Assembly (NCBI RefSeq): GCF_005877885.1
Contig: NZ_VCHY01000021.1
Span: forward strand, 1-64,000
Source: Labilibacter sediminis
GTDB taxonomy: Bacteria; Bacteroidota; Bacteroidia; Bacteroidales; Marinilabiliaceae
DNA length: 64,000 nt
Direction: 5' to 3'
The position numbers were made by a program, and so were the translations under genes. The notes below the pieces were generated by a model that saw nothing but the letters and a program-made list of their open reading frames with translations, did no database searches and was not told where the DNA came from. Below are positions 1 to 64,000 of this stretch, piece by piece. The stretch's first letter is position 1; the number at the start of each line of letters is the position of its first letter.

Positions 1-70
1 CCCCTCGACTTGCATGTGTTAGGCCTGTCGCTAGCGTTCATCCTGAGCCAGGATCAAACTCTTCGTTGTA
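1..70 (-). rRNA. 16S rRNA, 5' end only (partial)
   Basis: Read on the minus strand the first 60 bases give the universal 16S 5' region, including GAGTTTGATCCTGGCTCAG followed by GATGAACGCTAGCGACAGGC and the CACATGCAAGTCGAG block. The gene runs leftward out of the window, so only about 70 nt are present. The exact 5' end is placed by analogy with other 16S genes (just before AACGAAGAGTTTGATC) and is uncertain by a few bases. It is fed by three tandem promoters to its right. Confidence 0.95.
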
Positions 71-349
71 TAAAATTTTGAGACATAAGATAAAAGACAT
101 AAGACAAAAGAAATCTTTCGTCTTTATTCCTTATACTTTCGTCTATTATAATTCCTTACAAGAGCTTTAACTCAAAGAATCACTTATTTTTCCTTTTTAA
201 AGTTGCATTTCAATATTTTCAAAGAACGTTTGATCAGTTAACAATTAACATTAAACAGTTAACAGTGATCGTCTTTTATATCTTGTAAGCCAAAGCTTAT
301 TTCAATCTATTTTGTTTCGTCTCAACCGCTGTCGAGACTCGCTGTAAAA
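71..349 (-). other. rrn operon leader
   Basis: AT-rich stretch between the predicted start of P1 transcripts and the 16S 5' end. It contains an imperfect inverted repeat at 99-127 (ATAAGACAAAAGA and TCTTTCGTCTTTAT, 2-nt loop). The same AGACAAAAGA core recurs in two leu-operon gaps (13397-13490, 17394-17450). It probably carries processing and antitermination signals of the rRNA precursor, but none can be assigned with certainty. Confidence 0.5.
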
Positions 350-356
350 GCGGATG

Positions 357-389
357 CAAAGATAACAACTTTATTTTTTAAACTCCAAA
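357..389 (-). promoter_or_regulatory. rrn promoter P1
   Basis: On the minus strand TTTG (386-389), a 21-nt spacer and TATCTTTG (357-364) match the Bacteroidota primary sigma consensus TTTG-N19-21-TAnnTTTG exactly. The sequence just downstream is CATCCGCTTTTA. It is the promoter nearest to the 16S gene. Confidence 0.85.
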
Positions 390-506
390 TGTTTTTTGAG
401 ATAAATTTAAACTAAATTTTAAGCTCTAAAATACTACCTGTCAGTAGTTCAAACCCCTTTTGCAGTCTCGTTATTATCACTTCCAGCCCTTCGTTAAAAG
501 CGGCTG

Positions 507-539
507 CAAAGATAACTGATTTAATTTCTAAATTCCAAA
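507..539 (-). promoter_or_regulatory. rrn promoter P2
   Basis: TTTG (536-539), 21-nt spacer and TATCTTTG (507-514) on the minus strand, the same grammar as P1 and 150 bp upstream of it. The start-site region GCAGCCGCTTTTA is nearly the same as in P1, showing that the promoter unit is duplicated. Confidence 0.85.
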
Positions 540-675
540 TGAAATTTGAAAGTTTTTAAAATAAATCTCTAACTCTTTTCGACTGCCTCAAAACCCTATT
601 ATTACTAAGGTTTTACATCCTTTCTCGTCGTTCAAAATGTCGTTGTTTTTACACGCCTTGCTTTCAAAGCGGGTG

Positions 676-707
676 CAAAGAAAGAGACTTTATTTTTAGA
701 TTCCTAA
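676..707 (-). promoter_or_regulatory. rrn promoter P3 (weaker match)
   Basis: Minus-strand TTAG (704-707), 20-nt spacer and TTTCTTTG (676-683), followed by CACCCGCTTT. It is a third, diverged copy of the P1/P2 unit, 169 bp further upstream. Both core elements deviate by one base from consensus, so it may be weaker or differently regulated. Confidence 0.55.
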
Positions 708-1118
708 TACCTACGGAAAGTTTTTTCGCACGAAAAACAAAGATAAGAGGTAAAGAGTCCTTTGTCAAGAGGTTACATCATGAAAGTTTTTTTTATTCGG
801 GGTATATAAAGGTTGACCACAAAGAACACAAAGGATTTTCACGAAGGGGACGAAGGAAATATGACAGGCAAAGTGAAGCTCTAAAATTGATAGTTTAATC
901 TATTACATGAAATATGGCTCCGTTAGGGATTGGAGTGGTTACCCCGCAGCGGTGTTATATTATACATGTTGCAAAATAGAGAAATGGTATATATATAATG
1001 TACCACATTGAAATATATTCTTAGCGAGGAGTAGTAACAAAAAGCCCGACCCGATAGACCTTGTTTAATTTGAGAATGTAATGTTACATGGAGGGGAACG
1101 GCTAGAAAAAGCAGAAAC
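708..1118. other. gene-free stretch between rrn promoters and hom
   Basis: No credible ORF. It holds a Bacteroidota-style intergenic text at 815-856 (ACCACAAAGAACACAAAGGA then TTTCACGAAGG) and another low-complexity phrase at 917-950 (GCTCCGTTAGGGATTGGAG). These look like decayed dispersed repeats. Sequences upstream of P3 could also hold activator sites, but none is recognisable. Confidence 0.5.
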
Positions 1119-1146
1119 TAAAAAAGGACATCAAAAACAGATGCCC
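1119..1146 (-). terminator. intrinsic terminator of metY-hom
   Basis: On the minus strand GGGCATC / GATGTCC form a stem (one G-U pair) with an AT-rich loop, followed directly by TTTTTTAG. It lies 35 bases past the hom stop codon. Confidence 0.75.
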
Positions 1147-1180
1147 TCATATTATAATTATTGATTCGTATATCCTTGAA

Positions 1181-2377
1181 TTAGTAGTTCAAAGTTTTTC
1201 GGGTAACCGCTATAAAGATATCAAGCGCTCTTAGTTTATCTTTAAGATCAATGAGATTCTTCACGCTAATGAGGCCTATTTTATAGTTGTATTCAGGACC
1301 GGTGTATTCTTCCGTTATACTATCGAATTTAAATAAGTCGAGATCCTGCTGATTTTTATAGCGTAGATAGATCTCAATAGTTCCGTCTTTTTCGTACAAG
1401 AACTGAGTATAGTAATTCATTTTTTTATACTCATACTTATAATCGTGTGCTATAGCCGTGATATCGGAAAGTACCGCAGAACCAGTTGGATGTCCTCCTG
1501 CGCCTTTTCCAAACATAAACTGTTTATCGTATGCAAGCCCTTTAATAACTACTCCGTTAAATTCATCTTCGACATTATATATATACTTGTCTTTTTTTAC
1601 CAGTCGAGGCAAAACAAATAATGAAATTTTATTTTCTTCAAGTTTTTCGACCTGGCCTACCAATTTAATCTTATACCCTTTTTCTTTGGCGTACTTAATA
1701 TCAAAATCGGAAATATTAGAAATGCCATAATGAAGAACATCGTTAGGGTTTACAATAGTACCAAAACTATGCGCAGTTAATATCACCAACTTAAACAGAG
1801 AATCAAATCCATCGACATCGAAAGAAGGATCTGCCTCTGCAAAACCAAGCTCCTGTGCTTCTTTTAAAGCCTCGTGATAATCTTTATTGTGATCGAAAAT
1901 TTTGGATAGTATATAGTTTGATGAACCGTTTAAAATTCCGGTAACAGATAGCAGCAAATCATTATCGTAATATTCTTCGAGGTTTCTAATAACTGGGATA
2001 CTGCCACATGCTGAAGCTTCGTATAATAAGGATACATTGTTTTCCTTTTGTAAGCGAATCAACTCCGAAAGGTTTTCTGCAATCATTTTTTTGTTAGCCG
2101 AAACTACATTCTTCCCGCTTTTTAGAGCCTTAGATACTATATAAAATGCTTCATCGGCATCCGTGATTAATTCAACAACCAGGTTTATTTCGGAATCATT
2201 AAGAATAACATCAGGTGAATAACAAAATATTTCGTCAGGCAGAGAGCGTTGTTTTTTATTTTTTACGCATATACTTTTAATCTTCGCATTTAAAGCAGGA
2301 CTTTTTTGCAATACATCATAAAGGCCTTGACCTACAACGCCAAATCCGACTAGGCCAATAGTAAGTTCTTTATTCAT
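1181..2377 (-). CDS. hom: homoserine dehydrogenase
   Basis: Reduces aspartate semialdehyde to homoserine with NAD(P)H, the branch point to threonine and methionine in the cytoplasm. The 398-residue protein opens with a Rossmann glycine motif, GFGVVGQG at residues 11-18. It keeps the family blocks SANKKM (nucleotide/substrate site), GILNGSSNYILS and AEADPSFDVDG, the last containing catalytic-site acidic residues. After about residue 310 it has a short C-terminal extension that might be a degenerate regulatory domain; no clear ACT domain can be read. It is a stand-alone enzyme, not an aspartokinase fusion. It lies 66 bases downstream of metY on the same strand, so both are probably co-transcribed and serve methionine synthesis. 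A perfect hairpin separates them. Confidence 0.93.
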   Translation of the reverse strand: MNKELTIGLVGFGVVGQGLYDVLQKSPALNAKIKSICVKNKKQRSLPDEIFCYSPDVILNDSEINLVVELITDADEAFYIVSKALKSGKNVVSANKKMIAENLSELIRLQKENNVSLLYEASACGSIPVIRNLEEYYDNDLLLSVTGILNGSSNYILSKIFDHNKDYHEALKEAQELGFAEADPSFDVDGFDSLFKLVILTAHSFGTIVNPNDVLHYGISNISDFDIKYAKEKGYKIKLVGQVEKLEENKISLFVLPRLVKKDKYIYNVEDEFNGVVIKGLAYDKQFMFGKGAGGHPTGSAVLSDITAIAHDYKYEYKKMNYYTQFLYEKDGTIEIYLRYKNQQDLDLFKFDSITEEYTGPEYNYKIGLISVKNLIDLKDKLRALDIFIAVTRKTLNY

Positions 2378-2402
2378 TTTGTTGTGGGTTTTTATATAGG
2401 TA

Positions 2403-2432
2403 AAGCATTGGAGATGTTTTTCTCCAATGCTT
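2403..2432 (-). other. perfect 12-bp hairpin between metY and hom
   Basis: AAGCATTGGAGA and TCTCCAATGCTT pair perfectly around a 6-nt loop. On the minus strand the hairpin is followed by TACCTATA, without a U-tract, so it is a poor intrinsic terminator. It may be an RNA processing or 3'-stabilising element that sets the metY:hom ratio. Confidence 0.6.
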
Positions 2433-2443
2433 ATTATTGTTAC

Positions 2444-3764
<1,321 letters not shown>

Positions 3765-3839
3765 TCTTTTTCTCCTAATGCTATGCGCATTATAAATGGA
3801 AAAATAAGATTGAGTATCCGAATACAATGCGCTTATATA
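3765..3839 (-). promoter_or_regulatory. metY leader with mutually exclusive RNA stems
   Basis: On the minus strand a long-range stem GCGCATT (3826-3832) with AATGCGC (3785-3791) competes with a local hairpin TAATGC-GCATA-GCATTA (3776-3792), because they share bases 3787-3791. The local hairpin abuts the GGAG ribosome binding site. A small GTAT-TCGG-ATAC hairpin followed by CTTATTTTT lies inside the long-range stem. The 10-mer ACTCAATCTT occurs at 3806-3815 and again at 3884-3893, on both sides of the Met/Cys leader peptide. This fits a ribosome-controlled switch, but which fold represses is inferred, not shown. Confidence 0.5.
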
Positions 3840-3869
3840 CTATGATGACATCATCATGCAGCACATCAT
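3840..3869 (-). CDS. Met/Cys leader peptide of metY
   Basis: The nine-codon ORF ATG ATG TGC TGC ATG ATG ATG TCA TCA TAG encodes MMCCMMMSS. Five of nine residues are Met and two are Cys, exactly the products or relatives of the pathway enzyme encoded next (metY, homocysteine synthesis). The upstream AAAAAGAT is A-rich, as is usual for Bacteroidota starts; no in-frame earlier ATG exists. It is followed by alternative stems next to the metY ribosome binding region. Ribosome stalling when charged Met-tRNA or Cys-tRNA is scarce would be the expected signal. A tandem-codon accident is the alternative, since part of the stretch is the palindrome TGATGACATCATCA. Confidence 0.6.
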   Translation of the reverse strand: MMCCMMMSS

Positions 3870-4136
3870 ATCTTTTTCATATAAAGATTGAGTTCCTAAA
3901 ACAGATGTTGCTTTAGACAGGAGGGGTGATATGTTATTTATACCTTTCACTTGAAAAATTGTGTTAAGCAAATTAAGGCAATTAAAAAGACAAATAAAAG
4001 AGTATCCTATCTTTTTAGTTGTATTTATCCTACTTACTTTAAAGGATTTAAAAAAAAATGATTTTTTTAGTTTTTAACGCAACCTTTTTAATTTTTTAAA
4101 GTCAAAGAATATGAACCCCAAAAAAATCTACTACAA
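3870..4136. other. upstream metY leader / promoter region
   Basis: AT-rich and gene-free. A possible minus-strand promoter is TTTG (4134-4137), 22-nt spacer and TATTCTTTG (4103-4111), which has one extra base in the -7 element; it would give a leader of roughly 230 nt before the Met/Cys peptide. No SAM-I, SAM-II or other recognisable riboswitch core is visible. Confidence 0.3.
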
Positions 4137-4253
4137 ATGAAAAATCTACTCGTATCTAATTTATTGCGATTGCGTCAAATGGATGTACCCGTCCGCTTTC
4201 TTTTACTTCAGGTTATGGTACTAATACTTACAATTATGATGATAGCTATTTAA
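4137..4253 (+). CDS. possible 38-residue membrane peptide
   Basis: ATG at 4137 opens a frame of 38 codons. Its C-terminal half is strongly hydrophobic (RFLLLQVMVLILTIMMIAI), enough for one transmembrane helix, after a basic N-terminal segment. It converges on the minus-strand gene at 4264. No clear promoter or ribosome binding site precedes it, and no family is recognised. It may be a real small membrane protein or a remnant. Confidence 0.25.
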   Translation: MKNLLVSNLLRLRQMDVPVRFLLLQVMVLILTIMMIAI

Positions 4254-4263
4254 AAAATAGTTA

Positions 4264-5238
4264 TTATTTAAGGGAGCCAAACAAACCTTTTTCCCGGCCT
4301 TCTTTATAGCCAAAATGATAACTTAAATCAAACAGCGGAACTACTGGCGCTCCCTCACCCTTACCAAACGAAGCCCAATAACCTAGCGACATACTAAATT
4401 TAGGAGAAACCTTATATTTAATCATTGTATTTTGCTCTATGGAATTACCATAGGGCGAACCTGCAAACAGACCTCTTACAGCTATGGTTAAGTATAAATC
4501 TTTCAGCAAAAACAAATCGCCCTGTAAGCGAGCGGTCAAAAAACCTCCCTTACCAAGAACAACACCACTTCGCTGTTTAAAAAACTTTCTTTCCATCAAT
4601 TCCTGTTCGGTACTTTTAGTGGCAAAACCATAATCAATAGCAAGTGCGGCCGTAATTATAATATAGGGTTGTTTTACACTTCCACACTTTAAATCCTTTA
4701 AAAATGGCTTACTAATAATTAATTCATTTTTAATCCCATAGCTATTGGGTACCTCTGCATTACCAGGGAAAATACCACAATATTCATTCTTTTGAGCAAA
4801 ATATAATAAGGGACTATAGGAATAAACCTGATGCCGTGTAGCCACGTACAAAACACCTTTAGTCCATCTCTTTTTTAAATATACAGTAGGAATAAAAGGC
4901 AGAGATGCGATTGAAGTACCAAATTCAATACCTGACTTAGTAGAAAAACGGGAAGGCATTATTAAATTAATATCACCACCTTTTTCAGGTACAGTATTGG
5001 CTGTTTCGTAGCTCCAAATATAATCTATCCGAACCAATGATGCTTTTTTACCCATTGGCTGAAGCTCATTAAAGCGATTGTAATTACTTTTTTTATTGGC
5101 TTCCTCCTGCCGCTTTCTAATCTCACGTTTACTGGTACCTTTATTTCTTTTTTTCCAGAATTGGGCATCTGTTTGACAAGGTAAAACCATCAAAAGACAT
5201 AACACAAATATTACTTTATATAGCTGCTTTGAAGTCAT
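4264..5238 (-). CDS. secreted protein of unknown function
   Basis: I do not recognise a named family. The 324-residue product begins with a signal peptide (hydrophobic FVLCLLMVLP, then a likely cleavage after TDA). A very basic segment follows (KKRNKGTSKREIRKRQEE, residues about 29-46). The rest alternates short amphipathic strands rich in Tyr, Phe and Gly, such as YLTIAVRGLFAGSPYG and FSMSLGYWASFGKG, which suggests a small outer-membrane beta-barrel. The last residues LFGSLK do not show the C-terminal aromatic typical of barrels. It is transcribed divergently from the tetR efflux operon and seems to stand alone. No specific role can be given. Confidence 0.75.
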   Translation of the reverse strand: MTSKQLYKVIFVLCLLMVLPCQTDAQFWKKRNKGTSKREIRKRQEEANKKSNYNRFNELQPMGKKASLVRIDYIWSYETANTVPEKGGDINLIMPSRFSTKSGIEFGTSIASLPFIPTVYLKKRWTKGVLYVATRHQVYSYSPLLYFAQKNEYCGIFPGNAEVPNSYGIKNELIISKPFLKDLKCGSVKQPYIIITAALAIDYGFATKSTEQELMERKFFKQRSGVVLGKGGFLTARLQGDLFLLKDLYLTIAVRGLFAGSPYGNSIEQNTMIKYKVSPKFSMSLGYWASFGKGEGAPVVPLFDLSYHFGYKEGREKGLFGSLK

Positions 5239-5413
5239 ACAATATAATTATGGTATGAATAAAGCAAAAACATGTTTGATGCGTAGATTTTATTTATCAA
5301 CTCACGTGATTTATTGATAAGATGAATATACAAGTGAAGATTACTGCTACAGCCCTGAATAAACCACAACTTTGCAGTCTCAGAAACTTAAGAAACTTTT
5401 AACGTTAGAATAG

Positions 5414-5444
5414 TTTCCTTTTTCGTTCGACTTTCATACATTTG
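5414..5444 (+). promoter_or_regulatory. promoter of the tetR efflux operon
   Basis: TTTC (5414-5417), 19-nt spacer and TACATTTG (5437-5444). The -7 element is a full match, the -33 differs by one base. The predicted start of transcription falls at about 5449-5452, on top of the annotated ATG, so the mRNA would be leaderless or the second ATG (5458) would be used. Confidence 0.6.
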
Positions 5445-5448
5445 CAAA

Positions 5449-6066
5449 ATGAACTCGATGCATGAACAAATAGAAAAGGTCACGAACCTTTTTCTTCAAT
5501 TCGGAATTAAAAGTATTAGCATGGATGACATCGCCAGTGAACTGGGCATATCCAAGAAGAAGCTTTATCAGACCTATACTGACAAAACTGAATTGGTTGA
5601 AAAAACAATAACCTTAATCAAACTAAAAATAAAAGAGATAGTAGATGAGTACAGCAAACTAAACATGAATGCTATTGAAAAGGAAATCTATCACAGAAAA
5701 AAGTATCTAAAAACTTATTTAAGTATAAAACCCACATTTCTTTTCGACTTACGGAAATTTTACCCTTCCATTTTTGATGACTTTATTTCCTTTAAAAAAT
5801 TGCAAACCGTTAAATCATGTAACAATTTAATTATTGAAGGTAAAAAGCAAGGTTTGTATAGAGAAGATTTAGATCCTGAGTTTATTTCCAAGCTCTCAAT
5901 AACCTTAATTTCTTCATTTATTCATCCTGATTTAAATGAGATATCGGAAAATGACTTGATGTCAAAAGCATTTTCTGATCAGTTTTTTATTTATCACATG
6001 AATGGAATTTGCACCGAGAAAGGACGTAAGATATTTAATGATTTATTAAAAGCCGAATTACTTTAA
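5449..6066 (+). CDS. TetR-family transcriptional regulator
   Basis: Likely repressor of the efflux genes that follow. Residues about 8-55 form the TetR DNA-binding domain: VTNLFLQFGIKSISMDDIA followed by SELGISKKKLYQTYTDK, the usual helix-turn-helix. The remaining 150 residues are helical and variable, as in ligand domains of this family. It is first in an operon with TolC, membrane-fusion and RND genes (22-nt gap to the next gene), which implies autoregulation and induction by a pump substrate. Two starts are possible, 5449 or 5458 (MHEQIEK); the promoter position favours the second or a leaderless mRNA. The ligand is unknown. Confidence 0.88.
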   Translation: MNSMHEQIEKVTNLFLQFGIKSISMDDIASELGISKKKLYQTYTDKTELVEKTITLIKLKIKEIVDEYSKLNMNAIEKEIYHRKKYLKTYLSIKPTFLFDLRKFYPSIFDDFISFKKLQTVKSCNNLIIEGKKQGLYREDLDPEFISKLSITLISSFIHPDLNEISENDLMSKAFSDQFFIYHMNGICTEKGRKIFNDLLKAELL

Positions 6067-6088
6067 AATTATACTAAATCAACAATAA

Positions 6089-7399
6089 ATGACAACAAAG
6101 ACTAGACTATTAATCCTTCAGTTGCTTTTGGCCAGCTCCATAATTTGTAAAGGACAGTCAGACACTTTACAGGTTTCTCTGAGCCAGGCACTGGCTTATG
6201 CAACCGAGTTTGGATACCAAAGCATTAATGCTTCGCATGACATAGACATAGCAAAAAAGCAGGTGAACGAATATTTGGCCATTGGCTTACCCCAGGTAAA
6301 TGCAAGCGGATCGTTAGCAAACAATCTTAAATTACAGGAAAATAGGATTCAGTTTGGCGATACTACCATTACTACCGTATTTGGCACTAAGTATAATAAC
6401 TCTATAGGAGCCAGAGTAGATCAATTGCTTTTTGACGGATCTTATTTTATTGGCGTAAAGGCCAGTAAAGTATATGTTCGTTTATCTGAAAAATCTAAAA
6501 CCAAAACAGAAATAGATATTAAGCAAGCTGTTTCTGAAGCTTATTTTTTAACCCTGATAGCTCAACAAAATATAATTGATTTTGAACAAAGCTTAAGGGT
6601 AAATGAACGAACCCTAAAGCAAACTCAGGCATACTACGACAATGGCCTAAGTGAAGATATTGATGTAGATCAGATCCGTTTAATGGTGAATGAATCGCGC
6701 AGATTGTATCTGGAGGCCAAAAGCCAGCTCAACATAGCCATAGTGGTTTTAAAGTTTACCATGGGTTACGACATTGATAAGCCCTTAAAACTGACTGATA
6801 GCATTGACGCAATATTAGCTCCAATACCTCTAAATCCAGAAAATAGTTTCGACATCAGCACTCATATCGATTATCAAATGATGAATACGCAAATTGATGT
6901 TCAAAGCTTAGTTATTAAAAACCAAAGGGCGCAGGCCATGCCTAAGCTAAATGCTTTTGTGAATTATGACTTTGGTTTTTTTGGTGATCAGATGTCTGAC
7001 CTAACAGTCACAGAAGGCTCCATGTTAGGCCTATCTTTGTCCATTCCAATTTTTTCAAGTGGTATGCGTTCCGCTCAATTAAAGCAGGAAAAGATAACCA
7101 TGAATAAATTATCTGTGGATAAACAAATGCTTGAACAAAGCCTGAAAAGTGACTGGGTGGTTGCCAAAGCCAATTTAGCCAATGCAAAAGAGCAATATGA
7201 CAATGCTGTTGAAGCCAAGAATATTGCTTTAAGTATTTATCGCAAGTCGCTCATTAAATTTGAAAACGGTTTATTAACCAGTCTTGATTTGTCGCAATAT
7301 GAAAATCGTTTGGTAGAGTCTTATATCTCTTACCGCAACGCATCTGTTAAGTATTTTAACCAATACATAACATACCAAAAAGCCACATCTCAATTATAA
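6089..7399 (+). CDS. TolC-family outer-membrane efflux protein
   Basis: Outer-membrane channel of a tripartite efflux pump. The 436-residue protein starts with a signal peptide (LLILQLLLASSIICKGQ) and then LQVSLSQALAYA, the typical opening of outer membrane efflux proteins. Long alternating helices rich in Ala, Gln, Asn and Lys occur in two halves, for example SEAYFLTLIAQQNIIDFEQS and KANLANAKEQYDNAVEAK, matching the duplicated alpha-barrel of TolC. The strand segments GLSLSIPIFSSG and VNASGSLANN mark the membrane barrel. It sits between tetR and the periplasmic adaptor and is clearly co-transcribed with both (25-nt gap downstream). Confidence 0.92.
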   Translation: MTTKTRLLILQLLLASSIICKGQSDTLQVSLSQALAYATEFGYQSINASHDIDIAKKQVNEYLAIGLPQVNASGSLANNLKLQENRIQFGDTTITTVFGTKYNNSIGARVDQLLFDGSYFIGVKASKVYVRLSEKSKTKTEIDIKQAVSEAYFLTLIAQQNIIDFEQSLRVNERTLKQTQAYYDNGLSEDIDVDQIRLMVNESRRLYLEAKSQLNIAIVVLKFTMGYDIDKPLKLTDSIDAILAPIPLNPENSFDISTHIDYQMMNTQIDVQSLVIKNQRAQAMPKLNAFVNYDFGFFGDQMSDLTVTEGSMLGLSLSIPIFSSGMRSAQLKQEKITMNKLSVDKQMLEQSLKSDWVVAKANLANAKEQYDNAVEAKNIALSIYRKSLIKFENGLLTSLDLSQYENRLVESYISYRNASVKYFNQYITYQKATSQL

Positions 7400-7424
7400 T
7401 ACCTATCAATAAAAATATATCACA

Positions 7425-8540
7425 ATGAAAAAGATATTTACAATACTAGTTTCTGCTTTATTAGTTTCTTCATGTGCAGAGACTGATGCCGATAAAATTA
7501 AAGCTAAAATAAAGGCTAACAAAGAAAAAATTCAGGAGTTAAAGGCTAAGAATGAAGATCTGGCAGAAGATTTGGCAAAAATTGATACCGTACAGGTTAA
7601 ACATCGAATACCTGTAATTACAAAACAAATTATGCCACAAACCTTTAACCATTTTATTGAAACTAACGGATTAATGGAGGCCAAAGAAATAGCCTACATC
7701 AGCCCGGAAGTTCCCGGACAAATTACCAAAATACATGTCATAGAAGGACAACGCGTTCATAAAGGTGATTTACTGATTTCATTAAACTCAAGTGTCATAA
7801 GAAATGCCATCCGCGAAATTGAAACCAATCTGGAACTGGCCACTACAACCTTTAATAAAAGAACAAATCTTTGGAATCAGAATATCGGTTCGGAAATAGA
7901 ATACCTACAGGCCAAAGCTCAAAAGGAATCATTAGAGAGTGCTTTAGAATCTCAAAAAGAACAGCTAAAAATGTACAATGTAACAGCTCCATTTAGTGGT
8001 ATTGTGGATGATATAATTCTCAAGGAAGGGGAACTTTCTTCTCCCGGAGCAACTACTGTTTTAAGCTTAGTTAACCTAAACACCATGAAGGTAAACTCCG
8101 ATGTTTCTGAAATTTACCTGCCTAGAATCCACAAAGGAGACACGATAATGTTAACCTTTAGCACTTACCCGGATTTACTTATTGAAACCCCCATTTCAAG
8201 AACAAGCAATATCATTCATCCTGATAACAGAACCTTTAATGTTCAGGTAGAACTGGATAATGTAGATGGTAAACTTAAACCTAACATGATGGCTAAACTA
8301 TTAATTAAGGATTATAGTTTAAACAATGCGATGGTTGTACCCTCAGCTATCATTAAGAATGATATCACAGGTAAGTTTTTGTTTTCTGTTCACAATGGTA
8401 AAGCGCAAAAAGTGTATGTAGAAACTGGTAGATCTTATAAAGATGAAACCGTAATTACAAAAGGTTTAAATTCAGGTGACCAGGTAGTTGTTGAAGGATT
8501 TAACACCGTATCAAACGGAGCTTTAGTCGCTGAAAAATAA
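7425..8540 (+). CDS. RND efflux periplasmic adaptor (lipoprotein)
   Basis: Membrane-fusion protein linking the RND pump to TolC. The N-terminus is a lipoprotein signal (LVSALLVSSCAE, acylated Cys at about residue 17). A charged coiled-coil stretch KIKAKIKANKEKIQELKAKN follows. The lipoyl-type halves are visible as ISPEVPGQITKIHVIEGQRV and APFSGIVDDIILKEGELSSP, on either side of the alpha-hairpin. The C-terminal beta-barrel and membrane-proximal parts are VQVELDNVDGKLKPNMMAKL and GLNSGDQVVVEG. Length of 371 is normal. It is third in the operon, 30 nt before the pump gene. Confidence 0.93.
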   Translation: MKKIFTILVSALLVSSCAETDADKIKAKIKANKEKIQELKAKNEDLAEDLAKIDTVQVKHRIPVITKQIMPQTFNHFIETNGLMEAKEIAYISPEVPGQITKIHVIEGQRVHKGDLLISLNSSVIRNAIREIETNLELATTTFNKRTNLWNQNIGSEIEYLQAKAQKESLESALESQKEQLKMYNVTAPFSGIVDDIILKEGELSSPGATTVLSLVNLNTMKVNSDVSEIYLPRIHKGDTIMLTFSTYPDLLIETPISRTSNIIHPDNRTFNVQVELDNVDGKLKPNMMAKLLIKDYSLNNAMVVPSAIIKNDITGKFLFSVHNGKAQKVYVETGRSYKDETVITKGLNSGDQVVVEGFNTVSNGALVAEK

Positions 8541-8570
8541 TCTTTTGCATAATGCTATAATTGATAAAAA

Positions 8571-11500
8571 ATGCAAGAAAAAGAAATAAATTCAAAACAA
8601 AGCTTTAAGGAGAAAGCACTAAGAGAATTTAGGCTCACTACCTTAGCTTTAAGAAATAAAACCACCATCTTATTATTAACCTTCTCGTTAATAGTATTTG
8701 GTTTAGTATCATACAATACTCTTCCTAAGGAATTATTCCCAGAAGTGAAGTTACCATGGATTATGATAATGACTCCATATCCAGGTAACTCTCCGTTGGA
8801 TATTGAAAACCTGGTGACCAGACCTATAGAAAAGGAACTGGAAAGTATCAATGGAATTAAAGACATTAAGTCTACTTCTTCGCAGGGCTTATCGTATATT
8901 CTTATTGTTTTTAATACCGATGTAGAAACAAAAGTGGCCCTGCAGGATTGCAAGGATGCGGTTGATGATGCCATGAGCGAATTACCAGGTGATTTACCCG
9001 CAGATCCGGTTGTTGAAGATATAGACGCTTCAGAATTCCCTATTGTAAATATCAACCTTTCGGGAGATTACAGTATTGATGAGCTAAAAAAGTATGGAGA
9101 AATTCTGGAAGACAGAATAGAGAGTCTGTCTGAGATTTCGAAAGTAGATATACAAGGTATCAACGAAAAGGAGATAAAAGTTAATGTAGATCCTTTAAAA
9201 ATGGCTGCATATAAACTTAGCTTTAACGATATTGCAGATGCCATTAAATACGAAAACATGAGCATCTCCAGTGGAGAAATTAAACTCGGTAATACCCGAA
9301 GAGCCATACGCGCCCTGGGTGAATTTATCGATGTTAAGGAAATGGAAGATATCATTGTTAAAAGTGAGGATAGGAAGATCGTGTATCTTAAAGATGTTGC
9401 CGAAATAATTGATGGATATGAAGAACCTTCGAGTATTACAAGGTTAGGGCAAGAACCGGTTATTTCGCTTCAGGTTGTAAAAAAAGGTGGAGAAAACCTG
9501 TTAAATGCAACGCGACAAATTGAGGAGATCCTTAAAGAAGCCAATAACAATCATGTATTTCCTGAGTCTCTAAAAATTACCATAACAAATGACCAGTCTG
9601 ACCAGGTTAAAGCGCAATTAAACAGCCTCGAAAACAGTATGATCATCAGCGTACTCTTTGTAGTACTTGTATTGTTCTTCTTTTTAGGAACACGCAATGC
9701 ATTGTTTGTAGGTTTGGCTATTCCGCTATCTATGTTTATGTCGTTTATTATTTTACAGGCAATAGGCTACACTATCAATATGATGGTACTTTTTGGCTTA
9801 ATTTTGGCCCTTGGGATGTTAGTGGATAATGCCATAGTAGTGGTTGAAAATATTTATCGTTTTGTAGATAAAGGATACAAACCAATAGTGGCAGCAAAAA
9901 TGGCAGTAGGCGAAATTGCCATTGCAATTATTGCTTCAACAGCCACTACACTTGCAGCTTTCTTCCCGCTGGTATTTTGGGATTCTATCATGGGTGAGTT
10001 TATGAAGTACCTGCCAATTACGTTGATAATTGTACTTTCATCATCCCTATTTGTAGCATTGGTTATTATTCCAGTATTCTCATCTATCTTTATAAAACAT
10101 ACCGAAGAAGAGAAACTGCCCGAACGTAAAATAGTATATCGTATTATTGGTATTTTATTGGTTTTAGGAACATTGAGTTACGCCTCCGGTGTCAATATTT
10201 TAGGCAGCTTACTATTTATTGCTGCATTTGTTTCCTTAATGAACTTTTTGTTTTTTGCTAAAATTGGTATTTGGTTCAAAACAACATTCCTTAATTACCT
10301 TGAAAAGGTATACGTAAAATTCTTAACCTCGGTACTTGAAGGTAAAAGACCAAGAAACATGTTATTGGGAACTATTTTGCTCATGTTCCTAACCATGTCT
10401 TTTTACAATTTAAGAGCGCCCAACACCATATTTTTCCCTAGCGGAGACCCTAACTTCATTAATGTTTTTGTAGAGTTACCGGCAGGTACACATATTACCA
10501 CCACCGATAACTTTGCTAAAAAACTAGAAAACGATGTCATAGAATTGCTCCATCCTTATAAAAAGATAGTAAAATCAGTACTCACTAATGTTGGGGATGG
10601 TGCAAGACTGGAAAACGATCTGGATTTTTCTACACGTGACAACAAGTGTTTGGTAACGGTATCCTTTGTTGATTATGAGGATAGGGAAGGTTTTAACACA
10701 TCTGATATTCTTAAGATGTTTAATAATAAACTCACCTATAACTATCCCGGTGCAATTTTTACCATTGACAGAAACCAGGATGGACCTCCAACAGGTAAAC
10801 CTATAAACCTGGAGATTTCGGGATACGACTTTGACCAATTGATCTATCTATCTGATACCATTATACAAGTGATTGAGCAATCCGACATAGAAGGCATTGA
10901 AGGACTAAAAATGGATTTAAATGTAAACAAACCAGAAATGATCGTCACCATTGATCGTGAAAAAGTACGACGCTTTGGTATGTCTACAGCACAGGTTTCA
11001 GATGCCTTAAGAACTGCCCTTTTCGGGAAAGAGGTTTCTGATTTTAAGATCGGAGAAGACAAGTTCCCTATTCAGCTCAGGTTTATGGAAGAGTATCGCA
11101 ATAGCGTATCTGCCCTAATGAACCAGAAAATTGTTTTTAGAAATAACATGGGGCATCTAAGAGAGATTCCTGTTGCATCGGTAGCTTCGTTTAAATATGC
11201 AAGTACCTATGATGCGGTTAAACGAATTGACCTGGATCGTGTTGTTACCGTTTATTCGAACGTATTAGAAGGTTACAACGCCAATAATGTGAACGCGCAA
11301 ATTAAAGAATTGCTCAAGGATTTTGATATGCCTACCGGTTACGAGTATAATTTTACCGGTGAACAGGAAGAGCAGGCTGAGTCCATGGAGTTTTTAGTGG
11401 TAGCCCTTGGAATGGCTGTCGTTCTAATTCTAATTATCCTGGTATCTCAATTTAACTCCATAGTAAAGCCGTTTATTATTATAGCAAGTGTGGTATTTAG

Positions 11501-12005
11501 TACCATTGGTGTTTTTGGAGGATTGGCTACATTTAAAATGGATTTTGTGGTGATTATGACGGGTATTGGTATTGTTTCGCTGGCCGGTGTGGTGGTAAAC
11601 AATGCTATTGTACTGATTGACTATATTGAATTACTTAAAAGCCAAAAACGTATTGAACTTGGGCTGGAGGAAAATCAATTTTTACCGGTTAAAGATGCCA
11701 CACAGTGTATTGTAAATGCCGGTAAAACCAGGTTACGCCCAGTACTATTAACGGCCATTACAACTATTCTCGGATTATTTCCAATGGCTGTTGGTATTGA
11801 CATAAACTTTATTGGCTTATTAAATAGTTTTAATCCTGAAATAAGTTTTGGTGGAGATATGGCTTCAATGTGGTCTCCTATGTCGTGGACCGTTATATTT
11901 GGTTTAACCTTTGCCACATTCTTAACGCTTATTATTGTACCTGTAATGTACAGGATAGCCATTTTAACCAAGAAAAGAATGATACGCCTTACCGACAAAG
12001 CATAA
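8571..12005 (+). CDS. RND-family inner-membrane efflux transporter
   Basis: Proton-driven pump of 1144 residues, slightly longer than AcrB (about 1050). The N-terminal helix NKTTILLLTFSLIVFGLVSY and porter-domain start LPKELFPEVKLPWIMIMTPYPG are typical. Two blocks of membrane helices follow each porter half: around ENSMIISVLFVVLVLFFFLG and MEFLVVALGMAVVLILIILV. The helix 4 segment FGLILALGMLVDNAIVVVENIYR carries the paired Asp-containing proton relay motif (usually GxxVDDAIVVxE; here D then N, so the second acid is replaced by Asn). An insertion between helices 6 and 7 (EEEKLPERKIVYRIIGILLV) includes two extra hydrophobic segments, explaining the length. Substrate is unknown; hydrophobic compounds or antibiotics are likely. 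Confidence 0.94.
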   Translation: MQEKEINSKQSFKEKALREFRLTTLALRNKTTILLLTFSLIVFGLVSYNTLPKELFPEVKLPWIMIMTPYPGNSPLDIENLVTRPIEKELESINGIKDIKSTSSQGLSYILIVFNTDVETKVALQDCKDAVDDAMSELPGDLPADPVVEDIDASEFPIVNINLSGDYSIDELKKYGEILEDRIESLSEISKVDIQGINEKEIKVNVDPLKMAAYKLSFNDIADAIKYENMSISSGEIKLGNTRRAIRALGEFIDVKEMEDIIVKSEDRKIVYLKDVAEIIDGYEEPSSITRLGQEPVISLQVVKKGGENLLNATRQIEEILKEANNNHVFPESLKITITNDQSDQVKAQLNSLENSMIISVLFVVLVLFFFLGTRNALFVGLAIPLSMFMSFIILQAIGYTINMMVLFGLILALGMLVDNAIVVVENIYRFVDKGYKPIVAAKMAVGEIAIAIIASTATTLAAFFPLVFWDSIMGEFMKYLPITLIIVLSSSLFVALVIIPVFSSIFIKHTEEEKLPERKIVYRIIGILLVLGTLSYASGVNILGSLLFIAAFVSLMNFLFFAKIGIWFKTTFLNYLEKVYVKFLTSVLEGKRPRNMLLGTILLMFLTMSFYNLRAPNTIFFPSGDPNFINVFVELPAGTHITTTDNFAKKLENDVIELLHPYKKIVKSVLTNVGDGARLENDLDFSTRDNKCLVTVSFVDYEDREGFNTSDILKMFNNKLTYNYPGAIFTIDRNQDGPPTGKPINLEISGYDFDQLIYLSDTIIQVIEQSDIEGIEGLKMDLNVNKPEMIVTIDREKVRRFGMSTAQVSDALRTALFGKEVSDFKIGEDKFPIQLRFMEEYRNSVSALMNQKIVFRNNMGHLREIPVASVASFKYASTYDAVKRIDLDRVVTVYSNVLEGYNANNVNAQIKELLKDFDMPTGYEYNFTGEQEEQAESMEFLVVALGMAVVLILIILVSQFNSIVKPFIIIASVVFSTIGVFGGLATFKMDFVVIMTGIGIVSLAGVVVNNAIVLIDYIELLKSQKRIELGLEENQFLPVKDATQCIVNAGKTRLRPVLLTAITTILGLFPMAVGIDINFIGLLNSFNPEISFGGDMASMWSPMSWTVIFGLTFATFLTLIIVPVMYRIAILTKKRMIRLTDKA

Positions 12006-12026
12006 ATTTAATTTGAAATAGATATT

Positions 12027-12062
12027 AAACGCCTTGAAAAATATATTTCAGGGCGTTTTTTG
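12027..12062 (+). terminator. intrinsic terminator of the efflux operon
   Basis: AAACGCC-TTGAAA pairs with TTTCAG-GGCGTTT around a short AT loop and is followed by a run of T, 22 bases after the pump stop codon. Confidence 0.85.
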
Positions 12063-12104
12063 TTTAGCTCCAATACGCTCATTTACAAACCCGTACCTCA
12101 TCTT

Positions 12105-12190
12105 CAAAAAACACACGTGTTTTCAGTAAAAATCACCTGTGTTTTTTAAAAAATGACGCGTGATTTTGAAAGAACACTACTGTTCCTTTT
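12105..12190. repeat. tandem array of ~21-bp palindromic units
   Basis: Four consecutive units of about 21 bp, each an A-run, a short palindromic centre and a T-run: AAAACACACGTGTTTT, AAAAATCACCTGTGTTTTTT, AAAAAATGACGCGTGATTTT and GAAAGAACACTACTGTTCC. Each centre differs but keeps its own dyad symmetry. It lies between the efflux terminator and the leuB terminator and codes for nothing visible. Confidence 0.6.
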
Positions 12191-12259
12191 AAAACCTATC
12201 AAGATTAATATTGTTTTCAGCTTTTCCCAATGTGCAGAATTTTGAAGCAAATTCTGAAT

Positions 12260-12292
12260 AAAAAAAGAGGTTAGCCTTAATGACTAACCTCT
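12260..12292 (-). terminator. intrinsic terminator after leuB
   Basis: Perfect 9-bp stem AGAGGTTAG / CTAACCTCT; on the minus strand it is followed by TTTTTTATTC. It ends the ilv-leu operon, 33 bases past leuB. Confidence 0.9.
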
Positions 12293-12325
12293 CCGTTTAT
12301 ATTTTGGTATTTCCTAAAAGGAAAA

Positions 12326-13384
12326 TTATCCTGCAATATATTTTGCTAACCAATCTCCAACTTCTGAAGTTTTGTAAGCTTTTTCTTTATTGATATCCTC
12401 AGTAACTACACCTTCTTCAAGTGATTTGTTAACAGCCTCACGAACTAATGCAGCCTCTTCTAACAAATCAAGCGACTCTAATAACATAGCAGCAGAAAGA
12501 ACAGTAGCCACCGGGTTAGCAATATCTTTACCTGCAGCTTGTGGATAAGAACCGTGAATTGGCTCAAATACAGAAGTGTGAACACCAACAGAAGCAGAAG
12601 GCAATAAACCTAAAGAACCTGTAATTACAGAAGCCTCATCACTAATGATATCACCAAACATATTTTCAGTAACGATTACGTCAAATTTCTTTGGCCATTG
12701 AATCAACTGCATAGCTGCATTATCAACAAACATGTAGTCTACCTCAATATCTTTGTGGTCAGCTTCCATGCTTTGTGCTACCTGTCTCCAAAGACGAGAA
12801 GTAGCCAATACGTTAGCTTTATCAACAACAGTTAAACGCTTATCACGCTTATCAGCATAAGAAAAGGCTAATTTTAAGATACGCTCAATCTCTTCAGTTG
12901 TATAAGTACAAGTATCAAAAGCCTTGGTTAAGTCTTCTGAACGACCTTTTTCACCAAAGTAAATACCACCTGTTAACTCACGCACCACAACTAAGTCAGA
13001 ACCTTCAACGATATCTAAACGAAGTGGACTTTTATCAAGTAGTGATGGGAATGTAGCTACCGGGCGAATATTAGCATATAAACCAAGTTTTTTACGCATC
13101 GCTAAAAGTCCTTGCTCCGGACGTACCTTAGCCGAAGGATCATTATCGAATTTAGGATCTCCAATAGCACCAAACAATACAGCATCAGAGTTCATACAAA
13201 CTTCGTGCGTAGCTTCCGGATAAGGATCACCAACTTCATCAATTGCGCATGCACCTACAATAGCAGGAGTGTAAACAATTTCATGATTATACTTTGTTGC
13301 AACAGCATCAAGCACTTTTTGGGCTTGTGCTACAATCTCGGGACCAATTCCGTCCCCGGCCAATACACCAATATTCAATTTCAT
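12326..13384 (-). CDS. leuB: 3-isopropylmalate dehydrogenase
   Basis: Oxidatively decarboxylates 3-isopropylmalate to 2-oxoisocaproate, the third leucine step; with citramalate-derived methylmalate it also gives 2-oxobutyrate. The 352 residues show [12 protein letters not shown] at the N-terminus, the substrate Arg region [22 protein letters not shown], the catalytic Lys of VDKANVL, metal-site Asp in [10 protein letters not shown] and the NAD-specific [15 protein letters not shown]. It is last in the cluster, after a 108-bp gap carrying a palindromic repeat, and is followed by a strong terminator. Confidence 0.97.
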
Positions 13385-13396
13385 ATTTCAATAATT

Positions 13397-13490
13397 AGTA
13401 TAAAGTATAAAGTAGTAAGACAAAAGACTAAATTAACTTCATATGAATACTGCCTCTTTTGTCTTTATACTGAATACTTTTGTCTTATTT
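13397..13490. repeat. palindromic AGACAAAAGA intergenic element
   Basis: AGTATAAAG..TAAGACAAAAGA is mirrored by TCTTTTGTCTTTATACT at 13455-13471 and again partly by ACTTTTGTCTTA. The element fills the gap between leuB and the upstream gene. Related copies occur at 99-127 and 17394-17450. Confidence 0.6.
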
Positions 13491-13492
13491 GT

Positions 13493-15049
13493 TTACTTTT
13501 CAAATTTATCTTTCCAATCAGCCTGACGTGTTAAAGTGCCTTCTTCAATAACATTAAGCACTTTTATCGTAGCTTCAATAGCTGCTTGTGTTTGGTCGGC
13601 AGCCAGGCCTCTTGATTTCATTTCAACTCCTTTATAGTCCCAGGTAATCACTGTTTCTACCAGGGCATCTGTTTTTCCACCCGGAGGAATAGCCACCCAG
13701 TAATCAACCAGTACAGGGTGTACTTTATCGAGTTTTGTATATATTCTCCATAGCGCTTTCATGAAAGCATCGTACTGACCATCGCCAATCGCTGTTTCAT
13801 CATATCTTTTACCATTAACCTCTATGCTAACAGAAGCTAATGGTCTGAGATCGTGCGCCAAAGATAAGTTATAATTTCTAATTTTAATAGCATCCTTAAC
13901 CGATGTGCTCTTTAAAACATCAGCAATAATAAAAGGAAGATCCTCAATGGTTACCACTTCTTTTTTATCGCCAAGCTCAATCACTTTCTGGGTTACCTTT
14001 TTCATATCTTCAGGTCCCAGCTCAATACCTAATTCCTCGAGGTTTTTCTTGATATTCGCCTTACCTGAAGTTTTACCTAACGCATAACGACGATTACGCC
14101 CAAAACGTTCCGGCATCAGGTTATTAAAGTACAAGTTGTCTTTACTATCACCATCAGCATGCACCCCGCTACACTGGGTAAAAACATTATATCCGGTTAT
14201 CGGCTGATTTTCTGCAATACGTAAGCCCGAAAACTGTTCTACTACCTTGCTAACTCTTGTAATATTTGATTCATCTATACTATTTTCAAGTTTAAGATGA
14301 TCATTTAAGATTCCAATAACACTGGCAAGTGGTGCATTTCCGGCTCTTTCGCCAAGACCATTGACCGTAGTATGAATTCCTTTGATACCTGTTTTTAATG
14401 CTGAAAACACATTGGCCACAGCCATATCATAATCATTATGCGCATGAAAATCAAAATGTGTATCCGGAAACTTTTTGATAATATCGGAGCAAAAATCGAA
14501 GGTCTGATCAGGATTCAATACCCCTAAAGTATCGGGAAGCATAATCCTTTTCACATTCATTTTTTTAAGCGCATCAATCACAAAATAAACGTAATCAGGA
14601 GATGTAAGCATACCGTTACTCCAATCTTCAAGATATACATTTACTGTGATACCCATCTGATCAGCAATGTCAACCACCTTGGATACATCGGCCATATGCT
14701 CTTCTGGCGATTTTCGCAACTGGCCCGTAACATGCTTCAACGAACCTTTGGTTAATAAGTTAATCACCTTAGCACCGGCATCCTGAATCCATTTCAAAGA
14801 GATATCTCCATCTACAAAGCCAAGTACTTCAATCTTATCCAGACAATTATGCTTATTGGCCCACTCCGTAATTCGTTGAACCGCAGCAAATTCCCCCTCC
14901 GACACACGTGCAGAAGCTACTTCAATTCGATCAACTTTTACCTCTTCTAATAACAACCTGGCCATGGCCAGTTTTTCGCTTTCGTTGAATGACACTCCTG
15001 TGGTTTGCTCACCATCGCGGAGCGTAGTATCCATTACTTCAATTTTCAT
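13493..15049 (-). CDS. cimA: second LeuA-like enzyme (probable citramalate synthase)
   Basis: Member of the alpha-isopropylmalate/homocitrate synthase family, 518 residues: TIM barrel with [15 protein letters not shown], metal-binding HAHNDYD and [12 protein letters not shown], a linker, then a C-terminal LeuA-type regulatory domain (GDGQYDAFMKALWRIY). It differs clearly from the leuA of the same operon, so the two are not recent duplicates. In the operon context the likeliest role is (R)-citramalate synthesis from pyruvate and acetyl-CoA, with leuC, leuD and leuB completing a threonine-independent route to 2-oxobutyrate for isoleucine. A second isopropylmalate synthase is the alternative; sequence alone does not settle it. 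It may have its own promoter, because a 293-bp gap with a strong hairpin precedes it. Confidence 0.7.
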   Translation of the reverse strand: MKIEVMDTTLRDGEQTTGVSFNESEKLAMARLLLEEVKVDRIEVASARVSEGEFAAVQRITEWANKHNCLDKIEVLGFVDGDISLKWIQDAGAKVINLLTKGSLKHVTGQLRKSPEEHMADVSKVVDIADQMGITVNVYLEDWSNGMLTSPDYVYFVIDALKKMNVKRIMLPDTLGVLNPDQTFDFCSDIIKKFPDTHFDFHAHNDYDMAVANVFSALKTGIKGIHTTVNGLGERAGNAPLASVIGILNDHLKLENSIDESNITRVSKVVEQFSGLRIAENQPITGYNVFTQCSGVHADGDSKDNLYFNNLMPERFGRNRRYALGKTSGKANIKKNLEELGIELGPEDMKKVTQKVIELGDKKEVVTIEDLPFIIADVLKSTSVKDAIKIRNYNLSLAHDLRPLASVSIEVNGKRYDETAIGDGQYDAFMKALWRIYTKLDKVHPVLVDYWVAIPPGGKTDALVETVITWDYKGVEMKSRGLAADQTQAAIEATIKVLNVIEEGTLTRQADWKDKFEK

Positions 15050-15128
15050 GCTTAATCCTTTTCATTTGTTGCATGGAACTCTTACCAAAATTTAATTATT
15101 CTCCTTAATTAAAGATGAATCTTTAAAT

Positions 15129-15224
15129 TTATACATGAAGTTTTTCCTGTTTACCATTAACAGCTAAAACTCCCACCATTATCCTATTCGCTTTTTGAGA
15201 AAGCCGGCAATGATAGTTTTGCAT
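15129..15224 (-). CDS. 31-codon ORF in the leader of the LeuA-like gene
   Basis: ATG at 15224 opens a frame starting MQNYHCRLSQKANRI and ending NGKQEKLHV, 79 bases before the LeuA-like gene. It is not rich in branched-chain residues, so it is not an obvious attenuator peptide. Its early codons overlap an arm (TTGCCGG) that could pair with CCGGCA about 60 bases upstream (15265-15275 region). It may be a small conserved protein, a control ORF or chance. Confidence 0.3.
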   Translation of the reverse strand: MQNYHCRLSQKANRIMVGVLAVNGKQEKLHV

Positions 15225-15301
15225 AAACTGATAATGAGAAACTTTGTTTCCTCAATCGATTATTTATGAATGCCGGAATCTTATGCGGAATGATATAAGA
15301 A

Positions 15302-15329
15302 CGGCATAAACCCCAAAAAGTTTATGCCG
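15302..15329 (-). terminator. hairpin between leuD and the LeuA-like gene
   Basis: Perfect 10-bp stem CGGCATAAAC / GTTTATGCCG with an 8-nt loop, just after leuD. On the minus strand it is followed by TTCTTATAT, a weak U-tract, so partial termination or transcript processing is likely. Confidence 0.6.
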
Positions 15330-15342
15330 CACTAATATATTA

Positions 15343-15927
15343 TTATGCTCTGTCCTGCTCGTAGGCTTCTATCTCGTCTTTAACGCTCATCAAGTAATCG
15401 ATGTCATCAAATCCGTTCAGTAAACAGTTTTTCTTATAGCTATTAATATCAAAAGATTCCGTTTTACCGTTAGCTTTATTTGTAATAGTTTGCTCTTCAA
15501 GGTTCACTACTACAGTATTATCAGCACCTGCAGCAAATAAATCAGCTAAAAAAGCTTCAGAAATAACAACAGGTAAAACACCATTATTTAAAGAGTTATT
15601 TCTAAATATATCTGCAAAGAAACTAGAAACAACCACTTTAAATCCATACCCATCAACAGCCCAGGCAGCATGCTCACGGCTAGATCCAGAACCAAAGTTT
15701 TTACCTGCTACTAATACAGATCCTGAGTAATCAGGGTTATTTAATACAAAGTCGGCTTTAGGAGACCCATCTTTATTGTATCTCCAATCAGCGAATAAAT
15801 TATCACCAAAACCTTCTTTTGTTGTTGCTTTTAAGAAACGAGCCGGGATAATTTGATCCGTATCTACATTCTCAATAGGAAGAGGTACGTATGTTGACTC
15901 TAATGTTATAAATTTATTTATAGGCAT
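15343..15927 (-). CDS. leuD: 3-isopropylmalate dehydratase small subunit
   Basis: Swivel-domain subunit that pairs with LeuC to isomerise 2- to 3-isopropylmalate (and probably citramalate to methylmalate). The 194 residues contain the family marks [13 protein letters not shown] near residue 22, [16 protein letters not shown] and [17 protein letters not shown]. It begins 18 nt after leuC ends, so translation is closely linked. Confidence 0.97.
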
Positions 15928-15945
15928 TTTCTTGAAATTTAAAGG

Positions 15946-17343
15946 TTATAAAGTACGAGGATCAGTAATTACACCTGTTACAGCACAAGCAGCAGCAGTC
16001 AATGGACCGGCTAATAACGTTCTTGAACCAGGACCTTGACGACCTTCGAAGTTACGGTTACTAGTTGCTACAGAATACTTTCCAGCAGGTACTTTATCAT
16101 CATTCATGGCTAAACAAGCTGAACAACCAGGCTGACGTAATTCAAAACCTGCCTCCTCAAGAATATCTCTTAAGCCTTCCGCAATAACTTGATCTTCTAC
16201 CTGGTGCGATCCCGGAACAATCCAAGCTGTAACACCGTCTGCCTTTTTCTTACCTTTAACAGCATTTGCAAAAGCACGTATATCTTCAATACGACCGTTG
16301 GTACATGAACCTACAAAAATCCAATCTACTTTTTTACCTAGCATCTTTTCCCCAGGAGCATATCCCATATACTCAAGAGACTTTAAATAAGTCTTTTGAG
16401 AAGCTTCTTCAACAGTATCAAGTGTTGGAATATTTTGCGTGATACCAACACCCATTCCCGGGTTAGTACCATAAGTAATCATTGGCTCAATATCCGCTGC
16501 ATCAAAGTTGTAAATTTTGTCAAACTCAGCATCTTCATCAGTTACAAGAGCTTTCCATTTTTCAACAGTTTTATCCCAATCAGCACCTTTAGGGGCATAT
16601 TCGCGTCCTTTTACGTACTCAATTGTTTTTTCATCAGGCGCTATTAAACCACCACGTGCTCCCATCTCGATACTCATGTTACAAACAGTCATACGGCCTT
16701 CCATTGATAGGTTACGGATCGCAGAACCCGAGAACTCCACAAAATAACCAGTACCACCACCAGTAGTTAATTTTGAAATAACATATAACACAAGGTCTTT
16801 AGCAGAAACACCTTTCCCCAACTCACCATCGATATTAATTTTCATGGTTTTCGGACGAGGTTGCATGATACATTGTGTAGATAGTACCATTTCAACTTCA
16901 GAGGTACCAATACCAAATGCAATACTACCAAATGCTCCGTGTGTAGAAGTATGGCTATCTCCACATACTATTGTCATTCCCGGTTGAGTAATTCCGTTTT
17001 CCGGTCCAACAACGTGTACTACACCATTTTTAGGATGTCCTAATCCAAATAATGTTACATCGTTTTCCTCACAGTTTTTTGTAAGGGTATCAACCTGAAA
17101 CCTTGAAACCTCATCTGCTATAGGAAGATGCTGATTAATAGTAGGAATGTTGTGATCAGGAGTTGCAAATGTGTTTTGCGGTCTGAATACTTTAATTCCA
17201 CGTGCCTTTAAGCCGGCGAATGCCTGCGGACTAGTCACCTCGTGAACTAAGTGACGATCGATATACAATACTGAAGGTCCATCCTCGATAGTCTTCACCT
17301 CGTGTATATCCCAAATCTTGTCAAAAAGCGTTTTCCCTGCCAA
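15946..17343 (-). CDS. leuC: 3-isopropylmalate dehydratase large subunit
   Basis: Aconitase-family [4Fe-4S] subunit, 465 residues. The cluster cysteines are visible in [11 protein letters not shown] and in [11 protein letters not shown]. Other signatures are [29 protein letters not shown] and [14 protein letters not shown]. Works as a complex with LeuD, encoded immediately downstream. It follows leuA after 119 bases that hold a palindromic repeat. Confidence 0.97.
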
Positions 17344-17393
17344 TTTTCTAAAATTTATAAGTTATTATATTTTTTTCGAGTATAACGTAATAA

Positions 17394-17450
17394 TATAAAA
17401 GACAAAAGATAAGTCTGTTTGTTCAACATCTTTATGCTTTTGTCTTTATA
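17394..17450. repeat. palindromic AGACAAAAGA intergenic element
   Basis: ATAAAAGACAAAAGA (17395-17409) and GCTTTTGTCTTTATA (17436-17450) are inverted around 26 bases in the leuA-leuC gap. Same family as at 13397-13490 and in the rrn leader. Confidence 0.6.
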
Positions 17451-17462
17451 CTTATTGCATAT

Positions 17463-18956
17463 TTAAACTAGTTTTGATAATGCATCAAGATACGCCCAAA
17501 CAGAGGCGGTTAAAATATCTACATTAGCTCCAAAACCATGAACAGTTCTTCCATTCTCAGATAACTGAACGTGTACCTTACCAATATCATCAGAGCCTCT
17601 GGTTACAGCTTGTACTAAATACTCCTCAAGCGTAACTTTGATAGGAACAATTTTTTGAATGGCTGAAAACGCTGCATCAACAGGACCATCACCAGTTGCT
17701 GTTTCTGTTAATATTTTACCATTGTAATTCAAGGTAACTGTTGCCGATGGAATACAAGATTTTCCGCACATTACCTGGAATTTATCCAATTTTAATACGC
17801 GTTCTTCCTTCTTCTCATGCCCTACCAATATTTCAAGATCTTCATCTGAAATATCTTTTTTAGAGTCAGCTAATACCAAGAAGTTCTTATAAACCTGGTC
17901 TAACTTTTCTGTAGTTAAATCATAACCTAACACTTGTAATCTGTGCTTTAATGCGGCACGTCCACTACGAGCTGTTAATACAATACTCGACTCTTTAACA
18001 CCTACATCAGCCGGATCAATAATCTCGTAAGTTTCTCTGTTCTTTAAAACACCATCCTGGTGAATACCGGAAGAGTGTGCAAAAGCATTTCTACCTACAA
18101 TAGCTTTGTTAGCCTGAACAGGCATACGCATTAAGGTAGATACCAACTTACTTGTTTTTATAATTTGTTTGGCATCAATATCTGTTTTAAAATCTAAGTC
18201 CTTATGGCACTTAATAGCCATAACCACTTCTTCTAAAGCAGTATTACCAGCTCTTTCTCCTAATCCGTTTAAGGTTACCTCAACCTGACGAGCACCGTTA
18301 ATTACTCCGGATAAAGTATTGGCAGTAGCCATACCTAAATCGTTGTGACAGTGGGTTGACAAAATGGCCTTATCCACATTAGGAACATTATTTACTAAAT
18401 AGGCAATTTTAGCTCCATACTCGGATGGCAAACAGTAACCTGTTGTATCCGGAATATTTACCACTGTAGCACCGGCACCAATCACAGCTTCTACAACACG
18501 AGCCAAATATTCGTTTTCACTTCTACCTGCATCTTCCGCGTAAAATTCAACATCATCCACAAACTGACGGGCATATTTTACGGCTGCAACAGCACGCTCA
18601 ATAATCTCATCCGGATTCGAATTTAACTTTTGGTAGATATGGTAAGGAGAAGTTCCGATACCTGTATGAATACGACCTCTCTTCGCAAACTTTAAAGCAT
18701 CAGCTGCTACCTCGATATCTTTTTTTACTGCACGTGTTAAAGCACAGATGGTAGGATTACTCACTGCTTTTGATATTTCGACCACTGAGTTGAAATCCCC
18801 AGGACTAGAAATGGGGAACCCGGCCTCAATTACATCAACACCTAGTTTTTCGAGTTGCTTAGCTACTTCTATTTTTTCAATAGTGTTCAACTGGCAACCC
18901 GGAACTTGTTCTCCGTCCCTCAACGTGGTGTCAAATACATAAACTTTGTTGTCCAT
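17463..18956 (-). CDS. leuA: 2-isopropylmalate synthase
   Basis: Condenses 2-oxoisovalerate with acetyl-CoA, the first committed step to leucine. The 497-residue protein has the catalytic barrel ([30 protein letters not shown] with metal-binding His, [12 protein letters not shown]), a subdomain with [13 protein letters not shown], and the C-terminal leucine-binding regulatory domain ([27 protein letters not shown]), so leucine feedback is expected. Length is close to the 520 of E. coli LeuA. It lies between ilvN and leuC. Confidence 0.95.
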
Positions 18957-19029
18957 AACTTAAATAACAATTTAAACCGGAAGAAGCCGGGAAGACCTCT
19001 TTCCTAATATGATTATTCTTTTTTTTTAC

Positions 19030-19584
19030 TTAAAACGATTCGATGCCTTTAATTTTGGCCTCTGTTCTTAGTTTTTTCAGATACTTTTCTAACAGCTCTG
19101 TTCTTAATTTGGTAATGGCAATACGACCGGAACGAACAAACTGCAATACGCCATACTTATCGAGTTTAACAAACAGCTCTTGCGTTTCTGCTTTATGACC
19201 CGACTTTTCAATTACGGTATATTCAGGAGTTACCTCCATAATACGCGCACCATACTGACGAACAATTTGCTCAATTTCGTTACCTGACAATAAAGCCGCT
19301 GTAGGCACTTTGTATAAAGCCAATTCCTGATGAATAATTTCATCGGTAGTAAATACAAATACCTTCAGTACATCCAGTTTCTTCTCTAACTGCCCTACCA
19401 ACTTATCAATTTGCTCACGTGTAGAATACACTACAATGGTGAACTTATGAATTCCTTCAAGAGCAGATTCCGAAGTATTTAAACTTTCAATATTTATGCT
19501 TCGACGTGTAAATGCCGTTGTAACCTGATTGAGCAAACCAACATGGTTCTCAGAAAATATGGTTAAGGTGAATTCTTGCTGCAT
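19030..19584 (-). CDS. ilvN: acetolactate synthase regulatory subunit
   Basis: Small subunit that activates IlvB and makes it sensitive to valine. The 184 residues start with an ACT domain (FTLTIFSENHVGLLNQVTTA, RRSINIESLNTS), in which the Gly-Leu-Leu-Asn segment forms the effector site. A second alpha/beta domain follows, with the motif ELALYKVPT and VIEKSGHKAETQELF. It begins 31 nt after ilvB, as expected for stoichiometric partners. Confidence 0.94.
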   Translation of the reverse strand: MQQEFTLTIFSENHVGLLNQVTTAFTRRSINIESLNTSESALEGIHKFTIVVYSTREQIDKLVGQLEKKLDVLKVFVFTTDEIIHQELALYKVPTAALLSGNEIEQIVRQYGARIMEVTPEYTVIEKSGHKAETQELFVKLDKYGVLQFVRSGRIAITKLRTELLEKYLKKLRTEAKIKGIESF

Positions 19585-19614
19585 AGTTTCAAACTTTAAA
19601 GATGTACGAAATTA

Positions 19615-21348
19615 CTATTCTAATCGGATATCTGATACAGAAGATCCTGATGGCACCATAGGAAATACATTTCCTTCTTTCTCCACGTTCACTTCCAGTA
19701 AGAATGATTCCTTGCTTTTAGCCATTCGCTCTATGGCTTCATCTAAATTTTCACGTTCACTCACCAAGGCAGTTTCAATACCATAACCTTTAGCAATCAT
19801 CTGAAAATCCGGATTTACCAACTCAGTGGAAGCATATCGTTTATCAAAGAATAACTCCTGCCACTGACGTACCATCCCTAAAAAGTTATTATTCAGGATG
19901 ATGATTTTAACTGCGGCTTTCGTTTGGAATATTGTTCCCAATTCCTGAAGTGTCATTTGAAAACCACCATCACCGATAAACACACATACTTCGCGATCAG
20001 GTACTCCCAACTTTGCACCTAAAGCAGCAGGAAGACCAAATCCCATGGTTCCTAAACCTCCAGAGGTAACAATACTTTTTGATTGCTTAAACTTAAAATA
20101 TCTGGATGCCATCATCTGGTGCTGACCTACATCAGTAACCAAAACAGCAGCATCATCAAAAGCTTTAGAAACCTTGTGAACTACCTCTCCCATCGTTATT
20201 CCTTTTTGGGTTGGAAAAACCTCATCAGAAATAACTTTTTCATTCTCTATCTTATCACAAGCCTTAAACTCTTCCATCCACTCTGAATGAGTGTTTGGTT
20301 TAACATCCTTGGTTAAAAGCGGTAAAGTTTCCTTTACATTACCCAAAACAGCAACATCTGCCTTAATTATCTTATTAACCTCAGCCGGATCAATTTCAAG
20401 GTGAATGACTTTAGCATTCTTAGCATATCTGGTTACATCACCGGTTACCCTGTCATCAAACCTCATACCAATGGCAATTAATACATCACATTCATTGGTT
20501 TTAATATTTGGTCCGTAATTACCATGCATACCCAGCATACCAACGTTTTGTTCGTAATCTGTAGGCATAGCCGAAAGTCCCAATAAGGTCCAGGCTGCAG
20601 GAATTCCTGTTTTATCTAAAAATGCTTTTAACTCTTCTTCTGCCTCTCCTAAAATAACACCCTGCCCAACTAAAGCCAATGGCTTTTTAGCAGCATTAAT
20701 TATATCAATGGCATCAATGATAGATTCCGGCTTAGTTAATGGTACTGGCGTATAACTACGTATATGATTTACTTTTTTATACTCAAAGTCAACCTCTCCA
20801 AACTGTGCATCTTTGGTAATATCAATTACTACCGGTCCCGGACGACCCGTTGATGCAATATGAAATGCTCTGGCAATAGCGTCAGGAATTTCCTCTGCAC
20901 TTTTTACCAAATAGTTCCATTTGGTTATTGGCTGAGTAATACCTACCACATCTATTTCCTGAAAAGCATCTGTTCCTAACAAAGGCGAACCAACCTGACC
21001 AGTAATAACAACCATCGGTGTTGAATCAATCATGGCATCAGCTATTCCGGTAACTGTATTCGTAGCCCCGGGACCCGAGGTAGCAAAACAGACACCCACT
21101 TTACCTGTTACTCTTGCAAATCCTTGCGCAGCATGAACAGCACCTTGTTCATGACGAGTGAGTACATGGTGCAATTTGTCCTGATAATCGTAAAGGGCAT
21201 CATAAACTGGCATGATAGCTCCTCCCGGATAACCGAATATTAAATCCACACCCTCACATAATAGTGATCGAAGCAATGCTTCTGAACCGGAAATTCTCTC
21301 TTTTCCTTTGTTGTTCTTCTCCATGAGTAATTGGCTTTGTGGTTCCAT
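19615..21348 (-). CDS. ilvB: acetolactate synthase catalytic subunit
   Basis: ThDP-, FAD- and Mg-dependent enzyme making acetolactate or acetohydroxybutyrate. The 577 residues show the three domains of the family: an N-terminal ThDP domain with the catalytic Glu in RHEQGAVHAAQG, a central FAD-binding domain (GMLGMHGNYGPN, ALVGQGVILGEAEEE), and a C-terminal ThDP domain with the GDGGFQMTLQEL..NNN motif. The annotated ATG gives an N-terminus about 20 residues longer than minimal (EKNNKGKERISGSEALL follows); a start at MEKNN is also possible. Together with ilvN it forms the holoenzyme. Confidence 0.96.
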   Translation of the reverse strand: MEPQSQLLMEKNNKGKERISGSEALLRSLLCEGVDLIFGYPGGAIMPVYDALYDYQDKLHHVLTRHEQGAVHAAQGFARVTGKVGVCFATSGPGATNTVTGIADAMIDSTPMVVITGQVGSPLLGTDAFQEIDVVGITQPITKWNYLVKSAEEIPDAIARAFHIASTGRPGPVVIDITKDAQFGEVDFEYKKVNHIRSYTPVPLTKPESIIDAIDIINAAKKPLALVGQGVILGEAEEELKAFLDKTGIPAAWTLLGLSAMPTDYEQNVGMLGMHGNYGPNIKTNECDVLIAIGMRFDDRVTGDVTRYAKNAKVIHLEIDPAEVNKIIKADVAVLGNVKETLPLLTKDVKPNTHSEWMEEFKACDKIENEKVISDEVFPTQKGITMGEVVHKVSKAFDDAAVLVTDVGQHQMMASRYFKFKQSKSIVTSGGLGTMGFGLPAALGAKLGVPDREVCVFIGDGGFQMTLQELGTIFQTKAAVKIIILNNNFLGMVRQWQELFFDKRYASTELVNPDFQMIAKGYGIETALVSERENLDEAIERMAKSKESFLLEVNVEKEGNVFPMVPSGSSVSDIRLE

Positions 21349-21417
21349 AATGAATTAATTCACTGGATAACCTTAAGAAAAGATTATCCTATATAATATA
21401 TTATACTGAAAACCGTA

Positions 21418-23244
21418 TTAAATTAATCTAACAGCTCCTCTATCTGCTGAACTTACAAGGCTTGCATAAGCTTTAAGCGCTTTTGATACTTTTCGTTCAC
21501 GAGGTTCGGGAGCAAAAGCTAAATCACCTTTAGCTTCTTCTGCTTTTCTTCTTGTTTCTAATTCTTCCTCCGACACCAATACGTTGATTGATCTTTTCGG
21601 AATATTAATTTCAATTTCGTCACCTGTTTGTACCAAACCAATAGCTCCACCTGCAGCTGCTTCAGGAGAAACATGTCCGATAGATAAACCGGATGTTCCA
21701 CCGGAAAATCTTCCATCTGTAATTAAGGCACATTTTTCACCCAGGTGACGTGACTTAATATATGATGTTGGGTAAAGCATTTCCTGCATTCCCGGTCCTC
21801 CTTTTGGCCCTTCATAGGTAATAATAACGACTTCGCCAGCGAGTACTTCCCCTGATAAAATTCCTTCACAAGCTGCATCCTGCGATTGATAAACTCTGGC
21901 CTTACCTTTAAATACAAAAATGGATTCATCAACACCTGCTGTTTTTACAACACAGCCATCTTGGGCAATATTTCCCTTAAGAACAGCTAAACCACCATCT
22001 TTGTTGTAAGCTTTTTCAACAGAACGAATACATCCACCTTCTCTGTCTAAATCAAGCTGCGCATAATGTGTATTTTGCGAACCCATAGTCAGGTTTCTAA
22101 TACCTGCCGGAGCACTTGTATAAATATCCTTAGCTTCTTCTGATACATCTGCATTGGTTACATCATACTTAGCAATCGCTTCTTTAAGTGTTAAACCATC
22201 TGCTCTTTTTACAGAATTATCCAATAGGTTTGCTTTATCCAATTCAGCCATAATAGCAATAATACCTCCGGCTCTGTTCACATCTTCAATATGGTAATGT
22301 GAGTTAGGTGCAACCTTAGATAATACAGGCGTATAACGAGAAATTTGATCGATATCATCCATTGTAAACTCAACTCCTGCTTCATGTGCGATGGCTAAAA
22401 TGTGTAGCACGGTATTGGTTGAACCACCCATGGCTACATCCAGAGTCATTGCATTTTTAAAAGCATCAAAAGTTGCGATAGAACGAGGCAATACTGAATC
22501 GTCACCATCTCTATAATACTTATAGGTATTTTCTACTATTATTTTAGCTGCTTTTTCGAAAAGTGCTTTTCGATTCTTGTGCGTAGCAACAATTGTACCA
22601 TTGCCAGGCAACGCTAACCCTATAGCTTCGTTTAAGCAGTTCATAGAGTTTGCTGTAAACATACCTGAACAAGAACCACATGTTGGACATGCGTTTTCTT
22701 CTACAGCGGCCACCTCACTATCTGAAACCGTATCATCGGCTGCCATCACCATGGCATCCACCAGGTCAAGTGCCTTGTCTCCAACCTTACCTGCTTCCAT
22801 TGGTCCGCCGGATACAAAAACAGCAGGGATATTTAATCGCATAGCAGCCATCAACATACCAGGTGTAATCTTATCACAATTACTGATACACACCATAGCA
22901 TCCACCTGATGGGCATTACACATATATTCTACACTATCTGCAATTACGTCCCTCGAAGGTAAAGAATACAACATACCATCGTGTCCCATGGCAATACCAT
23001 CATCAATGGCAATGGTATTAAACTCAGCAGCAAAGCAACCTTGCTTTTCAATTAGTTTTTTAACTTCCTGACCTATTTCATGCAAATGCACATGCCCCGG
23101 AACAAACTGAGTAAAGGAATTTACAATGGCAATCATTGGTTTTCCAAACTGTTCTTCTTTTACACCGTTAGCTCTCCATAAGCTACGCGCTCCAGCCATT
23201 CTGCGGCCTTCTGTTGTTGTTGCACTTCTTAATTTATTCTTCAT
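21418..23244 (-). CDS. ilvD: dihydroxy-acid dehydratase
   Basis: [Fe-S] enzyme dehydrating dihydroxy acids to 2-oxoisovalerate and 2-oxo-3-methylvalerate. The 608-residue form starts [20 protein letters not shown] at 23244. An in-frame upstream extension to 23295 exists but runs across the attenuator terminator, so I reject it. Cluster cysteines appear in [10 protein letters not shown] and [15 protein letters not shown]; the substrate Ser/Lys region is [16 protein letters not shown]. It is first in the ilv-leu operon and is preceded by a classical leader-peptide attenuator. Notably ilvC, the enzyme just before it in the pathway, is not in this cluster. Confidence 0.96.
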
Positions 23245-23273
23245 TTTCAATTTGGATATACTCAGTTTAAGAT

Positions 23274-23310
23274 AAAAAAAAACCTTCCTCAACATACTGT
23301 GAGAAAGGTT
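23274..23310 (-). terminator. attenuator terminator of the ilv-leu operon
   Basis: On the minus strand an 11-bp stem AACCTTTCTCA / TGAGGAAGGTT (one G-U pair, 8-nt loop) is followed by nine T. It lies between the leader peptide and ilvD. Its 5' arm (23301-23309, ACCTTTCTC) can instead pair with GAGAAATGGT at 23344-23353, one bulge, forming an antiterminator. In turn GAGAAATG can pair with CATTCTCA at 23390-23397 inside the leader peptide. This is the complete 1:2, 2:3, 3:4 arrangement of classical attenuation. Confidence 0.85.
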
Positions 23311-23357
23311 TATTAAAAAATCTTATATCTTTAATTTTTACACACCATTTCTCAATT

Positions 23358-23417
23358 CTACCTGATAATGACCAAGAGAACAACTTTAATGAGAATGAGT
23401 GAAAAAATACTGTTCAT
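23358..23417 (-). CDS. ilvL: ilv operon leader peptide
   Basis: ATG at 23417 encodes MNSIFSLILIKVVLLVIIR, then TAG. Twelve of 19 residues are Ile, Leu or Val, and all three amino acids made by the downstream operon are represented. The start follows an A-rich GCAAAACGAA and lies about 28 nt after the predicted transcription start. Segment 1 of the attenuator is in codons 7-10; ribosomes stalled on the Val-Val-Leu-Leu-Val-Ile-Ile run would mask it, freeing segment 2 to form the antiterminator. The symbol is used by analogy with the enterobacterial leader. Confidence 0.88.
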   Translation of the reverse strand: MNSIFSLILIKVVLLVIIR

Positions 23418-23450
23418 TTCGTTTTGCTTTTGTCGTTAATACAACGGTTA

Positions 23451-23480
23451 CAAATGTAAAGTTTTTTTTTAAACCTCAAA
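23451..23480 (-). promoter_or_regulatory. ilv-leu operon promoter
   Basis: Minus-strand TTTG (23477-23480), 18-nt spacer and TACATTTG (23451-23458), close to the Bacteroidota consensus though the spacer is one base short. It places the transcript start about 28 nt before the leader-peptide ATG. Confidence 0.7.
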
Positions 23481-23821
23481 AAAAATAAATGCTAAAATAT
23501 GTATATGCTTTTAATCTAATAGCAAAAACATCAGGCAACTTACGGTTTTTGCTGCATATTTTTACAAAAACACACCCGATTATTGCATGAATATACAATA
23601 ATTTCACACAAAATCATATCCTATTGGCTTACTGCACATTACAGCATGACAATTATCATTTTACTTTTGAGTCGATATACAGTTTAAAATACAATTAAAC
23701 CCAACCAATTGGCTTTATGTTAAAGATTAACTCTACTATTAATTGACAAGAAAAAAACTCTATTTATACCTTTTTTAAGCTTAACTCCAGTAAAAGGAAA
23801 GATTTAATTGCTAACTATTAT
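23481..23821. other. gene-free stretch upstream of the ilv promoter
   Basis: AT-rich, with no ORF of note. It separates the ilv operon from the rpoN-PAP2-DUF2007 group, both on the minus strand. I see no convincing terminator after the DUF2007 gene and no repeat family; an activator site for the ilv promoter may exist but is not recognisable. Confidence 0.4.
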
Positions 23822-24070
23822 CTAAACCAGAAAATCCTGGTAACCGTGTTTTTCTATAACTTCAACAGCTGCTTGATGATCATTGATATTAACTTTTAAA
23901 GTAATTAAATCATTGGCAGCTGTGCCCAGGTAAGTTTTAATGACTGAAGCAGCAGGATTATCTGATTCCAGCAAAGAATATATACCATTTTCTTCCAATA
24001 TTCTTTTTATCTCATCTGCAATAACCCTATCTGTAATTTGAATCAGGTCTTTGATTTCATCATGTGTCAT
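23822..24070 (-). CDS. DUF2007-type small protein
   Basis: An 82-residue protein starting MTHDEIKDLIQ, with the DUF2007 layout: a surface-exposed helix in which the reader expects the pattern of effector access (VIADEIKRILEENGIYSLLESD), then LITLKVNINDHQAAVEVIEKHG. The family is proposed to be a signal-transducing or metal-site domain, with no proven role. An in-frame start 45 nt earlier would overlap the upstream gene, so the internal Met is preferred. It lies at the end of the rpoN-PAP2 group, 25 nt after it. Confidence 0.7.
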   Translation of the reverse strand: MTHDEIKDLIQITDRVIADEIKRILEENGIYSLLESDNPAASVIKTYLGTAANDLITLKVNINDHQAAVEVIEKHGYQDFLV

Positions 24071-24095
24071 ATCGTAAGTTTTAAATTGTGAACTA

Positions 24096-24701
24096 TTACA
24101 ACAATACCACCACACATATCACAATTAATCCCAATAAAAATCCTGCATAGACCTGTTTTGGGTTATGTGCTCCTAATGCCAGGCGACTACTTCCCAGTAT
24201 ACCGGCTACACCAATAGCAACAAACATCCACATATGTGTATTCACTCCATATTTTATGGCCATTGAAATTAAAGCACCCAATAAGCCACCAATACCAACC
24301 ATATGTATGCTAATTTTCCAAAAGAAAGAAATACCCATAGACATCAACACAGCCAATAATGTTCCTAAAAAAAACATTGGAATAAATGCAGGAAGATGAA
24401 ACTTCAACAAAAAGAAATAACCCAAAATAAAGAACAAACTGGTAGACAATAATGGAAGAATCCTTTCTTTTGAGGTTTCCATATGTATGGTTTTAATCTT
24501 TCCGAGCTGCATAAACAAAGGCATAATACTAAGTGGCAATATACATGTGCTCACTAAGATAATTATGGTCACCATCCTTCTAAATTCAAAAGGGATGAAG
24601 GTTACATGACTTTGTGTACTAAAAATAACCAATACACCTAATGTAGGCATTAACAATGGGTGTAACAATGTTGAAATTATAGCAGCAAGTTTTTTGGTCA
24701 T
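24096..24701 (-). CDS. PAP2-like membrane protein
   Basis: A 201-residue, six-helix membrane protein of the PAP2 phosphatase superfamily. Weak signature blocks are ISIHMVG in the middle and GSSRLALGAHNPKQVYAGFLLG near the C-terminus, resembling SRxxLGxHxPxDVxAG of lipid phosphatases. The first signature, KxxxxxxRP, is only partly seen in SKERILPLL, so activity is uncertain. A role in undecaprenyl-pyrophosphate or phosphatidylglycerophosphate dephosphorylation is possible. It follows rpoN by 44 nt. Confidence 0.75.
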   Translation of the reverse strand: MTKKLAAIISTLLHPLLMPTLGVLVIFSTQSHVTFIPFEFRRMVTIIILVSTCILPLSIMPLFMQLGKIKTIHMETSKERILPLLSTSLFFILGYFFLLKFHLPAFIPMFFLGTLLAVLMSMGISFFWKISIHMVGIGGLLGALISMAIKYGVNTHMWMFVAIGVAGILGSSRLALGAHNPKQVYAGFLLGLIVICVVVLL

Positions 24702-24745
24702 GATGGATTTTAGTAATGGATATGTTTTTTACAAGAACAGCTTTT

Positions 24746-26194
24746 TTATAACTCTTTACGTAAACGAGCTACAGGTATATTTAACTGCTCACGATATTTA
24801 GCCACTGTTCTGCGGGCGATATTATACGATTTTTCTTTTAATATCTGTGATAGCTTATCATCAGTTAAAGGCTTCTTTTTATCTTCTGCCTCAATACATT
24901 CTGACAAAATCTTTTTGATTTCCCTTGTTGAAACTTCCTCTCCGGATTCTGTTTGCATTCCTTCTGAAAAGAAAAACTTTAAGGCAAAAATTCCAAAATG
25001 GGTTTGAATATATTTGCTGTTCGAAACCCTCGATATAGTAGAAATATCCAAATCTGTTACCTCGGCAATATCCTTTAATATCATAGGACGCAACTTGGTT
25101 TCATCACCTTCAATAAAATACTTCTTTTGATATTCAAGAATCGCATTCATGGTTAACATCAAAGTATTTTGACGCTGCTTAATGGCATCTATAAACCATT
25201 TAGCCGAATCCAGTTTCTGCTTCACAAACATCACAGCATCCTTTTTATCTTTCGATTGATTTTTCTTATTCCCGGAGTAATCTTCAAGCATATTAGAATA
25301 TGTTTGACTAATCCTTAACTCCGGCACATTACGCGTGTTTAAAGATAACTCCGGCTTCCCGTCTTTAATCTCAAGAATAAAGTCAGGAATAATGTGCTGA
25401 ACCATTCTGTGCATAGGATTACTATACGAGCTTCCCGGTTTTGGATTTAGCTTCAGTATTTCTTCCATGGCATCCTTCACATCTTCTTCTTCCAGATGAA
25501 GACGCTTTGTGATTTTATCGTAATGCTTCTTGGTAAACTCATCAAAGTGATACTTGATAATATTGTAAGCATCATTTATGGCTGGAAAAGTTCGATCTTT
25601 CTTCTTTAATTGAAGCAACAAACACTCCTGTAGGTCACGAGCTCCAACACCTGGGGGTTCAAAGTCCTGTACAATCTCCAGAACATCTAAAGCTTCACGT
25701 TCATCAATTTCAATATTTTGACTAAAAGCTATATCATCAATGATCTCGTCAATTTCTCTTCGCAAATAACCATCCTCATCTATATTACCCACTATGTGTT
25801 CTGCCATATTATGCTGGCGCTCATCCATCATTCGCAGACCAAGCTGATTTGTTAAATGCTCATGAAATGAGGTTCCATCAGAAAATGGAATATCCTCATG
25901 CTTATCATCTTTTGAAAAGTTTCTGGACTGTAATTTATAGGCAGGAATATCTTCATTCTGAATATATTCATCTATTGAGAGTTCATCCTTTTCTACTTCA
26001 TTTTCCTTTACCTCCGGCTCGTCAGCATCATTATCACGCCCCTCTCCGTCAAGTTCCAGAACCGGATTTTCTTCAATCTCCTTTTTTATACGTTGTTCAA
26101 GTTGAGCTGCAGGAATCTCCAATAGCTTAATCACCTGAATCTGTAACGGTGATAATTTCTGCAGTAACTTTTGCTGTAAACTCTGTTTTAACAT
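24746..26194 (-). CDS. rpoN: RNA polymerase sigma-54 factor
   Basis: Sigma factor for -24/-12 promoters, needing AAA+ activators. The 482-residue protein has the N-terminal activator-interacting region (LKQSLQQKLLQKLSPLQIQVIKLLE), an acidic linker (residues about 50-85), the core-binding domain, the helix-turn-helix (DIAEVTDLDISTISRVSNSK, KYIQTHFG) and the RpoN box ARRTVAKYRE at the C-terminus. Start, length and gene order with asnS and PAP2 are all as in other Bacteroidota. No -24/-12 promoter was recognised in this window. Confidence 0.96.
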   Translation of the reverse strand: MLKQSLQQKLLQKLSPLQIQVIKLLEIPAAQLEQRIKKEIEENPVLELDGEGRDNDADEPEVKENEVEKDELSIDEYIQNEDIPAYKLQSRNFSKDDKHEDIPFSDGTSFHEHLTNQLGLRMMDERQHNMAEHIVGNIDEDGYLRREIDEIIDDIAFSQNIEIDEREALDVLEIVQDFEPPGVGARDLQECLLLQLKKKDRTFPAINDAYNIIKYHFDEFTKKHYDKITKRLHLEEEDVKDAMEEILKLNPKPGSSYSNPMHRMVQHIIPDFILEIKDGKPELSLNTRNVPELRISQTYSNMLEDYSGNKKNQSKDKKDAVMFVKQKLDSAKWFIDAIKQRQNTLMLTMNAILEYQKKYFIEGDETKLRPMILKDIAEVTDLDISTISRVSNSKYIQTHFGIFALKFFFSEGMQTESGEEVSTREIKKILSECIEAEDKKKPLTDDKLSQILKEKSYNIARRTVAKYREQLNIPVARLRKEL

Positions 26195-26504
26195 ATTTCC
26201 CTTTCTTCAACCTTTTACCCACAATCAGAAGCCCGATTCCTTAGTCTGAGAATCGCCTGTGAACCATCTGTGAAACGTCCGAGTACTTTGCGTAACCTCA
26301 TGAGTTCAACGCGAAATATAAATCGAACCTGGGTTAATGCTTCTTGGCATAGAGCAAAATTAAGATTTATTGGGGAAATGTAGCAAAGTGTGGCTGCAAT
26401 TTTTCAGTTAATAGCAACTATTGTAACAAAAACACAGCCGAATTACATTATTACATGATAAATAGCACATTACAAAGAACAAGATCTCACCCATTAAACT
26501 TTGT
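26195..26504. other. gene-free stretch between rpoN and asnS
   Basis: Contains GC-richer sequence close to rpoN with an imperfect palindrome (GATTCC..GGAATC-like at 26234-26254) and then AT-rich sequence. Presumably holds the rpoN promoter on the minus strand, but no full TTTG/TAnnTTTG pair is evident. Confidence 0.4.
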
Positions 26505-26537
26505 AAAAACAAAAAAGGCCACTAAAATTAGTGGCCT
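26505..26537 (-). terminator. intrinsic terminator of asnS
   Basis: Perfect stem AGGCCACT / AGTGGCCT; on the minus strand followed by TTTTTTGTTTTT, 28 bases after the asnS stop. Confidence 0.92.
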
Positions 26538-26565
26538 CAATCTATATCGTATTATAACTACCTGA

Positions 26566-28014
26566 TTAAAACTCTGCGTTCTTTGGTGTCCTTGGAAATG
26601 GTATTACGTCTCTGATATTACCCATACCTGTTACAAACAACATTAAACGTTCAAATCCTAAACCGAATCCACTGTGTGGTACCGATCCAAACCTACGGGT
26701 ATCAAGGTACCACGACATTTCCTCTTCCGGTAAATCAAGAACTCTCATTCTTTCCACAAGCTTATCGTAGCTTTCCTCACGCTGCGAACCACCAATAATT
26801 TCACCAATTTGCGGGAACAACACATCCATTGCTCTAACAGTTTTCCCATCATCGCTTTGCTTCATATAAAAGGCCTTAATCGACATTGGATAATCCGTTA
26901 AAATAACAGGCTTTTTAAAATGCTTCTCAACTAAGTAACGCTCATGCTCAGCTTGCAAATCACTACCAAAACCAGTAATAGGGTATTGGAATTTCCCTTT
27001 TTTATGTGGCTTCGACTTCATTAAAACGTCAATCGCTTCACTGTAAGTCAAACGTACATAGTCATTCTCAACAACAAACTTTAACTTCTCAATCAACTCC
27101 ATAGAACGATCTTCGGCTTTCTTTCCCTTCTCCTCTTCCTGAAGACGCTTGCTTAAGAATTCTAAATCCTCCATACAATTTTCAAGCGCATAGTTTAATA
27201 GGTATTTAGTAAATTCTTCCGCTAAATCCATGTTATCATTCAGATCATAGAATGCCATCTCCGGCTCTATCATCCAAAACTCAGCTAAGTGGCGTGCCGT
27301 ATTCGAGTTCTCCGCTCTAAACGTTGGTCCAAAAGTATAAATCTCAGACATAGCCAAGGCAGCTAACTCTCCTTCAAGCTGTCCTGATACAGTAAGGTTT
27401 GTAGACTTACCAAAGAAGTCCTGACTAAAATCCACATCACCTTCCTCTGTTTTTGGCACGTTATTCACATCTAAGGTTGTTACCCTAAACATTTCACCGG
27501 CACCCTCTGCATCTGATGACGTGATGATTGGCGTATGAATATTATAAAATCCTTTATCAGAGAAGAACTTGTGTACTGCAAAAATCATGGCATGACGTAC
27601 CCTGGTGATGGCTCCAAAAGTATTGGTTCTAAAACGAAGGTGAGCAATCTCTCTTAAAAACTCAAGCGAGTGCTTTTTAGGCTGCAACGGATATTCATCA
27701 GCATTACAATCTCCTAACACCTCTATGCTTGTTGCCTGCACTTCAACCTTTTGTCCACTGCCAGCTGACTCACTTAAGGTTCCGTTTACAGAAATGGCAG
27801 ATCCAGTGGTAATTCTTTTTATTAATTCTTCTTCAAACTTTGGAACATCAGCTACAATTTGCAGATTATGTATAGATGACCCGTCATTTAAAGCAATAAA
27901 ATTAACAAACTTATTACCTCTTCTGGTTCTAACCCAACCTTTTATATTCACTTCTTTGCCATATTCCGGATTCTTCAGAATATCAGCTACTTTAGTTCTG
28001 CGTAATTGTTCCAT
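26566..28014 (-). CDS. asnS: asparaginyl-tRNA synthetase
   Basis: Class IIb synthetase charging tRNA-Asn. The 482 residues comprise an N-terminal OB-fold anticodon domain ([25 protein letters not shown]), then the class II core: motif 1 near [21 protein letters not shown], motif 2 [22 protein letters not shown] and motif 3 [15 protein letters not shown]. The AsnS-type NTARHLAEF, rather than the aspartate-type DxRxDRQPEFTQ, supports asparagine. An insertion of charged residues ([16 protein letters not shown]) is common in Bacteroidota AsnS. Confidence 0.97.
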
Positions 28015-28150
28015 TTGTTATTAAATATTTTAAAGGCCGTAAAATTAATGAATTGTTTGTGAATGACTAAAGGATATAATCATTAATTGGGCTTTTTACT
28101 AATAATAAAATCCAAAAAACATAAAATATTGAATATTACCCCTGATTATT

Positions 28151-28184
28151 AAAAACGAAAAGCCGGATAAACAAATATCCGGCT
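28151..28184 (-). terminator. intrinsic terminator of the secreted-protein gene
   Basis: Stem AGCCGGATA / TATCCGGCT, followed on the minus strand by TTTTCGTTTTT; 24 bases past the stop at 28209. Confidence 0.9.
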
Positions 28185-28208
28185 CCAATAATATCTTAAA
28201 TTAACAAA

Positions 28209-28994
28209 CTACTTTTTTGTAAAAACAGCAAGTTTGTTATCTAAATTCAAATAGTATTTTCCTTTCTGTAATCCTGAAACTTTTACGGTTTCGCCATATC
28301 CTTTAAATATGATACCGCCATACTCATCATAAATTTCATACATAGTTGATGCTGTAAAAGTAATCACATCATCCACTCTGTTGGGAGAGAAACTTACTTC
28401 CGGCTTTGAAGATACAGTTATAACCTCATCTGAATACCTAGGCTTACCTCTATAATCTATTTGCTTTATTCTAAAACGATTTTCGCCTGAATGTAAACGA
28501 ATCGTTGCCTGATAATCACTTGCAACAACCACTCCTTTACCGGTAACGCGTCCAACCTCTATCCATTTATTCCACCTGAATTGTTCCACCACAAAAGGTA
28601 TACTTCCTGCTTCTTTTTCGGTAGTCCATTTAATTTTCTGATCCGCTACCTCTAATTTTGATACCACAAAAGTAGACCTGGCATTTAATACTTCAGGATT
28701 TAAAACGATTGGCTGACAACCTTCTTTGTACTTTATGCTTACCGTAAGAGGTTCTCCCACCTGAAATCCATAAACTGATAAATCAACTTCAAAAGCACTT
28801 GAGTTAATTTCATCAGTGGAGGTTAATCCGTTAACTGTAACCTCGTAGACACAAAAACCTACTCCGCTTGGGGCAAAAGGATTTTTCACAAATAAGTTGT
28901 CTCCTTGAAAAGTACCTGTAAGCACAACCTCCTCAGATTTAGCTGGGGAACTCACCAAGGCAATGAGGAATATAAATAATATTAGTCGTTTCAT
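28209..28994 (-). CDS. secreted protein with type IX-like C-terminal signal
   Basis: A 261-residue exported protein of unknown function. The preferred start MKRLILFIFLIALVSSPAKS gives a clean signal peptide; an 11-codon longer frame exists. The middle has two immunoglobulin-like beta segments (about residues 30-120 and 120-200). The last 65 residues follow the sorting-domain pattern: FSPNRVDDVITF, a strand YEIYDEYGGIIFKG, LQKGKYYLNLDNK and a terminal FTKK. This suggests secretion and surface attachment by the type IX system, though the leading Pro-Asn motif is modified. A monocistronic gene with its own terminator. Confidence 0.7.
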   Translation of the reverse strand: MKRLILFIFLIALVSSPAKSEEVVLTGTFQGDNLFVKNPFAPSGVGFCVYEVTVNGLTSTDEINSSAFEVDLSVYGFQVGEPLTVSIKYKEGCQPIVLNPEVLNARSTFVVSKLEVADQKIKWTTEKEAGSIPFVVEQFRWNKWIEVGRVTGKGVVVASDYQATIRLHSGENRFRIKQIDYRGKPRYSDEVITVSSKPEVSFSPNRVDDVITFTASTMYEIYDEYGGIIFKGYGETVKVSGLQKGKYYLNLDNKLAVFTKK

Positions 28995-29257
28995 GTATTT
29001 AACAGGGTTTATTATAGGGTATTGCAATTTAGAAAAACATAATCATCATTGCAACAAAAACTATTCTATCAGTAATTAAAAATACATCATCGAATATATT
29101 CTTTTGACCAACGAATTACTTTATCAGTCAAAAGAACAAAATATTTAAGCCTTACAAGAATCTAACACCCCACAAATAAACAATTCATATATAAATACTT
29201 GCATCTCGGAGCAAGATAACCAATCAATATACTCCTTTAATTAAGAAACCCATCCGC

Positions 29258-31108
29258 CTAAGGCTCTACCCAGTCTCCATTTTGTTTAATGAGTTCTATC
29301 AATTCACCCACAGCATCTTTTTCTTCAATATTACGTTTAATCACCTCTCGTTGGTGGTATAAAGTAATTTTTCCCGGTCCGGAACCAACATAACCATAAT
29401 CGGCATCTGCCATTTCACCGGGACCGTTGACGATACATCCCATCACTGCAATTTTTAATCCTTTTAAATGGGCCGTTTTTTGTTTCACCTTTGCCGTAGT
29501 TTCCTGTAAGCCAAACAAGGTTCTTCCGCAACCAGGGCATGAGATATAATCCGGTTTTGAAAACCTCACTCTGGATGCCTGCAATACAGCAAACATGGTA
29601 TCTGTAACCAAACTACTATTTTTCTCATCGTCTGTATCTACCCATATTCCATCTCCAAAACCATCCAATAGCAAGGGACCAAAATCACACGAAGTCTTAA
29701 TTTGAACATGCTCATTGAAAACTCCTGTGTACTTTTTATAAATAATTACAGGATGACTTAATTCGTAGTTTTGCAACCATAAAAAAGCAGCCCTTTGCTC
29801 CGCCACACTATGCATATTATGGCTGTCCAAAACCAAAATAACATTTAAATGCGATGCTAACTTTTTAGCTACATCGCTGGTAAGTTGTGTGTATACAAGT
29901 TTTACAAAAATGGCTTCTGCATCAATATTGTTACATGCCACAAACTCCTCCAATGTCAACATAGGAAAAACATCCTTTTTATATTTTTCCGAATGCCATA
30001 CCTGATAAGGCAATATTAGAGGACAATCCTTGTCTTTTGATGCTTCATTGATGCCAAATACCAAATCAGGCTTTTCATTGCCCAGACCGCCTTTACCAAC
30101 AACTACAGGCACCTGATTAGCTCCAACGCCCATCACCTTATGAGAAACTCGTTTCACATATTTAAAAGGATTATAGGATGAGCTGTCAACTGCTTTTATT
30201 TCCTGATGATTTTGTTTTTCAAGTGTATAATTAATGATATCATTGGCCACAGGAATTTCATTCTCCGGATTCTCTGTTAGCGATACACGAATGGTATCTC
30301 CTATTCCGTCCACCAATAAAGTACCGATGCCTACGGCTGAACGTATCCTGCCATCTTCTCCTTCTCCTGCTTCGGTTACTCCAAGATGTAAGGGGTAGTT
30401 CATATTTTCGTCTGCCATTTTTTGAACCAAAAGGCGAACCGTATGCACCATCACCCTGGCATTACTGGCCTTAATACTTAAAACAACATTATTAAAATCC
30501 TCAGACTTACATATCCTGAGAAATTCCATGCACGACTCCACCATTCCCATGGGTGTATCACCATAGCGACTCATAATTCTATCGGACAAAGAACCATGAT
30601 TGGTACCAATCCGAATGGCGGTATTGTTTTCTTTACAAATATTTAAAAGAGGTACCAGTTTTTTACGTACCTGCTCCAACTCTTCGTAGTACGATTCATT
30701 GGTATATTCAATCTCCTCAAATTTTTTAGCGCCATCAACAAAGTTACCTGGATTTATTCTCACCTTCTCAATATGGGTTGCAGCAATACTAGCCGCAGAC
30801 GGGTTGTAATGAATATCGGCAACCAAAGGCTGTGTGTAACCATCTTTCAACAGAGCACTTTTTATATGTTCCAGATTATGAGCTTCACGTTGACCCTGCG
30901 TTGTCATACGAACCATCTTTGCTCCCGCATCACAAATAGATTTTATTTGACTTACCGTAGCATCCGTATCATTGGTATTGGTAGTGGTCATGGATTGCAC
31001 AGCAATGGGATGATCATTTCCCAACACCAATTCTCCAATTTTAACTTCCGAAGTTTTAAATCTATTGTAATTGAATATGTCTACGCAATATTGCTTATTA
31101 TGGCTCAT
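29258..31108 (-). CDS. ispG: 4-hydroxy-3-methylbut-2-enyl diphosphate synthase, long form
   Basis: [4Fe-4S] enzyme of the MEP isoprenoid pathway, reducing MEcPP to HMBPP. It is 616 residues, against about 370 in E. coli, because of the central insertion domain (roughly residues 280-490) that is normal for Bacteroidota, chlamydiae and plants. N-terminal blocks VLGNDHPIAVQSMTTTNTND, KVRINPGNF and AIRIGTNHGSLS build the barrel. Cluster ligands lie in ISCPGCGRTLF and MGCIVNGPGE with the nearby Glu. Most likely monocistronic. Confidence 0.96.
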   Translation of the reverse strand: MSHNKQYCVDIFNYNRFKTSEVKIGELVLGNDHPIAVQSMTTTNTNDTDATVSQIKSICDAGAKMVRMTTQGQREAHNLEHIKSALLKDGYTQPLVADIHYNPSAASIAATHIEKVRINPGNFVDGAKKFEEIEYTNESYYEELEQVRKKLVPLLNICKENNTAIRIGTNHGSLSDRIMSRYGDTPMGMVESCMEFLRICKSEDFNNVVLSIKASNARVMVHTVRLLVQKMADENMNYPLHLGVTEAGEGEDGRIRSAVGIGTLLVDGIGDTIRVSLTENPENEIPVANDIINYTLEKQNHQEIKAVDSSSYNPFKYVKRVSHKVMGVGANQVPVVVGKGGLGNEKPDLVFGINEASKDKDCPLILPYQVWHSEKYKKDVFPMLTLEEFVACNNIDAEAIFVKLVYTQLTSDVAKKLASHLNVILVLDSHNMHSVAEQRAAFLWLQNYELSHPVIIYKKYTGVFNEHVQIKTSCDFGPLLLDGFGDGIWVDTDDEKNSSLVTDTMFAVLQASRVRFSKPDYISCPGCGRTLFGLQETTAKVKQKTAHLKGLKIAVMGCIVNGPGEMADADYGYVGSGPGKITLYHQREVIKRNIEEKDAVGELIELIKQNGDWVEP

Positions 31109-31299
31109 TTTATTTTTTTTTGGAAGTACAAAAATAGGCTTTTATTGCTCAGAGAAATCGCTTTAAACATTATTTTCTCGATATCATCCATTGTTGTCCT
31201 AAATATATTTAGAATTGTTGCCTTGCTTCAAGTCTATTCTATTCTTTTAACAAAAGTCATTTCCTTGAATTACTTCGCTTTTAAACCAAAAAAATTATT

Positions 31300-31382
31300 A
31301 AAACCACAAATCTCACAGATTAACACGAATTATTTTCCTTCTGAAAAATAAAGATCTGTGCAAATTCGTGTCAATCGGTTGT
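31300..31382. repeat. dispersed-type inverted repeat upstream of gldA
   Basis: CAGATTAACACGAATT (31316-31331) is mirrored by AAATTCGTGTCAATCGG about 30 bases later, and CACAGAT by ATCTGTG, in the text ACCACAAATCTCACAGATTAA. This style of sequence is a widespread Bacteroidota intergenic repeat; the 815-856 phrase near the rrn promoters is a possible relative. Confidence 0.6.
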
Positions 31383-31498
31383 TTAATATTTTCAAATAAC
31401 CCATCACTGGCTTAATGGCGATTTCCTTGAATTGTTTACCACGATTAGTTTATTTTTTATGGATCTTAATTACCTTTACGCATCTAAAAAAATCAATT

Positions 31499-32416
31499 AT
31501 GTCTATATCGGTTTCGCATGTCACACGTGAGTTTGGTACTCAGAAAGCTTTAAATGATATTTCCTTTGAAATTGCCAAAGGAGAGGTAGTTGGTTTTTTA
31601 GGTCCCAACGGTGCAGGCAAATCAACCATGATGAAGATTATTACCGGCTACTTACCTCAAACAAAAGGAAAAGTAACTGTTTGTGGTTTAGATGTTGAAG
31701 CTAATACCCTTGAGTACCGTACCAAAATTGGCTATCTGCCAGAACACAATCCTCTTTATTTAGATATGTACGTAAAAGAGTATTTACTGCATATTGCCGG
31801 ATATTACCGCCTGGGTAAGAATACCAAAAAAAGAGTAGAGGAGATTATTGACATGACAGGCTTAACTCCAGAAAGAACCAAGAAGATTTCTGCGCTCAGT
31901 AAAGGTTACAGACAACGTGTGGGTTTGGCGCAGGCTCTTCTTCCCGATCCGGAAGTGCTTATTTTGGATGAACCAACCACAGGACTTGATCCAAACCAGA
32001 TTGTTGAGGTTAGAGACTTAATTAAACGGGTAGGAGAAAAGAAAACCATTATGCTTTCAACGCATATTATGCAGGAAGTACAGGCCATTTGCGAACGCGT
32101 GATTATTATTAACAAAGGTGAGATAGTGGCCAATGAAATGGCTAACAACCTTACTAATATGGCTCTGAAAAGCAATTACGAAATTACCTGCGAATTCAAC
32201 GAGTCCATCGACATTAATAAGCTGTTACAAATTGAAGGCATTAACAACGGACGTTTAACTGGTAACAATACCTATCAGATTTCTGCGGACAGCGACAAAC
32301 GTGCTGATATTTTTGACTGGGCCGTAAGCAATAAAAAGAAGATTTTAACCCTTACTGAAGATCAGCGTAGTATGGAGGAGATTTTTAGGGAACTAACAAC
32401 CAATCAGGAGAAATAA
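31499..32416 (+). CDS. gldA: GldA-type ABC transporter ATPase
   Basis: ATP-binding subunit of an ABC transporter of the GldA group (gliding-associated, also found in non-gliding relatives). The preferred start is the ATG at 31499 (MSISVSHVTREFGTQKAL), giving 305 residues; the 28-codon upstream extension is hydrophobic and out of character. Walker A is GPNGAGKST (residues 35-43), Q-loop region YLPEHNPLY, signature LSKGYRQR, Walker B VLILDEPTTGLD, and the switch His in STHIMQE. The permease genes gldF and gldG are not next to it, so partners must be encoded elsewhere. The function of GldA in motility is known only in Flavobacterium-type gliders; here it is inferred. Confidence 0.82.
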   Translation: MSISVSHVTREFGTQKALNDISFEIAKGEVVGFLGPNGAGKSTMMKIITGYLPQTKGKVTVCGLDVEANTLEYRTKIGYLPEHNPLYLDMYVKEYLLHIAGYYRLGKNTKKRVEEIIDMTGLTPERTKKISALSKGYRQRVGLAQALLPDPEVLILDEPTTGLDPNQIVEVRDLIKRVGEKKTIMLSTHIMQEVQAICERVIIINKGEIVANEMANNLTNMALKSNYEITCEFNESIDINKLLQIEGINNGRLTGNNTYQISADSDKRADIFDWAVSNKKKILTLTEDQRSMEEIFRELTTNQEK

Positions 32417-32831
32417 TTTTTTCTGATAATACCATTTCAAGTATAAGAACACAGAACTTTATTATTTTCATCGTGGCCCCCGATGCAATTGCGCACCGGC
32501 GAAGGTTTATCCTACCGACAAAAACGATCCTCATATCTCATAGTCTTTAATTCACTCAAGCCGTGAAGGCTCTTCCTTTCTCCTACAGTCGAGAAAGGAA
32601 GCAAAGAGTCCGTCGACTACAGCACTCATTCTCCCACTAATCCTTCTATGATTAGACAGGAAGAACTCGCTAAAGCTCAAACAGCTCCCTGTCTTATAAT
32701 CATATTCAGGAAGTGGGTCCCGAATTGCGTTACTGATGCCGATAAAACTAAATTTCAACCGAGATTAATCTTAAGTTACCAAGCTTTAACAAGAACCAAC
32801 AAGTTCCATTGTATAATGCATCAACAACTTA
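32417..32831. repeat. gene-free stretch with an 11-bp stem-loop repeat
   Basis: CTTCCTTTCTC (32572-32582) and GAGAAAGGAAG (32591-32601) form a perfect 11-bp stem, followed by CAAAGAGTCC. A matching stem-loop with a different sequence in its stem lies at 33575-33605. The rest of the stretch has no ORF I trust; it looks like decayed intergenic repeat. Confidence 0.5.
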
Positions 32832-33470
32832 TCACGGCGCTAAACGTTCCTTTAACCAGCTACCATCTGTTAGGGTATACCTGATTCTATCGTGAAGTCT
32901 GCCGGCGCGGCCTTGCCAAAATTCTATTTCGAATGGTCTTAAGGTGTAGCCTCCCCAATTGACTGGTCTGCTTAATTCTTTCTTTTCATTTTGGACATCT
33001 TCAAACCAGCTTTCTAACTCCTCCCGGCTGTTAATGACCTGACTTTGCGGCGAAATTGTTGCGCCAACCTGGCTATCTTTAGGTCGCGATTTAAAATACT
33101 CATCACTTTCTGCTTCCAAAATCTTTTCAATTGTTCCTTCGATACGCACCTGACGCTCCAAACCCGGCCAAAAGAAATTAAGGGCTGCGTAATTGTTTTC
33201 TTTTAAATGGAGTCCCTTTTTACTTTCGTAGTTGGTAAAAAACCTAAAACCCTCTTCTGCATCTACTTTTTTTAACAACACTATTCTTCCAGATGGAATA
33301 CCTTTAGGAGACACCGTAGAAAGCGTCATGGCTGTCGGTTCCAATTCTTTATTGTCGATGGCATCATTGAGCCACAGCTTAAATTGTGTAACGGGGTGTT
33401 GACTTAGTTTATTTTCGTCTAATTCTTCTTTGGTAAAGTCTTGTCGTATATAGGATAAATCTCTGTTCAT
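32832..33470 (-). CDS. pdxH: pyridoxamine 5'-phosphate oxidase
   Basis: FMN enzyme oxidising PNP or PMP to PLP, the cofactor of metY and other PLP enzymes. The 212 residues show RQDFTKEELDEN at the N-terminus, the FMN-binding GIPSGRIVLLKKVD, FFTNYESKKGLHLKENNYAALNFFW and the C-terminal RPVNWGGYTLRPFEIEFWQG..RLHDRI block. Length and order of motifs are typical. Stand-alone gene on the minus strand. Confidence 0.97.
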   Translation of the reverse strand: MNRDLSYIRQDFTKEELDENKLSQHPVTQFKLWLNDAIDNKELEPTAMTLSTVSPKGIPSGRIVLLKKVDAEEGFRFFTNYESKKGLHLKENNYAALNFFWPGLERQVRIEGTIEKILEAESDEYFKSRPKDSQVGATISPQSQVINSREELESWFEDVQNEKKELSRPVNWGGYTLRPFEIEFWQGRAGRLHDRIRYTLTDGSWLKERLAP

Positions 33471-33919
33471 AGTATGATAATTAGTTCTATATATCTTTTA
33501 ATTAGTTCAATTTCATCAAGTTAAAAAATTCATTCTATGAATTATCTTAATTTGGGACGTTGTCCCATACCCTACTTCCTTTTTGTCATTGCCACAAAAA
33601 GGAAGCAAAAACGTATAGACCAATAGAATCCTTCTTCCCGCATCGGCCTTCAATTCCTGCTGACACACATCCTCCTCAAGTGCACCCTTGAAGACCTTTC
33701 CCCAACACTGGCCCGGTCTATTGCTCTGGCCTTCCCGCTTTTTATTTACAGCTGGGAAATAATTACAAATTCAAAACTTAATAACAAACCAAGTATCCGG
33801 GGTTAAAACACCGGGCTATTAATATTAAAAATCCTTCAGGATTCTTTATTACAACAATCTTAGTTTTAAAAGATATTCTAACTCTATTCCTTCAAAAAAC
33901 ATCGGAACGCTTCAAAAGT
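33471..33919. repeat. gene-free stretch with stem-loop repeats
   Basis: Contains GGGAC-GTT-GTCCC (33554-33566) and a perfect 12-bp stem CTTCCTTTTTGT / ACAAAAAGGAAG (33575-33605) followed by CAAAAACG. The second is the same type as the 32572-32601 stem-loop. From 33620 to 33750 runs C-rich sequence with many short direct matches (CTTCCCGC, CCTTCC), without an ORF. Confidence 0.5.
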
Positions 33920-36196
33920 TTAAAACGGAAAGCCGGCTGTGAAATACCACCTGTTTTTATTATGCAGTGTACATCGGGAATATCCAAGCTCAAGAGGACC
34001 CAGAATAGAATAATAGGACAGCATCACACCTCCGCCAATCACCACATCATCTGTACTTAAGGTATTGTTCGGAGTAAAACTCAGGTCGTCAAAATCTGAT
34101 TTATAGTCCAACACATTACCTATTAAACTAATATAAAGACTATTGATGGGTTCATATCTTAAATCCACACGCCCCATCAGAAATTGCTGTGCTGTAACTT
34201 CGCGCGGCGAAAGGCCAACAAAGGGAATATCCTTGGTTCGTGCAATAGATCTTAATCCGCCAAAATTAAAATATTGCATGCTCCCCAAGTCTTCAGTAGC
34301 TCCTCCTATAGAGGCCAGGTAAGCAATATTAAACCTTGACGACAGCGGAATATACTGATTAAAAGATGCTTTAAACTTAAGATAGTTTTCTACCGGGATA
34401 TCAACCAGGTCATCTAAATTATCAATGGCCTCTTCCGAACCTGAATAAATGGTATTAAATCCAATGGGGTATTCCATATTTAAATCGAACTGAGATCCAC
34501 GAGTAGCAAAAAATTGCTCATTCAACGAATTCATATTATAATTTAACTTGAATCCCCACCATTCGTTACCAATCCTATCCACATCTTTAATAATTAAATC
34601 TAAAAGCCCATTCCCTGAATTACTTATTTGACGCTGGTAGAAAACACTTCCTCTTAAAATTCTTTTTGTATCGGGAGTGAACAAGATACCGACTTCCGTA
34701 TTGGTATAATTCTGGTTGAAACTGCCTAAACGACTACCATCCTCATTAAAATAAGTGACCTGATTGGCTTCCCATTGCGCTTTAAAAAAAGTACCAGCCA
34801 ACTGTCGTGCTCCTATATAATCAATAAACTCAGTATTAATTCTTGGATATTCGGACAAATCAAAAGTTAAACCTAAATGCGATCCCTTAAACACATAGTT
34901 TCTTAAGGTGAGATTAAAAATAGCGCTGGCCTTATAGGTGTTATTATAATGAATGGAAAAATTATACTTACTCCGAAATGTTTCAATAGGCTGTAAAGTT
35001 AGAATATAACCATGCTGACCCAATTCGAGATGATAACTCACATTGGAGATATAACGTGTTCCCATTAATTTATGAAGGCCCCCGTTAATATCCTGTTTGT
35101 TGTAGTTATTCCCTTTTTCGAGACCAAACTTACCCAATATAAACTTATCGCTTACATGCTGAAGTCCTTCTACACGAATATCCTCAATGTAAATCTCATC
35201 CAACAACTGTATTTCAGGTGCATCCTGCTGGTTATCGAACTGACTTAAAAAGTTGGCCAAATCTTCCAACTCATCAAATCGCTCACGCGCCGCATCTTCT
35301 CCTAAATCAATAATCTCGCGTCCGTTAAAAAAGCTGGCTGCTCCATAATCCAATAAATCGGGCGAGATTAATATATCGGTATGTGCCAATGACTCATCAA
35401 TATTGTAGTTACTACGAATCATTGCCGCTCCCATCAACACATCGCCTATGGATTTAAAATCATCTATACTTGGCTTTTCCCTAAAACCCACGTTTATCGT
35501 GATAATAATATCGGCACCCATTTCTTTACAGGTAAGCACGGGCATATTATCCAAAACGCCCCCATCCACAAGCAACATACTATCTATAACAACCGGAGAA
35601 AACACTGAAGGGATAGCCATACTGGCGCGCATGGCAGTGGCCAGGTTTCCGGATTTAAAAACATGAGGCTCTCCCGAAATTAAATCAGAAGCCACACAGC
35701 GGAAAGGAATTGGAAAATCATCGAAATTATCGTACTCTGCCGTATGCCAGGTCAGGTGATTCATTTCTTCGGCAATTCCCTGTCCGGCCACCACTCCTGC
35801 TGGTAAAACCGGTCCTTTTCTGGTTAAATCGAACTGAAATAAAAACCGAGAGTAGGCGTGCTTTTCTTCTGGCACTACTAAGGTTAAAGGAATCTTATCA
35901 CTTAGCATGGCATTCCAGTCAATCACATTAATGATGGAATCTAACTGATCGGCTGTATAACCGATAGCATAAAGTCCGCCCATGATGCTTCCCATACTGG
36001 TACCCGTGATATAATCAGGCCTGATATTTAGCTCTTCCAATACCTTTAATACACCCACATGAGCCATCCCCTTAGCTCCTCCTCCACTTAGTACCAAACC
36101 AACCTTAGGTCGGTAAGTTTCTTCGCTTTGCTGTGCGAATAAGCTGGAAAATACAAACAAAAAAGCAATAGAAAATAGATAAGGACTTTTAGGCAT
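33920..36196 (-). CDS. patatin-like lipase with outer-membrane barrel
   Basis: A 758-residue exported protein. After a signal peptide (SIAFLFVFSSLFAQQ) the patatin domain shows the oxyanion motif GLVLSGGGAKG, the nucleophile Ser67 in GTSMGS and the catalytic Asp in LLVDGGVLDNMPV. A POTRA-like segment (EIYIEDIRVEGLQHVSDKFI, about residues 335-400) then leads into a C-terminal BamA-type barrel ending in YFTAGFPF with a terminal Phe. This matches the two-part autotransporter-like patatin family (PlpD-like, type Vd-like). Substrate is probably phospholipid. The upstream methyltransferase gene starts the same transcript (10-nt gap). Confidence 0.9.
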   Translation of the reverse strand: MPKSPYLFSIAFLFVFSSLFAQQSEETYRPKVGLVLSGGGAKGMAHVGVLKVLEELNIRPDYITGTSMGSIMGGLYAIGYTADQLDSIINVIDWNAMLSDKIPLTLVVPEEKHAYSRFLFQFDLTRKGPVLPAGVVAGQGIAEEMNHLTWHTAEYDNFDDFPIPFRCVASDLISGEPHVFKSGNLATAMRASMAIPSVFSPVVIDSMLLVDGGVLDNMPVLTCKEMGADIIITINVGFREKPSIDDFKSIGDVLMGAAMIRSNYNIDESLAHTDILISPDLLDYGAASFFNGREIIDLGEDAARERFDELEDLANFLSQFDNQQDAPEIQLLDEIYIEDIRVEGLQHVSDKFILGKFGLEKGNNYNKQDINGGLHKLMGTRYISNVSYHLELGQHGYILTLQPIETFRSKYNFSIHYNNTYKASAIFNLTLRNYVFKGSHLGLTFDLSEYPRINTEFIDYIGARQLAGTFFKAQWEANQVTYFNEDGSRLGSFNQNYTNTEVGILFTPDTKRILRGSVFYQRQISNSGNGLLDLIIKDVDRIGNEWWGFKLNYNMNSLNEQFFATRGSQFDLNMEYPIGFNTIYSGSEEAIDNLDDLVDIPVENYLKFKASFNQYIPLSSRFNIAYLASIGGATEDLGSMQYFNFGGLRSIARTKDIPFVGLSPREVTAQQFLMGRVDLRYEPINSLYISLIGNVLDYKSDFDDLSFTPNNTLSTDDVVIGGGVMLSYYSILGPLELGYSRCTLHNKNRWYFTAGFPF

Positions 36197-36206
36197 AAAG
36201 ATGACT

Positions 36207-36947
36207 TTAGGAAGATTTATTTTTGGTTAAAACTACGGAGCCATACATATCCATCAGCTCAATAAACTGCTCCGGGATGGTTTTCTCAAACTCGTCGACT
36301 GCCTTTCTTACGCCATCCCAATTATGGTTATAATCGTGAACCAATATGCTGCCGCCTGGTGCAAGTTTAGGATAGAAAAACTGCAGGCCATCCAGGGTTG
36401 ATTGATACAGATCGGCATCTAAATGCACAAAGGCAAAGGTATTTTGTTCAAGCCCTATGGCTGTTTCCGGAAATATACCTTCCAGTATCCACACCTTTTC
36501 GTTACCGGCAATATATTGATCTGCCTGCTGGCTGGTTACATTTTCGAAGCTAACGGTTTGCGGACGTACCGTACCGTCACAATCTTCACGAATCACCTGC
36601 TTGGGCAAGCCTGAAAAGCTATCGAACAAAAACAAATTTCTATCCGGCACAAGATGATGAATCACCTTTGCTGTTTCTCCCTTAAACACACCCACCTCGG
36701 CAAAGTCACCCATAATTTTTTCCTTCTTAATTTTTTCGATGATAAACCACAACGAATAAAACCTGTTTCGGTCTTTAAACTTTCGTTCGAGTTTTTTAAT
36801 CTCCGGTGCTACGCTTTTCGTTTTGTTCATCTCCAGCCATTGAAAAGGCTTAAATAGTTTAAAGTTCCAGTAACTCCAAAAGTAACTCAACACTAACCAC
36901 ACTACAATATTAACTATTAACAAGTTGAGATATAAAAATATATTCAT
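36207..36947 (-). CDS. TylF-like class I methyltransferase
   Basis: A SAM-dependent methyltransferase of the TylF/MycF group, 246 residues. One N-terminal membrane helix (FLYLNLLIVNIVVWLVLSYF) anchors it to the membrane. The domain contains FAEVGVFKGETAKVIHHL (SAM motif I), LFDSFSGLP (acidic loop), the FVHLDADLYQSTLDGLQFFYP block and GGSILVHDYNHNWDGVRKAVDEF. In TylF and MycF the HDY/D residues bind metal. The family methylates sugars in antibiotics, but related genes occur widely in bacterial cell-envelope loci; no substrate can be assigned. Confidence 0.82.
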   Translation of the reverse strand: MNIFLYLNLLIVNIVVWLVLSYFWSYWNFKLFKPFQWLEMNKTKSVAPEIKKLERKFKDRNRFYSLWFIIEKIKKEKIMGDFAEVGVFKGETAKVIHHLVPDRNLFLFDSFSGLPKQVIREDCDGTVRPQTVSFENVTSQQADQYIAGNEKVWILEGIFPETAIGLEQNTFAFVHLDADLYQSTLDGLQFFYPKLAPGGSILVHDYNHNWDGVRKAVDEFEKTIPEQFIELMDMYGSVVLTKNKSS

Positions 36948-37135
36948 GGAATGGTGATTTTCGATTTTAAACTAAAAAATATGCCAATGAATGAGATTAC
37001 TTCTCTGTTCATGCAAAATCAAAATTAAGAAATCCCTGCGTTTAATTGTAAAAACAAATTTAAATTCCCCGGGGTTAGATCCTATAGGTGTTCGAAAAGG
37101 TTAGAACCCAGGGCTATTGATTATGCGATTTGGCG
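36948..37135. other. start of the repeat-rich island
   Basis: Short AT-rich stretch followed by CCCCGGGGTTAGATCCTATAGG and CCAGGGCTATT, phrases common in Bacteroidota intergenic repeats. No gene is visible. Confidence 0.4.
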
Positions 37136-37287
37136 CAACGGAATAAATTACCGTTGCTTTGTTTAACCGTCCTTTCAGGACGATGAAAGGAAGACCCTGT
37201 CCTGAAAGAACAGCTTATCCCTGCAATGGAATTGATTCCATTGCATTATTATATAAAACTATTCATTAGGCCTGGGTTTTAACCCAG
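37136..37287. repeat. cluster of four REP-like palindromes
   Basis: Four short perfect hairpins in 150 bp: CAACGG/CCGTTG (37136-37156), CGTCC-TTTCA-GGACG (37168-37182), TGCAATGGAAT-TG-ATTCCATTGCA (37222-37245) and CTGGGTT-TT-AACCCAG (37272-37287). Most have the shape GG(A/G)TT..AA(T/C)CC. The same shape occurs in the REP units next to the RAYT gene further right. Confidence 0.6.
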
Positions 37288-37365
37288 TACAGCATGTGGT
37301 CAATTTCAGCATACAGAATCAACTTCAGAAGGTATTTGCTGGATTGCAATAGCTCCTTTCACTCC

Positions 37366-37554
37366 GAAACACGCCCTGTCAATATATAAACCCTTCCGGG
37401 CAGTAAAAAATACGATTAAAGGCAGAGGGGAAGGCGCCCTGTCAATAGGAAATGTGGCGCTGGCAGTAGAAAATAGGATTGAAGGCAGCCGCAGAGCCTT
37501 CCGGGCACTCAGGATCACGTCCGGGCAGTAGGAGATCAGTCCTGGCGGGGGGGG
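37366..37554. repeat. degenerate ~22-bp tandem array ending in a G9 tract
   Basis: Repeated units begin GGCAGTAGAAAATAGGATTGAA, GGGCAGTAAAAAATACGATTAAA, GGGCAGTAGGAGATCAGTCCT, CCCTGTCAATAGGAAATGTGG and the like, with a spacing near 22 bp. It ends with a run of nine G (37546-37554). It shows no ORF supported by codon use. Confidence 0.5.
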
Positions 37555-37680
37555 GTAGTATTTATGACCGGATTAAAAATCCTCACATAACACAAAAAGA
37601 GCCACACTAACATTTAGTGCAGCTCTTTATATTATTTACAGCTTGCTTATTGCACGGATTGCAAATCCGCGCTAGCTGGG
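37531..37680. repeat. long repeat copy 1 (terminator plus REP)
   Basis: About 150 bp, nearly identical to 39452-39598. From left to right: GGAGATCAGTCCTGGC, a G-tract (nine here, seven in copy 2), TAGTATTTATGACCGG, a terminator-like hairpin with outer stem AAGAGC/GCTCTT (37597-37627), and the REP hairpin CGGATTGCAAATCCG (37655-37669) with the tail CGCTAGCTGGG. On the minus strand the hairpin has a U-tract, so it can terminate the upstream small gene. Confidence 0.85.
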
Positions 37681-37703
37681 GTCAATAAATTTATCTGAAG
37701 TAA

Positions 37704-38099
37704 TTATTCAAAGGCTTCAAAATTTTCAATAACATAAGTAGCTCCACTATCAGTGACTTCATTAGATAAATCAATTAGTGATCTTTTGGGTTTCTTTTTA
37801 TAGTATAGGACCTTCCACATTTTACCTTTACATTTTCCATCTCTGCAATAGTAAAGCTTTTTTTGAGGCATAATGGTTCTAAAATAATCTATACCATCAA
37901 CATTGTATTTGTACGTTAAGTATGGATTACCCTCAGCTCCAACCTCCTTGAAATCATGAAAAATTCCAACAGTAATCCCATAATCACTTATTATCTTATT
38001 CTTATTTAATCGTTCTATCACTGATTGCATTACCATTCCAGCCACAAAAAGGCTGATAATTACAATAGTTATCTTAATGTCTCGTTTTTTAATTTCCAT
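37704..38099 (-). CDS. small membrane protein A of the repeat island
   Basis: Unknown function, 131 residues. One N-terminal membrane helix (ITIVIISLFVAGMVM), then a soluble beta-rich domain with YKYNVDGIDYFRTI. The same YxYxxxGxxYF core occurs in the neighbours at 38216 (YKYKINGKEYFNSQ) and, more loosely, at 39666 (YEYKGRNRCL). All three have the same length and orientation, each followed by the island repeat. The family looks like DUF3592-type small membrane proteins. They could be orphan immunity proteins or simply repeat-associated passengers; sequence does not decide. Confidence 0.6.
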   Translation of the reverse strand: MEIKKRDIKITIVIISLFVAGMVMQSVIERLNKNKIISDYGITVGIFHDFKEVGAEGNPYLTYKYNVDGIDYFRTIMPQKKLYYCRDGKCKGKMWKVLYYKKKPKRSLIDLSNEVTDSGATYVIENFEAFE

Positions 38100-38175
38100 A
38101 AAGCTACATTATAAGTAGATTTTGAGCAGGACTTCTATCTATTTATAGCTGCCCTCCCTCTCAAACTGTTTTGGT

Positions 38176-38235
38176 GCAGCTCTTTATATTATTTTCAGCT
38201 TACTTATTGCACGGATTACAAATCCGCGCTAGCAG
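38176..38235. repeat. long repeat, truncated copy
   Basis: The right part of the repeat only: GTGCAGCTCTTTATATTATT, CAGCTTACTTATTGCACGG and the REP hairpin CGGATTACAAATCCG (38212-38226) with CGCTAGC. The left half, including the G-tract and the 5' arm of the terminator, is missing. The hairpin overlaps the stop codon of the gene at 38216. Confidence 0.75.
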
Positions 38236-38602
38236 GTATAGTTTCCATGCCATTTTCTGGTACTAAAACCTCATCACTTAACCTTTGATCAAATAAAATA
38301 ATGCTATTCTCTACATTAACTGAATCAAAAATTACTACATACTTACCATTGGGAACTTTAACTTTAATCTTATTCCTTTGAGAATTAAAATATTCCTTCC
38401 CATTTATTTTGTATTTATACTCAACAACATATAAATTCCCATGAAGTACATGCTTAACCGTCTCACCCACTGTATGCTTTTTTCTTTGCAAAACTTTTTC
38501 TTCGATAAAATATTTCTTGAATCCAGAATATGCTAAAACAAAAACAAATGCAAGAGCAAAAATATCATATCCAATTATCCTATTCCTTAATTTACTTAAC
38601 AT
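38216..38602 (-). CDS. small membrane protein B of the repeat island
   Basis: A 128-residue relative of the gene at 37704: an N-terminal membrane helix (GYDIFALAFVFVLAYSG) followed by a domain with VVEYKYKINGKEYFNS and PNGKYVVIFDSVNVENSIIL. Its last residues (ASADL) and stop codon are encoded by the REP hairpin, so this copy of the repeat has been fused to the reading frame. No function is known. Confidence 0.6.
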   Translation of the reverse strand: MLSKLRNRIIGYDIFALAFVFVLAYSGFKKYFIEEKVLQRKKHTVGETVKHVLHGNLYVVEYKYKINGKEYFNSQRNKIKVKVPNGKYVVIFDSVNVENSIILFDQRLSDEVLVPENGMETIPASADL

Positions 38603-38610
38603 TGCTACTC

Positions 38611-38660
38611 GCTCAACGAAGCGTCCCGCTTCGTTGTTTAATGCCAGGCCTCTGGCCTTG
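38611..38660. repeat. hairpins at the left flank of the RAYT gene
   Basis: CAACGAAGCG-TCC-CGCTTCGTTG (38614-38636) is a perfect 10-bp hairpin, followed at once by AGGCC-TCT-GGCCT (38646-38658). The phrase CGCTCAACGA at its left end recurs at 39430-39439 on the other side of the transposase gene, where GGCGTACGCC also lies. Confidence 0.65.
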
Positions 38661-38663
38661 TGA

Positions 38664-39227
38664 TTAAATAGTCTTCCAGCTTGTGCTAATGATTTCTATA
38701 TCTAATAATGCTGGTTCTAAAGCATAATTACTTGCACTGCTATAAATGTAACCTTCCGGTTCTTTTACTATGCCTGCTCTTACAGGATTATCATGTATAT
38801 ACTCCAGTTTTTGATCGATAAATTTATCGGAATACAAATGAATCGCATGATTTTCGTGTGTAAATACCTGGTAATGACTGTTTCTTTTATGCTTTTTTGC
38901 TGCGTTCTTAAAAATAGATAATAACCATTCTCGCCTGCTTTCTGTTCCCTCAACTATTTGCTTTAAAATACACTTACTCGTGTAGCTTTTAAAATCTCTT
39001 ATTATGTTACTTAAATCATTATTCTCTGCCTGAACTATCATGTGGATATGATTACTCATTATTACGTAAGCGTATAAAACTAATCCTTTGTTTTGCTGAC
39101 AGTATCTTAAGTTTTCTATTACAATATCCCGATAGTTTATCCTACTAAATAAATCTACCCATTCTACTATTTGAAGCGTTAAATAATAAACGCCATCCTG
39201 TTCCTTTATCTGATATCCTGTGCTCAT
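38664..39227 (-). CDS. REP-associated tyrosine transposase (RAYT)
   Basis: Y1-type HUH single-strand transposase of the IS200/RAYT branch, 187 residues from MSTGYQIKEQDGVYYLTLQ; the upstream extension in frame is rejected. The HUH motif is VIMSNHIHMIVQ (His60, His62). The family C-terminal block YIHDNPVRAGIVKEPEGYIYSS follows. Unlike full transposons it lacks inverted ends but is surrounded by REP-like hairpins, as RAYTs are. It is probably domesticated and acts on these palindromes. Flanking repeats at both sides share motifs with one another. Confidence 0.87.
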   Translation of the reverse strand: MSTGYQIKEQDGVYYLTLQIVEWVDLFSRINYRDIVIENLRYCQQNKGLVLYAYVIMSNHIHMIVQAENNDLSNIIRDFKSYTSKCILKQIVEGTESRREWLLSIFKNAAKKHKRNSHYQVFTHENHAIHLYSDKFIDQKLEYIHDNPVRAGIVKEPEGYIYSSASNYALEPALLDIEIISTSWKTI

Positions 39228-39335
39228 ATCATAAATATACGACAATACAATTACAGATAGACCAAAGGTCAATATGAAAACAACATAGCATAAAAATCAT
39301 TGTATACCTAACTCTGGCAAAAAGCATCCTTAACT

Positions 39336-39368
39336 AAAAAGAGCCACTGTATTGCTACAGCAGCTCTT
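39336..39368 (-). terminator. terminator-family hairpin, inner stem CTGT/ACAG
   Basis: Outer stem AAGAGC (39339-39344) and GCTCTT (39363-39368), inner stem CTGT/ACAG. On the minus strand a U-tract (TTTTTAG) follows. It is one of four hairpins with the same outer stem and different inner stems; this one is not within a long repeat copy. Confidence 0.7.
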
Positions 39369-39378
39369 AATGTTTTAT

Positions 39379-39451
39379 GCAGGCCAGATGCCTTAGCTGT
39401 AACGACGTAGCCAGAGGCGTACGCCGAACTTGTTAGCTTCGCTCAACGAGG
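39379..39451. repeat. right flank of the RAYT gene
   Basis: Holds GCCAGATGCC, CCAGAGGCGTACGCC with the palindrome GGCGTACGCC (39416-39425) and CGCTCAACGA, phrases that echo the left flank (38611-38660). No gene. They are candidates for the sites recognised by the RAYT. Confidence 0.45.
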
Positions 39452-39630
39452 GGAGATCAGTCCTGGCGGGGGGGTAGTATTTATGACCGGATTAAAAATC
39501 CTTACATAACACAAAAGAGCCACACTAACTTGTAGTGCAGCTCTTTATATTATTTACAGCTTACTTATTGCACGGATTGCAAATCCGCGCTAGCTGGGCT
39601 GCAGGGTTGACAAACCCGAGCTAGCTGGGG
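39452..39630. repeat. long repeat copy 2 plus an extra REP
   Basis: 39452-39598 repeats copy 1 (37531-37680) with a G7 instead of G9 tract and a few changes. The terminator is at 39515-39545 (inner stem CACTA/TAGTG). REP hairpins: CGGATTGCAAATCCG (39573-39587) and a second, differing hairpin GGGTTGACAAACCC (39604-39617) with the same tail CTAGCTGGGG. The stem bases differ in a paired way between these REP units, showing that the fold is maintained. Confidence 0.85.
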
Positions 39631-39665
39631 AGCCAGAATACATAACTCACTTAAAACTATTTTCT

Positions 39666-40067
39666 CTAAATACATTTTAATAACATTATTAAAGCCAAAA
39701 CTATTAATCCAATTCCTATTAACATAGATATGTGGTATCTATAACTATATCTAAAATCGTTTATTAAAACGATATCATGATCAATTATTAATTTAATTGA
39801 TTCACCTTTTTTCCAAAGAAATCTAGTTCCACCAATATTTTTTATAAGACACCTATTTCTGCCTTTATATTCGTATTGAATCTTAATCATATTTGACACT
39901 TCAGTATCCTCTACAAATGGCTTAATACCAATCACTTTCCCTCTAATCAAAATTCCATTTCTCTTAACCTTTTTTAACTCTCTTAATTTCGATATAGTTT
40001 TGCTTATCACTCCTATAGCTAACACGAAGCATACAATACTTATCGTCAAAAAAACTAACTTCATCAT
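39666..40067 (-). CDS. small membrane protein C (DUF3592-like) of the island
   Basis: A 133-residue protein with a membrane helix at each end (VFLTISIVCFVLAIGVI and ISMLIGIGLIVLALIMLL) and a beta domain between, with IRGKVIGIKPFV, MIKIQYEYKGRNRC and WKKGESIKLIID. This is the layout of DUF3592 proteins. Its start directly follows the stop of the fragment at 40068 (TAAATGATG), so they may have been translated together. It is the third member of the island family and the only one with two helices. Function unknown. Confidence 0.6.
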   Translation of the reverse strand: MMKLVFLTISIVCFVLAIGVISKTISKLRELKKVKRNGILIRGKVIGIKPFVEDTEVSNMIKIQYEYKGRNRCLIKNIGGTRFLWKKGESIKLIIDHDIVLINDFRYSYRYHISMLIGIGLIVLALIMLLKCI

Positions 40068-40337
40068 TTATTGTGTTCTAATACCTGTATATGCATTAAC
40101 TCCAACCTTAAAGCCATAAGGTAAGGTTGCATAGCTTGCTTTCATTCTGAATCCACTTTCGTAATTAACCCCACTTAACGTATTATAAGATCTTCTAAAA
40201 TATAGATTAGCGTTCTCACTTTTCCACAACCCAAGGGTCAAGTCAGCACTGCACCTCCTACTTTGCGCACTTTGTTGTCCAAAGCTAAAACTAAACAAAT
40301 TCTGTCTTTCTGTAAAATCGCTACAGCTTGCACAGAT
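40068..40337 (-). pseudogene. remnant of a larger protein, no start codon
   Basis: Open frame with no ATG in front; it opens after a TAA at 40338-40340. The residues from 40298 on include FSFGQQSAQS, TLGLWKSENANLYFRRS and ASYATLPYGFKVGVNAYTG and end at 40068. The alternating aromatic-Gly strands suggest the C-terminal part of a barrel or of a secreted repeat protein. A degenerate REP (40329-40360) sits exactly at its 5' end, as if the repeat had replaced the rest of the gene. I do not recognise the family. Confidence 0.4.
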
Positions 40338-40360
40338 TTAACGCAGCGCAATCCGTGATA
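40329..40360. repeat. degenerate REP unit
   Basis: CTTGCACAGATTTAACGCAGCGCAATCCGTG keeps GCACAGATT and AATCCGTG around a changed centre, resembling the ttGCACGGATTgcAAATCCG unit. Confidence 0.4.
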
Positions 40361-40487
40361 CTAAATAAGTTACCTTCATCCGCACAACCTATTTGCATCC
40401 CAATATACATAATATTGATTAACCTACCAGCAGGAATAAGGGCATGCCTGGCTATAATTCCTTACATTAGCTTAAAAATCCCTCCAT
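40361..40487. other. gene-free stretch
   Basis: No recognisable gene or family. It connects the REP remnant with the terminator of the polysaccharide operon. Confidence 0.4.
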
Positions 40488-40522
40488 AAAAAAAGAGCCA
40501 CAACTTTAACATTGTAGCTCTT
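40488..40522 (-). terminator. terminator of the polysaccharide operon, inner stem ACAA/TTGT
   Basis: Outer stem AAGAGC (40493-40498) and GCTCTT (40517-40522), inner stem ACAA/TTGT; on the minus strand seven T follow. Same architecture as the other AAGAGC hairpins at 37597, 39339 and 39515. It lies 43 bases past the sulfatase stop. Confidence 0.8.
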
Positions 40523-40564
40523 GCTTTATAATAATCGGATCTATTATCCCTTCATTGATAAATG

Positions 40565-42097
40565 CTATTCATATTGAAGATATCCCTGGCATATTTTTTC
40601 TGTAGCCCATTTATCTTCTATGGCGATCAGTTGTCGGGCCAGTTCTTTTTTCCAGGCTTCAACCAGTGTAGCATCCATCTGGTCGCCTTTAATTCTGTTT
40701 AACTGGTACGGATCTTTTTTATTATCGTAATAAAAAGCCTCCTGAAAGTCGATACCATTGGATGTTTTCACCACAAAGGTATAGTCACCTAAATACAAAC
40801 CTCTCTGGTTATAATCGAAATACAATACAGCCTTTGGCTTTTTAACAGTGGTGTTTTCCGGATCTTTAATGACATTGGCAAAATTAGTTCCCTGAACAGC
40901 TTCGGGGATCTGTTTTTCTAAACCAGCCAATCCGAGCAGGGTTGGCATTACATCAGGCACACTTAAAATTAAATCTTCAATACGATGGTTAAGTTGCTTA
41001 CCCCACTTTAAGATAAACGGAATATTAAAGGCCTCAGTCTCAGGAAACAGTTTTCCTTTGTGTCCATGACTACCCAGCATTTCACCATGATCGGAGCTAA
41101 AAACAATGATGGTATTGTCGGCCTCACCCATCTCTTCAAGTTTATTTAAAACCAATCCAATATAATAATCTACCGCACTCACATTGGCAAAATAATAAGG
41201 CGCATACTCACCAACCTCCTTATCGGCATTTCCTCTTAGCAAAAGTTCATCGATTTGCACATTCCCATTGTTGGTGTATTGCGGAAAAAACTTCATATCG
41301 GTTGATTCCTCAGTCCATGGATTATGCGGAGGGTTTAGCGACCAGGTTATAAAGAAAGGACGCTTAGTATTTCGCTGATTGTGGGTATTCTCCAGATAAT
41401 TTAACAATGCTTCTGCCTCAAACTCAGCACTAAATCGCTTAGGCTGATACAACTCTCCATCCTGAAATCCCTCGATAGCCTTTGGATCATTGGAATAACA
41501 CAAAGGATCTTTATGCGTATCCCTTAAGGTTTGAAAGAAGTACTTAAAACCTAAACGACTTTCACCGGGCGGAACATAGGTATCGTACCTGTTTACAAAA
41601 TGACCTCCCGGCTCCTCTGTTGTTCCCTGATAGTTTCCTTTTTCGTCGAACACCGGAATGGTTTCCTCCCAATGGCACTTTCCAAAGTAAGCCGTTTCAT
41701 ATCCTGCCTGGGAAAATACATTGGCAATGGCTTTTCCATCGACTTTAATGCCCACCTTGCGACCTTTACGGCAATTGGCCGTTAATCCGTTGGCATAAGG
41801 TTACTTACCCGACATGAGCATTCCGCGATACGGGCTACACAGCGGGAAATTACTCATGGCCCTGCTAAAAACAATACCTTCGTTGGCTAACTTATCTAAG
41901 GCAGGTGTATTAACCGGATCAGGTTTTCCGTTAATATGTTTTGCATTATCATCCTGCGACCAAAAGCCCAAACTAAATTGTCGGTATTGATCTGGAAAAA
42001 TAATCAGCACATTTGGTTGCTCCTGCTTTACAGAACAAGAACCAAAAACAATTAAAACAAAAACAACCGCCAGGCTGCATTTAATATTTGTGAACAT
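40565..42097 (-). pseudogene. S1-type sulfatase interrupted by one in-frame stop
   Basis: Two ORFs (41801-42097 and 40565-41755) are in the same frame and separated only by a TAA at 41801-41803 and 15 codons. Read through, they give one normal sulfatase of about 510 residues. It has a lipoprotein signal (Cys21 in VFGSCSVK) and a conserved start VLIIFPDQYR with an Asp metal ligand. The formylglycine motif is CSPYR at residues 87-91, followed by LMSGK-stop-PYANGL (normally GKYPxxNG, so a Tyr codon became TAA). The rest follows with FSSDHGEMLGSHGHKGK carrying further metal and active-site residues. The enzyme is therefore truncated eight residues past its catalytic Cys, unless the stop is a sequencing error. 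In context it would desulfate a polysaccharide cleaved by the neighbouring lyase. Confidence 0.85.
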
Positions 42098-42188
42098 ATC
42101 TATTATATTAAAGATTCATCATTAAAATTGCTGCTTAATAGCTCCTACAGTTCAGCATTAGTGCACAATTGCACTGCCTAAATCACCT

Positions 42189-44249
42189 CTAATTAATGGC
42201 GTACACCTTTATATTATCGTAAAATCCCATAGCAGGCACCATCAAGCGTATAGCAAAGAAACCATCACCTAACACCTTTTCGGGATTCTCCTCTGTATAA
42301 GTAAAAGCGGTGTAACCATTAATTTGCCATGTAACTGTATTGTTGCTTTTAATAAGCTTAAGATGATATGTTGCTACTTTATCCTTTAAAGTATAATCAA
42401 AACCTTTGGCAAGCAATTGTTTTTCGGGACTTTTACGAAGGTTAGTTGTTTTACGGGATGGCGCAAAGAAACTCACCCTGTAACCTGTCATATCGCTTTT
42501 GGTATACTGCAAGGCTAAACCATTACGCGGCCTTAATCCTTCATCAAAAACACTTTCCTGATTCATACCCAAATGACTAAACATTAGCATGTGCAGGGCA
42601 TAATCGCTTAAGCTCTGGAAATCGCACTCCAGAATATAATTTTCAGGAGTTTTGTTTTTATTCCACAATACAAAATGACCTCCCACAAAATCTCCATCTA
42701 TCTTATAATCCTCAACGCCTTCTCCCAAGTCCTTCTGCATAAGATCTTCAACAAGACTATAGTACACCGCTCCATTGTCGGCTTTCAAATTCTTTTGCTT
42801 AAGATACTCTTGTGTTTCTTTGGCATACTTGCTGTGTAAAAGTAATTTACCATCCTCCACACTAGCCACACCCGGACCTTCCATCACCCAGTCATTAAGC
42901 GAAGTCTCTTCATCAAAGCTATTTGTATAAATAAGTCTAGGATATTTGTTCTCCTTGAGTTTCAGGATTTCAAAAAGGCAACAGGCATCGTAAACGCCAT
43001 TCTTTCGGGCAATATTGTTTTCCAGAATATGATCGATGATAATACTGTATACTTCAGGACGATAAGATGCATACCAGATATAACCATCATAATTAATAGG
43101 CGTACCTTTTTTAATGGCTTTACCACCCTTTAATCTTGCTGCAAAAGTACCATCACCATTATCTAAGATTTCAACCAAAGTATTGGCCATAGCATACACA
43201 TATCGTTCGCCAAAATTATAACGTCCACTTTTATAAAAGAGCTGAAAGTCGCGCGAATCAAATGATCCATGGGTAAAATCCTCGGATTGTTCGGGATTCA
43301 TCTCCTGAGCCTCATCGCTATACGGATAACTCACACATTCTTTCCCATTCACAGAAGAATAAGTCATATCATCCATTAAAAAATTGATCATAGCCTGATT
43401 TACGCCATCAATTTCTTTTACTTTATCAGGATGAATATTGAAAATTTCATAGGCTTCAACCAGCGGAATAGCTCCAGTTAGAATAGGAAACACCCTGTTG
43501 TAAATAAACACATTGTCATGCCATTCCTTCCTTTGCATGGTTTCCGGATAGCGAATCAAATTGTCCTCTCCCACAAATACATCATAGGTATAATCAATGG
43601 TTTTTTGAGCCTCTGCAGCCAGTTCCATGGCAATGGCATAATACGTTTTGCCTTCGTATTGCAGGTTCCAGATATCCTTGTTCTCAGCAATCATTCTTAC
43701 AGGCACTGTTATCATAGGCACTCCTGCAAAACCAGAAGCCCCGGGTGCCAAACCATGGGTGCCATCTTCGTATACTTCCAGCTCCTTGTAATTAGGCCAC
43801 ACAGGTGCAATACTACGATCGTAACTAATTTGATAGCAGGTGTATCTATCATCTACCTTACAAATATTGTCATTGCGATAAATAATGGCTCTATGGGCAA
43901 TTTGTATGGCCTTATTCACCAAAGCCAAATCCTTATCCTTTTTATACAACCATTCCAGTATATAACTATTGGCACGCTTGCGGAAGTAATAGTTCATATG
44001 ATTATGGGTAGGCAACCAGGCATTTAAAACGTAATTTTTCAGCCCTTCCTGCTCCTTTACGGTAATATCCCCTTTAATTTGATCCAACACCAAATATTTG
44101 GCCGCCGGATCGTCCCAATCATATTTACATACTTCTGTTGATTCAATGAAATCAATATTTCGAATTAACTCCCTGTTTTTCGTACGTGCCTCAAGTACAC
44201 CGCAAATAAAGAATAGTTGCAGAACCAAAGCTATGTGTGAACATCTCAT
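42189..44249 (-). CDS. secreted glycan-active protein with DUF1961 domain
   Basis: A 686-residue exported protein (signal peptide IALVLQLFFICGVLEA). The N-terminal 430 residues are mostly helical and aromatic-rich (NHMNYYFRKRANSYILEWLY, EWHDNVFIYNRVFPILTGAI, HGSFDSRDFQLFY), suggesting an alpha-toroid of polysaccharide lyase type, though no family can be named with certainty. The C-terminal 250 residues match DUF1961, a jelly-roll concanavalin-like domain: NSFDEETSLNDWVMEGPG, GGHFVLWNKNKTPENYILE, LQYTKSDMTGYRVSFFAPS and NLRKSPEKQLL. It lies between the PL6 gene (11-nt gap) and the sulfatase, so it likely acts on the same polymer. Confidence 0.72.
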   Translation of the reverse strand: MRCSHIALVLQLFFICGVLEARTKNRELIRNIDFIESTEVCKYDWDDPAAKYLVLDQIKGDITVKEQEGLKNYVLNAWLPTHNHMNYYFRKRANSYILEWLYKKDKDLALVNKAIQIAHRAIIYRNDNICKVDDRYTCYQISYDRSIAPVWPNYKELEVYEDGTHGLAPGASGFAGVPMITVPVRMIAENKDIWNLQYEGKTYYAIAMELAAEAQKTIDYTYDVFVGEDNLIRYPETMQRKEWHDNVFIYNRVFPILTGAIPLVEAYEIFNIHPDKVKEIDGVNQAMINFLMDDMTYSSVNGKECVSYPYSDEAQEMNPEQSEDFTHGSFDSRDFQLFYKSGRYNFGERYVYAMANTLVEILDNGDGTFAARLKGGKAIKKGTPINYDGYIWYASYRPEVYSIIIDHILENNIARKNGVYDACCLFEILKLKENKYPRLIYTNSFDEETSLNDWVMEGPGVASVEDGKLLLHSKYAKETQEYLKQKNLKADNGAVYYSLVEDLMQKDLGEGVEDYKIDGDFVGGHFVLWNKNKTPENYILECDFQSLSDYALHMLMFSHLGMNQESVFDEGLRPRNGLALQYTKSDMTGYRVSFFAPSRKTTNLRKSPEKQLLAKGFDYTLKDKVATYHLKLIKSNNTVTWQINGYTAFTYTEENPEKVLGDGFFAIRLMVPAMGFYDNIKVYAIN

Positions 44250-44260
44250 GATCTGTTGAT

Positions 44261-45826
44261 TTATTTACGTTTGCTTTTTACCTCATTAAATTTTTGTTGT
44301 AGCTCCTTGCTCAACTTACCAGTTTTTGCATATGTACCCGGTATTTCTTTTAACCATTCCGGTCCAACCTCATTCCAGGTTAAAGGCTTTCCCTTTATGC
44401 CTTCTGATACTACCTTAGAAATATCTATATCAATACCTTCAATATTGTATAAACCCTGATGAGACATGGCTGATGTATATGCATCACTTTTCAACATATC
44501 CGGACTATTTACTGATGCCATTTTTTTACATTCAACCCCTTGTTTTATCTTAAAACCGGGCTTGGCGTTTATCACCAAATTATCTTCCCATAAGATATTT
44601 CTGTTTTTGGTATCATGTTTATAAAAAACTGTATACCCTGAATTTTTATCGGAAATAAATATGTTATTGGATATTTGTAAATCGCGTGGACTCTCCAACT
44701 TTAATCCTCGTTCGGCACAGTAATCAATTCTGCGCTCATACAAGGCACTAAAGTTTATGGCGTAACCATTGTTCTTATCGAAACAGTTATTCAATATTTT
44801 AATGTTGAAGGCCAGTGCATGCTCAACACCAACTGCACCACAATTTAAAAACAAAGCTGCATTACCGCGAGACTTTAAAGTCGTAGGCAGGCTAAAATAG
44901 TTGTTGGCAATAATATGATTGCTTCCCCAAACAAACATTCCTCCGTATTCTCTTAACTTATCAGTTCCTATAAAAAAGTTATTGATGGCTACCTGCTTAT
45001 CACCATGCCTGAAATTCATGGTACCTGCACAATTTTTATAGGTATTGTTGTAATACACATTCTCCATGGATTTACTGGTGATAATTTCGGGCTCAGAATC
45101 TTGTCGCTCAAACAAATTATTATCAATTAAACAACGTCCGTAATCAGTTCGCCAATACCCAACTCTTATACCACCTCCTGCATTTCCGGGCTTTTTAGGG
45201 TTAGAGAAATAACAATGGTCAATTCTGTGATACATGGGAATACCTGATGTATTCTTTTTAATGTCCTTTTTGGCTACATTATTTAAATTAATCACCTGAT
45301 CAAAAGTGATTTTCTCGGTAAACGAACAATGATCGATTCTACAATATTGAGGTACCTTACCTTCTTCGGTTAAAGAGGTAGTGATATACGCTGAGTTAGC
45401 CTGATCGAAAGCATGGAAGGCACATTGCGTAATCCTGTTATAGCTCCCATATATGGCCACTAAACCAGGACCATGAGATGTCCATTCTTCCGGATTTCGA
45501 TTGCCATCTTTAAAATAAATTCCATCCAATACAATATGGGTTCCTCTCAACTCAACCTCAACATCGCCGGTAAAAAACACCTTACCTCTGTTTTTGGCGC
45601 GAATTACAATCGGCTTATTTTCTTCACCAGAATTATGAACAACCAGCTGAATATCTTTATAAATACCATCCTGTATAAATAAAGTATCACTGGCTTGCAG
45701 CTCTACTATTGAAGCTTGCAATTCAGCAACAGTTTGCACTTCCATACTATTTGCCTCTAACTTGCCAAAAACCGAGAATAACCCAATAAAAATAATAAAC
45801 AACAACCTCTTCAATTGTATTTTCAT
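44261..45826 (-). CDS. PL6-family polysaccharide lyase
   Basis: Secreted beta-helix lyase of 521 residues (signal [18 protein letters not shown]). PL6 enzymes cut alginate or dermatan/chondroitin sulfate by beta-elimination. The repeated short strands with Asn ladders ([36 protein letters not shown]-like) form the parallel helix. The catalytic pair is visible as Lys252 in [10 protein letters not shown] and Arg273 in MNFRHGD, the positions expected for PL6. The presence of a sulfatase in the operon favours a sulfated substrate such as dermatan sulfate or ulvan-like polymer over alginate. It is the first gene of the operon. No SusC/SusD pair lies here. Confidence 0.9.
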
Positions 45827-46203
45827 GTATCAAAATTTTAATGACCATATGGGACTCGCAAAATTAAACCATCCATCCACGTCAGATTTTATATCATGCT
45901 CGTTTCATAATACGACCTAAGTGTTAATATTAACCTTTCTTGTATATTTAGTGCAAGCAGCTCTACATTCAAGATGTTCTACAATGCATGATACAACCAC
46001 CTATTCATGGTTTTACAATGCTCTTTAATAGTTACCTTACGTACTAAATTTTACAGGAACCCAATATGCCAACAATAGAATATACTGATGTTCACAATCC
46101 TCCGAAATAAGTAGAAATTAGTTCACTTGATGAAGAAGTTTATTTAAATTGACGAGCAGGAGAGAATTCAATGTACTATCTGGTAATACAAAACCGAATC
46201 AAA
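45827..46203. other. mostly gene-free stretch upstream of the PL6 operon
   Basis: Probably holds the promoter of the PL6 operon on the minus strand, but I find no full consensus. Its right part contains a decayed ORF on the plus strand (46066-46206). Confidence 0.4.
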
Positions 46204-46206
46204 TAA
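46066..46206 (+). pseudogene. decayed 46-codon ORF
   Basis: ATG at 46066 reads MPTIEYTDVHNPPK, then a TAA, then VEISSLDEEVYLN, a TGA, then RAGENSMYYLVIQNRIK and a final TAA in the same frame. The segments between the stops have protein-like composition, so this may be a small gene killed by two nonsense mutations. Its end overlaps the tRNA terminator. Chance cannot be excluded. Confidence 0.3.
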
Positions 46207-46235
46207 AAAAAGCACCTACATTTCTGTAAGTGCTT
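46204..46235 (-). terminator. terminator of the CAU tRNA
   Basis: AGCACTTACA pairs with TGTAGGTGCT (a G-U/T-G pair in the middle, 4-nt loop) and is followed on the minus strand by TTTTTTTATTTG, nine bases after the tRNA 3' end. Confidence 0.85.
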
Positions 46236-46243
46236 TTTGCCTG

Positions 46244-46317
46244 TGGGCCCACCTGGGCTCGAACCAGGGACCACCTGATTATGAGTCAGGTGCTCTAACC
46301 AACTGAGCTATAGGCCC
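46244..46317 (-). tRNA. tRNA with CAU anticodon (Met or Ile2)
   Basis: On the minus strand a full 74-nt cloverleaf: 7-bp acceptor GGGCCTA/TGGGCCC, D-arm AGCTCAGTTGGTTAGAGC, anticodon stem CCTGA/TCAGG around loop CTCATAA, and T-arm with GGTTCGAGCC. The anticodon is CAU. It can be elongator Met or the Ile2 tRNA (lysidine-modified); GACTCATAATC resembles Ile2 of E. coli but does not prove it. CCA is not encoded. Confidence 0.93.
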
Positions 46318-46356
46318 TGCATTTTTATACAAAAGCATTTTTGTATATTGCGGATG

Positions 46357-46387
46357 CAAAAATAGTAAGTTATCTCAATTAATCAAA
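46357..46387 (-). promoter_or_regulatory. promoter of the CAU tRNA
   Basis: Minus-strand TTTG (46384-46387), 19-nt spacer and TATTTTTG (46357-46364), a perfect consensus match, followed by CATCCGC. The same TTTGCATCCGC occurs at rrn P1, which suggests a shared start-site sequence of stable RNA promoters. Confidence 0.85.
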
Positions 46388-46404
46388 TACATTTTAAAAC
46401 TTTT

Positions 46405-47037
46405 ATGACAAATTTTAATAAAAAAAAGTGTATCATCTTTGACCTTGGAAATGTAGTATTGGATATAGACCTGAATATCACCTATCAACGATTTGAAGCA
46501 CTAGGATTTAGTTATTCGGCAGATTATATAAATAAATATAAACAAAGTGGAATATTTGGAGATATTGAAGAGGGCAGAATAAGTAGTGATGAATTTTGTG
46601 AAAGAATGAAGCAACAACTCCATCCCAATGTATCGAATAATGATATTAAGGATGCATGGAATGCTTTGTTTCTTGGATATAAACCAGAACGCATTGAAAC
46701 CATCTTAAAACTTAAAGAAAAGTTTAAAGTATATTTATTGAGTAACACCAATGCCATTCATATTGATTTTTGCGCTTACAATGTACCTATTGTGGGCTCA
46801 TTGGAAAAACTGTTTGACAAAGTATTCTATAGTTACAAGATGGGAATGCGCAAACCTGACAAAAACATATTTGAAGCTGTTCTTAATGATATCCCCTTTA
46901 GTGCTGAAGAATCCTTATTTTTAGATGATTCACCTGCAAATGTTGAAGCTGCAGAAAAGCTTGGAATTGAATCGTGGCTAATAGAAGATCCTAATGGATG
47001 GACAAAGAAATTTAACCATGAAATTTCCAGGATTTAG
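46405..47037 (+). CDS. HAD-superfamily hydrolase (subfamily IA)
   Basis: A 210-residue cytoplasmic phosphatase-type HAD protein. Motif I is IIFDLGNVVLDID (nucleophile Asp near residue 13), where the second Asp of the usual DxD is replaced by Asn-Val (DLGNV), the pattern of the YihX group. Motif II is LLSNTN, motif III the Lys of GMRKPDKNIFE, and motif IV FLDDSPANVEAA. The YihX-like group dephosphorylates sugar phosphates such as glucose-1-phosphate or FMN; substrate here is unknown. It is divergent from the tRNA and converges with tkt. Confidence 0.88.
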   Translation: MTNFNKKKCIIFDLGNVVLDIDLNITYQRFEALGFSYSADYINKYKQSGIFGDIEEGRISSDEFCERMKQQLHPNVSNNDIKDAWNALFLGYKPERIETILKLKEKFKVYLLSNTNAIHIDFCAYNVPIVGSLEKLFDKVFYSYKMGMRKPDKNIFEAVLNDIPFSAEESLFLDDSPANVEAAEKLGIESWLIEDPNGWTKKFNHEISRI

Positions 47038-47039
47038 TT

Positions 47040-47076
47040 AAAAAAAAAGAGGATAACCAATCATGGAAATCCTCTT
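47040..47076 (-). terminator. intrinsic terminator of tkt
   Basis: Stem AAGAGGAT/ATCCTCTT with a long loop; on the minus strand the stem is followed by seven more T. It lies 23 bases past the tkt stop and also follows the HAD gene on the other strand, though without a good U-tract there. Confidence 0.8.
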
Positions 47077-47098
47077 TGCAATAAAATATATTGTAATC

Positions 47099-49120
47099 TT
47101 ATTTTAATAACTCAACTACCTGGTTGAATACATTGTCGGCAGTAAAACCAAACTTCTCATCCAACACAGTATAAGGACCTGAGTAACCAAAAGTATCTAG
47201 TCCCCAAACAGCACCATCTTGACCAACTAATCCTTCAAGAGTAACAGGTAAACCAGCCGTTAAACCAAAACGAGGAACATCCACTGGTAATACTTCTGTT
47301 TGGTAAGCTGCATCCTGATTACGGAATAAACCTTCAGAAATAACAGATACTATTTGAACTTTTAATCCTTTTTCGGCTCTTAATTTAGCAGCTCCATCCA
47401 CTAATGTAGATACCTCAGATCCACTTGCTAAAAGAACTACATCAGGGTTTTCATCCTTTTCAACGATATAAGCACCTTTTTTCGCTTGCGTAGCTTGTTC
47501 GTAATTACTTCCTGGTAAATTCTTCACATTCTGACGAGAAAGAATAAGAGCAGTTGGTGTTTTGGTATTTTTCAATCCCATTTCCCAAGCTACTGTAGTT
47601 TCTTCAACATCTGCAGGACGAAGAACCAACATAGAGTTATCTCCATCATGGTTTTTCAACTTCTCCATCAAGCGAATTTGTGCTTCCTGCTCAATAGGCT
47701 GGTGTGTTGGTCCATCCTCTCCTACACGGAAAGCATCATGGGTCCACACATATTTAACCGGTAACTTTTGTAATGCAGCAATACGAACAGCAGGCTTCAT
47801 GTAATCGGAAAACACAAAGAATGTTCCAACAACAGGAATTACACCACCATGTAAAGCCATACCATTAGCTACAGATGCCATGGTTAACTCGGCTACACCT
47901 GATTGTAAAAATTGTCCTGAAAAATCTCCTTTTTCAAAAGCCTTTGTCTTCTTTAAGAAACCATCAGTTTTATCTGAATTAGCTAAATCTGCAGAAGAAA
48001 CAATCATATTTTCTACCTGCTCGGCAAATACACCTAACACAGTAGCAGAACCTGCTCTTGTAGCCGCATCAGCTTTTTGCTCAATAGCACTAAAATCTAC
48101 ATCAGGTACTTCATTAGAAAAGAATTTAGCAAACTTAACTGCCAATTCAGGATTAGCTTTTTCCCATTCTGCCTGTTCCGCTTTTTTAGAAGCTACATAA
48201 GCCACTTTTTTGGCGGTCACTTCTTCATAAAGCGCTGCAACATCATCAAATACTACAAACGGATCTTCAGGATTACCTCCTAAACCTTTAATTGTACTTT
48301 CGATACAAGCTCCTGCTGCAGATAGTGGCTGACCATGTGTAGAAACCTTCTTCTCGAAAGAAGAACCATCGGCTGCAACAGCACCTTTACCCATTACTGT
48401 TTTACCAATAATCAAAAATGGTTTTTCAGTTTCCGCCTCGGCAGCATCCAAAGCTTTACGAATTTCATCAGCATCATTACCATCAATAGTCATTACTGAC
48501 CATCCCCAGGCTTCATATTTTTTAGCTGTATCTTCAGTAGTTACTGCATCAGTAGTAGTTGAAAGCTGTATATCATTTGAATCGTAAAACATAATCAGAT
48601 TATTCAATCCTAAATAACCTGCAATACGACCAGCTCCCTGAGAAATTTCTTCTTGAATACCACCATCAGAGATGAAAGTATAAATATTGTGAGACATCCA
48701 CTCCCCAAAACGTTCTTTAAGAAACTTTTCGGCAATAGCTGCTCCTACAGCCATTGTATGCCCTTGTCCTAAAGGACCTGAAGTATTTTCTACCCCTCTT
48801 TCAAAATCAACCTCCGGGTGACCTGGTGTCGGACTTCCCCATTGACGGAAGTTAGCCAGCTCATCCAAGGTATAGGCACCTGTTAAAGCTAACTGAGCAT
48901 ATAACATTGGCGACATGTGGCCAGGGTCAAGGAAAAACCTGTCTCTGTTTACCCAGTTCCTGTCTTTAGGATCATAGTTTAGGTATTCAGAATAAAGAAT
49001 GTTAATAAAATCTGCTCCGCCCATTGCACCACCTGGGTGGCCTGATTTTGCTTTTTCAACCATGGCTGCTGATAATAACCTGATGTTATCAGCTGCTCTG
49101 TTCACTGTTACGTTACTCAT
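47099..49120 (-). CDS. tkt: transketolase
   Basis: ThDP enzyme of the pentose phosphate pathway, 673 residues. N-terminal blocks AAMVEKAKSGHPGGAMGGAD and DRFFLDPGHMSPMLYA, then the ThDP motif GDG-like ISDGGIQEEISQGAGRIAGYLG (here SDGG in place of GDG), ASxxxN-like FYDSNDIQLS, and in the pyrimidine domain YVWTHDAFRVGEDGPTHQPIEQE with catalytic residues. The C-terminal domain starts near VVLLASGSEVSTLVDGA. A -7 element TACCTTTG lies at 49179-49186 without a good -33. Confidence 0.96.
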   Translation of the reverse strand: MSNVTVNRAADNIRLLSAAMVEKAKSGHPGGAMGGADFINILYSEYLNYDPKDRNWVNRDRFFLDPGHMSPMLYAQLALTGAYTLDELANFRQWGSPTPGHPEVDFERGVENTSGPLGQGHTMAVGAAIAEKFLKERFGEWMSHNIYTFISDGGIQEEISQGAGRIAGYLGLNNLIMFYDSNDIQLSTTTDAVTTEDTAKKYEAWGWSVMTIDGNDADEIRKALDAAEAETEKPFLIIGKTVMGKGAVAADGSSFEKKVSTHGQPLSAAGACIESTIKGLGGNPEDPFVVFDDVAALYEEVTAKKVAYVASKKAEQAEWEKANPELAVKFAKFFSNEVPDVDFSAIEQKADAATRAGSATVLGVFAEQVENMIVSSADLANSDKTDGFLKKTKAFEKGDFSGQFLQSGVAELTMASVANGMALHGGVIPVVGTFFVFSDYMKPAVRIAALQKLPVKYVWTHDAFRVGEDGPTHQPIEQEAQIRLMEKLKNHDGDNSMLVLRPADVEETTVAWEMGLKNTKTPTALILSRQNVKNLPGSNYEQATQAKKGAYIVEKDENPDVVLLASGSEVSTLVDGAAKLRAEKGLKVQIVSVISEGLFRNQDAAYQTEVLPVDVPRFGLTAGLPVTLEGLVGQDGAVWGLDTFGYSGPYTVLDEKFGFTADNVFNQVVELLK

Positions 49121-49406
49121 CTTTTTAATAAAATTTTGGGTTCTTACCCCTATGATCCCTTTATTTTGAAAAACGTGACAAAGGTAATTCTTTTTTGTAA
49201 TTGTAAAGCATATTAACTTATCAACTTAATGATTAAAACAGTGTACCAACTGTTAACATTTCTAAAGACATATTTAAAAGCTAAAAACAAAACGTAATTA
49301 ACTAATAAAAAATACATTAAAACATTAATTAGAAAAGCAGTTTGATCTGAATAAGTAAACTAAAAAGCAATTTTAAATAAACCCAAAATAAGTCTGGTGA
49401 GATTCT

Positions 49407-52400
49407 CTACCATCCGGAAAGGATATTTATACCAAAGTTGCCCTGATGAATACGCCCCTGATGGATAGGGAAAGCATAGTAAGGCTCAATTATAATTGCT
49501 CCCAGCAAATTAACCCTTAATGCCATGCCTCCACTCATAATGGGCACACGTTTATTTGCGCTACGTGTAGTTAGTTTTAATTGGGGAAAGGATGATTTAT
49601 CCCAGGCTAAACCTGCATCATAAAAAATAGCCAGCTCTGAAAATAAAAATTGAGAACGAAGCCAGGCATAATCTTTAGGTCCGCTAAAAGGAATTCTCAT
49701 CTCTAAATTTGTAACAATAACACGAGATCCCAATAATTGATTGGCTGATATCTTCCCTTCCTCCTCTGCTCCATAAGAACTACCGGATTCATATCCTCTG
49801 ATATACCATGGATATCCTATAAAGATATCCATCAATTTATCGCTATCACTTTGCTTACCATATCTGCCATAATGATAAAAGCGAAAAGCTAAACTATACG
49901 GTTTAAAATGAAAATACTTTCTATAATCTAATAAAATCGTATTCATATTAACACTACTCAAATAGCGCTCATAACCAATTCGTATCCTTTTTCCCTGAAT
50001 AGGGGAAGCCAAACCATAGCGTGCATTATCTATAACATATGCCACATCCAATATACCCACCTCAAAGGGAGAAGGAGAATCTACCAAATGACGATCCTGA
50101 CCTGATGTTGAATAAAACGAATTTGGGTTATCAATGCGTTCGGTTCTATAGCTGTAATAGGCTGCTGAAACACCTGCTTCGATTCGGTGTGACTTATTAA
50201 ATGGATAGTAACCAAAAAAACTTAATTTATCCACAAAAGTGCGCTGAAACATATACACCAGTGACTCTTCACCATCTGTAGACCCGGGCTCAAGCTTATA
50301 ATAACCTGTCCGATATGGAATATGCGACAAACTCACACCCAGCTTAACAGGTCTTTTTTGGTTGACATAAGCCACCTGCCCGCCAAAATCATACACCTCT
50401 CCATTTACGCTTATCCCTGAATAAAGCGCATGCTCTCCAAGTATATCACTAAAACGAGCTTCAATACTGCCGGCCATACCAGTACCAAACCTGCTTGTCA
50501 TTACACCCATTGAAGTATTACCAATATAATCGAGTTTAAACTTGGCCTTAATGGGTTCCTGATAAAAACTATCTACCTCTGCGTTAAACACCTGCTCCTC
50601 ACGCATAAGATTTGCATCCACAAAAGAAGGATGTTTTGAATAAGGCATTAAGCGTGATGCGTAAAAATTTGTTTCACATGAAGCAATTTCAACGGCAGTT
50701 TTCTCAATTTGAGAAATATTGGCTCTCAAAATAGAAAACTTACCCTCCCACAACATATTATAATATAAATAATTCCGGCTTATAGCTAAGGCTGGAGACA
50801 TATTGGTCATGCCGGTAATACCTGTAGGATAACTGGTGAGTTGGAATAACTTATCATTTCTAATATTCAACAGGTACAGATTTCTGGAGCCATCCCTATC
50901 CGACAAAAAGTAAATTTTACCCTCATCATCTCCAACTACAGGATTTACATTTTGCGCCCCATCAAACGTGGTGTAAACCTTTTTAACATTACTCTTAAGA
51001 TGAATGCTGGCGATATTATATTGACCACCTCTATACCTGAACTGTGAATCCGATGGCGCATCTGTTACATAAAATATCTTGTTACCATCCTTACTCCATA
51101 CAGCCTGTAGGTTACAAACAATATCATTGGTAATATTAATCAGTTCCTCAGTATCAAAATCATACAAATACAAATCCGAAACACCTTCATCCAATCCTGT
51201 AAAAACAATGCGATTACCATCTGGAGACCAGGCCGGATAACTCAATGCATCAATTGATTTAAAGAAAATTTCCTTTTGGATTTTTCCCTTATGTGTATCA
51301 AAAATAATAATTGAACTTTCACCCTTTAAGTAAGCTATATAAGCAAAATATCTATTGTCCGGAGACCAGGTTCCTGCTGTTTCCAAATAGTTTATGGCAT
51401 CAATCTCATCACTATATGTAGAAGAGTATATTTTCTTTATTACCTCACCTGTTTTTGCATTAGCCATAAACAGATCTAAACCAAACAAATCTCGTTCCGA
51501 TAGAAAAATTAATTTCTCTCCATTGGGGCTCACTGAGGGAGATAAATTGTAGCGTCCACTATTTTTGTGTGATAAAATACGTTCTCCATGTACCGAAAAG
51601 GTAGAATCATTGATATGCTCAAGCAGATGACTCTCAAGCTTCATCTTCCAGAGCACAGATAATGAGTCAATGGATAACATTAACACATCAGAAACAGCTT
51701 TTTCAACACCTTTATTTGCTGTTTCTAAAAGTAAATGTGGCAAATATTGTTCCCCATAAGTATGCGCAATATAACTCCAAAACGCCTGTCCATACCTGTA
51801 AGGTGAATAACGATAATCCACAGTCATGGTTTTTAAACTGGGAAAATTATTATGAATCAATGCATCACGCATCCAAAGCGCAGTGTGACTATCCGTATTA
51901 CCAACAGATAAATATTCAGCCATTCCTTCAATCATCCACAACGGAATATTCTGTATGGCAGAAAGTCCTTGTTCCGTATTACTTTGAATCATATGATACT
52001 GGAAAGCATGGACCATCTCATGTCCCAGTACATGATCTGTTTGATGTTTGGAAAAACTTACCGGCATCACTACTCTACGTTTTAAACCCTCTGTAACCCC
52101 TCCAGTGCCTACATCAATATGCCCATGTATGGCATTGGTTTGCTGAAAGTCGGCATGATTACGGTAAACCAACAATGGATTTCTAACCGAAAAAGTATCC
52201 TGTAAGATTTGCTGATGATAATGATACCATTTTTCACTTTGCTGAGCTAAAGACTGAACTATACTATCCGATTTAAAGTAATGATAGAGTTCAAAATGTG
52301 GTGTTTTATATAATTCAAAATCAAATTGTTTATATGAAGGCTTATTCTGTCCAAAATACTGAGCAGATATAGCGCTGAAGCAATACAAAACAACCAGCAC

Positions 52401-52430
52401 CAATACATATTTTAACCCTCCTTTTCTCAT
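49407..52430 (-). CDS. surface metalloprotease-propeller-barrel protein
   Basis: A 1007-residue exported protein with three parts. After the signal peptide (YVLVLVVLYCFSAISAQ) residues about 40-280 form a gluzincin-like peptidase domain of MA type: zinc motif LGHEMVHAFQY (HExxH) followed some 30 residues on by LWMIEGMAEYLS, whose Glu would be the third ligand. A TolB-like beta-propeller occupies about 290-600 (NLSPSVSPNGEKLIFLSERDLFGLDL, SYPAWSPDGNRIVFTGL, repeated). The last 350 residues are a BamA-type outer-membrane barrel, with LLDYRKYFHFKPYSLAFRFYH and RSQFLFSELAIFYDAGLAW. Related proteins are known in Bacteroidota but their role is unclear. Confidence 0.85.
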   Translation of the reverse strand: MRKGGLKYVLVLVVLYCFSAISAQYFGQNKPSYKQFDFELYKTPHFELYHYFKSDSIVQSLAQQSEKWYHYHQQILQDTFSVRNPLLVYRNHADFQQTNAIHGHIDVGTGGVTEGLKRRVVMPVSFSKHQTDHVLGHEMVHAFQYHMIQSNTEQGLSAIQNIPLWMIEGMAEYLSVGNTDSHTALWMRDALIHNNFPSLKTMTVDYRYSPYRYGQAFWSYIAHTYGEQYLPHLLLETANKGVEKAVSDVLMLSIDSLSVLWKMKLESHLLEHINDSTFSVHGERILSHKNSGRYNLSPSVSPNGEKLIFLSERDLFGLDLFMANAKTGEVIKKIYSSTYSDEIDAINYLETAGTWSPDNRYFAYIAYLKGESSIIIFDTHKGKIQKEIFFKSIDALSYPAWSPDGNRIVFTGLDEGVSDLYLYDFDTEELINITNDIVCNLQAVWSKDGNKIFYVTDAPSDSQFRYRGGQYNIASIHLKSNVKKVYTTFDGAQNVNPVVGDDEGKIYFLSDRDGSRNLYLLNIRNDKLFQLTSYPTGITGMTNMSPALAISRNYLYYNMLWEGKFSILRANISQIEKTAVEIASCETNFYASRLMPYSKHPSFVDANLMREEQVFNAEVDSFYQEPIKAKFKLDYIGNTSMGVMTSRFGTGMAGSIEARFSDILGEHALYSGISVNGEVYDFGGQVAYVNQKRPVKLGVSLSHIPYRTGYYKLEPGSTDGEESLVYMFQRTFVDKLSFFGYYPFNKSHRIEAGVSAAYYSYRTERIDNPNSFYSTSGQDRHLVDSPSPFEVGILDVAYVIDNARYGLASPIQGKRIRIGYERYLSSVNMNTILLDYRKYFHFKPYSLAFRFYHYGRYGKQSDSDKLMDIFIGYPWYIRGYESGSSYGAEEEGKISANQLLGSRVIVTNLEMRIPFSGPKDYAWLRSQFLFSELAIFYDAGLAWDKSSFPQLKLTTRSANKRVPIMSGGMALRVNLLGAIIIEPYYAFPIHQGRIHQGNFGINILSGW

Positions 52431-52645
52431 TATTCATGCATAAACACACTGATTAAGATACAACCAGAATGGCGTATACGCAAATATTATTGGAGAGTTA
52501 GATTATGTTCTAAAATTTGCAAACAACTATTGCATTAAGCATACGATAAATCACTTAAAGACAGGTATCCAAATAAAAGAAATAACAGATACCCAAACAA
52601 AGATAAATCCTATCAAAAAGCGCCTAATATTCTCACCCAAAATCT

Positions 52646-52653
52646 TAACTTTG
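52646..52653 (+). promoter_or_regulatory. -7 element of the dnaE promoter
   Basis: TAACTTTG matches TAnnTTTG, 50 bases before the dnaE start. No TTTG -33 element is visible at the right distance. Confidence 0.45.
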
Positions 52654-52702
52654 CAAGTCTGCAATACAGTTGCAGCTACTATTTACAAAGAATTGATATA
52701 CA

Positions 52703-55700
52703 ATGTTTTTAATATTTGATACCGAAACCACCGGCTTACCAAAAAAATGGAATGCTCCCATCACTGATAAGGATAACTGGCCAAGAATGGTTCAGTTAGC
52801 ATGGCAATGTCACGATATTGAGGGAAATTTTCTTTTTGCCAAAAACCATGTTATCACACCTGATGGATACACCATTCCGGATGATGTAGTTGCGGTACAC
52901 GGTATCACTACTGAAATTGCTCATGAAAAAGGTATTCCTTTAAAAGAAGCTTTGAATGATTTCATGGCTGATGTGGCCAAAAGTAAGTTCATCATTGGTC
53001 ATAATGTGAATTTCGACATCAACATTGTAGGCTGCGAAATGGTACGATGCGAAATGGATGAGCAAAAGCTCGTTCAGGCTCCTATGCTCGACACCATGAC
53101 CAGCAGTAAGGAGTTCTGTAACTTAACAAGGGGAGGAAAACTTAAAAACCCAACACTTACTGAGTTACATATCAAGTTATTTAAAGTACCTTTTGAAGAA
53201 GCGCACAATGCTGCTGCCGATGTTGAAGCTACAACACGTTGTTTCCTCGAATTAATACGGGTAGGTGCACTCTCGTTGCAGCTCCTGCAAATGACAGAAA
53301 CTGAGCTTGAAGCATTCAAAAGAAATAACCCTGGTAAAATTCAACTGGTTGGTATTAAATATGAATCCTTTAAAGTTGATGTTTTTGAAGATGTATCGCT
53401 TGAAGAAGAAGAGCGTATCATAAAAGAAGCAGCCCAAAATGCCGAGATACTCCCTTTTGTTCACCTTCATGTGCATACTCAGTATTCAATTTTAGATGGA
53501 GCCAATAAAACAGGAGCCATTGCTGCCAAAGCCAAGGAAGATGGTCAGCCTGCTCTTGCCATTACCGACCATGGTGGTATGTTTGGTGTAAAAGAGTTTC
53601 ATGTAGCCTGTAAAAAAAACGATATTAAACCTATCATTGGAGTAGAAGCCTATGTAGCACAACGTGGTCATCTTCGTAAAGATGATAAAACCGATTCTTC
53701 GGGACACCATATTATATTATTAGCTAAAAACTACAAAGGATATCAAAACCTACTTAAGCTAACATCCATTGCACACACTGATGGTTTTTATTATAAACCA
53801 CGTATAGACAAAGAGCTTCTTGAAAAATATAACGAAGGTCTAATTGTTTCCAGTGCCTGCCTTGGTGGTGAGGTTGCTCAACACATTATGCAGGGAAACC
53901 TGGACAAAGCTAAAGAAACCATCCGCTGGTTTAAAGATGTTTTTGGTGAAGACTACTATCTGGAACTGATGCGTCATATGAATAACGATCCCATTTTAAG
54001 AAAAGATACATGGGAAAATCAGGCCAAGGTAAACAGGGTACTTGTTAAATTAGGCAAGGAGCTGGGTGTAAAGGCTGTAGCAACTAACGACTCTCATTTT
54101 ACAAACGAGGAAGATGCCGAAGCCCACGATATGTTGGTATGCTTAAGTACCGGTCGTGATTATACAGATCCTACCCGTATGCGCTACTCCAAACAGGAAT
54201 GGTTTAAAACCTGCGAAGAAATGAGTAAACTCTTTGCAGACATTCCGGAAGCTCTTCACAGTACAATTGAAATTGCGGATAAGGTTGAATTTTTTGAACT
54301 CGATAGTGACCCTATTATGCCTCCTTTCGACATACCTGAAGATTTTGGTACTTTTGAAAGTTACTGCGAAAAATTTGATGAGGCCAGCCTGATTGAAGAA
54401 TTTGGAGCAGATTCGTATAAGCGTTTAGGAGGATATGATAAGGTAGTACAAATTAAGCTCGAGGCGGATTACCTGGAGCATTTAACATACGAAGGAGTAA
54501 AGTTCAGATACCCGGATAATTTTACGGATGACAAAAAAGAACGTATCGACTTTGAGCTCAACACCATTAAAACCATGGGTTTCCCTGGTTATTTCTTAAT
54601 TACACAAGACTTTATCAACTGGGCAAAGGACAATGGAGTTCTTGTTGGTCCCGGAAGGGGATCCGCTGCCGGGGCAGCAGTGGCATACTGTATTAAAATT
54701 ACAGATGTTGACCCTATTAAATATGATTTGCTTTTTGAGCGTTTCTTAAATCCCGATCGTATCTCCATGCCCGATGTCGATATCGACTTTGATGATGACG
54801 GAAGACAACAGGTACTCGACTATGTTACCCATAAATACGGGCAAGATAAGGTGGCACATATTTGCACTTTTGGTACCATGGCCACCAAAAGTTCAATCAA
54901 GGATGTGGCTCGTGTATTAAACCTGGATTTATCTGAGGCTAACCGTTTGGCTAAAATGGTTCCTGAAGCACCAAAAATGAGTTTTAAGAAAGCTTATAAA
55001 GAAGTACCGGAACTGGAACTTGAAAAAGAATCTTCAAACCAATTAATTGCGCAAACTCTTAGTTTTGCTGAACAGTTAGAGGGTGCCGTTCGACAAACAG
55101 GGGTACATGCCTGTGGTGTTTTAATTGGCAAAAACCCGCTTGTTGAGCACCTTCCGGTTATGCCTACCAAAGGAGAGGAATTATTGACTACACAATACGA
55201 TGGTAGGTTTGTGGAAGATATCGGCCTGTTAAAAATGGACTTTCTTGGATTAAAAACCCTTTCCATTTTTAAAGAGGTGCTAGACAATGTCAAACTCTCA
55301 AAGAATATAGACATCGATTTGGCAAGTATTTCATTGGAAGATGAAAAAACATTTAAACTCTTTGGAAACGGTGAAACAACGGCGGTTTTCCAGTTTGAGT
55401 CGCCCGGGATGAAAAAACACCTAAAAGCGCTTCAGCCTAACCGTTTTGAAGACCTGGTAGCCATGAACGCCTTATATCGTCCGGGTCCGATGGAATACAT
55501 CCCTTCATTTATTGAGCGTAAGCACGGTCGTGAAGAAATTGTTTACGACCACCCGCTTATGGAGCCATACCTGAAAGACACCTATGGTATTACGGTTTAC
55601 CAGGAGCAGGTGATGCTTCAGTCGAGAGCACTGGGAGGGTTTACACGTGGAGACTCGGACTCCCTTCGTAAGGCAATGGGTAAAAAAATCATTGCCATGA

Positions 55701-57097
55701 TGGATAAGCTGAAGGAGAAGTTTATCAAAGGATGTTTGGACAGTGAAGAGTTTGTATCGGCTTGTAAAAACGGAGAAACCACCAATGACGATCCAAATAA
55801 GTTGATTGATAAAATCTGGGGTGACTGGGAAGCCTTTGCCAGTTATGCATTTAACAAATCGCACTCTGTTTGTTATGCCTACGTTGCCTATCAGTCAGGG
55901 TATTTAAAAGCACACTATCCTGCAGAATTTATGGCGGGTGTACTTAGCCGTAACCTTACCGACATCACAAAGATTACGATCTTTATGGAAGAATGTAAGC
56001 GCATGGGTATGGACGTACTAGGTCCTGATGTGAATGAAAGTTACCGAAAGTTCACCGTAAACAAAAATGGTGCTATTCGTTTTGGAATGGCAGGAGTAAA
56101 AGGTGTTGGAGCCGGAGCTGTAGAAGAAATTATTCGTATTAGAGAAGAAGGAGGACCATTTAAAGATATATTTGACTTTGTTGAGCGTGTGAATCTTCAA
56201 ACAGTAAACAAGAAAAACCTTGAGGCCCTTGCTGCTGCCGGAGGATTTGACGGATTCCCTAATTTTCACAGAGCCCAGTATTTCTCATGCTTGCCTGGTG
56301 AACAAACTACATTTGTTGAGAACCTGGGCCGTTATGGTAATCTTTACCAAAACGATCAAGCTACTGCAGCCAGCTCTCTTTTTGGTGCAGCCGGTGCATC
56401 AGCTGCCATCACCAAGCCAAGTGCTCCTGTGTGCGAAGAGTTTTCTTTGCTCGAAAGACTGGCACGTGAAAAGGATTTAATTGGAATTTACCTGTCTGCA
56501 CACCCCCTTGATGTTTACAAACTGGAAATCAATCATTTTTGCAACACGCGTTTTGCGGACCTCGATGATCTTGAAAAGATGAAAGGACGTGATGTTACCT
56601 TGGGAGGTATTGTTACAGCTGCTCGATCCGGTACCACCAAAAAAGGAAATCCTTATGGCATTATGACGGTTGATGATTATACCGGTTCATATGAGTTTGC
56701 ATTTTTTGGTAAAGATTATCCCGAATTTGCCCGCTTTATGGTTGAAGGATATTATATCATGATAAGAGGGAAAGTACAAGAAAAGCAATGGACTAAAGCT
56801 GGTGAGCTGGAGGTTAAAGTAAATAAAATTGAGATGCTTGATGGCATACGCGAATCAAGAGTTTCGGGCATTAACATCAATATCCCGTTACAGCTTATTG
56901 ATGATGAACTAGTTTCTGAATTGGCCAACCTTACAATGGAAAACACAGGTAATGTTTCTCTACGTTTTTCTATTTATGATAAGGAAGACAAAACCAATAA
57001 GGCTCAGTTTCTATCCAGATCAACTAAAATTCAGCTAACAGATGAGATCATTGACTATCTGGAATCCTATTCAGATATTTCATTCAACCTTACTTAA
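52703..57097 (+). CDS. dnaE: DNA polymerase III alpha subunit with N-terminal exonuclease
   Basis: Replicative polymerase of 1464 residues, about 300 longer than E. coli DnaE. Residues 1-190 are a DnaQ-type proofreading 3'-5' exonuclease: LIFDTETTG (Asp6, Glu8), HNVNFDINI and the EEAHNAAADVEATTR block, a complete DEDDh set. The PHP domain starts near residue 252 with HLHVHTQYSILDGANK. The polymerase core has GPGRGSAAGAAVAYC and the catalytic MPDVDIDFDDDGR, then VYQEQVM, FNKSHSVCYA and helix-hairpin-helix/OB parts (GRDVTLGGIVTAARSG). Fusion of the two activities replaces a separate epsilon subunit. Only the promoter -7 element is clear. Confidence 0.95.
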   Translation: MFLIFDTETTGLPKKWNAPITDKDNWPRMVQLAWQCHDIEGNFLFAKNHVITPDGYTIPDDVVAVHGITTEIAHEKGIPLKEALNDFMADVAKSKFIIGHNVNFDINIVGCEMVRCEMDEQKLVQAPMLDTMTSSKEFCNLTRGGKLKNPTLTELHIKLFKVPFEEAHNAAADVEATTRCFLELIRVGALSLQLLQMTETELEAFKRNNPGKIQLVGIKYESFKVDVFEDVSLEEEERIIKEAAQNAEILPFVHLHVHTQYSILDGANKTGAIAAKAKEDGQPALAITDHGGMFGVKEFHVACKKNDIKPIIGVEAYVAQRGHLRKDDKTDSSGHHIILLAKNYKGYQNLLKLTSIAHTDGFYYKPRIDKELLEKYNEGLIVSSACLGGEVAQHIMQGNLDKAKETIRWFKDVFGEDYYLELMRHMNNDPILRKDTWENQAKVNRVLVKLGKELGVKAVATNDSHFTNEEDAEAHDMLVCLSTGRDYTDPTRMRYSKQEWFKTCEEMSKLFADIPEALHSTIEIADKVEFFELDSDPIMPPFDIPEDFGTFESYCEKFDEASLIEEFGADSYKRLGGYDKVVQIKLEADYLEHLTYEGVKFRYPDNFTDDKKERIDFELNTIKTMGFPGYFLITQDFINWAKDNGVLVGPGRGSAAGAAVAYCIKITDVDPIKYDLLFERFLNPDRISMPDVDIDFDDDGRQQVLDYVTHKYGQDKVAHICTFGTMATKSSIKDVARVLNLDLSEANRLAKMVPEAPKMSFKKAYKEVPELELEKESSNQLIAQTLSFAEQLEGAVRQTGVHACGVLIGKNPLVEHLPVMPTKGEELLTTQYDGRFVEDIGLLKMDFLGLKTLSIFKEVLDNVKLSKNIDIDLASISLEDEKTFKLFGNGETTAVFQFESPGMKKHLKALQPNRFEDLVAMNALYRPGPMEYIPSFIERKHGREEIVYDHPLMEPYLKDTYGITVYQEQVMLQSRALGGFTRGDSDSLRKAMGKKIIAMMDKLKEKFIKGCLDSEEFVSACKNGETTNDDPNKLIDKIWGDWEAFASYAFNKSHSVCYAYVAYQSGYLKAHYPAEFMAGVLSRNLTDITKITIFMEECKRMGMDVLGPDVNESYRKFTVNKNGAIRFGMAGVKGVGAGAVEEIIRIREEGGPFKDIFDFVERVNLQTVNKKNLEALAAAGGFDGFPNFHRAQYFSCLPGEQTTFVENLGRYGNLYQNDQATAASSLFGAAGASAAITKPSAPVCEEFSLLERLAREKDLIGIYLSAHPLDVYKLEINHFCNTRFADLDDLEKMKGRDVTLGGIVTAARSGTTKKGNPYGIMTVDDYTGSYEFAFFGKDYPEFARFMVEGYYIMIRGKVQEKQWTKAGELEVKVNKIEMLDGIRESRVSGININIPLQLIDDELVSELANLTMENTGNVSLRFSIYDKEDKTNKAQFLSRSTKIQLTDEIIDYLESYSDISFNLT

Positions 57098-57171
57098 TTA
57101 TAGATGAAAGTAAAATAAATTTAATTTGCCATTAACTGAAAGGTCGAGACATAAGTAAAAAATTACATATA

Positions 57172-57204
57172 TTTGGTAGCACACAAACTTATTTGCTATT
57201 TTTG
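57172..57204 (+). promoter_or_regulatory. trxA promoter
   Basis: TTTG (57172-57175), 21-nt spacer and TATTTTTG (57197-57204), a perfect Bacteroidota consensus promoter, about 45 nt before the trxA start. Confidence 0.85.
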
Positions 57205-57251
57205 TGTTCCAATTAAAAAAACAAAAAGTATAAATTTTATAATATTTCGTT

Positions 57252-57569
57252 ATGACAATTGATGTAACAGATGCTAGTTTTGAAGAGGTTGTATTAAAAT
57301 CAGACAAGCCTGTACTGGTTGATTTTTGGGCTGAGTGGTGTGGACCATGTAGAATGGTTGGTCCTGTAGTAAAAGAATTAGCGGAAGAGTATGGTGACAA
57401 AGCTGTAATCACAAAAATGGATGTGGATAGCAATCCTGAAATCTCAGTTAAATTTGGAATTAGAAATATCCCAACCATCCTTTTCTTTAAAAACGGCGAG
57501 GTTGTCGACAAACAAGTTGGCGCGGTTCCAAAAACCATTCTTGCTTCAAAATTAGATGCGCTTATCTAA
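57252..57569 (+). CDS. trxA: thioredoxin
   Basis: General disulfide reductase of the cytoplasm, 105 residues. Active site WCGPC at 29-33 inside VLVDFWAEWCGPCRMVGPV, the Asp of ITKMDVDSN, cis-Pro in IRNIPTILFFKNGE and the GAVPK turn, all at standard spacing. It has its own promoter and terminator. Confidence 0.97.
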   Translation: MTIDVTDASFEEVVLKSDKPVLVDFWAEWCGPCRMVGPVVKELAEEYGDKAVITKMDVDSNPEISVKFGIRNIPTILFFKNGEVVDKQVGAVPKTILASKLDALI

Positions 57570-57627
57570 TATGTAACAAGACTCAAAAAAATTTAATTGG
57601 CTAAAAATAGCCAATAACTAAACTCAG

Positions 57628-57665
57628 AAGTGGTTATCATTTTATTATGGTAACCACTTTTTTTA
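57628..57665 (+). terminator. intrinsic terminator of trxA
   Basis: Stem AAGTGGTTA (57628-57636) / TAACCACTT (57651-57659), followed by seven T, 59 bases after the trxA stop. Confidence 0.92.
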
Positions 57666-58000
57666 TCCCCACTCCCACAATAATATCTTCCCTTACGCAT
57701 TAAATTTTCTTCGTTATTAGACTACAATTAGTACATATAACACCCCTGTAACGTGTAAATTTTTAGCCATTACAAACTTTTACCTGTTCACCCATATAAA
57801 AATAATCCAAATGAAGGTGTAAAATCCTTAAAATTCACACCCCTCTTACCCTCTCTCTATTAACACCTTACGTTTGTCACACTTTTGTCACGCCTCCTAA
57901 TTCACTAATACACGCCGTTAGATGTACCTTAAGGGTTCTATTTTTTCTCACGAAAAAAACACACACACATTTATCATTCTTAATTAAACTACTTAAAAAA
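57666..58000 (+). promoter_or_regulatory. upstream region of the dehydratase-ATPase gene
   Basis: 335 bp without ORF. Contains repeated ACACCCCT, GTAACGTGTAAA/GGTGTAAAA and TTTGTCACAC-TTTTGTCACG phrases (57869-57894), which may be binding sites of an unknown regulator. A -7 element TACGTTTG is at 57869-57876, without a -33. The many CACC/GTG words make it stand out from the usual AT-rich gaps of this genome. Confidence 0.4.
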
Positions 58001-60142
58001 ATGAGCACGACATTTAATCTAACAAACGGACTAACCAAAGCTGAAAAAAGAAACTTTGCTTATGAAACATTTCGAAGTTTCTATAAAGATTCAGCACAAA
58101 GCGGGGACACACTTAGTAGCGCTTCACCCATTAAACTAAGAGCAACAAAAAGCTTAATTACACGACGTACAACACTATTAAGAGACTCTTTTAAACCAGA
58201 CACCAAAGTAATGGCTACATCATTACTCGTTCCGTCCGAATTTGCATGGGCTCTTGATTGTATTCCTCTAAACCTGGAGATGTTTAGTAGTCTTTTGGCC
58301 TCTCATTCAAAAATCATCGACTTAAACAACAAAGGTAGTTTAACTGCTCCTCGCTGTAGCTTTATCAACTCATTAAAGGGAGCTATGTTAGAAAACCTTC
58401 TTCCTATACCTGATGTATTGGTTAGTTCCAGCGCTTATTGCGAAGCAGTAGGTCTTTCTTTTGAAGATTTACAAAAGGAATTTAATATTGACCATCACCA
58501 TATAGAATTACCTGTGTATGCAGATGATAGATCGGCAAGCACTTTAGGTCAGAGACTAAAAGAATCATTTATAAAAATGGCTAAATCGCTTAATGCTGAT
58601 GTAGACCTGGCGTTAGAAAAATTCAGAACCGTAATGTACAGATCTTCTGAAGCACGAAGAGTGTTTCTTGAACTTTGGGATTACAGAAAGCAAAACGGAC
58701 CTGTTAACCTTGGTTTAGAACCATTACACTGGCACATGCAATTTTTACCAATGTGGGGAGATGAGAAATCTGTAGATATGTGTACCCGCCTTAAAAATGA
58801 ATTTATATCCTACGCAGAAGGGTTAACTCCGGATGAAAATGAAGGTATACCGGTTGCCATGTATGGATTAATACCATACGGAAGAACTGAAGTATGGAGC
58901 ATATTAAATGAAGCAAATGCCTTTGTTTCGTTTGAAGGTGTTAACTATTTAGGAAACTATGTTATGCCTGATATGAATAACTTTGATCAACTAACGATTG
59001 ACGAATTATTCGAAAATTTAGCACAAAACCTTATCAATGTTCCTATGCGAGGTGGCGATATCATTAAAAAATCGAACGATTTCATGAAAGAAGCTAAACA
59101 CTTGGGTTCCAAAGGAATGATGATTATTTCTCATGAACATTGTCAGCTTCTTGCACCGCGTTTACATGAAATTGAAAATGAGGCCACTAAAAATAATCTT
59201 AAAGTTGTATCTTTGGGTGGCGACTGTATCTTGGGGATGCCTAAGGGCCCAACTTCCTTTAGATTAAGGACTTTCCTTACTTCACTTCAGGGCATCAGCT
59301 TAAAAAAAGAAATAAAACCTGTTGTAAAACATGAAACAAAAAGCCTACCAAATGTGTATAGATTGGGTGTTGATTTTGGAAGTGGGTTTAGTAAGTATAT
59401 TTTATTAAATGAGGAACACGAAGTGGTTAAACAGGGAGTTTTTTCATCAGGAATTGATTACCCTGGATTATTAACAGAAATTACACAGAAGATAAATGTA
59501 GATCAACCTATTATGCTTGGTGTAGCAGGTGTTGGAAGCGACAATCCTATTTTTAAGAATATGGTACATCGCCAAACCACTGAAATGAATGCACTTATTA
59601 ATTCATGCCAAAAGCTTTTCAGAAGCAGGGAAGAATTATTGGTTATGGACATAGGCACACAAGATGTTAAGATTCTGCACTTTGCCGACATGGAATCAGC
59701 TCCGTGGATCAACACCAATAAAAGTTGTGGAGCAGGAACCGGGATGGTATTGGTACAGATATTAGAGCGTTGGCGACAAACTAACGCAAACTTTACCTTT
59801 GAAACGCTAGACCAATTGGCATATGAGGCAGAGGAGAGTGAAATAATCAACACAACTTGTGGAATATTTGCAGTAACAAATGTGGTATCTGCACTTATTC
59901 AGGCATCAGATGAAAAACGCAAATCCATATTAAGAGGGCTATATGAATATGTGGCTACACAAGCCATTAAACTATTACCGCGTGAATTGCAAAACGGCGG
60001 AGAGGTGTTTTTAACAGGTGGTGTTGCCAATCATAAAACACTAAAAAAAGTATTTAAAAATAAAGGATTTGAACTAATTACTCCAGATGTGGAGATTCAT
60101 CCGCAATATTTGGTAGCATTTGGTTCGGCCTTATCGGTATAA
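58001..60142 (+). CDS. 2-hydroxyacyl-CoA dehydratase D-component fused to activator ATPase
   Basis: A 713-residue fusion. Residues 1 to about 440 resemble the HgdB/BcrC-type component: cysteines in APRCSFINS (119), SSAYCEAVG (147) and EHCQLLAPR (381) at the spacing expected for the [4Fe-4S] ligands. From about 452 on lies a BadF/HgdC ASKHA ATPase: GVDFGSGFSKYILL, VMDIGTQDVKIL, the cluster-bridging Cys576 in KSCGAGTG and Cys620 in NTTCGIFA, then LTGGVANHKTL. Normally the ATPase shoots low-potential electrons into the dehydratase; here both are on one chain and no CoA-transferase or second dehydratase subunit is present. The next genes are a chemoreceptor-like and a STAS-like protein, so a sensory or reductive role is conceivable. 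The substrate is unknown. Confidence 0.78.
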   Translation: MSTTFNLTNGLTKAEKRNFAYETFRSFYKDSAQSGDTLSSASPIKLRATKSLITRRTTLLRDSFKPDTKVMATSLLVPSEFAWALDCIPLNLEMFSSLLASHSKIIDLNNKGSLTAPRCSFINSLKGAMLENLLPIPDVLVSSSAYCEAVGLSFEDLQKEFNIDHHHIELPVYADDRSASTLGQRLKESFIKMAKSLNADVDLALEKFRTVMYRSSEARRVFLELWDYRKQNGPVNLGLEPLHWHMQFLPMWGDEKSVDMCTRLKNEFISYAEGLTPDENEGIPVAMYGLIPYGRTEVWSILNEANAFVSFEGVNYLGNYVMPDMNNFDQLTIDELFENLAQNLINVPMRGGDIIKKSNDFMKEAKHLGSKGMMIISHEHCQLLAPRLHEIENEATKNNLKVVSLGGDCILGMPKGPTSFRLRTFLTSLQGISLKKEIKPVVKHETKSLPNVYRLGVDFGSGFSKYILLNEEHEVVKQGVFSSGIDYPGLLTEITQKINVDQPIMLGVAGVGSDNPIFKNMVHRQTTEMNALINSCQKLFRSREELLVMDIGTQDVKILHFADMESAPWINTNKSCGAGTGMVLVQILERWRQTNANFTFETLDQLAYEAEESEIINTTCGIFAVTNVVSALIQASDEKRKSILRGLYEYVATQAIKLLPRELQNGGEVFLTGGVANHKTLKKVFKNKGFELITPDVEIHPQYLVAFGSALSV

Positions 60143-60160
60143 AAACTTAAGAACTAAATT

Positions 60161-61333
60161 ATGGACATTTTTATTTTGGGTATTACGCTAATTATCGCTG
60201 CGGCATTTGTTTGTTGGGGCTTGCTTTATCTTGCTTTTAAAAACACATTTGTACTATTTATTGGAAGTATATTTCTGGCCGTGATAGCTTCAGTAGCATG
60301 CTTTGGCTTTACCGTAGGAAATAAAGGACTGGTTCATCTGTTTTGGGCAGTACCCATTGCCATTGTGCTTATCTTGGGGAGTTACTATCTTCTATCGTTA
60401 AAGGTAAAAGCTCCCATACAGCATCTAACAGAAGTATTGCGTAAAATGAGCGTAAAAGACCTGAGTGCTAACGTTGATGAAAAGTATGCAAACGAAAAAT
60501 ATGAGATTAAAGAAATTATTGATTCGGTTCAGGAATTAATTAATTCGAGTAGAGAGTTAATGCTTAACTTGGATACCAGTTCAACTAATTTATTAAACTC
60601 AAGTTCTCATATTAATAGCAGTTCGTCAAGCATTAGCAATGGTGCCACAGAACAAGCAAGTGGAATAGAAGAAATCTCATCTTCTATTGAAGAGATGACC
60701 GCTAATATCCAAAATAATTCAGACAATGCTAAAAAGTCTAAAACGATCAGTGTACATGCCAATAGCCAACTTCAAACCGCCTACAAGGAAATAGAAGAAG
60801 CAGCTGGTTTAATGAATAAAATCAACAATGAGGTAAGTATTGTGACTAAGATAGCTGGTCAGACAAATATTTTAGCATTAAATGCATCCATAGAGGCTGC
60901 AAAAGCAGGAGCTGCAGGTAAAGGTTTTGCTGTGGTTGCCTCGGAAGTTCGAAAACTGGCTGAACTATCTAATATCTCAGCGGCAGAAATTACAAAACTC
61001 ACTAGAGAAGGTGTAAGCAAGATAAATCAAATAAACACCGACATTGGTAAATTAAATGATGAAACAGCTAAATCAACTGAATTGGTAACAGAAGTTTCAG
61101 CTGCCAGTGAAGAAATGAATATTGGTGCAAATCAGATCAACAATTCAATTCAGGAACTAAGTAAAGTTGTACAGGAAAATGCTGCATCAAGTGAAGAACT
61201 AAGTGCCACTTCTAATTCATTACTTGAAACAGCACAAAAACTTTCTGCTATAGTGAAAGCATACAACTATAAAGAGGCGGAAATAATACCAATGAAAATA
61301 AAATCAAGGAAAAAAAGTCAGCGATTAGCTTAA
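60161..61333 (+). CDS. MCP-like protein without sensor domain
   Basis: A 390-residue membrane protein with three N-terminal helices ([58 protein letters not shown]), a HAMP-like linker ([20 protein letters not shown]), and a long coiled coil of methyl-accepting chemotaxis type. The tip signature [20 protein letters not shown] and [11 protein letters not shown] is well preserved. There is no periplasmic ligand domain. No cheA or cheW genes lie in this window. It starts 18 nt after the dehydratase-ATPase gene, so they form one operon. Confidence 0.85.
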
Positions 61334-61407
61334 TTAATGCCAGACACACAACATACCTATGATTAGAAGACAGATCTAAACTATTAACATCTGAAAAAAC
61401 TAATAAT

Positions 61408-61839
61408 ATGGTTACATATAATTACAATAAAGATAAAGAAATTCTAGAGACTTTCTTTGTTAATAATGTCACTCAGGGAGAGATTATCAATTTTTTAAAA
61501 GCGATAAGAAGCACCAATGAGATGCCTAAGGATTTAAGAATGTTAATTGATTCAACAAAGGGATCATTAGCTTTAAATCCTGCTCAATTATATAAAATAC
61601 TGGATGAAAACATAAAGCTATTTTCGCGCTTTAATACCTTAAAAGTTGCTATAGTTTTAGACAGGCCTGTAGATACAGCCCTGGCAGTTATATATACCCG
61701 ATTGATTCAACTTGAACGTTACCAGTTTCAGGTATTCAATACAATATTAGCTGCCACAGGATGGATAAACAAAGGCGTAAATGGCGGTAATCGCCATATA
61801 AAACCTAACACCCCACCATTATTAAATAACATCATTTAA
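61408..61839 (+). CDS. small STAS/SpoIIAA-like protein
   Basis: A 143-residue protein of SpoIIAA-like STAS fold: two strands (MVTYNYNKDKEILETFF), helix NFLKAIRSTNE, the central DLRMLIDSTKGS segment with a possible regulatory Ser, helix KILDENIKLFSRF, and the strand LKVAIVLDRPVD followed by TALAVIYTRLIQLERYQF. The C-terminal 20 residues are low complexity. STAS proteins act as switch or anti-anti-sigma partners; here it lies 74 nt after the chemoreceptor-like gene, pointing to a shared regulatory module. The start and the family are moderately certain. Confidence 0.6.
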   Translation: MVTYNYNKDKEILETFFVNNVTQGEIINFLKAIRSTNEMPKDLRMLIDSTKGSLALNPAQLYKILDENIKLFSRFNTLKVAIVLDRPVDTALAVIYTRLIQLERYQFQVFNTILAATGWINKGVNGGNRHIKPNTPPLLNNII

Positions 61840-61876
61840 TAATGGTGAAATTCAATTGTTTCTGTTTTTCCAATTA

Positions 61877-61920
61877 TAAAAATAGGGACTATGCAAACGT
61901 GCAAGTCCCTATTATCTTTT
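61877..61920. terminator. bidirectional terminator
   Basis: Perfect stem AATAGGGACT (61881-61890) / AGTCCCTATT (61904-61913), with T-runs on both strands. It ends the dehydratase-MCP-STAS operon and ahcY, which converge here. Confidence 0.9.
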
Positions 61921-61955
61921 TTACCTCATGAGTATTGCCAGAAGCTTATTGTATA

Positions 61956-63380
61956 TTAGTAACGATAATGTTCCGGTTTATAAGGTCCTTCCTGAGGAAC
62001 TCCAATATAATCAGCCTGCTCTTTAGATAGCTTAGTTAATTTTACACCTAACTTTTCAAGGTGTAAACGTGCTACTTCTTCATCTAATTTTTTTGGTAAA
62101 GTATAAACTCCAACTTTGTAATCCCTTTCCCAAAGCTCAAGCTGAGCCAATGTTTGATTGGTAAATGAGTTACTCATCACAAAACTTGGATGACCTGTAG
62201 CATTACCCAAATTCACTAATCTACCACGCGACAATAAGATAATTGAATGTCCATCAGGAAATTCAAACATATCCACCTGAGGCTTAATATTTTTCTCCTT
62301 AATACCAGGATAGTTTTCTAATTTTTCAACCTGAATTTCATTATCGAAATGACCAATATTACAAACAATTGCCTGGTCTTTCATTTTTTCCATATGTTCA
62401 ATGGTGATAATGTCTTTATTACCAGTAGTAGTTACAATAATATCTGTTTCAAATAAAGCATCTTCGGTAGTTGTTACTTCAAAACCTTCCATAGCCGCTT
62501 GCAATGCACAAATAGGATCAATTTCCGTAACTAAAACACGGGCTCCAAAACCTCTCATACTTTGTGCACAACCTTTACCAACATCACCGTATCCGCAAAC
62601 CAAAACAGTTTTACCGGCAACCATAACATCAGTACCCCTTTTAATTCCGTCAGCTAAACTCTCTCTACACCCATAAAGGTTATCAAATTTAGACTTAGTT
62701 ACGGAATCGTTAACATTGATTGCAGGGAATAACAACTCCCCCTTTTCCATCATCTGATATAAACGGTGAACTCCGGTAGTTGTTTCTTCACTCACTCCTT
62801 TACATTTTTTTGCAACCTTTGCCCATCTGTTAGGATTCTTCTCAAACTCAATTCTCAGCTTATCTATTAGCAATCTATAATCTTCTCCTTCGTTGCTATA
62901 ATCTTTATCTAAGATTGATTTATCCTTTTCAATATCACATCCAATGTGAATCATCATTGTAGCATCACCACCATCATCTACAATTAAATCAGGACCTTCT
63001 CCGTTACCAAAATCAAGGGCTTTCTCTGTACACCACCAGTACTCTTCAAGAGTTTCACCCTTCCAGGCAAAAACAGGTACTCCGGCCTGAGCTATTGCAG
63101 CTGCGGCATGATCCTGTGTACTATAGATATTACAACTACACCAGCGTACATCAGCACCAAGATCAACTAAAGTTTCAATTAAAACTGCAGTTTGAACTGT
63201 CATATGAAGAGAACCCATAATTTTGGCTCCTTTTAACGGTTTTTTCCCAGCATACTTTATTCTTAATGCCATTAAACCAGGCATTTCTTTTTCTGCAATC
63301 TCTATCTCTTTTCTTCCAAAATCGGCCTCAGCCATATCTTTCACTTTGTAGTCAAGTGAATTTGTTAATATCTCAGACAT
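61956..63380 (-). CDS. ahcY: adenosylhomocysteinase
   Basis: Splits S-adenosylhomocysteine to adenosine and homocysteine with tightly bound NAD, linking the methyl cycle to methionine synthesis (metY in this window makes homocysteine de novo). The 474 residues contain [23 protein letters not shown], the active-site block [31 protein letters not shown], the NAD motif [15 protein letters not shown] and the C-terminal [14 protein letters not shown] with the conserved Lys-x-x-x-Tyr-Arg-Tyr end. It is monocistronic. I see no SAH riboswitch upstream. Confidence 0.97.
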
Positions 63381-63506
63381 TGTATATATTTTTTATTTTA
63401 AACTGCAAAATTAATAAAAAAAGAACTACCTCACTGTAATAACATAAGTTAGGCAAAAAATATTCAGCTCTACCAGCCTAATAAATACGAAATTATTGAA
63501 TGTTAT

Positions 63507-64000
63507 TTATTCAGTAAGCTCACTCAACACAGACCTTATTATGCCCTCGTCTTTTTTGAGCTGTTCTTTTAGCGCATCAAGTCCTTTAAACTTTTGTTCA
63601 TCCCTTATTTTTTTTACAAAAATAATTTCAATTTCCTCTGAATAAATATCTTGGTTAAAATCCAAAATATGAACTTCAATTGTAGTGGCTGATTTGTCCT
63701 TGTTTACAGTCGGGCGAATACCAAGGTTCATCATACCCCCGTAACGCCTACCCATTACATCAACCCAGCATGCATAGACACCCGTTGAAGGAATAAGTTT
63801 ATAATGCTCATTGGGGGTAATATTGGCCGTTGGGTAACCTAAAGTGCGCCCTAACTTTTGCCCTCCCTTAACTGTACCAAAAATGGAGAAAGAATACCCC
63901 AACATGCGGTTGGCCTTTTCAATAAGTCCCCGGTTAAGGGATTGACGTATTGCAGTAGAACTAATAACCTCATCCTGTACAGCAACAGCTTCCACCTTAG
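63507..64000 (-). CDS. ribF: riboflavin kinase / FAD synthetase (partial, C-terminal part)
   Basis: The gene enters the window from the right; its start lies beyond base 64000. The visible 164 or so residues contain the end of the FMN adenylyltransferase part (ISSTAIRQSLNRG, the SSTxIR motif) and a complete flavokinase domain: GTVKGGQKLGRTLGYPTANI (substrate/ATP site with GxPTAN), GVYACWVDVMGRRYGGMMNLGIRPTV and IEVHILDFNQDIYSEEIEIIF. The bifunctional enzyme makes FMN and FAD. Confidence 0.94.
   Translation of the reverse strand, partial: KVEAVAVQDEVISSTAIRQSLNRGLIEKANRMLGYSFSIFGTVKGGQKLGRTLGYPTANITPNEHYKLIPSTGVYACWVDVMGRRYGGMMNLGIRPTVNKDKSATTIEVHILDFNQDIYSEEIEIIFVKKIRDEQKFKGLDALKEQLKKDEGIIRSVLSELTE

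Follow-up and report, generated by a model that had tools for sequence, protein, structure and literature searches.

The ilv and leu attenuators of E. coli combine a leader peptide rich in the cognate amino acids, rare codons, and an antiterminator that competes with a U-tailed terminator. The leader described here, located upstream of ilvD in Labilibacter sediminis, shares with these enterobacterial attenuators the peptide, the rare codons, the competing structures and the class of operon. Unlike them, it belongs to another phylum, its stop codon lies near or on segment 2 (the upstream strand of the antiterminator), its protector pairing is weak, and its operon opens with ilvD and also holds leu genes. 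The likeness is one of architecture.

Outside the enterobacteria, the ilvD leader of the Staphylococcus aureus ilv-leu operon has mutational and reporter support (PMC5794164). As in the present locus, an ORF, a terminator and an antiterminator precede ilvD of an ilv-leu operon, but, according to the available text of that paper, the peptide is Leu-rich, CodY also acts and the organism belongs to the Firmicutes (PMC5794164). Actinobacterial ilvB leaders likewise carry an Ile/Val/Leu-rich ORF and a candidate terminator (available sections of PMC1262725 and PMC11857589), whereas there the ORF overlaps the candidate terminator. In the ilvB leader of S. coelicolor, codon substitution is described in the available sections as having been without effect (PMC1262725), so look-alikes can fail the codon test.

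For Bacteroidota, a transcriptome map of Flavobacterium psychrophilum gave ‘strong clues’ that leader peptides control amino-acid operons by attenuation (PMC9723704). These leaders come from the same phylum, and ‘ilv’ is absent from that paper's main text in the version available. For the phylum, the accessible part of a further study describes long leaders whose short ORFs resemble leader peptides (PMC7366714), and RF01692 is listed as a trp-named cis-regulatory RNA motif of Bacteroidetes (PMC2864571, available portion). RF01692 is likewise a cis-regulatory RNA of Bacteroidetes, but the ilvD leader gives no Rfam match at the gathering score. Within the sources that a literature search brought up, many of them in partial text, we found no experimental demonstration of leader-peptide attenuation for a Bacteroidota amino-acid operon. 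A preliminary description of the locus, made from the sequence, had stated that no characterised example is known in Bacteroidota. This holds for experiments in the literature found, but predictions exist, and the statement is too strong for them because of the strong clues in the 2021 Flavobacterium study.

Layout of the leader and the operon

The analysed stretch of DNA (the window) comprises 64,000 nucleotides, and all features of the leader and its operon lie on its minus strand. Reading from 23480 to 23244, a promoter-like site is followed by a 19-codon ORF, segment 2, a hairpin with a T run, and ilvD. The coordinates of the preliminary description proved to be exact sequence matches, and the promoter-like site, peptide, antiterminator and terminator are all present in the order and spacing that it had claimed. 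The promoter-like sequence TTTG-N18-TACATTTG (23451..23480), identified by sequence match, fits the Bacteroidota-type promoter form. The motif TAYATTTGTA is present in all nine leaders of the genus. The leader ORF (23358..23417) encodes MNSIFSLILIKVVLLVIIR, in which 5 Ile, 4 Leu and 3 Val make up 12 of the 19 residues.

Segment 1, CATTCTCA (23390..23397), lies within the control codons and is the proposed partner of segment 2. The core of segment 2, GAGAAATGGT (23344..23353), matches exactly as first described; the complete 5′ strand of the antiterminator is TGAGAAATGGT (23344..23354), which starts 3 nt past the stop codon. Directly 3′ of it stands TGTGTA (23339..23344), which is TRTRTA-like in relatives (alignment A2 of 59 leaders). 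The core of segment 3, ACCTTTCTC (23301..23309), is likewise an exact match and belongs to the longer AAACCTTTCTCA (23300..23311), the partner of segment 2 in the antiterminator or of segment 4 in the terminator. Segment 4, TGAGGAAGGTTT (23280..23291), was assigned as the 3′ strand of the terminator by sequence and by the hairpin fold. The terminator had been described as an 11-bp stem with nine U. The hairpin (23280..23311; −13.9 kcal/mol) and the nine-T run that gives the U tail (23274..23282) are both there, but the stem folds as 12 bp and takes up the first three T. When the leader was folded as a whole, 3 of 200 dinucleotide shuffles folded equally well or better (z −2.83).

Downstream of the leader, the minus strand carries the run ilvD-ilvB-ilvN-leuA-leuC-leuD-(cimA-like)-leuB. 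The first structural gene, ilvD (21418..23244), encodes dihydroxy-acid dehydratase (TIGR00110, 790 bits against a cut-off of 618, obtained on the longer frame from 23295). It is followed by the large subunit of acetolactate synthase, ilvB (19615..21348; TIGR00118, 721 bits, cut-off 538), and by the small subunit, ilvN/ilvH (19030..19584; TIGR00119, 95 bits, cut-off 57). Leucine synthesis is represented by 2-isopropylmalate synthase, leuA (17463..18956; TIGR00973, 695 bits, cut-off 599), the large and small subunits of isopropylmalate dehydratase, leuC (15946..17343; TIGR00170, 661 bits, cut-off 560) and leuD (15343..15927; TIGR00171, 194 bits, cut-off 116), and 3-isopropylmalate dehydrogenase, leuB (12326..13384; TIGR00169, 448 bits, cut-off 353). 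Amid the leu genes lies a citramalate-synthase-like gene (13493..15049) that reaches 659 bits with NF042433 (Leptospira CimA), below the cut-off of 950; its presence suggests that isoleucine could be made from pyruvate. The start of ilvD is likely at 23244. The longest frame opens at the ATG at 23295 (minus), within the terminator hairpin, and automatic annotation may therefore begin ilvD too early and hide the attenuator.

The leader peptide and its codons among relatives

By its fraction of Ile, Leu and Val, the leader ORF is tied for first among 678 ATG ORFs of 12–30 aa in the window, a ranking that counts nested starts. Its conservation was assessed in 71 genomes of the family from 21 genera. 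Three had no ilvD match and one (G041) a fragment only; 67 genomes gave 68 loci, two of them from G058. Within the 300 nt that precede ilvD, 63 of the 68 loci hold an ORF of 15–35 aa that is at least 40% Ile/Leu/Val, compared to 91 of 1360 dinucleotide shuffles; no such ORF was found at the other five. Upstream of other genes, such an ORF occurred in 5 of 57 regions (3/22 metY, 1/17 trpE and 1/18 hisG), taken from 21 relatives, 8 of which are from outside the family. Both the composition of the peptide and the stems are conserved in 9/9 genomes of the genus. In wider sets, the ORF recurs at the 63 family loci and the stems in the 59 leaders of A2.

A usable leader with terminator was obtained for 59 of the 68 family loci, and nine gave none. 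Left out of the mask model described below were loci with no leader above the score (L056, L070, L071), those in which the script found no terminator (L047, L055, L061) and those judged to be wrongly parsed (L051, L054, L073). For L007, where the script had chosen a later hairpin, the conserved terminator was entered manually. A set of 80 named loci, which includes many from outside Bacteroidota and a few leaders that duplicate the family set, extends the range. Here, leader and terminator precede ilvD in records labelled Bacteroides (L086, L091, L099, L121), Phocaeicola (L103, L104, L108, L144), Odoribacter (L138), Alistipes (L129, L140) and Prolixibacteraceae (L082, L098, L115). Two ilvD loci labelled Prevotella (L141, L148) and the ilvD loci of Desulfobulbaceae and Spirochaetes in this set showed no leader plus terminator. 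A class-wide draw of 149 genomes gave an ilvD-type match in 38. Besides the window's own, 29 loci were examined; 11 carry an Ile/Leu/Val-rich ORF and 10 a terminator as well. ORF and terminator were found together at all four Bacteroidales loci versus 6 of 25 outside the order, some of which possibly arose by chance. Judged by these sequences, the ilvD leader appears to be conserved across much of Bacteroidales.

The leader ORFs also differ from other genes in codon choice. CTC and GTC are the rarest Leu and Val codons, respectively, in 17 long genes of the window, yet CTC supplies three of the four Leu codons of the window's leader ORF. Its share of Leu codons rises from 4.3% in the 17 genes to 50.4% in 62 family leader ORFs, and the share of GTC among Val codons from 3.4% to 39.9%; in this comparison the background comes from the window whereas the leader ORFs were drawn from the family at large, the three wrongly parsed loci among them. 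Pairing with GAG of segment 2 may partly hold the CTC codons in place. The GTC codons and a second CTC stretch fall outside segment 1. Pairwise codon swaps between leaders, counted with G001 omitted because of its shifted ORF, comprised 34 synonymous changes, 47 within Ile/Leu/Val and 53 to or from other residues.

Alternative pairings and the position of the ribosome

The preliminary description had proposed three mutually exclusive pairings. Our data argue for 2:3 and for 3:4, and only faintly for 1:2. The alignment A2 has the consensus ~GTGAGAANGG for segment 2, CCTTTCTCAC for segment 3 and GAGAAAGG for segment 4; the region that separates segments 2 and 3 is variable. Its 59 leaders were picked for a clean segment 2, so that pair counts from A2 lean towards the motif. 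In the terminator, 95.9% of cells are paired in this alignment. Changes on both sides affect 8 of the 12 pairs, a value reached by 5 of 500 shuffles, and the 63 double-change cells (18.3 in shuffles) were reached by none of 500. In the TRTRTA-like stretch after segment 2, two T columns of A2 hardly vary; except for the first T, these columns lie outside the 2:3 pairing as counted. The stretch is perhaps a polymerase pause signal, which is a guess.

The 2:3 helix is paired in 86.2% of cells in A2, compared to 37–56% when the strands are slid against each other. For single leaders we used the set of the mask model, 96 leaders (59 from the family and 37 of the 80 named loci) of which 90 are distinct. 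Of these 90, 82 have a 2:3 duplex stronger than in shuffles (p<0.05) when a wider segment 2 region is allowed, a test designed after the outcome of a narrower one was known; L008, L021, L022, L032, L034, L100, L114 and L131 are not above shuffles, and the window on its own is marginal (p 0.045). The narrower test, with segment 2 taken only from about the stop codon onward, had given 67 of 90; most of the leaders that it missed have their segment 2 inside the ORF. Covariation in 2:3 is less pronounced. The 10 double-change cells (4 pairs) compare with 3.3 in shuffles, but the number of pairs with double changes is reached by 46 of 500 shuffles and that of further pair types by 125 of 500, so that two of five measures are within reach of shuffles. 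A register slid by −3 columns even exceeds the true one, with 14 double-change cells in 5 pairs. The support for 2:3 is conserved pairing rather than covariation, and this pairing is less well proven than the terminator. A segment 2 that is conserved without covarying could be expected if it has to match both segment 1 and segment 3 and, in part of the leaders, to hold codons as well. For 1:2, only 28 of the 90 leaders pair better than codon shuffles. Within the genus this helix is 90% paired versus 33–57% when slid, and 34 of 500 shuffles reach its covariation score.

The position of the stop codon was determined in leaders with a clean segment 2, defined as within two differences of GTGAGAATGG (75 of the 90 distinct leaders, the other 15 being left aside; the anchor of the window was set by hand). 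Counted from the start of segment 2, the stop codon begins between −8 and +24 nt in 73 of the 75, with 39 at −8 to −2, 20 at +1, one at +10 and 13 at +14 to +24. In the 20 leaders at +1, the TGA is itself part of segment 2. From this proximity or overlap, a ribosome at the end of the peptide is expected to mask segment 2 wholly or for the greater part.

With the ribosome placed on the best Ile/Leu/Val codon, a simple mask model has segment 3 bound upstream (probability above 0.5) in 95 of 96 leaders; moving the ribosome to the stop codon brings this binding below 0.3 in 70 of 96. Both apply in 69 of 96 leaders, with segment 4 still unmade. Without a ribosome, upstream binding of segment 3 falls below 0.3 in only 17 of 96. 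The window fits less cleanly, with 0.96 for the stalled ribosome, 0.48 at the stop codon and 0.76 ribosome-free, and the last two values mean that shut-off in the absence of translation is not predicted. For the full-length window RNA at equilibrium, the terminator has a probability of 0.94 whatever the ribosome position. Antitermination therefore has to be kinetic and to occur before segment 4 is made.

The reading of the locus as a classical attenuator, put forward in the preliminary description, is supported by the conserved make-up of the peptide, by segments 2–4 and by the covarying terminator. Judged from sequence and folding, the leader most probably acts by ribosome-mediated transcription attenuation of the enterobacterial leader-peptide type, governed by the supply of branched-chain aminoacyl-tRNA. 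RNA polymerase would start about 25–30 nt upstream of the leader ORF, which a ribosome would translate. When charged Ile-, Leu- or Val-tRNA is scarce, the ribosome would stall in the control codons and cover segment 1, leaving segment 2 free. Free segment 2 (GAGAAAUGGU) could then capture segment 3 (ACCUUUCUC) before segment 4 is made; with 2:3 formed, no terminator would arise and the operon would be transcribed. With ample amino acids, the ribosome would reach the stop codon and its front edge would cover segment 2, so that segment 3 would pair with segment 4 and the polymerase would stop in the U run. In this scheme we infer where transcription begins, that the ORF is translated, that the ribosome stalls and polymerase reads through, and which of Ile, Leu and Val counts most.

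Leaders of other amino-acid genes, rival explanations and meaning

Leaders that match the product of the downstream genes were also found elsewhere. A three-Trp pattern occurs upstream of trpE in 15 of 17 loci and a four-His pattern upstream of hisG in 13 of 18, and neither occurs in the other gene sets tested. The genome of the window itself carries the trpE leader MTKIVKNTWWWHWLFLN (L211) and the hisG leader MTNITHHHGHHFYLL (L243), both with strong terminators, and a Thr/Ile-rich ORF, MVYNLFHTITITTTSTITPWGV, before thrA (L272). By eye, the thrA leader is present in 8 of 9 loci of the genus and absent from 5 of 7 outside it. In the window, a mini-ORF encoding MMCCMMMSS (3869-3840, minus) stands ahead of metY (3736-2444, O-acetylhomoserine sulfhydrylase). 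ORFs of the type MMCRMMM and its variants precede metY in 9/9 loci of the genus, and a strict Met/Cys pattern is passed by 7 of 22 metY regions. The hairpin GCGCATTGTAT...ATAATGCGC, which comes after the mini-ORF, is conserved, with compensating variation by eye, and has no U run; mini-ORF and hairpin may possibly form a terminator-less Met/Cys leader.

A covariance model trained on ilvD leaders alone matched 123 of 395 genomes of the phylum at E ≤0.01, a tally that is no census of attenuators because the matches include plain terminators (e.g. L165, L167, L168). Including the window, 30 of the matched loci were considered. Seventeen lie ahead of amino-acid biosynthesis genes, mostly with matching leaders, namely 5 ilvD, 3 leuA and 2 aminotransferase IV (ilvE-like) genes for the branched-chain part, and 2 Cys/Met-metabolism enzymes, 2 aspartokinase-type thrA and 3 trpE; all were identified by Pfam except the window's ilvD (TIGR00110). 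The leaders are Met/Cys-rich at the Cys/Met enzymes, Thr/Ile-rich at thrA and Trp-bearing at trpE, and the leuA leader L161 is the least clear fit. The other 13 loci are apparently plain terminators or were not resolved. In other Bacteroidota, L162 and L166 show Met/Cys-rich leaders, e.g. MQNQQFNIACKAMCNNMMQMCMMMCCACNRENVGASL, with terminators before a Cys/Met-metabolism enzyme.

One rival explanation keeps a translated peptide that senses branched-chain amino acids, with control by a route other than the 2:3 / 3:4 switch, such as nascent-peptide arrest, Rho access or effects at the level of translation. The weak 1:2 pairing, the weak covariation of 2:3 and the dominance of the terminator at equilibrium would all suit it. 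So would the metY leader, with its Met/Cys codons, conserved hairpin and lack of a U run, from which it follows that terminator-less leaders may exist in this genome, and the Streptomyces look-alike, whose codon mutations had no effect according to the available sections (PMC1262725). It would leave unexplained why the U-tailed terminator is conserved and covarying, why segment 2 is both conserved and complementary to segment 3, and why the stop codon is found close to segment 2 or overlapping it, and we consider it improbable, though worth some weight. A reading without any sensing, in which an ordinary terminator or constitutive attenuator follows the gene of a small hydrophobic membrane peptide, seems very unlikely to us. 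MNSIFSLILIKVVLLVIIR would indeed suit a membrane-spanning peptide, and Ile/Leu/Val-rich ORFs are not very rare in shuffled sequence (91/1360). However, leaders in the same genome are Trp-rich before trpE, His-rich before hisG and Thr/Ile-rich before thrA, rare codons are enriched, and the ORF is kept before ilvD in 63 of 68 loci.

Direct binding of a ligand or tRNA by a riboswitch or T-box would also be compatible with a long, conserved and structured leader ahead of a biosynthetic operon. Here, however, conservation resides in codon meaning and in segments 2–4, while the sequence joining segments 2 and 3 varies, and Rfam gives no match at the gathering score, sub-threshold ones being far below the cut-offs. 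We give this explanation hardly any credence. At the gathering score, the whole window yielded tRNA and 16S rRNA only, with nothing at the leader, and a lax search of 23200-23500 yielded sub-threshold hits only. Seventeen loci with trp, his, met, thr, leu and ilvE leaders gave rRNA only, at one locus. The Bacteroid-trp motif RF01692 was considered and rejected, with no gathering-score match in the ilvD leader or in seven trpE loci.

Leader-peptide attenuation as a class of mechanism is textbook knowledge; the wide conservation of the ilvD leader and the set of cognate leaders in one genome are less expected. We lean slightly towards a broader view, taken with all its parts, in which such attenuation would be general for amino-acid operons in Bacteroidales and in much of Bacteroidota. 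A single genome would then read the supply of branched-chain amino acids, Trp, His and Thr/Ile, as well as that of Met/Cys via a terminator-less leader before metY, and the ilvD leader (GTGAGAANGG / CCTTTCTCAC) would go back to a single ancestor of the order. If true, this would imply tight coupling of transcription and translation, which is little studied in this phylum. Classical attenuation requires a ribosome close behind RNA polymerase, and conserved, codon-biased attenuators across much of Bacteroidales would for this reason be indirect evidence of coupling. The conserved set would also offer ready-made reporters for testing it. Such attenuators draw attention to short ORFs and premature ends, which gene annotation can overlook. 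In the Bacteroidales, which include gut and environmental bacteria and in which such switches are barely documented, they suggest how amino-acid synthesis could follow supply without a dedicated repressor.
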